A DNA stretch of 33,590 nt from Candidatus Rokuibacteriota bacterium (lineage in GTDB: Bacteria; Methylomirabilota; Methylomirabilia; Rokubacteriales; CSP1-6), in contig QHSP01000107.1 in the NCBI GenBank assembly GCA_003220495.1, positions 1 through 33,590 on the forward strand, read 5' to 3'. The first letter of the stretch is position 1, and each line of letters starts with the position of its first letter. The translations under genes and the position numbers were made by a program. Shown here piece by piece: positions 1 through 33,590 of this stretch. The notes beneath the pieces were generated by a model. It had not been told where the DNA came from. It did no database searches and saw nothing but the letters and a program-made list of their open reading frames with translations.

Positions 1-1426
1 CGTGGAAGTCGTCGGGCGCCGCGTCCTCGCCGCGCACCTCGGCGACGACGTGCAGCCGCTGCGTGCCCATCCGCTCGCTGTCGATGCCGACGGCGGCCGA
101 GTAGCGCACACCGTCCACGCGATCGACGACCTCCTCGATGTCGGCCGGCACGACGTTCTGGCCGCCGAGGATGATGAGGTCCTTGAGCCGGCCGGTCACG
201 AAGAGAAACCCCTCGGCGTCGACGAATCCGAGATCGCCCGTCCGGAGCCAGCCGCCGGGCATGAGCACCTTCTCGGTGGCCGCCGGATTGTTGTAGTAGC
301 CCTTCATGATGCCCGGGCTCTTCACGCAGATCTCGCCTTCGACGCCTGCCGGGCGTTCGGCAGTCCCTTCGTCGAGCGGCGCCAGGACCCGGACGGAGAC
401 GCCGCGGCAGGGCTTGCCCACCGAGAGAAAGCGCCCGCTCGGGTCGTGCCGGAGCGGGACGCCGCGCGGCCAGATGGCCACCGCGAGCGTCGCCTCGGCG
501 AGCCCGTAGCACGGCGAGATCACGTGCTTGAGGCCGAAGTGCGACTCGAACGCCTCGATTGTCGACAGGCGCACGGGCTCGGCGCCGGAGAGCGCCGCTT
601 TGAGGCTCCCCAGATCGAGCCCCGTGGTGTCGCGGACGTTGCGCACGCAGTTGCGGTAGCCGAAGTCCGGCGAGACGGTGAACGTCGCACGGATCTCCGT
701 GATCAGCGAGAGCCACTGCCGCGGGTTGCGCAGATCGGGCGGCAGGAGCCAGATCGGCGTGCCGGAGAGCGGCGGCGTGAACGCGCAGCCGATCAATCCC
801 ATGTCGTGGTAGAGCGGGAGCCACGAGACGACGCGGTCGGCGACGGTAATGCCCGCCGCTTCGGCCATGAAGTGGATGGTCGCCACGACGTTCGCGTGGG
901 TGAGCATGACGCCGCGCGGGTGGCCCGTGCTCCCCGACGTGTATTGCAGGAAGGCCAGGTCGTCGGCCTTCGCCGCCGCGAGCGGCGGCGCCGGGGCGTC
1001 GACGTCGAGGTCGGGCGGCTCGAGGACCTGGCGGACGTTCGGGGCGAGCGCGCAGCTCTCGTCCACGCCCGTGCGGAACCATCCGATGGTCGCGACCGCG
1101 ATCGCTTCCGAGTCACGGAAGATCGCGGCGGTCGTGTCGACGCCGAGGGTGGGGTAGAGCGGCACCGGCACCGCACCCACGCGCAGCGCGCCGAAGAACG
1201 TGTAGAAGAATTCGGCGCACGTCGGATAGATGAGGCAGATCTTGTCGCCGGCTCTCACCCCGGCCCGCGCGAGCCCGGCGGCGTACCGTCCGCTCTGCTC
1301 CCACAGGCGCCCGTAGGTCACGGTCTCGTCGTACAGCCGGAAATATTGCTGGCCGGGAGACAGCGTGGCGCGCCGGCGCATCATCTCGGTGAGCGTCGGC
1401 GCGGCTTTCACGTCATCGTCGACCAT
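1..1426 (-). CDS. Fatty-acyl-AMP ligase / acyl-CoA synthetase (AMP-binding), 3'-truncated by window edge
   Basis: This is an adenylate-forming enzyme that activates a carboxylic acid, probably a fatty acid, with ATP. The ATG at 1426 follows a strong AGGAGG ribosome site, and the frame stays open for 475 codons to the left edge, so the C-terminal end lies outside. Visible motifs are the P-loop YTSGSTGHPRG from about residue 162, SWLPLYHDMGLIG, YGLAEATLAVA from about residue 307, and the TGDLG motif with Asp398. The LYHDMGLIG and YGLAEAT signatures resemble the FadD/FAAL branch of long-chain acyl-AMP ligases more than acetyl-CoA synthetases; that subfamily choice is inference. No carrier protein or PKS partner is visible. 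It lies 49 bp after the M28 peptidase on the same strand, so the two may be co-transcribed. Confidence 0.9.
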   Translation of the reverse strand, partial: MVDDDVKAAPTLTEMMRRRATLSPGQQYFRLYDETVTYGRLWEQSGRYAAGLARAGVRAGDKICLIYPTCAEFFYTFFGALRVGAVPVPLYPTLGVDTTAAIFRDSEAIAVATIGWFRTGVDESCALAPNVRQVLEPPDLDVDAPAPPLAAAKADDLAFLQYTSGSTGHPRGVMLTHANVVATIHFMAEAAGITVADRVVSWLPLYHDMGLIGCAFTPPLSGTPIWLLPPDLRNPRQWLSLITEIRATFTVSPDFGYRNCVRNVRDTTGLDLGSLKAALSGAEPVRLSTIEAFESHFGLKHVISPCYGLAEATLAVAIWPRGVPLRHDPSGRFLSVGKPCRGVSVRVLAPLDEGTAERPAGVEGEICVKSPGIMKGYYNNPAATEKVLMPGGWLRTGDLGFVDAEGFLFVTGRLKDLIILGGQNVVPADIEEVVDRVDGVRYSAAVGIDSERMGTQRLHVVAEVRGEDAAPDDFH

Positions 1427-1475
1427 CCGCGCCTCCTCCTGTTCTCTCGCCGTGTCGACGCGTCGAGGACATCGG

Positions 1476-3215
1476 CTAGTCGGTGCGGGGGCCGAGGATC
1501 GCGGAGGTCGAGCGCGCTTCGCCGTTGCGGAGATAGAGCACCGAGACGCTGTCGCCGGGCTTGCGATCGCGGATCAGCGTTCGGAGCGCCTCGAGCCCGT
1601 CGACGGCGGTCCCGGCGAATCGTACGATCACGTCGCCCTCGCGCAGCCCCGCGCGCTCGGCGCCGGTTCCCGGCATGACGCTCGACAGCCTCAGGCCGTC
1701 GTCGCCTGGGCGGGGCAGGGCGACGATGCCGAGGAGCGCGCTGCCGGCAGCGCCGCCGCCCTGGCCTTGCCGCCGCGCTGGCCGCGCGACCTGGGCGTAG
1801 ACCGGGCGCGTATCCATCGCGAGCCGATCGACGACACGCGCGCCGACGGCGGCCACGCGCGCCATGCCGGCCGCGTCGAGCTTGTCCGCGGTGTCGCTCG
1901 GCTTGTGGTAATCGCTGTGTCCGCCCGTGTAGAAGAACAAGACCGGAACGCCGGCCGCATAGAACCGGCTGTGGTCGGACGGGCCGTACGGCGAGCCGTT
2001 GATGTCGAGCGTGACGCCTTCGAGCTGCGCCGCATCGTTCACGAGCGTGCGCATCCGACTTCCGCTGTCGCCGCCGCCGACGTTGAGCGCGCGCCCTTGC
2101 AGCCGGCCGACCATATCGAAGTTCAGCATCGCGATGGTTCGATCGAGCGGCAGGGCCGGCCGGCTCACGTAGTGGCGCGAGCCGATCAGCCCGAGCTCCT
2201 CGGCGCCGAAGAACGCGAAGATCAAGGTGCGGCCCGTCCCACCGGCCGCCGCGAATGCCCGCGCGAGCCCGAGGACCACGGCGGTGCCGGACGCGTTGTC
2301 GTCGGCGCCCGGGTAGACGACGCCCTCGGCGCGTCCGAGGTGATCGTAGTGCGCGCCGATGACGACGGCTTCGGCAGCGAGCGCCGGGTCGTCGCCGGGC
2401 AAGACTCCGATCACGTTCGCCGCCCGGACCTCGTCGATCATCTTCTCGACGCGAAGGTGCGCGCGCGTCCCCGTCGCGAACGATGCCGGGCCGCGCGTCG
2501 CCGACATCGCCCGCGTCGTCTCCGCGATCGTCCGACCGGCCGGCGCCAGCACGAGGTCGGCAGCCTCCCGTGTGAGGGCGCCCGACACCAGCGCCACCTC
2601 GACCGCCGTCCTTTCTGGCGCCGGAAGCTCGCCTCCCGCGATCAGCAGCGCGACGGCCCCCCGCCGCTTCGCGGCGATCAGCTTGTCGAGGCGGGTCACG
2701 CGTGCGTCGGTCAGATGAGCGGGGGCGCCGTCGAGCGCAAGCGCAATCCTTCCGCGAACGTCGACGCCGGCATAGTCGTCGTATCCGGCCTCGGGAATCT
2801 CGGCGCCGTAGCCGACGAAGACGACTTCGCTGCCGACCTCGCCGGGGAGCGAGCCCCCGTGGGCGATCCACTCGCGCCCCGCGTCGAGCCGCCGGGGCGT
2901 AGGACCGAGCAGATCCAGGCTGCTCGCCGGTCCCGGGCGTGACGACGTCTCGAGGACGAACGACTGGAGAAACGATCCCTGGTCACCGCCGGGACGAAGG
3001 CCGACCGCGGCCAGCCAGTCGGCGATCTGCCTGGCCGCATGGTCGCCGCCCGGGGTTCCCGACCGGCGTCCTTCCATCTCGGGCGTGGTCAGGGTCTTCA
3101 CGCTCTCGGCGAGCGGCGCGGCCTCCGGCGGCACGACCGCCGACCGCGCGTACGCGCCGGCCGCGACGACGATCAGGGACGCCGAGAGGAGAAATGTGAC
3201 GAAACGGCTGATCAC
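1476..3215 (-). CDS. Secreted M28 family zinc aminopeptidase with C-terminal PDZ domain
   Basis: A 579-residue exported metallopeptidase that should remove N-terminal residues from peptides outside the cytoplasm. Residues 1-23 form a signal peptide. A PA-type insert follows (about 120-230), and then the M28 catalytic core with all expected metal and catalytic residues: GAHYDHLG (His289), GADDNASG (Asp305/306), the Glu339-Glu340 pair, LNFDMVGR (Asp367) and YHKPSD (His437). A PDZ domain (about 492-575, ending in short basic and acidic residues) probably binds substrate or partners. The start is GTG. A TAAAAT box at 3222-3227 ends 6 bp before it, so the mRNA is probably leaderless; no Shine-Dalgarno site is visible. 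The gene looks intact. Confidence 0.93.
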   Translation of the reverse strand: MISRFVTFLLSASLIVVAAGAYARSAVVPPEAAPLAESVKTLTTPEMEGRRSGTPGGDHAARQIADWLAAVGLRPGGDQGSFLQSFVLETSSRPGPASSLDLLGPTPRRLDAGREWIAHGGSLPGEVGSEVVFVGYGAEIPEAGYDDYAGVDVRGRIALALDGAPAHLTDARVTRLDKLIAAKRRGAVALLIAGGELPAPERTAVEVALVSGALTREAADLVLAPAGRTIAETTRAMSATRGPASFATGTRAHLRVEKMIDEVRAANVIGVLPGDDPALAAEAVVIGAHYDHLGRAEGVVYPGADDNASGTAVVLGLARAFAAAGGTGRTLIFAFFGAEELGLIGSRHYVSRPALPLDRTIAMLNFDMVGRLQGRALNVGGGDSGSRMRTLVNDAAQLEGVTLDINGSPYGPSDHSRFYAAGVPVLFFYTGGHSDYHKPSDTADKLDAAGMARVAAVGARVVDRLAMDTRPVYAQVARPARRQGQGGGAAGSALLGIVALPRPGDDGLRLSSVMPGTGAERAGLREGDVIVRFAGTAVDGLEALRTLIRDRKPGDSVSVLYLRNGEARSTSAILGPRTD

Positions 3216-3221
3216 ACGCGC

Positions 3222-3227
3222 ATTTTA
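3222..3227 (-). promoter_or_regulatory. Probable -10 box (TAAAAT) of the M28 gene, leaderless arrangement
   Basis: TAAAAT on the minus strand is followed by six bases and then the GTG start at 3215. A start site about 7 bp past the box would coincide with the GTG. No clear -35 was found. Confidence 0.45.
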
Positions 3228-3251
3228 CCCCACCTCGCGCGGGCGGCGCCG

Positions 3252-3752
3252 CTACGGGACGGCGGTCGAGTCTCCGGATTTGATCGCGGCGACGCGGCCG
3301 CCGGTCAGGCGCACGAGGTCGTCCGGGGTCAGCTTGAAGACCGTGTTCGGATGACCGGCCGCCGCCCAGATCTCCGGCCACCGCAGCAGATCTTCGTCGA
3401 TCAGGATCGTGAGCGGTCCGGCGTGCGCGACGGGAGCGACGCCGCCGATGGCGAAGCCCGTCCGCTGCCTCACGAACTCGGCGTCGGCGCGTCCCACCGG
3501 CTCAGCGATGAGCGCGGCCACCTTGCGCTCGTCGACCCGGTTGGCGCCGCTCGCGATGACCAGCACCGCGCGCTGGCTCTGCTCGCCCCGAAACACGAGC
3601 GACTTCGCGATCTGGTCGACCTTGCAGCCGACCGCGCTCGCGGCCTGAGCGGACGTCCGCGCCGACTGCTCGAGCGCGATCACGCGGTGGCCGCCGCCGG
3701 CGGCGGCGAGCGCCTCCTGGACACGCCGGACGCTCGGGCCGAAGTCGGTCAC
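3252..3752 (-). CDS. YbaK/EbsC family aminoacyl-tRNA deacylase
   Basis: A 166-residue protein of the YbaK/ProX editing family, which hydrolyses mischarged aminoacyl-tRNAs such as Cys-tRNA(Pro) or Ala-tRNA(Pro). The family signatures are visible: VDQIAKSLVFR with the conserved lysine at about residue 50, FAIGGVAPVAH near residue 100, and the closing segment with VFKLTPDDLVRLTG. The start is GTG at 3752, overlapping the TGA of the upstream peroxiredoxin gene (GTGA), so translation is probably coupled. Length is normal for a free-standing YbaK. Which mischarged tRNA it edits cannot be read from the sequence. Confidence 0.9.
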   Translation of the reverse strand: MTDFGPSVRRVQEALAAAGGGHRVIALEQSARTSAQAASAVGCKVDQIAKSLVFRGEQSQRAVLVIASGANRVDERKVAALIAEPVGRADAEFVRQRTGFAIGGVAPVAHAGPLTILIDEDLLRWPEIWAAAGHPNTVFKLTPDDLVRLTGGRVAAIKSGDSTAVP

Positions 3753-4489
3753 GGACCGAGCTGGCGCACGGCGCGCGCGACCGCAGTGGGGTCGGGCCGC
3801 ACCTGGATGCTGTCGGACAGCGAGAGCCAGCGGACGATGCCGCGCCGGTCGACGACGACCGTCGTCGGTCGCGGCACGTCCTGGCCCTTGTTGCCGCCGC
3901 GTGCGTGGACGAGACCGTAGCGCCGCGTCACCGCGAGGTCGCGATCGGCCAGGAACCGGTAGCGCGCGCGCAGCCGCTGGGCGAGCTCCTGGCTCTTCTC
4001 GTTCGGATCGGGGCTGATCACGAGAATCTGAATGCCCTCGTCACCCAGCTCGGTCAGCACAGCTCCAAGTCCTTGGAGCTCGGAGACGCAGAAGGGTCAC
4101 CAGGAGCCGCGGTAGAAGACGACGACGACCGGCGTACGGTCGCGAAAGGACGCGAGACTCACCGGGGCGCCCATCGCGTCCGGGAGGGTGAAGTCGGGCG
4201 CGGGCTCGCCGACGCGGAGTGCGGTCGCCGTGGCGGGCACCCGGGCGAGGACGAAGTTGAAGTACCCGCCGAGGATCAGCAAGAGCGCGGAGAGCGCGAG
4301 CGCCACGAAGTTCGGCCAGCGCGCGGCTCGCCAGGCCGCGACTCCCGCGATCAGGGTCGCCAGCGCGAACGCCACGAGATAGAGCTCAGGATGATTGCGG
4401 ACGCTGTGCACGCGCAGGAACGCGACATAGCCGGCGATGGCGCCGAGCGACAGGAGCACGCTCACGAGCGCCGGCCAGTACCGGATCAT
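3749..4489 (-). CDS. Selenoprotein: membrane-anchored AhpC/TSA peroxiredoxin-like protein, Sec131 in UPFC motif
   Basis: Read through one in-frame UGA at 4099-4097, this is a 246-residue protein. Residues 1-95 carry about three membrane segments. Residues 100-246 form a redoxin/AhpC-TSA domain beginning GEPAPDFTLPD, with VVVVFYRGSW-U-PFC at the active site (U131, C134) and VPRPTTVVVDRRG later. In relatives the UGA position is cysteine, so selenocysteine is the natural reading. A perfect 9-bp inverted repeat follows 16 nt after the UGA. The ATG at 4489 overlaps the stop of the LmbE gene (ATGA), and the stop overlaps the YbaK start, so it sits inside a coupled operon. A gene caller treating UGA as stop would give two fragments, 4097-4489 and 3749-4060. 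Role: thiol- or selenol-based peroxide reduction at the membrane, inferred from the fold. Confidence 0.88.
4061..4080 (-). promoter_or_regulatory. Predicted bacterial SECIS hairpin of the peroxiredoxin gene
   Basis: In mRNA sense, AGCUCCAAG pairs perfectly with CUUGGAGCU around a 2-nt centre; physically an 8-bp stem with a GGAC tetraloop. It begins 16 nt after the UGA, so the loop starts about 24 nt downstream. Its first loop base is G, as expected for SelB-binding bacterial SECIS elements. It lies inside coding sequence, as bacterial SECIS elements do. Confidence 0.75.
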
Positions 4490-5184
4490 CGCGCCAGGAC
4501 GATCCGGTCGAACGTCTCCGCGTAGGCGAAGCCCTTCGGCTTGCCCAGCTCCGCCGCGCGCTCGCGGATGCGCTTCTCGACGCCCGCGAAATCGCCGAAC
4601 TGACTCGCGTGACAGGCCAGCGCCTTGATCTTGAGATCCATCACATCGGTGATGTCGACGACGAGCTGGGGATTTTCCCACTGCATCAGATGGATCTCGA
4701 GCACCTTGTGGGGCTCGAACTGGGGCATCAGCTCCGGGAACGACAGATGGTCGCGGGCCAGCGGGTAGACGCAGTCGAGGGCGACCCCGGCGACGGTCCG
4801 ATGGTCGCGATGCGAGGCACCGAGGTTGTACGTGCGGTGCGGGTTCATCGAAATGACGAGATCGGGCCGCCATCGCCTGATCTCGCGGGTGACGTCGCGG
4901 CGGAGGTCGCGCGTGTCCTCGACCTCGCAGTCCGGATAGCCGAGGAACTCGACTCGCGCGACGCCGAGCGTACGCGCCGCGTTGCGCTGCTCTTCCTCGC
5001 GGATGCGCGCCAGGCGCTCGGAGGTCATGGTGCGGTCGCCCGAGCCCTTGTTGCCGTTGGTCACGATGACGTAGGTGATCTCGCAGCCGTCCTTGACGAG
5101 CTTCGCGATCGTCCCGCCGGCTCCGAACTCGGAGTCGTCGGGGTGCGCGGTCACGACCAGGACCTTCTCGATCTTCTCGGCCAA
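4486..5184 (-). CDS. LmbE/PIG-L family zinc-dependent deacetylase
   Basis: A 232-residue LmbE-like hydrolase of the family that removes N-acetyl groups from sugar-linked amines (MshB, BshB, PIG-L). The zinc motif AHPDDSEFGAGG is near the N-terminus, and the third ligand region reads NLGASHRDHRTVAG. I chose the TTG at 5184 because GGAG lies 6 bp upstream and the conserved protein begins right after it (AEKIEKVLVV). The longer frame from 5274 would translate the 70-bp repeat at 5195-5264, which is unlikely to be protein. The gene is coupled to the downstream selenoprotein by an ATGA overlap. An MshB/BshB-like role in making a low-molecular-weight thiol would suit that neighbour but is only inference. 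Confidence 0.9.
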   Translation of the reverse strand: MAEKIEKVLVVTAHPDDSEFGAGGTIAKLVKDGCEITYVIVTNGNKGSGDRTMTSERLARIREEEQRNAARTLGVARVEFLGYPDCEVEDTRDLRRDVTREIRRWRPDLVISMNPHRTYNLGASHRDHRTVAGVALDCVYPLARDHLSFPELMPQFEPHKVLEIHLMQWENPQLVVDITDVMDLKIKALACHASQFGDFAGVEKRIRERAAELGKPKGFAYAETFDRIVLAR

Positions 5185-5194
5185 GGGAGTCTCC

Positions 5195-5264
5195 GTTGTA
5201 GCGGGGTCCGTGAGGCCGGCTCGCCGCGAGGGTGGCCTGACACAGGCGCGAGCCGGCTCCGCTC
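5195..5264 (-). repeat. 70-bp dispersed repeat, intergenic copy
   Basis: Read on the minus strand, this matches 8061-8130 (inside uvrA) at 59 of 70 positions without gaps. The 11 differences are not spread evenly: nine fall in two short segments, while blocks such as GAGCGGAGCCGGCTCGCGCC, AGGCCACCCTCG and AGCCGGCCTCA are identical. The first variable segment is framed by GCCT and AGGC, which can pair. This copy lies just upstream of the LmbE ribosome site. Confidence 0.8.
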
Positions 5265-5268
5265 GCCC

Positions 5269-5368
5269 GCTCAACCGTTCACACAGTCTGGCTCAACCGT
5301 TGGCTCAATCGTTCGCGACTTGGGTTCGCGAGTTGGGTTCGCGAGTTGCGTCGGTTCAGTCGGTTCAT
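5269..5368. repeat. Cluster of short tandem repeats
   Basis: Three kinds of unit lie end to end. GCTCAACCGTT occurs at 5269 and 5291, with GCTCAATCGTT at 5303. A 13-bp unit, TTCGCGAGTTGGG with single-base variants, occurs three times at 5312-5350. A 9-bp unit, TCGGTTCAG/T, occurs twice at 5351-5368. No gene is seen here. The array borders the 70-bp repeat and the promoter of the next gene. Confidence 0.75.
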
Positions 5369-5417
5369 TAGATGCCCCGTCTCAGCATACCGATTCGGGG
5401 TGCGGCGTGTGAACAGC

Positions 5418-5423
5418 TATAAT
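5418..5423 (+). promoter_or_regulatory. -10 box (TATAAT) with start codon 6 bp downstream
   Basis: A perfect TATAAT is followed by six bases and then ATG at 5430. The expected start site falls at or next to the ATG, giving a leaderless mRNA. No ribosome site is present. Confidence 0.6.
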
Positions 5424-5429
5424 CGCGTG

Positions 5430-7196
5430 ATGCCGATCGCCGCCCCGCGCCGGGTGGGGGCCGCGGGCCTGCTCGGCCTGCTCGCCGGCGCTCTCGTCCT
5501 GATGTTCGCGCCCGGCAATCCTGGCGCCCTGAGGCTTCTCGGTATCGGTCTCTTCTGGTGGTACGCGGCGTTCGCCGCGCCGCTCGTCGCCGTCCTGTTG
5601 GTGGCCGGCAGTCAAGGTCTCGCCCTCCGATCCGGGCCCGCGTCGCATCACTCAACGGTCCTCGCCATCGCCGCGTGGACGTCCCCGGTACTGCTGGCTC
5701 TGGTCGCCGCACGCGCGCTGTCGGGCGGCCCGGACGCGCCGGCACTGGCGCTCGCCGCGCTCGTCGCGCCGCTGATCGCATTTCTCTCCCCGACAGCAGG
5801 CGTACGACAGCGGCCGAACCTCGTCGCGGCGTTGGGCGTCAGCGCCGGACTCGGATTCACGATCTGGGCGAATCTGCTCCTGTTCGCGGATGTCGCCGGC
5901 CTGCTGGGCGTTCCGCGTTGGGCGACCGCGAGCCTGGCCACGGCGGTCGCGCTCCTCACCGTCGAGCTTGCCCAGGCCGCCGACCCGGTCGGGCGGCGCC
6001 CGCCCCGGCGTCCCACGCCGGCGCGCTCGCAGAGCAACGGCGGCGCACGGATCTATCAGATCGCGCTTCGCGGCGGCGGGCTCACCTTGCTCTACACGAG
6101 CGCCCTCGGATTCGTGGTGCTGGTCGCGATCATCGCCGCGGCCTTGCTCGTCTCCCCGTGGGCGGCGTGGCGAGAGGTCGCGTCGCGGCCCGCGCTCACC
6201 TTCGGTGAGCGGAGTCCCTGGGTCACCGAGGGTCGGGCGCTCGCCAGGCCGACCACGCTCGATTTCACCGAGGGCCACCGGGTCACGGCGCTGAGCCCTG
6301 CGACCTATCGCGTCGTCGAGCCCGGACGATTTCGAGAGTGGCAGCTACGTCCGGGAGAAACGCTCGCGCTGCGTGCCGGCGATCGTCTGGTGCTCGAGGC
6401 CGGCGCCCGCCTGCGATTCGAGGCCGGCAAGCGGATACCTGGAGCGCCGGCGTCGGGTATGGCGTGGGCCGACCCGCCGGAGCGAGGCGGCCTCACCGCG
6501 GTTCTCGAGGCGCTCGGCATGATGGTCACCCTGGTCGGTGGAGCGCTCGCGCTCGTGGGATCCCGGCCCACGCTCGGCGCCCGGGCGGTCTACGCCGGGT
6601 CGGCACTCTTGCTGGTGCTCGTGCTTTCCGCGCTCTGCCTGGGCGTGTTCGGCGCCTACGCGTCGCCGGGACTCTCGATCGGCGCGCCGGCGCTCGCCGC
6701 CACCTTCGACCTTCCCGCGGCGATCGTTCCCGGGCCGACGGGTCGCGCGCTCGGTGCGCTGGGCGCCGGCGTGCTCCTCGTCCTCTTCGCCGCTACGGCC
6801 GTCGCGCTGCGCGACGTTCTCGGGCGCGCGCTGCGTCGGCCGGAGCGCGAATCGGACGCGACCGATCCCAGGCTCGAGCTCACCCGGCCGATCATGCGGG
6901 TGTTTCTCGTCGTGGCGTGCGCGGCCAGTCTCTGGGGCGGCGAGGCGTCGCAGGCATTGCTGATCGGACTCGGGCTGGCCGCGTCGGCGACGCTCGGCGC
7001 TCGCCTCGCCGACGAAGAGCCGACGACCCGGCTGGTCGGCTCGGTGGTCGGCGTGGTCGCCTTCGCCGGTTTCTCGATGTTCGGCCCGCGCCTGCCGACG
7101 TGGACGAACGTCCTGGGCGCGTATCCCGTGCTGGCCGCGGTTCCCCTGGCGTGGGCCGCGACGCGCGCGTGGGATTTTGCGGCATCGCGGCGATGA
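5430..7196 (+). CDS. Large multi-pass membrane protein of unknown function
   Basis: A 588-residue integral membrane protein that I cannot assign to a named family. About six or seven hydrophobic segments lie before residue 260 (for example LLGLLAGALVLMFA and VVLVAIIAAALLVSPW). A soluble loop rich in charged residues spans roughly residues 265-350. A second hydrophobic half follows, with stretches such as ALLLVLVLSALCLGVFGAY and a series near the C-terminus. The alternation resembles cytochrome-c-biogenesis-type or polytopic transporter-like proteins, but no haem or transport motif is visible. The ATG at 5430 is preferred over an upstream in-frame start because the -10 box sits inside that extension. 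Confidence 0.8.
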   Translation: MPIAAPRRVGAAGLLGLLAGALVLMFAPGNPGALRLLGIGLFWWYAAFAAPLVAVLLVAGSQGLALRSGPASHHSTVLAIAAWTSPVLLALVAARALSGGPDAPALALAALVAPLIAFLSPTAGVRQRPNLVAALGVSAGLGFTIWANLLLFADVAGLLGVPRWATASLATAVALLTVELAQAADPVGRRPPRRPTPARSQSNGGARIYQIALRGGGLTLLYTSALGFVVLVAIIAAALLVSPWAAWREVASRPALTFGERSPWVTEGRALARPTTLDFTEGHRVTALSPATYRVVEPGRFREWQLRPGETLALRAGDRLVLEAGARLRFEAGKRIPGAPASGMAWADPPERGGLTAVLEALGMMVTLVGGALALVGSRPTLGARAVYAGSALLLVLVLSALCLGVFGAYASPGLSIGAPALAATFDLPAAIVPGPTGRALGALGAGVLLVLFAATAVALRDVLGRALRRPERESDATDPRLELTRPIMRVFLVVACAASLWGGEASQALLIGLGLAASATLGARLADEEPTTRLVGSVVGVVAFAGFSMFGPRLPTWTNVLGAYPVLAAVPLAWAATRAWDFAASRR

Positions 7197-7208
7197 CTCA
7201 CGACGCCC

Positions 7209-7301
7209 GGCCCCGCCGTCCGAGGCGAGCCTATAACGGGGTGCGAGCCGCAGGCCGCCGCGGGGCTGGGGCCCCGCCGTCCGAGGCGAGCCTATAATGG
7301 G
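7209..7301 (+). repeat. Direct repeat duplicating the uvrA -10 region
   Basis: A 28-bp sequence ending in CGAGGCGAGCCTATAA occurs at 7209-7236 and again at 7270-7297, 61 bp apart. With the following bases the match is 31 of 32. The only difference turns TATAAC (first copy) into TATAAT (second copy). The second copy is the likely uvrA promoter; the first may be an ancestral or weaker one. Confidence 0.8.
7293..7298 (+). promoter_or_regulatory. -10 box (TATAAT) of uvrA, near-leaderless
   Basis: A perfect TATAAT lies eight bases before the ATG at 7307. The predicted start site is within about 2 nt of the start codon. There is no Shine-Dalgarno site and no recognisable -35 at normal spacing. Confidence 0.6.
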
Positions 7302-7306
7302 TCGTC

Positions 7307-10177
7307 ATGGCCAGTGATCGAATCGTCATCAGAGGCGCCCGCGAGCACAATCTCAAGAACATCGATCTCGAGATCCCGCGCGACCAGCTCGTCGTGATCA
7401 CCGGGCTCTCGGGCTCCGGCAAATCGTCGCTCGCCTTCGACACCATCTACGCGGAAGGGCAGCGGCGCTACGTGGAATCGCTGTCGGCGTACGCCCGGCA
7501 GTTCCTCGAGCAGATGGAGAAGCCCGAGGTGGACTCGATCGAGGGGCTCTCGCCCGCGATCTCGATCGAACAGAAGACCACGTCGAAGAACCCGCGCTCG
7601 ACCGTCGGCACCGTCACCGAGATCTACGACTACCTTCGCGTGCTGTTCGCGCGCGTGGGCGTGCCGCACTGCCCGCGCTGCGGCAAGGTCATTTCGGCGC
7701 AGACCGTCCAACAGATGGTCGATCGGGTACTCGCCCAGGCGCCGGGCACCCGGCTGCTGGTGCTGGCGCCGGTCGTCCGCGGGCGCAAGGGCGAGTACAA
7801 GAAGCTCTTCTTCGATCTGCAGCGCCAGGGCTATTCGCGGGTCCGCGTCAACGGCGCGGTCCGCGAGCTCGGCGAGGAGATCGAGCTCGACAAGAAGCGC
7901 AAGCACACGATCGACGTCGTCGTGGACCGGCTCATCGTCCGCGACAATCTCGGCTCGCGCCTGGCCGATTCGCTCGAGACGGCGCTGCGCCTGGCCGACG
8001 GCATCGTCACCGTCGAGACCGTGGATGGCGAGACCTCACGCACAACGGGCAAGACTGCGGGAGCGGAGCCGGCTCGCGCCTACAGCAGGCCACCCTCGGT
8101 CAAAGCCGGCCTCAAGGACCTCGCTACAACAGTAACGTTCTCGGAGAAGCTGGCGTGCGCCGACTGCGGCATCTCCTTCCCGGAGGTGTCGCCGCGCATG
8201 TTCTCCTTCAACAACCCGTACGGCGCCTGCCCGGAGTGCGGCGGGATCGGCTCGCGGGACGAGATCGACCCGGACCGGCTCGTGCCGAATCCGGCGCGCT
8301 CGCTCAAGGACGGCGCGCTCGCGCCGTGGGCCGGGCGCGAGACCTCGTACTTCCGGCAGACGCTCGCGGTGCTCGCCAAGCGCCACAAATTCTCGCTCGA
8401 GGTGCCGTGGTCCGAGCTCCGCAGACCCGTGCGCGACATCATCCTTCACGGCGAGCGTGACGGCGGCTTCGAGGGCGTGATCAAGACGCTCGAGCGCCGC
8501 TACCGCGAGACCTCCTCGGAGGAGGCGCGCGCGGAGGTCGCGCTGTTCATGACCGAGCGCCCGTGCCCGGCCTGCGGCGGCTCGCGCCTTCGGCCGGAGT
8601 CGCTCGGCGTCAAGATCGCGGGGCGGTCGATCGCGGAGGTCGTGCGGCAGACCATCAAGGAGGCCGGCGCCTTCTTCGACGGGCTCAGCTTGACCGAGCG
8701 CGAGGCGGCGATCGCCCGCCGCGTCCTCAAGGAGATCCGCGAGCGCCTCGGCTTCCTGATGAACGTCGGGCTCGACTATCTGACGCTCGATCGTCCCGCC
8801 GGCACCCTGTCGGGAGGAGAAGGACAGCGGATTCGACTGGCCACCCAGATCGGGTCCAGTCTGGTGGGCGTCCTTTATATCCTCGACGAGCCGTCGATCG
8901 GACTGCACCAGCGGGACAACCGGCGGCTTCTCGACACCCTGAAGCGCCTGCGCGACATCGGCAACACCGTCCTGGTGGTCGAGCACGACGAAGAGACGAT
9001 CCGCTCGGCCGATTATGTGATCGACCTCGGCCCCGGCGCCGGCGAGCTCGGGGGGCACCTGGTCGCGGTCGGCACGCCGGACGAGATCATGGCCAACCCG
9101 GATTCGCTGACCGGGCGCTACCTCGCGGGCGCGCTCGCCATCCCCGTTCCGGCGACGCGCCGGAAGGGCAGCGGGCACTTCATCACGATCCACAACCCGC
9201 GCGAGCACAATCTGAAGGGCATGGCGGTGAAGATCCCGCTCGGGACGTTCACCTGCGTGACCGGCGTGTCGGGGTCGGGCAAGTCGACCCTCGTCAACGA
9301 CATCCTCTACCGCGCCCTCGCCTCGATGCTGCACCGCGCGCAGGATCGCCCCGGGGCGCACGACCGCATCGAGGGCGCCCAGCGCGTCGACAAGGTCGTC
9401 GACATCGACCAGTCGCCGATCGGGCGCACGCCGCGCTCGAATCCGGCGACCTATACCGGCGTGTTCACCTTCATCCGGACGCTCTTCGCCCGCACGCCCG
9501 AGGCGCGGATGCGCGGCTACCAGCCCGGGCGGTTTTCGTTCAACGTCAAGGGCGGGCGCTGCGAGGCGTGCCAGGGCGACGGGCTCGTCAAGATCGAGAT
9601 GCACTTCCTGCCCGACGTCTACGTGACGTGCGACGTGTGCAAGGGACGCCGCTACAACCGCGAGACCCTCGACGTCCACTACAAGGGCATGAGCATCGCG
9701 GCGGTTCTCGACATGACGGTGCGCGAAGCGCTCGCATTCTTCGACGCGGTGCCCGTGATCAAGTCGAAGCTCGCCACCCTCGACGACGTCGGCCTCGACT
9801 ACATTCGCCTCGGCCAGTCGGCGACCACTCTCTCGGGCGGTGAGGCGCAGCGGGTCAAGCTCGCCACCGAGCTCTCGCGCCGCGCGACGGGGCGAACGCT
9901 CTACATCCTCGACGAGCCGACGACGGGACTGCACTTCGCCGACATCCAGCGCCTACTCGACGTGCTCAACAAGCTGGTCGATCAGGGCAACACGGTGGTG
10001 ATCATCGAGCACAACCTGGACGTCGTGAAGACCGCCGACTGGGTGATCGACCTCGGCCCCGAGGGCGGCGACGAGGGCGGCCGCGTGCTCGCCACCGGAA
10101 CGCCCGAGGACCTCGCCCGCCGCGCGGAGCGCTCGTATACCGGTCAATTCTTGAGACCGCTGCTGACGGGCTCCTGA
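7307..10177 (+). CDS. uvrA: Excinuclease ABC subunit A, with in-frame repeat insertion
   Basis: A 956-residue UvrA, the damage-sensing ATPase of nucleotide excision repair. Both ABC modules are present: Walker [10 protein letters not shown] near residue 35 and [10 protein letters not shown] near 655, signatures LSGGEGQR and LSGGEAQR, and zinc fingers including CPRC, CADC...CPEC and CEAC...CDVC. Between VETVDGETS and [13 protein letters not shown] about 30 extra residues occur (about 246-276). Most of these are encoded by the 70-bp repeat at 8061-8130. The insert keeps the frame and sits just before a zinc-finger pair, where UvrA proteins usually have a short linker, so the protein is probably still active. 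The stop is 3 bp before pyruvate kinase. Confidence 0.97.
8061..8130 (+). repeat. 70-bp dispersed repeat inserted in-frame in uvrA
   Basis: This is the second copy of the element at 5195-5264, matching 59 of 70 positions on the opposite strand. It encodes about 23 residues of UvrA (about 252-275), including GAEPARAY and [10 protein letters not shown]. The surrounding uvrA sequence is normal, which shows that the repeat is an insertion and not a chance match. Confidence 0.85.
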
Positions 10178-10180
10178 CCG

Positions 10181-11611
10181 ATGCGGCGGACAAAGATCGT
10201 CTGCACGATCGGTCCCGCGAGCAGCGACACCGCCGAGCTCGATCGCCTCGTCGCAGCCGGCCTCGACGTGGCGCGGCTCAATTTCTCTCACGGCACCCAC
10301 GACGAGCACGCCGAGGTCATCCGGCGCATCCGCGAGGGTGAGGCGCGCTGGGGCCGGCCGATCGCGATCCTTCAAGATCTGCAGGGCCCGAAGATCCGGC
10401 TCGGGACATTCGGCCCCGGCGGCGGCGGCCGCGTCGACCTCGAGCCCGGTCGGCCCTTCACCCTCTGCGCGCATCCGGTGGTCGGCACCGTCGAGCGGGC
10501 GTCGATCACGCATCCCGAGTATCTGAGCGACCTGCGCGCCGGCGACGAGATCTGGATGGACGACGGCATGATCCAGCTCAGTGTCGAGGCGACGTCGGCG
10601 GACGAGGTGCGCTGTCGCGTGGTGGTCGGCGGGCGGATCAGCGATCACAAGGGGCTCTCGCTGCCGCGCGTCACCTTGCCGGTGTCCTGTCTGACGGACA
10701 AGGATCGCGATGACTTGAGATTCGGGCTGCGCCGCGGGGTCGACTACGTCGCCGTCTCGTTCGTGCGCTCGGCCGGCGACATCGACGAGGTGCGTGCGTG
10801 CCTGCTCGAGGAAGGCGCCGATCTGCCGATCGTCGCCAAGCTCGAGCGCCACGAGATCGTCGACAATCTGCCGGGCATCCTCAGCAAGGTCGACGCGGTC
10901 ATGGTCGCCCGCGGCGACCTCGGCGTGGACGTGCCGCTCGAGGACGTGCCCCACATCCAGAAGGAGATCATCCGCCAGGCCCGCGGCGCGAAGGTGCCGG
11001 TGATCGTCGCCACCCAGATGCTCGAGTCGATGGTCACGCATCTCAGGCCCACCCGCGCCGAGGTCTCCGACGTCTCAACGGCGATCTTCGACGGCGCCGA
11101 CGCGGTCATGCTGTCGGCGGAGACGGCCACGGGGCGCTATCCCCACGAGGCCGTCGCCGTGATGGCGCGGGTCGCCGAGCGCGCCGACGGCGCCGTGCTG
11201 TCCCTCGACCGTGAGCGGCGCCGCCGCCCGGGCGCGAACTTCCAGGAGGCGATCTCGGACGCGGCGGCGTCGGCGGCGCACGTGCTGAGCGCGCGCGCGA
11301 TCGTCGCCTTCACCGAATCGGGCTTCTCCGCCCGGCTCATCTCCCAGGCCCGGCCCAGCGTGCCGATCATCGCGCTGACGCCGTTCGTCGAGGTCCAGCG
11401 CCGGCTGGCCCTCTCGTGGGGCGTCACCTCGAGGCTGATCCGAAAGGTGGAGACGACCGACGAGATGATCGAGGAGGTCGAGGCCAACCTGCTCGGCGAC
11501 GGCGTCGTCCGTCCCAACGATGTGATCGTCATCATCTCCGGCTCGCCGATGTGGGTCCGAGGGACGACGAATCTTCTGAAGCTGCACCGGGTGGGCGAGC
11601 GCCGCACGTGA
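10181..11611 (+). CDS. pyk: Pyruvate kinase
   Basis: A 476-residue pyruvate kinase, converting phosphoenolpyruvate and ADP to pyruvate and ATP in lower glycolysis. Family motifs are complete: [10 protein letters not shown] at the N-terminus, [20 protein letters not shown], the catalytic lysine in [20 protein letters not shown], and the ATQMLESM / PTRAEVSDV segment. Length is normal. It starts 3 bp after the uvrA stop. Its TGA overlaps the GTG start of the sensor kinase (GTGA), so all three genes may share a transcript. The DNA-repair, glycolysis and sensing genes have no obvious pathway link. Confidence 0.97.
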
Positions 11612-14600
11612 AGCCCGGGCTCGGGCGCCGATTGTCCCGTCGTCTCCTCGCGGTGCTGCTCGGTCTCCTGCTGCTCTGGGCCGCCGCGGGCGTCGTGGTG
11701 GCAGGACACGTCGTGGCACGTTACGACACGGCCGTCACCGCCAGCCTCGCATCGGTCCACGAGCTCGTCGCGCTGGCGCTCGAGGACGTGCGTCGCGAGG
11801 CGTGGCTCCTGGCCCACGATCCCGCCGTCGCCGAGGGAATGGCGCGCAGCGACTGGGCCACGCTCGTGCGCGGTGCGCTGCCAAAGGTTCTGGCGCTGCA
11901 GCAGGAGCGCCTTGCGGATCTCCTGCTGATCATGGACGCGCGCGGAGTCCCGCTCATGCAGATGCCGCCCGCGAAGCAGAGCATCGCGCCGGTGGTCGGC
12001 CGGCCAGGCGAGGCCGCCCCGCAGCTGGCCGTCGTCGGCGATCGGCCCTATGTGCTCGGCGTCGCGCCCACGCAGGCCGGCATGGTGGTCGTCGGGCGAA
12101 GCTTCGACGCCCTCGAGGGGGCGATCGCGAACCTGCCGTCCCGGCCCGCGCTCGTGGCCATCGCGGACGACCGCGCCCTCGGCGTCACGCCGCTCGACGC
12201 GCCGACGGCGGGCTGGAACGACGCCGTGCGTACCGGGCAGATCGCGATCGGCGGTGAGACGTGGCTCGCACGGCCCTTCGGCGAGGGCGGCGGGGGCTTC
12301 TGGACCTTGCTGCCGGCGCGGGAGCACCGGGGGCCGGCGAGGCGCCTCTGGCTCTGGTGGGCCCTCTCGCTCGCCGGCGCGCTGGCGGGCGCCGTGGGCA
12401 TTGCGGCGGTCTCCGCATCCGAGCGCGGCGAGGGCGCGTCGGAACGCCGACGGAGAGGCGCGCGATCGCAGGCGAAGCCCGCCCGCGCCACCAAGCCGCC
12501 CGAACCGCCCGACAAGCGGCCGAGCCGCGAGCTCGAGGTGCTGCACGCGGTCGTCGTGGCGACCGGGACCGGCGACGACCTCGTGCTCACCGCCGAGCGG
12601 ACGCTCGAGGTCGTCTGCGACGTCGCGGGCATCCACTTCGGCGGTGTCTTCCGCTTCGATCGCGCCACCCAGACCCTCGGCCTCATCGCTCACCGCGGCC
12701 TCGAGCCCGTCGACGTCGAGCACCTGCAGCTGCGCTCGCTCGACCACAGCCACGTCGGCGAGGTGATCCGTACCGGACACGCGATCATCACCGATCTGAC
12801 GGCCTCGCGCTTGCTGACGCCCGACGTCGCCGAGCGAGTGAGAGCCGGCGGCTATCGGACCCAGCTCGCGCTGCCGATTCCGGTGAACGGCGAGACATGG
12901 GGCGTGATGGCGCTCATCACCAAGGAGCCACGGACCTTCGACGCCGACGAGCTGACCCTGCTCGAGGCCGTCGCGCACCAGGTGGGACAGGTGGTGGCGC
13001 GCGCCTCGCTCCTGGCCGAGAGCCACGAGAAGAGCCGCCGGCTCGAGGCCCTCGGTCGCCTGGCCCAGACGCTCACCGCCACCCTGTCGCCGGACGAGGT
13101 GTTCCGGCGCGTCGTCGACGCGGCGGTCGAGCTCTTCGGCTCGAGCGCCGCCCAGCTCTGGCTCGTGGAGGAGGACGGCCAGCACGTCGCGCTCCATGCC
13201 GCGGCCGGCGTCGACGCGTCGACGGAGGACTTCGAGCGCCACCGCGTTGGCGAAGGGCTCATCGGCACCGTCGTGGCGAGCCGCGAGCCGCTGGCGGTGG
13301 TCGACGTCTTGAACGATCCGCGGGCCCGCAACGTCGAGTCAGCCCGCGCCGCCGGCGTGATCAGCACCGGCATCGTGCCGCTCCTGATCGGCCAGAAGGT
13401 CCTGGGCGCCCTGGCCATCGGGGTGCGCGCGCGCCACCAGCCCACGCCCGAGGAGATGCAGCTCCTCGGCTCGCTGGCCTCGCACGCCGCGAACGCGATC
13501 AACAACGCCCAGCTCTATCGCGAGGCGACCCGGCAGGCTCAGCGGATGAGCGCGCTGGCCGACCTCGGCCGGCTCGTGTCCGAGACGCTCGACCTCGACC
13601 TCGTCGCGCAGCGCGTTTCCGACAGTGTCCGGCACCTGCTCGGCGTACACTCCTCGAGCCTCTACCGCATCGACCCGGAGACCGAAGCGCTCGTGGCCTT
13701 CGCCGTCACCGGCGAGGTCGGGGTCGCAATCGGCCGCGATACCGTGTTCCCGCGGGGCCACGCCGTCGTGGGCGTCGCCGTGCGGGAGCGAGCTCCCGTC
13801 GCGACGCCGAATCTGCTGGCCGATCCCCGCTTCATCTTCACCGAGGAGGCGCGGGCGAGCATCGAGCGCATCGGCAATCGGTCCGTGCTCGCGGTGCCGC
13901 TGCGCGTCGGCGAGCGGGTCATCGGCGCCCTCGGCGTGGGCGACCAGGTCGGGCGGCGGTTCGACGACGACGAGATCCGACTCGCCGAAGCGTTCGCCGA
14001 CCAGGCGGCCCTCGCGCTCGAGAACGCGCGGCTCTACACCGAGGCGACGCGCCGACGGCTCGAAGCCGAGGAGCTGGCGCGCCTGGCGCGGACCTTGACC
14101 GAGAGCCTCGACCCGCGTGACGTCGGCCAGCGAATCGTCGAAAGCGTTCTCGTGCTCTTCCGGGTGCGATCGTCCGTGCTCCGGCTCCTACGCCCCGATG
14201 GCTCGCTGATCACCCTGGCGGGCGGGGGCCGCTTTCGCGACGTCTCGCAGGTCGCTCCCGTGTTGCCCGCGGGAGTCGGGCCGTCCGGGATCGCGATCGT
14301 CGAGGGGCGAGCCGTGTCCTCGGCCGACGTCTTCAGCGATCCCGCGATCGTCCTGAGCGAGCAGGTGGCGGCGGCGATGCGGCAAACCGGCGCCGCCGCG
14401 GTGCTCGCCGTGCCGCTCCGGGCGAAGGGGCGCATCATCGGCACGCTGGCGCTGGGCGACGTCGCGGGCCGGATCTTCTCCGAGGCCGAAGTGGGGCTGC
14501 TCCAGGCCTTCGGCGATCAGGCGGCGCTCGCGCTGGAGAACGCGCAGCTCTACGAGGAGAACCGTCGCCAGGTCGAGGAGCTCTCCGTGCTACTCGAGCT

Positions 14601-16224
14601 GTCGCGGGCGGTCACTGGCCAGCTCGATCGGTCGACCTTGCTCGAAGCGATTCACACTCAGGCCGGCCGCATCCTCGACGCCGCCAACATGGCGATCGTG
14701 CTGCGCGACGAGGAGCGCGGGGACCTCGAAGTCGTGCTCCGCGTCGTCGACGGCGCGACCGACATGCGCACGCCGCTCCGGTACCCATCCCGGACGGTCG
14801 GGCTCATGTCCGCCGTGCTCGAGACGGGCAAGGCGGTCCGGACGGATGACTATTCCGCCGAGTGCGCGCGCCGCGGCGTCGCGCCGGTCGAGACGTTCCC
14901 CGGCGCGCGGCACTGGCTCGGCGTGCCGATGACGACGGGGGAGATGGTGATCGGCGTGCTGACCCTGCGCAGCCTCACCCGCGCCTACGGCGAGGCCGAC
15001 GAGCGTCTCCTGTCGAGCATCGGTCACCTCGCCGCGCTGGCGCTGCGGAGCGCGCGCCTCTTCGAAGAGCGCACCCGGGCCTACAGCGAGCTGGCCTCCG
15101 CGCAGGACCAGCTCGTGCGCACCGAGAAGCTCCGCGCGCTCGGCGAGATGGCCTCGGGCGTGGCGCACGACTTCAACAACCTGCTCGCGTCGATCCTGGG
15201 GCGCGCCCAGCTTACGCTCCAGCGCTTGCAAGACCCGCAGCTCCGCAAGTGGCTCCAGGTCATCGAGCGCTCCGCCCTCGACGGCGCGCAGACCGTTCGA
15301 CGCCTGCAAGAGTTCACGCGGACCCGCCGTGACCAGCCGTTCGTCGCGGTCGATCTCAACGAGGTTGTGCGCGGGGCCCTCGAGATCACCCAGTCGCGCT
15401 GGCGCGAGGAGACGCGAAGCCGAGGCGTCACCGTAGAAGCACACACGTCGTTCGGGAGCTTGCCGACCGTGGCCGGCGATCCGGCCGAGTTGCGAGAGGC
15501 GATGACCAACCTGATCCTGAACGCCGTCGACGCGATGCCGACCGGCGGCACCCTGACCCTGACCACCAAGGTGGAGAACAACCTGGTCGTGGTGACCGTC
15601 GCGGATACCGGCGTCGGGATTCCCGAGGCCATCCGGGGCAAGATCTTCGATCCGTTCTTCACGACGAAGGGGCCGCAGGGTACCGGACTCGGGCTTTCCA
15701 TGACCTACGGGATCCTCTCGCGCCACGGCGCGCGGATCACGGTCGACAGCCACGAGGGGCGCGGCACGACGTTCCGTTTGACGTTCGCGCCCGGCGTGGT
15801 CCCCGACGTGGAAGTGAACCCGCCCGCCGAAGCGCCGCCCCTGGGGGTGTCGCTCCGATGCCTGGTGATCGACGACGAGGCGGAGGTGGGCCGGGTGCTC
15901 GGCGACGTCCTCCAGACCAGCGGCCATCGAGTCACCGTGCTCACCGACGGCGGCGAGGCGATCGCGCAGTTCCGGGCCGAGCCCTTCGACCTCGTCTTCA
16001 CCGACCTCGCGATGCCGCGTGTCTCGGGCTGGCAGGTGGCCCAGGCCGTCAAGGAGCTCGCGCCGTCGGTGCCGGTGGTCCTCGTCACGGGCTTCGGCGT
16101 CGAGCTGACGGCCGAGGAGCGCCAGACGCAGGGCGTGGACATGGTGCTCGTGAAGCCGCTGAAGATCGCCGACGTCCTGGGTGCCGTGGCGCGCGCAGCC
16201 CGCAAGCGCCCCGGGAGACGCTGA
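11608..16224 (+). CDS. Giant hybrid sensor histidine kinase with five GAF domains and C-terminal receiver
   Basis: A 1538-residue membrane sensor kinase. A first membrane segment lies at about 11-31, an external sensor region at about 32-244 and a second membrane segment at about 245-266. Five GAF-type domains follow at roughly 305-468, 485-632, 648-811, 825-983 and 995-1155. Next come a HisKA domain with the phospho-acceptor in GVAHDFNN (His1187), an ATPase domain with NLILNAVDAM, DTGVGIP and GTGLGLSMTYG, and a receiver domain with LVIDDE, acceptor Asp1466 (FTDLAMP) and the lysine in LVKPL. It may bind small molecules or tetrapyrroles through the GAFs, but none has an obvious ligand cysteine signature that I can name. 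The GTG at 11608 overlaps the pyk stop. No separate output regulator is adjacent. Confidence 0.93.
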   Translation: MKPGLGRRLSRRLLAVLLGLLLLWAAAGVVVAGHVVARYDTAVTASLASVHELVALALEDVRREAWLLAHDPAVAEGMARSDWATLVRGALPKVLALQQERLADLLLIMDARGVPLMQMPPAKQSIAPVVGRPGEAAPQLAVVGDRPYVLGVAPTQAGMVVVGRSFDALEGAIANLPSRPALVAIADDRALGVTPLDAPTAGWNDAVRTGQIAIGGETWLARPFGEGGGGFWTLLPAREHRGPARRLWLWWALSLAGALAGAVGIAAVSASERGEGASERRRRGARSQAKPARATKPPEPPDKRPSRELEVLHAVVVATGTGDDLVLTAERTLEVVCDVAGIHFGGVFRFDRATQTLGLIAHRGLEPVDVEHLQLRSLDHSHVGEVIRTGHAIITDLTASRLLTPDVAERVRAGGYRTQLALPIPVNGETWGVMALITKEPRTFDADELTLLEAVAHQVGQVVARASLLAESHEKSRRLEALGRLAQTLTATLSPDEVFRRVVDAAVELFGSSAAQLWLVEEDGQHVALHAAAGVDASTEDFERHRVGEGLIGTVVASREPLAVVDVLNDPRARNVESARAAGVISTGIVPLLIGQKVLGALAIGVRARHQPTPEEMQLLGSLASHAANAINNAQLYREATRQAQRMSALADLGRLVSETLDLDLVAQRVSDSVRHLLGVHSSSLYRIDPETEALVAFAVTGEVGVAIGRDTVFPRGHAVVGVAVRERAPVATPNLLADPRFIFTEEARASIERIGNRSVLAVPLRVGERVIGALGVGDQVGRRFDDDEIRLAEAFADQAALALENARLYTEATRRRLEAEELARLARTLTESLDPRDVGQRIVESVLVLFRVRSSVLRLLRPDGSLITLAGGGRFRDVSQVAPVLPAGVGPSGIAIVEGRAVSSADVFSDPAIVLSEQVAAAMRQTGAAAVLAVPLRAKGRIIGTLALGDVAGRIFSEAEVGLLQAFGDQAALALENAQLYEENRRQVEELSVLLELSRAVTGQLDRSTLLEAIHTQAGRILDAANMAIVLRDEERGDLEVVLRVVDGATDMRTPLRYPSRTVGLMSAVLETGKAVRTDDYSAECARRGVAPVETFPGARHWLGVPMTTGEMVIGVLTLRSLTRAYGEADERLLSSIGHLAALALRSARLFEERTRAYSELASAQDQLVRTEKLRALGEMASGVAHDFNNLLASILGRAQLTLQRLQDPQLRKWLQVIERSALDGAQTVRRLQEFTRTRRDQPFVAVDLNEVVRGALEITQSRWREETRSRGVTVEAHTSFGSLPTVAGDPAELREAMTNLILNAVDAMPTGGTLTLTTKVENNLVVVTVADTGVGIPEAIRGKIFDPFFTTKGPQGTGLGLSMTYGILSRHGARITVDSHEGRGTTFRLTFAPGVVPDVEVNPPAEAPPLGVSLRCLVIDDEAEVGRVLGDVLQTSGHRVTVLTDGGEAIAQFRAEPFDLVFTDLAMPRVSGWQVAQAVKELAPSVPVVLVTGFGVELTAEERQTQGVDMVLVKPLKIADVLGAVARAARKRPGRR

Positions 16225-16260
16225 GAGAGCAGCTCGAGCCGCAGCCGGAGGACCAATCTC

Positions 16261-17049
16261 ATGGATTTCAAGTTCCTGACCCTGGCGCGCCAGGATGGGG
16301 TCGCAACGATCACCCTCAACCGGCCCGACGCGTTCAACGCGCTGAGCCTCGGCCTCGGCCGCGATCTCTTCCACGCGGCGCTCGAGGTCGACGAGGACCC
16401 GGCGGTCCGCTGCGTGGTCGTCACCGGCGCGGGCCGGGCGTTCTGCGCCGGCGGGGACGTCAAGGACTTCGTCGACAATCTCGAGCGCATCGGCGTCCTG
16501 GTGAAAGAGCTCACGACCTATCTGCACGGGGCCGTGTCCCGGTTCTGCCGCAGCGACAAGCCGGTCATCATGGCGGTCAATGGGGTCGCGGCCGGCGGCG
16601 GGCTGAGCTTCGCGCTCTCGGGCGACCTGGTCGTCGCCGCCGAGTCCGCGCGGTTCACGATGGCGTACTCGAAGATCGCCGCCACGCCCGACGGCTCCTC
16701 GTCGTACTTCCTGCCGCGCCTCGTCGGTCTGCGTCGCGCGATGGAGCTCTACTTCACCAACCGCGTGCTCTCGGCGCGCGAGGCGCTCGAGTGGGGCCTG
16801 GTGACGCGCGTGGTGCCCGACGCCGAGCTCGCGACGACGGTCGCGGCGACGGCCCGCGAGCTGGCTCAGGGGCCGACGAAGGCGTTCGGCGGCGCCAAGC
16901 GGCTCTTCCACCAGTCGACGTGGGAGAGCCTGGAGACGCAGATGGAGCTCGAGGCGCAGGCGATCGCCGCGAGCGGCCACACCGAGGACTTCCGGAGCGG
17001 GGTGACGGCGTTCGCCCGCAAGCAGACGCCGACCTTCAGCGGCCGGTGA
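16261..17049 (+). CDS. Enoyl-CoA hydratase/isomerase family protein (PaaG-like)
   Basis: A 262-residue crotonase-fold enzyme acting on an acyl-CoA thioester. The oxyanion-hole motifs are visible as GRAFCAGGDVKDF and NGVAAGGGLSFAL. In the active-site loop the sequence reads AATPDGSSSYFLPRLVG. The classic hydratase glutamate is replaced, and the PDGSS...FLPRLVG form is typical of PaaG-like ring 1,2-epoxyphenylacetyl-CoA isomerases and related isomerases. Thus isomerisation is more likely than simple hydration. The ATG is preceded by GGAGG. It does not overlap its neighbours, and no other phenylacetate gene is present, so the substrate is unknown. Confidence 0.9.
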   Translation: MDFKFLTLARQDGVATITLNRPDAFNALSLGLGRDLFHAALEVDEDPAVRCVVVTGAGRAFCAGGDVKDFVDNLERIGVLVKELTTYLHGAVSRFCRSDKPVIMAVNGVAAGGGLSFALSGDLVVAAESARFTMAYSKIAATPDGSSSYFLPRLVGLRRAMELYFTNRVLSAREALEWGLVTRVVPDAELATTVAATARELAQGPTKAFGGAKRLFHQSTWESLETQMELEAQAIAASGHTEDFRSGVTAFARKQTPTFSGR

Positions 17050-17067
17050 CGTCGGTGCATCCTCGGG

Positions 17068-17073
17068 TACAAT
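17068..17073 (+). promoter_or_regulatory. Probable -10 box (TACAAT) of the glutaredoxin-DinB gene
   Basis: TACAAT lies 28 bp before the ATG at 17102, with an AGGAG ribosome site at 17091-17095 between them. Unlike several neighbours, this gene would have a leader of about 20 nt. Confidence 0.45.
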
Positions 17074-17101
17074 CGCTCACGGACTCTTTCAGGAGACTCA
17101 C

Positions 17102-17881
17102 ATGACCAATAAGGAAGCGGCTCGGGTTTCCGGAACGACCGTCAAGCTCTTCTACCGCCCGGGCTGATCGTCCTGCGCCAAGACGAAGGAGCTTCTCTCG
17201 TCTTGGGGGGTCGAGTTCGACCCGGTCGACGTCCAGGCCAACCCGGAAGGCTACGACGAGCTCAAGCGCCTGGGCATCGCGCGCGTCCCGGCGGTGACCG
17301 TCGGTGACCGCGCGGCGCACGGCTGGAACCCGCCGGCGTACGCCGAGCTGCTCGGCGTGCCCTACGCGGCGGCGGTGAAGCTCGCCCCGAGCGAGCTCGC
17401 CAAGCGGCTCGACATCGTCCTCGACACGACGCAGCAGCTGATGCGCGTCGTCCCCGAGCGGCACCTGAACTGGCGACCGCCCGAGCGCAACCGGACGCTG
17501 CGCAACCTCGGCTACCACGTGTTCCGACTCTCGCTGGCGTTCGTGGACGGCATGGATCTCGGCGAGTTCCCGGAGTCGTGGCTGCTCGACCAGGCGCCGG
17601 ACGATCTGGGCGACGGTCCGGCCATCGCGCGCTACGGCGCCCTCGTCCGCGGTCGCGTCGGTGGCTGGTTCGAAGGCGCCTCGCCCAGCGAGTTCGCGCG
17701 CGTGATCAAGGTGTACTACGGCCCGCAGTCGGGCCACGATCTGCTCGAGCGCACGGCGTGGCACGCCGCGCAGCACCTTCGGCAGCTCTACGCGCTCGCC
17801 GAGCGACTCGAGATCGCGCCCCCGGTGCCGATGCCGGTCGACGCGTTCGAGAGACTGCCGCTTCCCGACGCCCTCTGGTGA
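17102..17881 (+). CDS. Selenoprotein: glutaredoxin-like domain (Sec22, USSC) fused to a DinB-like domain
   Basis: Read through the in-frame UGA at 17165-17167, this is 259 residues. Residues 11-90 form a glutaredoxin-like fold: VKLFYRPG-U-SSCAKTKELL (U22, C25), then the cis-proline loop RVPAVTVG. Residues about 100-259 form a four-helix DinB/DUF664-like domain with a possible metal triad, His139 in NLGYHVFR and His221/His225 in WHAAQH. DinB-fold proteins include bacillithiol and mycothiol-dependent transferases, which would suit a thiol/selenol partner domain; that link is inference. The ATG has AGGAG upstream. A 9-bp hairpin follows the UGA. The stop overlaps the methyltransferase GTG. Conventional calling would give only a start inside the DinB part (about 17294) and lose the redox site. 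Confidence 0.87.
17178..17206 (+). promoter_or_regulatory. Predicted bacterial SECIS hairpin of the glutaredoxin-DinB gene
   Basis: CCAAGACGA (17178-17186) pairs perfectly with TCGTCTTGG (17198-17206), starting 10 nt after the UGA. The 11-nt interior can extend the stem, giving an apical loop about 22-24 nt after the UGA. In one fold the loop is AGCU, with G in its second position. The exact apical fold is ambiguous by eye. Confidence 0.7.
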
Positions 17882-18648
17882 CGCGAGTCGACTACGAGCG
17901 GCGCCTCTATCAGACGTATCGCGCCGGCCGGAGCCTCTCCGCCGACACCGGCCGGCTCTGGATGGACGCGATCGCCGGCCACGCCGGTCGCGACCGTCCG
18001 GACCTGACGATTCTGGATCTGGGCGCCGGCACCGGGCGGTTTTCGGTGCTGCTCGCCGATGCGTTCGGCGCTCGCGTCGTGGCGGTCGAGCCCTCGGCGA
18101 AGATGCGCGCCGATGCCGAGCGCGGCAGCGCGCATCCTCGGATCGTCTACCGGGACGGAACGGCCGGGGCGATCCCGGCCGCCGACGGCGAGTTCGACTT
18201 CGCGCTCCTGTCGATGATCATCCACCACGTTCCGGATCTCGACGCCTGCGCGCGCGAGCTCCACCGGGTCGTCAAGGCCGACGGGCTCGTCTTCATCCGC
18301 AACACGTTCAGCGGCCGACTCGACGGCATCCGCCACTACGAGTTCTTCCCGTCGACCCGCGCCATCGACGAGGCGCGGCTTCCCCGGGTGGAGCGGGTCC
18401 GCGAAGCGTTCGAGGCGAGGGGATTCGTGGTGCAGGCGCTCGACACGCTCGAGCAGGAAATCGATCCGAGCCTCGCCGCCCACTACGATCGCATCAAGCG
18501 CCGGGCGCTCTCGTCCTTCGAGCTGATCACCGACTCCGAGTTCGAGCAGGGCCTCCAGCGCATGGGAATCGCGGCAGGCCGCGAAGCCACCCCGACTCCA
18601 GTCCTGGAAAAAGTCGACCTCCTCGTCCTCCGCCGCCCCAGCAACTAG
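17878..18648 (+). CDS. Class I SAM-dependent methyltransferase
   Basis: A 256-residue methyltransferase of the UbiE/Methyltransf_11 type, moving a methyl group from S-adenosylmethionine to an unknown acceptor. Motif I is ILDLGAGTGRFSVLLA, followed by the acidic ribose-binding residue in VVAVEPS, motif II around FDFALLSMIIHHVPD, and a post-motif lysine-rich helix. The GTG at 17878 overlaps the stop of the glutaredoxin-DinB selenoprotein (GTGA), so the two are translated together. This suggests a shared task, possibly modification of a small thiol or an electrophile, but nothing in the sequence names the substrate. Confidence 0.9.
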   Translation: MTRVDYERRLYQTYRAGRSLSADTGRLWMDAIAGHAGRDRPDLTILDLGAGTGRFSVLLADAFGARVVAVEPSAKMRADAERGSAHPRIVYRDGTAGAIPAADGEFDFALLSMIIHHVPDLDACARELHRVVKADGLVFIRNTFSGRLDGIRHYEFFPSTRAIDEARLPRVERVREAFEARGFVVQALDTLEQEIDPSLAAHYDRIKRRALSSFELITDSEFEQGLQRMGIAAGREATPTPVLEKVDLLVLRRPSN

Positions 18649-18733
18649 TCGCGAGCCAGCGCGGAACAACGGCGCGCGTCTCGACCTCCTAAGCAACTTG
18701 AGGCGGCGACTCCTCCCGCGCCCCCGCCTCGAG

Positions 18734-19678
18734 CTAGTCTTCTTCAGCCCAAGCCGCAGTAAGCCGACGAGCGAGCTCGTGATGTCCTTTGAAGAAGTAA
18801 GCGAGCATGACGACCGTAGCCAGGAGATTGCCGACGAAAACAGTCCAGCCGGCGATCTCGTCGAGCACCCACTTCGCCGCGATCAGCACGCCACCCGTGA
18901 AGAACACCTCGAACGCGGTGAAGAAGATCACGAGCGCGAACACGAAGAGCGGCTGGCGCTCGGCGCCCGCGATCAAGAGGGCACCGACGATGCCGAAGAG
19001 CGCGAAGGCGATCCCGTGCACGATCGTGTAGGACACGAGCGCGGTCACCGGATCGGACTGGCGGAGGAGCCCGGTGCCGAGGAGCTTCGGGGTGCGCAGC
19101 GGGTCACCCTGGATCCAGTCGATCGCGAGGAACCAGAGCGCCACCACGGCGGCGCCGAGCAAGCCGGCCACGATGCCCTCGCGGAGGACGAGGCCCCAGG
19201 AGCCGATCAAGCTGCGCGGCAGGGCCCGGTGAGCGCGGAAGAAGTACCAGAGCATCGCGATCGACGCGAGCAGATTGCCGATGAGGATCGCCCACCAGAC
19301 GAGGGCGCCCAGCAACGACTTGCCGAGCGCGCCGACCACGCCGAAGACGAAGACCTCGAAGCTGGCGAACAGGATGATGAACGCGAGGAAGAGCGCGGGC
19401 TCACGCTCGCTGACCGCCATCAGGCTCGCCGCCACGATGCCGAACGCGACGAACGCCAGCCCGTGGATGATCGTGTAGCCGAGCACGTTGCCGAACGTGG
19501 GCGAAACGCCGGCCGGGTCCGTGACGCCCTGGAAGACCGCGGCGCCCAGGAGTCCCGGAGTCAAGAACGGCTTGCCCCGCGCGATGTCGAAGGCGAGGAA
19601 CCAGACGGCGACGACGACGGCTCCGATCAAGCCGGCCACGACACCTTCTCTCAGGATCGAACGCTCGGCGGACGCCAT
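18734..19678 (-). CDS. Membrane protein made of two tandem homologous halves
   Basis: A 314-residue integral membrane protein of unknown function. It is an internal duplication. The first half (about 10-155) begins REGVVAGLIGAVVVAVWFLA and the second (about 166-310) begins REGIVAGLLGAAVVALWFLA. Both halves continue with GYTIIHGLAFVAFGIV or SYTIVHGIAFALFGIV, then FEVF, then a GNLLA segment followed by YFF. Each half has about four membrane segments. Conserved histidines in the IIHG/IVHG motif and the FEVF glutamate are candidates for a functional site. A TACAAT box at 19697-19692 lies 13 bp before the ATG, so the leader is very short. It converges with the methyltransferase; the 85 bp between them (18649-18733) hold nothing I can identify. 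Confidence 0.85.
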   Translation of the reverse strand: MASAERSILREGVVAGLIGAVVVAVWFLAFDIARGKPFLTPGLLGAAVFQGVTDPAGVSPTFGNVLGYTIIHGLAFVAFGIVAASLMAVSEREPALFLAFIILFASFEVFVFGVVGALGKSLLGALVWWAILIGNLLASIAMLWYFFRAHRALPRSLIGSWGLVLREGIVAGLLGAAVVALWFLAIDWIQGDPLRTPKLLGTGLLRQSDPVTALVSYTIVHGIAFALFGIVGALLIAGAERQPLFVFALVIFFTAFEVFFTGGVLIAAKWVLDEIAGWTVFVGNLLATVVMLAYFFKGHHELARRLTAAWAEED

Positions 19679-19709
19679 CTCGGTGCGGATTATTGTATGC
19701 CTTCCACCG

Positions 19710-20354
19710 TCACTGGGCGTCCCGCGCGAATCGCACGCCGTAGTCGGAGTAGCGCAGGTGGGGCGGCAGGGAGGAGCGGTGACCGACCGTGCTCCACGGG
19801 TCGGCGTGCCGCCAGGCTCCGCCACGGCTGACGCGGCGGGTTCCTGAGGCCGCCCCGCGCGGATTCCGCCCGGGCGACTCCGCGTAGTAGCCCTCGTCGA
19901 ACCAGTCGGCACACCACTCGTGACAGACACCGGAGAGGTCGGCGAGCCCGAGGGGGTTCTGCGGCGTCTCGCCGACTCGCGGTGGCCGATCGAACGTGGC
20001 GGCGGGTCTGGCCTCGCCCCACGGGTAGCGGGCACTCGCGAGACCGCCCCGCGCGGCTTTCTCCCACTCGGCTTCCGTCGGCAGGCGCGCTCCGGACCAC
20101 TCCGCGAACGCGACGGCCTCGGCCCACGCGAGACCGACGACGGGCTGGCGCGGGTCGGCGAAGGCCGGATCGAGCCAGAACGGGGGTGGCGGAGCACCGG
20201 TCGCGTTCGCGTACGCGGCGAAGTCCGCATTCGTCGCGGGCGTGCGCGCGATCAGGAACGCGTCGACCCAGACGAGGTGGAGCGGACGCTCGCAGGGATG
20301 GCCGTCGGCCCAGCCCATGCTGAACGACCCGGCCGGAACACGCACGAAGTCCAC
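19710..20354 (-). CDS. Formylglycine-generating-enzyme (SUMF1/EgtB C-terminal) domain protein
   Basis: A 214-residue FGE-sulfatase-fold protein. Family features are the start (VPAGSFSMG), the segment RLPTEAEWEKAARGG, GLADLSGVCHEWCADWF, SRGGAW, and the end YGVRFARD. In sulfatase-activating FGEs the family motif usually reads GNVWEW; here it is GVCHEW, so true FGE activity is doubtful. Many members of this fold have other or unknown roles. No sulfatase is in the window. It is short for FGE and lacks a signal peptide. The GTG at 20354 lies 5 bp after a TATTAT box, so the mRNA is probably leaderless and shares its promoter region with the divergent aminotransferase. Confidence 0.85.
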   Translation of the reverse strand: MDFVRVPAGSFSMGWADGHPCERPLHLVWVDAFLIARTPATNADFAAYANATGAPPPPFWLDPAFADPRQPVVGLAWAEAVAFAEWSGARLPTEAEWEKAARGGLASARYPWGEARPAATFDRPPRVGETPQNPLGLADLSGVCHEWCADWFDEGYYAESPGRNPRGAASGTRRVSRGGAWRHADPWSTVGHRSSLPPHLRYSDYGVRFARDAQ

Positions 20355-20358
20355 GCCT

Positions 20359-20365
20359 TATAATA
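20359..20365. promoter_or_regulatory. Overlapping divergent -10 boxes (bidirectional promoter)
   Basis: TATAAT on the plus strand (20359-20364) overlaps TATTAT on the minus strand (20365-20360). The minus box is followed 5 bp later by the GTG of the FGE-like gene. The plus box serves the aminotransferase, which has AAGGAGG at 20374-20380 and ATG at 20387. The two transcripts would start within about 20 bp of each other. Confidence 0.55.
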
Positions 20366-20386
20366 GGCCCCGCAAGGAGGCCCTTC

Positions 20387-21559
20387 ATGAACGTCGCCCC
20401 GAGGATGGCCCGACTCGGAACCGAGTCGGCGTTCGAGGTACTGGCCCGCGCGCGGCAGCTCGAGCGCGCCGGACGCGAGATCGTCCACCTGGAGATCGGC
20501 GAGCCCGATTTTGACACGCCGGCGCACATCAAGGAAGCGGCGAAGCAGGCGCTCGACGCCGGCGCGACCCACTACGGCCCGGCGGCGGGGCTGCCGGAGC
20601 TGCGCGAGGCGATCGCCAAGCACGTGGGCGAGACCCGCGGCATCGCCGTCTCGCCCGAGGAAGTCGTCGTCACGCCGGGCGCCAAGCCGATCATGTTCTT
20701 CACGATCATGGCATTGATCGGGGAAGGCGACGAGGTCATCCATCCGAACCCGGGCTTTCCGATCTACGAATCGGTCATCAACTTCGTCGGCGGAGTCCCC
20801 GTGCCGATCCCGCTGCGCGAGGAGAGCGGCTTCGGGTTCGATCTGGAGCTGTTCGAGCGGCGCGTCTCGTCGAAGACGAAGCTGATCGTGATCAACTCAC
20901 CGGAGAACCCCACGGGCGGCGTGCTCGATCGGGCCCAGCTCGAGCGCATCGCCGCGATCGCGGCCGCGCGCGGGATTCTGGTCCTGACCGACGAGATCTA
21001 CCGCCAGTTTCTCTACGAGGGCGAGTTCGCCTCGATCACCAACCTGCCGGGCATGCAGGGCCGGACGATTCTGCTCGACGGCTTCTCGAAGTCGTACGCG
21101 ATGACCGGCTGGCGCCTCGGCTACGGTGTGATGCCGCCGCCGCTCGCCGAGCACGTCGCGCGGCTGATGGTCAACTCGAACTCCTGCACGGCGTCGTTCG
21201 TGCAGCTCGCCGGGATCGCCGCGCTCCAGGGCGACCAGACGCCGGTCACCGCCATGGTGGCGGAGTTCAAGCGGCGCCGCGACCTGCTCGTGGACGGCCT
21301 CAACGGTCTACCCGGCGTCAAGTGCGCGCGGCCGCGCGGCGCATTCTACGTGTTCCCGAACATCACCGGCACCGGCCGGCCCTCCGCCGAGGTGGCCGAG
21401 CGCCTCCTGAGCGAGGCCGGCGTGGCCGCGCTGTCCGGCGCGGCGTTCGGCGCCCACGGCGAAGGCTATCTCCGGTTCTCGTACGCGAACTCGGAAGCGA
21501 ACCTGCGAAAGGCGCTCGATCGGATGCGCCCGGTGTTCGAGAGCTTCGCGAAGAAGTGA
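20387..21559 (+). CDS. Pyridoxal-phosphate aminotransferase, class I/II (aspartate aminotransferase-like)
   Basis: A 390-residue fold-type I aminotransferase. The N-terminal EIGEPDFDTP motif, the NSPENPTGGV substrate/cofactor loop, LTDEIYRQF, the PLP lysine in DGFSKSYAMTGWRLGYG and the C-terminal arginine in YLRFSYANS are all present. These fit the I-gamma aspartate/aromatic subgroup; the amino acid used is not certain. A strong AAGGAGG site precedes the ATG. The stop overlaps the GTG of the next gene (GTGA), so the pair is co-translated. The partner is a ThDP-enzyme-like protein, suggesting work on a 2-oxo acid made by transamination. Confidence 0.94.
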   Translation: MNVAPRMARLGTESAFEVLARARQLERAGREIVHLEIGEPDFDTPAHIKEAAKQALDAGATHYGPAAGLPELREAIAKHVGETRGIAVSPEEVVVTPGAKPIMFFTIMALIGEGDEVIHPNPGFPIYESVINFVGGVPVPIPLREESGFGFDLELFERRVSSKTKLIVINSPENPTGGVLDRAQLERIAAIAAARGILVLTDEIYRQFLYEGEFASITNLPGMQGRTILLDGFSKSYAMTGWRLGYGVMPPPLAEHVARLMVNSNSCTASFVQLAGIAALQGDQTPVTAMVAEFKRRRDLLVDGLNGLPGVKCARPRGAFYVFPNITGTGRPSAEVAERLLSEAGVAALSGAAFGAHGEGYLRFSYANSEANLRKALDRMRPVFESFAKK

Positions 21560-23013
21560 CGCGCCGTACCACCGCCGCCGACGTCGTCGTCGACGGCCTG
21601 CGACGCGCCGGGACACCGCGTGTCATCGGCGTCGCGCGCGAGCGCGCCGACCTCCCGATCCTCGACGCGGCGCGCGCGGCCGGGTTGCCCGTGGTGCTCG
21701 CCGCGGGCGAGACTGGTGCCTGCGCGATCGCCGCGGTCACCGGCGACCTCGTCGACGCACCCGGCGCCGTGGTGATCGGAGAGAAGGCGACCGTCTCGGC
21801 GGCGACTCTCGGAATGCTGGGCGGGGCGCCCGTCATCCTGATCACCAGCAGCCATCCGTCGGCCATGCCCGGGTGCAAGGAAACGCTCCGGATGGAGTCG
21901 GAGTCGGCCGCGCACCGGATCGCTCACGCCGCCCGGCTCGCGATGGCCGAGCCGCGCGGTCCGGTCCATCTCGACATTCCCTTCGACGTCGCGAGGCGAG
22001 CCGCGGTGCCGCTGGCGACGTCGTGTCGTCCCGATCCCTTGCCGTATCCGGCTGGCGAAGCCCTCGACCGGGCCGCTCGCGCGCTCTCCGACGCCTCGCG
22101 GCCGCTGCTGCTCGCGGGAGCGCACTGCCGCTCGTCCGATGCCGCGCCGTGGCTGAGAGCGTTCGTCGAGGCGCTGCCCGCGCCGCTCGTGACGACGGCG
22201 AGGGCGAAGGGCGCGCTGCCGGATCCGCACCCGCTGATGCTGGGCGTGCTCGGCATCACCGGCGTCGAGGAGCGTCTGCTGGGCCGCGCCGATCTCGTCG
22301 TCGCGATCGGGCTCGACGCGCTCGAACCGGTGCAGCCGTGCTGGTCCGCCGCGCCCGTGATCGTCTTCGGTCCGGCCGCGGCGTCCGACGGTCGGGGGCC
22401 CGCGGTCCAGGTGCTCGGCGAGGTGGGCGCCATCGTCGAGGAGCTCGCCATACGGCTTCGCGACAAGCCCCGTGCCGACTGGGACGTCGCCGAGCTCGAT
22501 CGGCTGCGGCGCGAGGGTGCAATCCGGAGCGCCGGCGATGCATCCGACGCGCGCCTCGTGCGCCTCGCGCGCGAGGCGACCCCAGCGGGCACGATCGCGG
22601 CGGTCGACGCGGGCGCGCTGTACGCGTGCGTCGCCACGTCGTGGCACGCGACCGCGCCGCGTGAATTTTTGGCGCCCAGCGATCTCGCGACTCCGGGCTT
22701 CGCGCTGCCCGCCGCGATTGCGGCGCACCTCGTCCATCCAGATCGTCGCGTCGTCTGCTTCACCGGTACCGGCGAGCCAGCCGCCGCGAGCGAGCTCGAG
22801 ACCGCGGTGCGGATCGGCGCGCGTGTCGTGATCGTCGCCTTCGCGCTCGGGGGGCCGGACGCGTCGCCGTTGATGCGGCTGGCCCAGAGCCTCGCATTGC
22901 CGGCGTCCGCCGTCGATAGCGAGGCGAGGTTCGTCCAGGCACTCGGTCGAGCGCTGGCCGCCGAGGGGCCGTCGCTGATCGTCGTGCGCTCCGCAGGGGT
23001 CGGCCCGACTTGA
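21556..23013 (+). CDS. Acetolactate-synthase-like ThDP enzyme homologue with altered cofactor motif
   Basis: A 485-residue protein with the three-domain layout of the acetolactate synthase/benzoylformate decarboxylase family. Residues 1-165 match the PYR domain and include AAGETGACAIAA, whose glutamate fits the ThDP-activating residue. A central domain follows (about 175-320), then a C-terminal PP domain. The PP motif normally reads GDG...N(N). Here it reads FTGTGEPAAASELETAV...FALGG, so the metal-binding aspartate and asparagine are absent. Magnesium-ThDP binding may therefore be lost or changed. It is also shorter than typical acetolactate synthases (about 550). The GTG overlaps the aminotransferase stop. 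It may be a decarboxylase-like or non-catalytic member; I cannot name the reaction. Confidence 0.82.
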   Translation: MTRRTTAADVVVDGLRRAGTPRVIGVARERADLPILDAARAAGLPVVLAAGETGACAIAAVTGDLVDAPGAVVIGEKATVSAATLGMLGGAPVILITSSHPSAMPGCKETLRMESESAAHRIAHAARLAMAEPRGPVHLDIPFDVARRAAVPLATSCRPDPLPYPAGEALDRAARALSDASRPLLLAGAHCRSSDAAPWLRAFVEALPAPLVTTARAKGALPDPHPLMLGVLGITGVEERLLGRADLVVAIGLDALEPVQPCWSAAPVIVFGPAAASDGRGPAVQVLGEVGAIVEELAIRLRDKPRADWDVAELDRLRREGAIRSAGDASDARLVRLAREATPAGTIAAVDAGALYACVATSWHATAPREFLAPSDLATPGFALPAAIAAHLVHPDRRVVCFTGTGEPAAASELETAVRIGARVVIVAFALGGPDASPLMRLAQSLALPASAVDSEARFVQALGRALAAEGPSLIVVRSAGVGPT

Positions 23014-23038
23014 CGATGTTGTTCCCGGATGGTAGAAG
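23010..23038 (+). promoter_or_regulatory. Candidate sigma70-type promoter of the ABC operon
   Basis: TTGACG at 23010-23015 and TAGAAG at 23033-23038 are 17 bp apart. The -35 box overlaps the stop codon of the preceding gene. A start near 23045 would give a leader of about 90 nt with an imperfect stem (GAGGTC/GACCCTC, about 23070-23087) and AAGGAG at 23123-23128. Only the -35 is close to consensus. Confidence 0.4.
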
Positions 23039-23133
23039 CGTGCAACCGTCCGAGCCGCGAGAGGAGGTGAGGTCTCTCCCGACCCTCTAGATCAGCTCTC
23101 TCAGCCGTACCCTGCGAGCTCCAAGGAGTCCGT

Positions 23134-24435
23134 ATGCAAGGGACTTCGCGTCGACACTTCGTTCGTGTCGCTTCCGGCGCAACCGCCGGCATGGCGACCT
23201 GGCTGGCCCTCGGCAAGGCGCCCGCGCTCGCGCAAAAGCGCGAGCTGACTTTCCTGAGCTGGAATCACTTCGTTCCCGCCTCCGACGACGAGCTGCGCCG
23301 ACAGGCGGAGGCCTTCGGCAAGCAAGCCGGCGTCACCGTCCGAGTGGATACCATCGCCCACCTGCAGCTGCCCTCCAAGCGCGCCGCCGAGGCGCAGGCG
23401 CAGTCGGGTCATGACATGATCCTGACCGGCGGGGCCGACCCGTTCCTCTTCGAGAAGCAGCACGCCGAGGTCGGCGACCTCATCGACGAGCTCGGCAAGA
23501 AATTCGGGGGCTGGTATCCATTCGCGCGCGAGGGCTCCCACACGGCATCGGGCTGGAAGGCCGTGCCGTGGTTCTGGGTCTCGTTCCCGGCGACGTACAA
23601 CATGACGCACTTCAGGCAGGCCGGGCTCGAGCCTCCGAAGACGTGGGACGAGCTCCTCAGGCACGGCAAGATCCTCAAGAAGCAGGGCAACCCGGTCGGC
23701 ATCGCGATCAGCCACTGCGCCGACGCGAACTCGACCTTCTGGTCGGTGCTCTGGTGCTACGGCGGCAAGGTGCTCGAGGCCGACGGCCGCACGGTGGCGA
23801 TCAAGTCGGATCAGACCGAGCGCGTGATCGAGTGGTACAAGGAGCTCTATCGCGACGCGATGGAGCCCGAGGTGCTCTCCTGGGACGACGCGTCCAACAA
23901 TCGCTGCATCCTCGCCGGCAAGTGCTCCTGGATCCACAATCCGATCAGCCCGTATGCCGCCGCGCTCGCGAAGTCGATGCCGATCGCGGACGAGATCAAC
24001 CATCATTCGAGCCCGGCGGGCCCGGCGGGCACGCACTCGGCGCCGCCGATCAACGGCATCGGGATCTGGAAGTTCTCGAAGCACGTCCCGCTCGCCAAGG
24101 ACTTCATCCGGTTCCTGTTCCAGAAAGAGAACTACGACGCGTGGATCGCGGCGTCCAACGCGTTCAATCATCCGCCGCTGAAGCATCTGGCCGATCACCC
24201 GATCTGGGCGAAGAATCCGAAACTCGCGATGCTCCCTAAGGAGGCCGAATACGCGCACGAGCGCGGCTGGCCCGCGAAGCCGAACGCCGCGGTGCAGCTC
24301 GTGCAGGTCAACTACGTGCTGCCCGACATGGTGGCCAAGGCCGTGAACGGCATGCCGACCAAGCGCGCGATGGACTGGGGCCAGGAGCAGGTGAGGCTCG
24401 CGGTGCAGGGCAAGCTCAAGGAGGCCGGCGCATGA
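23134..24435 (+). CDS. ABC transporter substrate-binding protein, family 1 (first of two tandem paralogues)
   Basis: A 433-residue periplasmic binding protein of the extracellular solute-binding family 1 (sugar/glycerol-phosphate type). Residues 1-32 form a twin-arginine signal (TSRRHFVRVASG, hydrophobic stretch, then ALAQK), so it should be exported folded by Tat. The mature part starts RELTFLSWNHFVPASDDELR and includes PKTWDELLRHGKILKKQG and GKCSWIHNPISPYAAA. The protein is very similar to the next gene throughout. AAGGAG lies 6 bp before the ATG. The ligand is unknown. The stop overlaps the ATG of the paralogue (ATGA). Confidence 0.93.
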   Translation: MQGTSRRHFVRVASGATAGMATWLALGKAPALAQKRELTFLSWNHFVPASDDELRRQAEAFGKQAGVTVRVDTIAHLQLPSKRAAEAQAQSGHDMILTGGADPFLFEKQHAEVGDLIDELGKKFGGWYPFAREGSHTASGWKAVPWFWVSFPATYNMTHFRQAGLEPPKTWDELLRHGKILKKQGNPVGIAISHCADANSTFWSVLWCYGGKVLEADGRTVAIKSDQTERVIEWYKELYRDAMEPEVLSWDDASNNRCILAGKCSWIHNPISPYAAALAKSMPIADEINHHSSPAGPAGTHSAPPINGIGIWKFSKHVPLAKDFIRFLFQKENYDAWIAASNAFNHPPLKHLADHPIWAKNPKLAMLPKEAEYAHERGWPAKPNAAVQLVQVNYVLPDMVAKAVNGMPTKRAMDWGQEQVRLAVQGKLKEAGA

Positions 24436-25727
24436 TCAGCCGTCGGCGATTCCTCAAATCCTCGGCGGGGGCGCTCGCCGGCACGTCGGCGGCCTTCCTC
24501 GAGCGCCCGCCGGCGTTCGCCCAGAAGCGCGAGCTGACGTTCCTCACCTTCAATCACTTCGTCCCGGCCTCCGACGACGAGCTCCGGCGTCAGGCGGAGG
24601 TCTTCGCCAAGCAGGCCGGGGTCACCGTGCGCGTCGACACGATCGCCGGCCCGCAGCTGTTCGCCAAGCGCGCCGCCCAGGCGACCTCGCAGTCCGGCCA
24701 CGACCTGATCGTCACCGGCGCCGCCGATCCATTCCTCTACGAGCAGCAACTGGTCGACATGGGCGATCTCGTCGCCTACCTCGGCGACCGGTACGGCGGC
24801 TGGTACTCGTTCGCCAGTCAGACGTGTCAGACGAGCTCGGGGTGGCGGGCGGTGCCGTGGTTCTGGGTCGCGTTCCCCGGGTGCTACAACGAAGCGCACT
24901 TCAAGAGGGCCGGGCTCCAGGCGCCGAAGACCTGGGACGACCTCCTCAAGGCCGGGAAAATTCTCAAGAAGCAGGGCAACCCCGTGGGTATCGCGATCAG
25001 CCACTGCACCGACGCCAACATCTCGTTCTGGTCGATCCTGTGGTGCCATGGCGGCAAGGTGCTGGAGACGGACGGCAAGACGCCGGCCATCAACAGCGAC
25101 AAGGCCGCCCAGGTCGTCGAGTGGTACAAGGATCTGTACGCGAACGCCATGGAGCCCGAGGTGCTGTCCTGGGACAACGCCTCGAACAACCGCTTCCTCC
25201 TCTCGGGCAAGGGCTCCTGGATCCACAACGCGATCAGCCCCTACGTCGCCGCCGTCGCGAAGAGCATGCCGATCGCCGACGAGATCAACCACCACGCGAG
25301 CCCCGCCGGCCCGGGTGGGATCCACTGCGCGACCACCGTCAACTCGCTGGCGATCTGGAAGTTCTCGAAGAACGTCTCGCTCGCGAAGGACTTCATCAAG
25401 TTCCTCTTCCAGAAGGAGAGCTACAACTCGTTCATCACCGGGGGCAGCGGGTTCAACCAGCCCCCGCTCAAGAGCTTCGCCGAGCACCCGATCTGGGCGA
25501 GCAATCTCAAGTACGCCATGTTGCCGAAGGAAGCCGACTACGTTCACGAGCAGGGCTGGCCGGCCAAGCCGAACGCGGCCGTGCAGCTCATCGTCGTCAA
25601 CTTCGTCCTGCCCGACATCGTCGCCAAGGCGATCAACGGCATGCCCACCAAGCGCGCGCTGGCCTGGGGCGAGGATCAGGTCAAGCTCGCCCTGCAGGGG
25701 AAGCTCAGGACAGAGGGAAAGGGATAA
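24432..25727 (+). CDS. ABC transporter substrate-binding protein, family 1 (second tandem paralogue)
   Basis: A 431-residue Tat-exported binding protein (ISRRRFLKSSAG signal, cleavage near AFAQK). It aligns with the preceding gene end to end, sharing NHFVPASDDELRRQAE, VTVRVDTIA, WEPEVLSWD-like segments and NAAVQL near the end. This shows a recent tandem duplication followed by divergence. Differences cluster in likely ligand-facing loops, for example SWNHF/TFNHF and HTASGWK/QTSSGWR, so the two may bind related but different compounds. It lies directly upstream of the two permease genes. Confidence 0.93.
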   Translation: MISRRRFLKSSAGALAGTSAAFLERPPAFAQKRELTFLTFNHFVPASDDELRRQAEVFAKQAGVTVRVDTIAGPQLFAKRAAQATSQSGHDLIVTGAADPFLYEQQLVDMGDLVAYLGDRYGGWYSFASQTCQTSSGWRAVPWFWVAFPGCYNEAHFKRAGLQAPKTWDDLLKAGKILKKQGNPVGIAISHCTDANISFWSILWCHGGKVLETDGKTPAINSDKAAQVVEWYKDLYANAMEPEVLSWDNASNNRFLLSGKGSWIHNAISPYVAAVAKSMPIADEINHHASPAGPGGIHCATTVNSLAIWKFSKNVSLAKDFIKFLFQKESYNSFITGGSGFNQPPLKSFAEHPIWASNLKYAMLPKEADYVHEQGWPAKPNAAVQLIVVNFVLPDIVAKAINGMPTKRALAWGEDQVKLALQGKLRTEGKG

Positions 25728-25728
25728 C

Positions 25729-26667
25729 ATGGCCGTCAGCCAGCGAGCGCTCGAGGCGACCGGACTGCCGCGGCTCGGCCGGCTCGCGCGGGTCCGCGAG
25801 TGGTGGGAGCAGGAGCACGTCTTCGGCTACAGCCTGATCGTGCCCGCGCTGGCCCTCCTCGTGGGCCTCGTCGCCTACCCATTCGGGATGGCGATCTACT
25901 TCAGCCTGTCGGACTACTGGGTCGGCTCACCGGGGGAGTTCGTCGGGCTCCAGAACTTCCGCGACATCGTCGGCAACGAGATGTTCCAGCAGACCGTCTA
26001 CAACTCGTTCGTGTTCTCGATCATCGCGGTCGTCTTCAAGACGGTCCTCGGCGTGTGGCTCGCGATGCTCCTGTTTCGGGACTTCCGATTCAAGCGGCTG
26101 ATCCGCGGCGCCGTCCTGCTCCCGTGGGTCATCCCCACGGCGCTGTCGGTGCTGGCCTGGGGGTGGATGTTCGACTCGCTCTACAGCGTCGTGAACTGGA
26201 CGGCGATCCACCTCGGGCTCATCAACCCGCCCGGACCCAACTGGCTCGGCATGACGAGCTATGCGATGACCGCGGTGATCGCCGTCAACGTCTGGCGCGG
26301 TCTGCCCTTCTTCGCGATCATCGTCCTCGCCGGCCTCGTCTCCATTCCGCGCGAGTATTACGAAGCGGCCGAGGTCGACGGCGCCGGCTCCTGGGGCCGC
26401 TTCCGCAACGTCACGCTCCCGCTGCTCAAGCCCGTCCTCGCCGTCGTGATCCTGTTCTCGACGATCTTCACCTTCTCCGACTTCAACATCGTGCAGGTGC
26501 TCACGCGCGGCGGCCCGGTCAACACGACGCACCTCTTCGCCACGCTCGCGTACCAGATCGGGCTGACGGGGGGCAATCTCGGCCAGGGCGCGGCCGTCTC
26601 GCTCTTCCTGTTCCCGATGCTGGCCGCCATCGTGTTCATCCAGCTCCGCTACATCCGGAGGGAATGA
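25729..26667 (+). CDS. ABC sugar-type transporter permease, MalF/UgpA family
   Basis: A 312-residue inner-membrane permease with about six membrane segments. The cytoplasmic EAA loop that contacts the ATPase reads EYYEAAEVDGAGSWGRFRNVTLPLLKP at about residues 206-232. The N-terminal part has a long cytoplasmic tail before YSLIVPALALLVGLVAYP. The gene begins 1 bp after the second binding-protein gene and ends 1 bp before the next permease, so it is part of one operon. It forms a heterodimer with the next gene product. Confidence 0.94.
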   Translation: MAVSQRALEATGLPRLGRLARVREWWEQEHVFGYSLIVPALALLVGLVAYPFGMAIYFSLSDYWVGSPGEFVGLQNFRDIVGNEMFQQTVYNSFVFSIIAVVFKTVLGVWLAMLLFRDFRFKRLIRGAVLLPWVIPTALSVLAWGWMFDSLYSVVNWTAIHLGLINPPGPNWLGMTSYAMTAVIAVNVWRGLPFFAIIVLAGLVSIPREYYEAAEVDGAGSWGRFRNVTLPLLKPVLAVVILFSTIFTFSDFNIVQVLTRGGPVNTTHLFATLAYQIGLTGGNLGQGAAVSLFLFPMLAAIVFIQLRYIRRE

Positions 26668-26668
26668 C

Positions 26669-27529
26669 GTGAACGTCGGCGTCAGATCGCGCGGGGCGCG
26701 GATTCGATCGGCGGTGTTCGGCTACGCGAACATGATGCCGTTTCTCGCGTTCGCGTTGTTTCCGTTCTACTACATGGTGATCACCTCGCTGAAGAAGGAC
26801 GCCGAGCTCTACAGCCTCAAGTCGGTGCCGTTCCTCATTCAGACCGGCGTGATCACCGATCACTATCGATACCTCTTCTTCAAGACCGAGTTCCTGACCT
26901 GGGTGAAGAACAGCCTGATCATCAGCGTGACCGCGACGAGCGTGTCGCTCGTGATCGCGATCCTGGCGGGCTACAGCCTCGCGCGCCTCCGCTTCCGCGG
27001 CGTCGGCGCGTTCGGCACGGCGGTGTTCATCACCTACCTGGTGCCGCCGACCCTGCTCTTCTTGCCGCTCTCCCAGGTCGTGGTGTGGCTCGGGATCTCC
27101 GACACCATCTGGGCGTTGATCGTGACCTATCCGACCTTCCTGGTGCCCTTCTCCACCTGGCTCCTGATGGGCTACTTCCGCACCATTCCCCGGGAGGTCG
27201 AGGAGTGCGCGCTCGTGGACGGCGCGAGCCGAATGCAGACACTCGTTCGGATCGTGTTGCCGATGGCCGTCCCCGGGATCGTCTGCGTCACGCTCTTCGG
27301 CTTCACGTTGACCTGGAACGAGTTCACCTACGCGCTCACCTTCGTTTCGCAGACCGCCAACAAGACCGCCGTGGTCGGCGTCACCGCGGACCTGATCCGC
27401 GGCGACATCTACTACTGGGGCTCGCTGATGGCCGGCGCGGTCGTGGCAAGCCTCCCCATCGTCGTCATCTACGTCTGGTTCCTCGACTACTATGTCTCGG
27501 GCTTGACCGCTGGCGCGGTGAAGGGCTAG
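26669..27529 (+). CDS. ABC sugar-type transporter permease, MalG/UgpE family
   Basis: A 286-residue permease and partner of the preceding gene. Six membrane segments are visible. The EAA loop reads REVEECALVDGASRMQTLVRIVLP (about 172-195). The start is GTG at 26669 with GGAGGG upstream. No ATP-binding subunit follows; the next gene is on the opposite strand and convergent, with the two stop codons sharing CTAG at 27526-27529. The importer must use an ATPase encoded elsewhere, as is known for shared MsmK/UgpC-type ATPases. Confidence 0.94.
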   Translation: MNVGVRSRGARIRSAVFGYANMMPFLAFALFPFYYMVITSLKKDAELYSLKSVPFLIQTGVITDHYRYLFFKTEFLTWVKNSLIISVTATSVSLVIAILAGYSLARLRFRGVGAFGTAVFITYLVPPTLLFLPLSQVVVWLGISDTIWALIVTYPTFLVPFSTWLLMGYFRTIPREVEECALVDGASRMQTLVRIVLPMAVPGIVCVTLFGFTLTWNEFTYALTFVSQTANKTAVVGVTADLIRGDIYYWGSLMAGAVVASLPIVVIYVWFLDYYVSGLTAGAVKG

Positions 27530-28185
27530 GACGCCGGGCGAGTCGTCTCCCGGGCGCCGCGCCCTTTCGCGCCCTCGGGCGCCGCGAACTCCTTGGCTTT
27601 CAGCTTCGCGACGAGGTCATCGAAGGACGACGTCTGGATGATCTTGTTGAATTGAGTCCGGTAGTTGGCGGTGAGACTCACGCCCTCGATGATGACGTCG
27701 TAGACCCGCCAATGGTCTCCTTGACGGAGCATTCGATAGTCGACCGGCACCTGAGCCCCCTGCTTGGTGAGGATCTTGGTGCGGACCGTCGCCTGCTCTC
27801 CCTCCATCGACTCGCCGACGTAGTTGACGTTCTCGCCACTGTATCGGTCGATCTTCGAGATATAGGCCTGCTCGAGCAGGTCGGCGAAGAGGCGGGTGAA
27901 TTCCTCGCGCTCGGCCGGGGTGCGGGCTTGCCAGTGCCGTCCCAGGCTCCGCTTGGCGGTCTCCTGAAAATCGAAGATGTCATTGGCGACCTTGCGAACC
28001 GCCGTCCGGCGCTCGGTCGTCTTGTTGTCGCCTTCCAGGTCGGGCCGTTGGAGGATCTTGATCACTTGATCGACGTGCTGTCGGAGATCCTCGGTCGGCG
28101 CGCTGGCTTGGGCGGGAGGGCTGACGAAGATGAGGGCCGTGGCAACGCTTGCGATTCCGAGTAGGAGCGGGCGCGGTGTCGTCAT
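27526..28185 (-). CDS. MlaC/Ttg2D-type periplasmic phospholipid-binding protein
   Basis: A 219-residue secreted protein of the MlaC (toluene tolerance Ttg2D) family, which carries phospholipids between outer and inner membranes in the Mla pathway. Residues 1-27 form a signal peptide (LLLGIASVATALIFV, cleavage after AQASA). The mature part has family features such as FDFQETAKRSLGRHW, FTRLFADLLEQAYISKID and DVIIEGVSLTANYRTQFNKII. Of three in-frame ATGs I chose 28185 because GGAGGT lies 7 bp upstream; the outer ones are too close to it or precede it. No other mla gene is in the window. Presence supports a diderm envelope. Confidence 0.9.
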   Translation of the reverse strand: MTTPRPLLLGIASVATALIFVSPPAQASAPTEDLRQHVDQVIKILQRPDLEGDNKTTERRTAVRKVANDIFDFQETAKRSLGRHWQARTPAEREEFTRLFADLLEQAYISKIDRYSGENVNYVGESMEGEQATVRTKILTKQGAQVPVDYRMLRQGDHWRVYDVIIEGVSLTANYRTQFNKIIQTSSFDDLVAKLKAKEFAAPEGAKGRGARETTRPAS

Positions 28186-28279
28186 GAACATGACCTCCAT
28201 TTCGAGCGACGAAGACGCGCCGCCGTGTCGCGCGGCGCGCCTTCGTCGGCTTGCAGCTTCCGTGCTCTTCGATTCTGCG

Positions 28280-28633
28280 TCAGCGAGTAGCCGGGCCTCT
28301 GTCTTTCACCGCGAGTCCTGTGAGGACCTTCGCCCCGTTTTCCTCCCGATAGCTTGCGACGACCACCATGCCCTCGGTGACGGCTCCGGGTTTGAGCACG
28401 GACCCAGGCGGGGTGACCAGCCTGGTGCCGTCACTGAGCGTTATCTCGGTCCTGGTAGGATCGACACTCTCGATTCGACCCTCGACCGCGTTCTCCTCTC
28501 CCGGTGCCGGCCTCGCCGCGCCCGGGGGCGGCGAGCTCGGCTCGGCCGGTGGCGGGACCTGCGTCTGAGCCATCGCCCCGGCAACCCAGATCGCCGGGGC
28601 CAGCATCGCGAGGAACATCGTGAGCATTTTCAT
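28280..28633 (-). CDS. Small secreted protein, DUF1344-like
   Basis: A 117-residue protein with a signal peptide (residues 1-22, MLAPAIWVAGAMAQ). A proline-rich linker runs to about 45. A compact beta domain follows, reading VEGRIESVDPTRTEITLSDGTRL and ending with a VVASYREENGAKVLTGL strand. This resembles small periplasmic DUF1344-type or OB-like modules. No catalytic residues are visible and no function is assigned. It lies between MlaC and the IscA-like gene on the same strand, about 95 bp from the former. Confidence 0.75.
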   Translation of the reverse strand: MKMLTMFLAMLAPAIWVAGAMAQTQVPPPAEPSSPPPGAARPAPGEENAVEGRIESVDPTRTEITLSDGTRLVTPPGSVLKPGAVTEGMVVVASYREENGAKVLTGLAVKDRGPATR

Positions 28634-28650
28634 GTGTCAACCCCCATGTG

Positions 28651-28684
28651 GTGGGTGTGGCGTTGTCGTGGGTGTGGCGTTGTC
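28651..28684. repeat. 17-bp perfect tandem repeat, two copies
   Basis: GTGGGTGTGGCGTTGTC occurs twice back to back, at 28651-28667 and 28668-28684. It fills the gap between the IscA-like stop and the start of the small secreted protein, so it lies in the leader of the latter. Confidence 0.85.
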
Positions 28685-28690
28685 GTGCGG

Positions 28691-28957
28691 CTATCTCCGG
28701 ATCACGAAATGAGCGCCGTCGGCGTGATCCTCGACATCGATCATCGTGTCCGCGAGCGTCTCGGATATTTCTTGGTCGATGAGCAGCACCGCGCGTCCGT
28801 CGTGCTCGATGATCTCGTCATCGTCCTTCACGGTGTCGGGGAAAACCCCCAGACCTGAATCTGTGCGGCCGATCCGCAGGCTGAGGCCGGGACTTTCGAT
28901 CATGTGGTCGAGCTTGCTCTTGAAGGTTTCCCGTGCCCTCTCGGTCACCTGAATCAT
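28691..28957 (-). CDS. IscA/HesB-fold-like protein lacking cysteines
   Basis: An 88-residue protein with the outline of the A-type Fe-S carrier fold: VTERARETFKSKL at the start, LSLRIGRTDSGLGVF in the middle, the DDEIIEHDGRAVLLIDQEIS strand pair and DVEDHADGAHFVIRR at the end. A-type carriers bind iron-sulfur clusters through three cysteines; this protein has none. It therefore cannot carry a cluster in the usual way and may have another structural or binding role. The ATG at 28957 follows AAGGAG, 9 bp upstream; the longer frame to 29041 has no such support. Confidence 0.72.
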   Translation of the reverse strand: MIQVTERARETFKSKLDHMIESPGLSLRIGRTDSGLGVFPDTVKDDDEIIEHDGRAVLLIDQEISETLADTMIDVEDHADGAHFVIRR

Positions 28958-29373
28958 ATGTCTCGCTCCTTCCATGTGCTCGGTGTCTCGGTGTATTGAG
29001 TGCTGATGGGAGCAGGGTAGAACCGCCCCGCGCGCCCGCATCGCCGACGGCGATGCGCCGGTGAAGGGCTACCGCGGGCTAGGAGCCCGCTGCTGTGAGC
29101 GCTCTGAAGACGCCGCGTCCGAAGAGGCGGAAGCTGGGCGGGCGCGACGAGGCGTACCGCTGCCCGCTGCCCCGGCATTCGGCGACGCGGCAGGGTCCGT
29201 CAGCGAGCTGACTCGAGAACATCGCACCCGTCTTGAGACGACCCACGGCGTCAGTCTCCCGCCGCGGAGTACGCGCGTCAAGCGGTACCGGGTTCGAGCG
29301 CGCGTCGGCGGCCACGAACGGCTTCATGGTGCGGCGACCCCCGGGCCGCGATTCGAGCAGGTATAATGGCGCC
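28958..29373. other. 416-bp intergenic region with two perfect hairpins
   Basis: I see no convincing gene here. GCATCGCC/GGCGATGC with a 3-nt loop lies at 29038-29056, and GCGGGCT/AGCCCGC with a 3-nt loop at 29074-29090. Neither is followed by a run of T, so they are not classic intrinsic terminators. The region separates divergent transcripts and ends in the -10 box at 29362. Confidence 0.6.
29362..29367 (+). promoter_or_regulatory. -10 box (TATAAT) of the two-domain glutaredoxin gene, leaderless
   Basis: TATAAT is followed six bases later by ATG at 29374. There is no ribosome site. The predicted start site meets the start codon. Confidence 0.6.
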
Positions 29374-30024
29374 ATGCCGATCCTGACCGAGCGCGACCAG
29401 GCCGCCGTCCGCAAGGAATTCGAGCGCATCGCGGGGCCCGTGAAGCTCGTCGTCTTCTCCCAGGAGCTCACCGCACCCGAGCTCTGCCAGCAGAACGAGC
29501 AGCTCGTGCGCGAGGTGGCCGAGCTCTCCGACCAGATCACCGTGGAGATTCTCAACCTCGCCATCGACCGCGAGCGCGCGGAGGCCTACCACGTCGACCA
29601 GGTGCCGGCCATCGTCGTCGAGGGCAGCCGCGACTGGGGCATCCGCTTCTACGGGGTCCCGCTCGGCTACGAGTTCAGCAACCTGATCGACTCGATCATC
29701 GTGGCCTCCACCGGTGAGCCCACCTTGAGCGAGGACACGCTCGCCTCCTTGCGCGCGCTCGCCTCCGACGTCGACATCAAGGTCTTCTCAACCCCCACCT
29801 GACCCCATTGCCCCCGGGCCGTGCGCCTGGCGCAGCACATGTCGGTCGCGTCGGACCGGGTGCGCTCGACCGTGATCGAGGCGACGGAATTTCCCGAGCT
29901 CTCGCGGGCCTACCAGGTGATGGGCGTGCCCAAGGTCGTCATCAACGATCGCGTCCAGTTCGAGGGCGCCGTGCCCGAGCACGACTTCCTGGGCGCGGTG
30001 CTCCAGGCGGTGGAGACGCCCTGA
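29374..30024 (+). CDS. Selenoprotein: two-domain glutaredoxin-like / protein disulfide oxidoreductase, Sec143 in UPHC
   Basis: Read through the in-frame UGA at 29800-29802, this is 216 residues with two thioredoxin folds. The N-terminal fold (about 1-115) has KLVVFSQELTAPELC where PDO proteins usually carry a first CxxC, so it is redox-inert or altered, and a cis-proline loop VPAIVV. The C-terminal fold has VDIKVFSTPT-U-PHCPRAVRLA (U143, C146) and the cis-proline loop GVPKVVIND. Homologues are known to have CPHC at this place. With UGA read as stop the gene would end exactly before its active site, leaving an orphan downstream frame (29821-30024). A hairpin follows the UGA. Its stop overlaps the next gene. 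Likely a cytoplasmic thiol-disulfide or peroxide-linked reductase. Confidence 0.88.
29822..29834 (+). promoter_or_regulatory. Predicted bacterial SECIS hairpin of the two-domain glutaredoxin gene
   Basis: UGCGC pairs with GCGCA around a CUG loop, starting 19 nt after the UGA, so the loop begins about 24 nt downstream. The stem is short, and flanking GUGC/GCAC bases could extend it with a bulge. It is the weakest of the three hairpins. Confidence 0.55.
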
Positions 30025-30446
30025 CAAGGGTCGTCGCCCCGTCGCTCCTGTTCGCCTACGGCACCTTGATGCGCGGCTACGCGCTCCATCGCACGCTCGG
30101 CTCGGGATCGGCGTTCCTCGGCGAAGGGGCGATTCGCGGGCGCCTGCTCGACCTCGGCCGCTACCCCGGACTGGTCGACGGCGCCGGTCGCGTCCGCGGC
30201 GAGATCTATCGCCTCGATGACCCCGAACTTCTCCCCGTGCTCGATCGAGAGGAGGGGTACAATTTCGAGCGTCGCCGCGCGATCGTCACGCTCGCGAACG
30301 GCCGGCGCGCGCGAGCGTGGGTCTACCGCTACCGCGGGCCACAGAATCGGGCGGTCCCCATCCCGGACGGGGATTACCGGCGGGCGCGCCCCGCGACAGT
30401 GGTGCGCGAGGCGCGCCCAAAGATTGGAGAACGTCAATGGCGATGA
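30021..30446 (+). CDS. Gamma-glutamylcyclotransferase family protein (AIG2-like)
   Basis: A protein of about 141 residues with the GGCT/AIG2 fold, whose members cyclise gamma-glutamyl groups to 5-oxoproline, for example in glutathione turnover. The signature FAYGTLMRG lies at about residues 12-20 and the catalytic glutamate is in LDREEGYNF. There is no ATG, GTG or TTG before the signature in this frame after the upstream stop. The best start is a CTG at 30021 that overlaps the TGA of the selenoprotein (CTGA). An AGGCGG-like sequence lies upstream. CTG starts are rare, so this start is uncertain. A glutathione-related role fits the thiol-redox neighbours. Confidence 0.78.
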   Translation: MTRVVAPSLLFAYGTLMRGYALHRTLGSGSAFLGEGAIRGRLLDLGRYPGLVDGAGRVRGEIYRLDDPELLPVLDREEGYNFERRRAIVTLANGRRARAWVYRYRGPQNRAVPIPDGDYRRARPATVVREARPKIGERQWR

Positions 30447-31819
30447 CCGCCGCTGAGCTCGTCAAGGCCGACCAGGAACATCTAATCCATCCGCTGCACC
30501 ACCCCATCGACAACGCCGAGCCGCTGATCTACGTCCGCGGTCGCGGCGCGACCATCCAGGAGATCGGGGGCCACGAGTACATCGACGGGCTCTCCGGGCT
30601 CTGGAACGTGAACGTGGGCCACGGACGCACCGAGCTGGCCGACGCCGCGGCCGCCCAGATGAAGGACCTCGCGTACTTCTCGGGCTACGTCGGCTCGTCG
30701 AACATTCCGGCCATCACCCTGGCGAACAAGCTCATCGAGCTCGCGTACGACAACATGCAGGCGGTGTTCTTCACCTGCGGCGGCGCCGAGTCGAACGAGT
30801 CGGCGTTCAAGACCGCGCGCTTCTACTGGAAGACGCAGGGCAAGCCCGACAAGATCAAGATCATCTCGCGCCAGCAGGGCTACCACGGCGTCACCTTGCA
30901 GGCGATGAGCGCCACCGGGATGGGCGCCTACTGGAAGATGTTCGAGCCGCGCGTGCCGGGCTTCGTCCACATCCAGACGTGCTATCCCTACCGGTTCCAG
31001 GGTGCCAAGCCCGGCGAGACCGTGGGGCAGGCGGCCGCGCGCGAGCTCGAGGAGGCGATCCTGCGCGAGGGGCCGGACACCGTCGCCGGATTCATCGGCG
31101 AGCCCATCCACGGGGGCGGCGGCGTCATCTATCCGACCGACGACTACTGGCCGCGGGTGCGCGAGGTCTGCACGCGCCACAAGGTGCTCCTGATCGGCGA
31201 CGAGGTCATCACGGGGTTCTGCCGGACGGGCCGCTGGTTCGCGCTCTCGCACTGGGACGTCAAGCCGGACATCATGTCGTTCGCCAAGGGCGTGACGTCG
31301 GGCTATCTGCCGCTCGGCGGCATCATGGTCACCAAGGCGATCAAGGACGCGATGGACTCGGTCAAGCCCGAGGATCGCTGGATGCACGCCTACACCTATT
31401 CGAGCCACCCCACGTGCTGCGCCGTCGGCGTCCGGAACGTCGAGATCATGGAGCGCGAGCGGCTCTGGGAGAACGCGGCGAAGATGGGAACGCGCCTGCA
31501 CAAGGGGCTCCAGCAAGCGTTCGGGGATCACCCGAACGCGGGCGACATCCGGGGCGGCAAGGGCCTGCTCGCCGCGGTCGAGCTCGTCGAAGACCGCGCC
31601 ACGAAGAAGAACTTCGCCGGCGACAAGCAGGTCGCGCAGCGCATCCAGGCCGAGATGATGAAGCGAGGGGTCGTCACGCGCACGCGGCCGTCGCCAGGCC
31701 CGCATCCGGCCCCGGGCGACTCGGTCTACTTCGCGCCGCCGCTCGTGGTCACCGAGGCGGAGATCGACCGGCTCATCGGCGTGACGCGCGACGCGATCAA
31801 GGTGGTTCTCGGCGTCTAG
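30437..31819 (+). CDS. Class III pyridoxal-phosphate aminotransferase (omega-aminotransferase type)
   Basis: A 460-residue class III aminotransferase that moves an amino group from an amine or beta/omega-amino acid to a keto acid. Features are the N-terminal HPIDNAEPLIYVRGRGATI, the TCGGAESNESAFKTAR cofactor motif, the tyrosine-histidine in QQGYHGVT, IGDEVITGFCRTGRWF and the PLP lysine in SFAKGVTSGYLPLGG. The ATG at 30437 has GGAG 7 bp upstream and overlaps the end of the cyclotransferase gene by 10 bp. Close relatives include beta-alanine/pyruvate and diamine aminotransferases; the substrate is not certain. Confidence 0.94.
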   Translation: MAMTAAELVKADQEHLIHPLHHPIDNAEPLIYVRGRGATIQEIGGHEYIDGLSGLWNVNVGHGRTELADAAAAQMKDLAYFSGYVGSSNIPAITLANKLIELAYDNMQAVFFTCGGAESNESAFKTARFYWKTQGKPDKIKIISRQQGYHGVTLQAMSATGMGAYWKMFEPRVPGFVHIQTCYPYRFQGAKPGETVGQAAARELEEAILREGPDTVAGFIGEPIHGGGGVIYPTDDYWPRVREVCTRHKVLLIGDEVITGFCRTGRWFALSHWDVKPDIMSFAKGVTSGYLPLGGIMVTKAIKDAMDSVKPEDRWMHAYTYSSHPTCCAVGVRNVEIMERERLWENAAKMGTRLHKGLQQAFGDHPNAGDIRGGKGLLAAVELVEDRATKKNFAGDKQVAQRIQAEMMKRGVVTRTRPSPGPHPAPGDSVYFAPPLVVTEAEIDRLIGVTRDAIKVVLGV

Positions 31820-31831
31820 CCGAGATCGGTC

Positions 31832-32026
31832 GTGAAGCTGATCACCGCCCACCGCATCCTCATCGGCGCGGGGATCGCGTTCTTCGTCTTCTACGCGGCG
31901 ATCGTGCTCGTGCGCGACCACACGCCCGCCGGGCTCGCGCAGGCGGTGGTCGCGCTGGCGGTGGCCGTCGGGCTCATCCTCTATTACCGCACGCTCAAGC
32001 GATGGGGCTCGCCCCCGCCGTCCTGA
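31832..32026 (+). CDS. Small two-helix membrane protein
   Basis: A 64-residue protein starting at GTG 31832, 12 bp after the aminotransferase. It has two hydrophobic helices (IGAGIAFFVFYAAIVLV and AQAVVALAVAVGLILYY) joined by a short loop containing RDHTPAG. No family is recognised. Its last 25 bases overlap the start of the DCC gene in another frame, which supports real, coupled translation. Confidence 0.7.
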   Translation: MKLITAHRILIGAGIAFFVFYAAIVLVRDHTPAGLAQAVVALAVAVGLILYYRTLKRWGSPPPS

Positions 32027-32364
32027 TCTACGACGAGGAGTGCGCGATGTGCCGGGCGAGCGCGCTCTGGCTCATGCGCCTGGCGCTCTCCGGCGGCGCG
32101 CTCGACATCCTTCCGTGCCGGTCCGCTCCGCGGCGCCTCCGCTACCCTCATGTCACCGACGAGGCCTGCATGACCGCGATGCAGCTCGTGCTGCCGGATG
32201 GACGCACGCTCGCCGGCGCCGACGCCGTGCCGGAGCTGCTTCACCGCATCCGCGGGCTCGGGTGGCTCGCGACGGCTTTCGCGCTCCCGGGAGCGCGGCC
32301 GGTCGCACGCCGCGTCTACGCCTGGATCGCGAAGAACCGCATGCGGTTGTCCTGCGAGCGCTGA
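32002..32364 (+). CDS. DCC family thiol-disulfide oxidoreductase (DUF393)
   Basis: A 120-residue protein with the DCC hallmark DxxCxxC near its start (LIYDEECAMCRAS, about residues 8-20). The family is thioredoxin-like and predicted to act on disulfides. The middle part (LPCRSAPRRLRYPHVT) and VPELLHRIRGLGWLATAF helix fit the family. Here the two cysteines are normal codons, unlike the three UGA-bearing redox genes. The ATG at 32002 lies inside the end of the small membrane protein gene. It ends the operon begun by the two-domain glutaredoxin. Confidence 0.88.
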   Translation: MGLAPAVLIYDEECAMCRASALWLMRLALSGGALDILPCRSAPRRLRYPHVTDEACMTAMQLVLPDGRTLAGADAVPELLHRIRGLGWLATAFALPGARPVARRVYAWIAKNRMRLSCER

Positions 32365-32484
32365 TCCCGAGGCTCGCAGGTGCTGGCCTGACCTTGCAGA
32401 TCGGCTCCCGGTCAGCGAAGACCGATGGCACGGGCCGCTTTCTGCTCGCCGGGATTGCCTCGGGCCGGCAGGAATTGGTCATCG
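32361..32484 (+). pseudogene. Fragment of carboxypeptidase-regulatory-like domain from an RHS-type protein
   Basis: A 41-codon piece reads LTLQIGSRSAKTDGTGRF followed by LLAGIASGRQELVI. This is a typical beta-sandwich CarboxypepD_reg-like strand set that often precedes YD/RHS repeats in large surface proteins. It has no start of its own and ends abruptly after VIAST where the VapC gene abuts. I read it as the left remnant of a disrupted RHS-type gene, with the right remnant at 33218-33456. Confidence 0.6.
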
Positions 32485-32494
32485 CGTCGACCAA

Positions 32495-32929
32495 TCATCC
32501 GCGACGCCGTCGAGGCAACCATGCGACGCCGACGACACCATCGTCGGCAAGCGGCTGGAACTCCCGATCTCCGGTCACCACGAGAGCGGCGCGGTCCCGC
32601 GCAGCTACAACGGCGAAGGCATCCGCGTACGAGATCGGAAAGCGAGCCTTGATGTGAGCCGCGGCCAGCACCGTCGCCCGTGAGACGCCTACGATCTCCA
32701 GAGGGAGCTGCTCGACTGCCCCGAGGGCGCGACGGGCGGCGACGAGGCCGCGCTCGCGTTCCGTGATGTAGAGGACCTCGCCGAGGTTGATCAATGACAG
32801 ATACACGATATGGCGCTTGGCCTCTGCGCCTTCGAGAACCGATCGGACGCGCGACATTCCTGCCTCGCCCGCGAGGTAGGCCAGGACGGCGAAGCTGTCG
32901 AGCACGTAGGCTGCGGGACTACCGGCCAC
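32495..32929 (-). CDS. VapC-type PIN-domain ribonuclease toxin
   Basis: A 144-residue PIN-domain protein, an Mg-dependent RNase that acts as the toxin of a type II toxin-antitoxin pair. The acidic active-site residues are all visible: YVLDSFAVLAYL (Asp about 11), LINLGEVLY (Glu about 50), ISYADAFAVV (Asp about 102) and VVTGDREFQPL (Asp about 120). The GTG at 32929 lies 11 bp inside the end of the antitoxin gene. Codon use is less GC-biased than in neighbours. The RNA target is unknown. Confidence 0.9.
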   Translation of the reverse strand: MAGSPAAYVLDSFAVLAYLAGEAGMSRVRSVLEGAEAKRHIVYLSLINLGEVLYITERERGLVAARRALGAVEQLPLEIVGVSRATVLAAAHIKARFPISYADAFAVVAARDRAALVVTGDREFQPLADDGVVGVAWLPRRRRG

Positions 32930-33161
32930 GCGCGCGCGCTCTCCGGTGCTCCGTGAGCAGCGCGCGGGTGAGCGATGGCCGCCCCTTCAGCATACCGGCG
33001 GCCTGCCGGACGGGTTTGGCCATGGCCGGGACGAGGGCGAGGACGCCCCCATAATCGACGACGGAGACTTCGGCGCCTGGATGCAGGTTGTACTTCTTCC
33101 GAAGGTCGGCCGGAATCACGAGACGGACATAGGCCCTCCTTGGCGTTATACGATCAGACAT
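32919..33161 (-). CDS. VapB-type AbrB-fold antitoxin
   Basis: An 80-residue SpoVT/AbrB-fold protein with RRAYVRLVIPADLRKKYNLHPGAEVSVVDYGGVLALVP forming the swapped-hairpin DNA-binding domain. A basic C-terminal tail (RALLTEHRRARARGR) probably binds the toxin. The ATG at 33161 is preferred (GGAG about 10 bp upstream); an in-frame ATG at 33182 would add seven residues. A candidate promoter is TTGCAC (33192-33187), 16 bp, TATACA (33170-33165) on the minus strand, but it is very close to the start codon. The pair probably autoregulates, as is usual for AbrB antitoxins. Confidence 0.88.
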   Translation of the reverse strand: MSDRITPRRAYVRLVIPADLRKKYNLHPGAEVSVVDYGGVLALVPAMAKPVRQAAGMLKGRPSLTRALLTEHRRARARGR

Positions 33162-33217
33162 GAATGTATAACTCCGCATCATATCGGTGCAAGGCCAGAC
33201 TGCGCTGGCAAGGGGTG

Positions 33218-33456
33218 CCGTTTAGGGAGAGGACTGAAAATCGGGCCTTCCGATCACCGACGGGTCCTCTACGACGGGTCAAGCATCGCACAGCAGGTTG
33301 AGCCCCAGCGCACGACAGCTATCTCTGCTGACCGGCCGGACGGGAAAATGACGGCCTTACTCGTCTGTACTACTACCGGGCGCGCTATTACCATCCCGGC
33401 TTGCAACGTTCATTTGCGAAGATCCAATCAGGTTGGCTGGTGGCAATGTGAACATG
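33218..33456 (+). pseudogene. Decayed RHS repeat-associated core fragment
   Basis: Pieces of the RHS core appear in order but in shifting frames. These are PF-GR-RTEN (33218), RVLYDGSSIAQQV (from about 33262), GAAAATGAC-start ENDGLTRLYYYRARYYHPGL (from 33344), then FICEDPIRLAGGNVN (33409-33453). One base is missing between the last two (CGTTC where CGnTTC is expected), and at least one other shift lies upstream. The YYYRARYYxP and FxxEDP motifs are diagnostic of RHS/YD proteins. The piece has no start and is broken, so it is a remnant. The rest to 33590 shows no intact gene. Confidence 0.8.
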
Positions 33457-33590
33457 GTTGGGCGGCGGTGGGTTGCGGCGCGGTCAGGCTCATGCTGGTT
33501 TCGTGGATTGCGACAGAGCTCCGTCTGCTTGTCTCGAGCCGAATCAGGTGAAGTGGTTGACGTCCCTGGGAACTGTCTGAAGAGGCCGGG
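33457..33590. other. Right-end stretch with no recognised gene
   Basis: Beyond the RHS core fragment the frames do not continue the usual post-core sequence. Nothing was recognised before the window edge. Confidence 0.5.

Follow-up and report, generated by a model that had tools for sequence, protein, structure and literature searches.

A predicted selenoprotein joining a glutaredoxin to a DinB-like domain in Rokubacteria

The glutaredoxin selenoproteins with a UxxC motif (PF00462), including Clostridium Grx1 and the UXX-star proteins, have the same thioredoxin-like fold as the N-terminal domain of the protein described here, and they also have selenocysteine (Sec) at the first position of the motif. 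The Clostridium structure (cGrx1, 7c10) aligns with this redox domain with a Z of 12.1 and 29% identity. They differ in being listed as redoxins without a DinB partner, and the UXX-star models stay under their cut-offs on the new protein (NF041212, 31.4 vs 66; NF041211, 24.2 vs 100; NF047338, 24 vs 97). The HUGP/GUXX-star fusion selenoprotein (NF045501) is also a Sec-containing protein in which a redoxin-like domain is joined to another, but the partner domain is a different one, and the present protein scores 22.6 against a cut-off of 325.

The C-terminal domain belongs with the DinB/YfiT (STL) superfamily, including BstA-H and mycothiol S-transferase, with which it shares a four-helix fold and a three-His metal pattern; in BstA, that pattern is H67/H160/H164 (PMC5815605). 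The bacillithiol transferases and mycothiol S-transferase are single-domain proteins that use a free thiol, whereas the present protein has an N-terminal redoxin with Sec. Mycothiol-dependent maleylpyruvate isomerase (2nsf/2nsg) has a DinB-type metal domain that aligns with residues 91-259 (Z 12.4-13.5), but it lacks a redoxin domain and takes its mycothiol in free form, and at 13-14% sequence identity the likeness is one of fold only. EgtB and its kin likewise combine DinB_2 with a second domain in one protein. In EgtB that domain is FGE-sulfatase-like, whereas here it is a redoxin, and Glutaredoxin and DinB_2 are the only domains found. An FGE-like gene does occur near related loci, but it is separate and convergent, and is not fused as in EgtB.

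An earlier sequence-only reading of this locus knew of no named system with the glutaredoxin-DinB architecture. This agrees with an inventory from May 2026 covering 119 families or subfamilies of prokaryotic selenoproteins, in which UxxC glutaredoxins and several fusions appear but DinB proteins do not (PMC13188914), and with the NCBIfam models (June 2026), none of which reaches its cut-off on the selenoprotein. No relevant description of a glutaredoxin-DinB selenoprotein, or of selenoproteins in Rokubacteria, was found in the literature, although prior mention in recent papers is possible. The architecture is genuine and apparently undescribed among the UxxC redoxin selenoproteins. It adds a broadly conserved selenoprotein family whose partner domain is missing from the 119-family inventory, and ties selenium to the DinB/STL superfamily, most of whose functions are unknown.

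The window, meaning the whole stretch of 33,590 nucleotides that was analysed, comes from a soil bacterium of the Rokubacteria. The gene, its signals and its immediate neighbours are as follows.

16261..17049, + strand: enoyl-CoA hydratase/isomerase, the conserved upstream neighbour (Pfam ECH_1, E 1.3e-56; synteny)
17046..17073, + strand: promoter-like site GTGACG-16-TACAAT, between the enoyl-CoA hydratase gene and the selenoprotein gene (consensus match only)
17091..17095, + strand: ribosome-binding-site-like AGGAG, 6 nt ahead of the ATG (sequence)
17102..17881, + strand: predicted glutaredoxin-DinB selenoprotein gene, 259 aa with a single internal TGA (ORF reading, Pfam, homologue comparison)
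17165..17167, + strand: TGA read as selenocysteine, Sec22 of U-S-S-C (homologue alignment, SECIS and synonymous-site tests)
17174..17176, + strand: Cys25, second residue of UxxC, invariant in 47 homologues
17178..17206, + strand: bacterial SECIS stem-loop, 17178-17189 with 17195-17206 (11/12 pairs in the window), loop AGCTT at 17190-17194
17878..18648, + strand: SAM methyltransferase overlapping the stop codon (Methyltransf_11, E 1.6e-20), conserved mainly in the window's genus

The gene starts with the ATG at 17102 and ends with an ordinary TGA stop at 17879-17881, giving a product of 259 residues. The internal TGA corresponds to residue 22, in the context FYRPG-U-SSC. The sequence-only reading had assigned it to the first Cys of a glutaredoxin CxxC, and this is borne out: the same codon is TGA in 48 of the 57 genomes of the window's family. 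The ribosome site and promoter that it had noted upstream are matched by the AGGAG and by a promoter-like site, the latter found once, against 0.0 expected in shuffles. Standard annotation would truncate the gene at the internal TGA, and the redox domain would be lost.

The gene almost certainly encodes a selenoprotein in which the UGA is read through via a SECIS element directly 3' of it. This assignment draws on the shared TGA codon, the pairing of Sec with Cys in proteobacterial homologues, the SECIS tests (vide infra) and the Sec machinery. The sequence-only reading had proposed a search for the domain order with U or C at position 22, and had named two observations that would count against it: DinB genes that normally start downstream with no redox domain, and a genome devoid of Sec machinery. 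The search covered 84,980 genomes and yielded 60 loci, and the homologues normally carry the redox domain. TGA is present at codon 22 in all 23 Rokubacterial or Methylomirabilota loci and in two alphaproteobacterial loci; the remaining full-length homologues, mostly from Proteobacteria, have Cys. The proteobacterial homologues are about 35% identical, with Cys aligned at the TGA column. A search of 95 genomes from the phylum, which shares some genomes with the scan so that the locus counts overlap, detected the fusion in the 48 family genomes mentioned above (a few copies are cut by contig ends), in one genome from a different family of the same order, and in one more distant genome at 29% identity. 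Every full-length copy in the family has TGA at codon 22, and none has Cys. As for the machinery, selA, selB and tRNA-Sec are sited together on one contig (C152) of the same genome. selA was over its cut-off in all five Sec-form genomes tested and in 6/15 Cys-form genomes, so the Cys form persists in Sec-capable genomes too.

In a midpoint-rooted maximum-likelihood tree, which does not orient the change between Sec and Cys, well supported branches separate the alphaproteobacterial Sec pair (L044/L045), nested within Cys forms, from the Sec forms of the Rokubacteria. There has therefore been more than one switch between Sec and Cys. With both versions of one enzyme available in nature, and a second Sec clade among the Cys forms, one can ask what selenium buys; Burkholderia that carry a Cys version in a catabolic cluster can be cultured, which makes the function testable.

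It is highly improbable that the TGA is a true stop, whether through pseudogenization, sequencing error or restart at a downstream GTG, and that the protein is DinB alone. A 195-aa ORF does begin at GTG 17294, and DinB-only paralogues are known in one genus. Against this, the TGA is identical across the 48 family genomes, residues 23-64 are under purifying selection like the remainder (pN/pS 0.28-0.37), the Cys twins are open through the TGA codon, and the SECIS is conserved. A pseudogene or sequencing error in particular is ruled out by the family-wide TGA, the open Cys twins and the purifying selection past the TGA. Recoding of TGA throughout the genome is also ruled out, because the selenoprotein gene, the upstream hydratase and a gene downstream in a related locus (L022) all terminate at TGA.

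The perfect 9-bp stem that had been claimed to start 10 nt after the TGA is present exactly so, with CCAAGACGA at 17178-17186 pairing with TCGTCTTGG at 17198-17206. As a single sequence, the window stem folds unexceptionally (z -1.18), and the significance of the SECIS therefore comes from comparative tests. The 34 distinct Sec-form sequences share a 12-pair stem whose loop of five bases, AG(C/U)U(C/G/U), lies 22 nt past the UGA. Pairing in this stem reaches 89%, compared to 32% for the same positions in 35 Cys-form sequences; when one side of the stem is slid as a control, pairing in the Sec forms falls to 40-54%. In a 17-sequence alignment, 5/12 stem pairs show two-sided (compensatory) changes, and all 500 shuffles give a lower covariation score, a result that sequence relatedness can inflate; the slid controls agree on the percentage paired. 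Given this effect of kinship, and a covariation score for the +1 slide that is close to that of the true register (0.182 vs 0.199), the pairing and the Sec/Cys contrast weigh more. Within the genus, synonymous differences are depressed about five-fold over codons 23-36 (0.075 per site vs 0.36-0.40 elsewhere), and nonsynonymous differences are low on either side of the TGA. The stem also tracks the protein sequence, with Lys29 accompanied by Ser33, or Arg29 by Ala33, in 27 of the 34 Sec sequences. An Rfam scan of 17000-17400 matched no family, which does not count against a SECIS; the element just 3' of the UGA is conserved as a structure.

The domains and the putative metal ligands are located as follows.

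17141..17311, + strand: glutaredoxin domain, residues 14-70 (Pfam PF00462, E 1.6e-12)
17408..17788, + strand: DinB_2 four-helix metal domain, residues 103-229 (Pfam PF12867, E 7.8e-10; structure matches)
17516..17518, + strand: His139, putative metal ligand, invariant
17762..17764, + strand: His221, putative metal ligand, invariant
17774..17776, + strand: His225, putative metal ligand (HxxxH), invariant

Both halves of the fusion that had been read from the sequence score over their Pfam cut-offs (47.9 vs 22.9 bits for PF00462; 39.7 vs 24.8 bits for PF12867), and Glutaredoxin is detected in 47/47 homologues and DinB_2 in 46/47. The glutaredoxin half has the C/UxxC motif and an invariant VP-loop proline (P63). 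In the DinB half, the four-helix fold is accompanied by the triad proposed earlier, H139, H221 and H225, which is invariant in the 47 aligned homologues and may well bind the metal. Other positions invariant among these homologues include G21, U/C22, S24, C25, W189, E216, R217, W220, Q224, R227 and Q228.

The AlphaFold model (mean pLDDT 92.7, pTM 0.88) has two good domains. The C-terminal domain aligns with the DinB protein 6iz2 (Z 16.1, rmsd 2.2 over 143 residues), mycothiol S-transferase 8f5v (Z 13.7, rmsd 2.7 over 134) and maleylpyruvate isomerase 2nsg (Z 13.5, rmsd 2.9 over 155); a Z near 13 is undiscriminating for helical bundles, and the Pfam match and His pattern concur with DinB. The N-terminal domain aligns with the redoxin 3zit (Z 14.1, rmsd 1.7 over 77) and with NrdH (1h75, Z 12.2), at much the same Z as with cGrx1. 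NrdH is also its nearest solved sequence, but the curated NrdH model TIGR02194 misses its cut-off on this domain (40.8 vs 85.75 bits), and dependence on thioredoxin reductase is therefore only suggested. A GST-like overall architecture proposed by Foldseek (TM about 0.3, rmsd >9 A) was not accepted as kinship.

DinB-only paralogues with an intact His triad occur beside the fusion in four genomes of one genus (G056, G058-G060), and in a fifth genome (G057) only a DinB-only copy was seen. The DinB domain may accordingly work without the redox domain. These paralogues (L110-L114), which have no redox domain, are about 61% identical to the window's DinB domain, and the G057 copy (L114) contains an in-frame TAA near its start. 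A degenerate DinB-only gene without the three metal-ligand histidines follows an enoyl-CoA hydratase gene in a further genome (L115, G069:C214).

Gene neighbourhoods were compared across the 52 Rokubacterial loci with enough flank, in which genomes are partly counted twice. A hydratase lies upstream on the same strand in 50/52 of these loci, and within 450 bp in 41/52. The methyltransferase, whose co-occurrence the sequence-only reading had suggested checking, turns out not to be a general partner: its overlap with the stop codon is seen in 15/52 loci, almost all from the window's genus, which weakens the case for it as a functional partner, and it is the hydratase that is conserved instead. 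The Cys homologues are found in varied catabolic clusters, adjoining genes for transporters, isochorismatase, amidase, RraA-like, BKACE and SDR proteins, as well as TPP enzyme, flavin oxidoreductase and acyl-CoA dehydrogenase genes. Such widely varying neighbours indicate no single pathway.

The sequence-only reading had taken the fusion to suggest a self-contained thiol/selenol transferase or reductase, a function that stays hypothetical. The reading favoured here is that the redoxin acts as, or regenerates, the thiol in chemistry on a small catabolic substrate, which would make the protein a two-domain enzyme for thiol-dependent chemistry in a catabolic pathway. The DinB metal site would activate a thiol or selenol, or the substrate. 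Sec22 would then attack either a thiol adduct or the substrate itself, producing an intermediate (selenide or selenosulfide) that Cys25 would resolve as a Sec22-Cys25 selenenylsulfide, and the pair would be re-reduced, probably by thioredoxin reductase rather than glutathione. Thiol chemistry is supported by the invariance of the UxxC residues and all three histidines in the 47 homologues, and the DinB/YfiT proteins of B. subtilis, which have the same three-His pattern, are metal-dependent thiol transferases (PMC5815605). The catabolic clusters around the Cys homologues, the hydratase ahead of the Rokubacterial copies, the closeness of the redox domain to NrdH and the lack of over-cut-off thiol markers (below) are also counted in favour of the reading. 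As a whole, the explanation that combines a selenoprotein with two-domain thiol/selenol catalysis is judged slightly better than an even bet. Small-molecule thiol chemistry in which both domains cooperate has roughly an even chance of being correct, and the exact cycle, from Sec22 attack through Cys25 resolution to re-reduction, is offered tentatively, as open to considerable doubt.

In maleylpyruvate isomerase, mycothiol or glutathione adds to, and then leaves, the substrate. The selenol or thiol of the redoxin might similarly be a tethered cofactor that stands in for the free low-molecular-weight thiol of other DinB enzymes, bonding covalently at the metal site to an electrophile or activated double bond and departing again as in the isomerase, but this seems unlikely. 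The idea draws on the match of residues 91-259 to that mycothiol-dependent enzyme (Z 13.5), although fold likeness does not establish the same reaction, and on one Cys homologue that adjoins isochorismatase-family, AtzG-like and amidase genes and has a gene of the aspartate/glutamate racemase family close by. The missing thiol markers favour it as well. A profile search of the genome (a 98% complete MAG) gave no match over cut-off for GshA of either family, GshB, BshC, MshC or EgtD, the markers of glutathione, bacillithiol, mycothiol and ergothioneine synthesis, although the EgtD search also gave zero positives over cut-off among 14 control genomes. An mshC match fell below cut-off and is probably a cysteinyl-tRNA synthetase, as the same search matches all of the control genomes. 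The lineage seems to be without known low-molecular-weight thiols, and other thiols or unfamiliar enzymes are possible. Against a tethered nucleophile, Cys25 is as invariant as position 22, which would be needless for a pure nucleophile and favours a redox cycle, and the Cys forms are found in Burkholderia, which are expected to make glutathione. A DinB-fold metal enzyme with its own catalytic selenol on a fused redoxin, borrowing no free thiol in a lineage seemingly without the known ones, has a small chance of being the right description. Much the same low probability is given to the Sec/Cys pair being an ordinary glutaredoxin-type reductant, with the DinB domain merely docking partner proteins or storing metal. 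UxxC redoxins are a known selenoprotein class (PMC13188914), and the same genome encodes a small UGPC redoxin next to a thioredoxin-reductase-like gene, but in the DinB domain the three histidines and the motif ERTxWHxxQHxRQ show little or no variation, as would be expected of a catalytic metal site.

That small redoxin (L002, G000:C130:142071-142289) has an in-frame TGA of its own, in the context VYSNVG-U-GPC, and is located just 3' of the thioredoxin-reductase-like gene. Elsewhere in the window, a 498-aa ORF on the minus strand (18734-20230) consists of a conserved membrane protein joined to what looks like an out-of-frame reading of the adjacent FGE-like gene; in the related locus L022, these are two separate genes. 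A further selenoprotein at L022, suspected in its convergent FGE gene, turned out to be a pair of adjacent genes, the TGA being an ordinary stop. Finally, the very long ORF at 11416-16224 codes for a histidine kinase with multiple GAF domains and a response-regulator domain; many Rokubacterial loci keep this kinase upstream of the hydratase.
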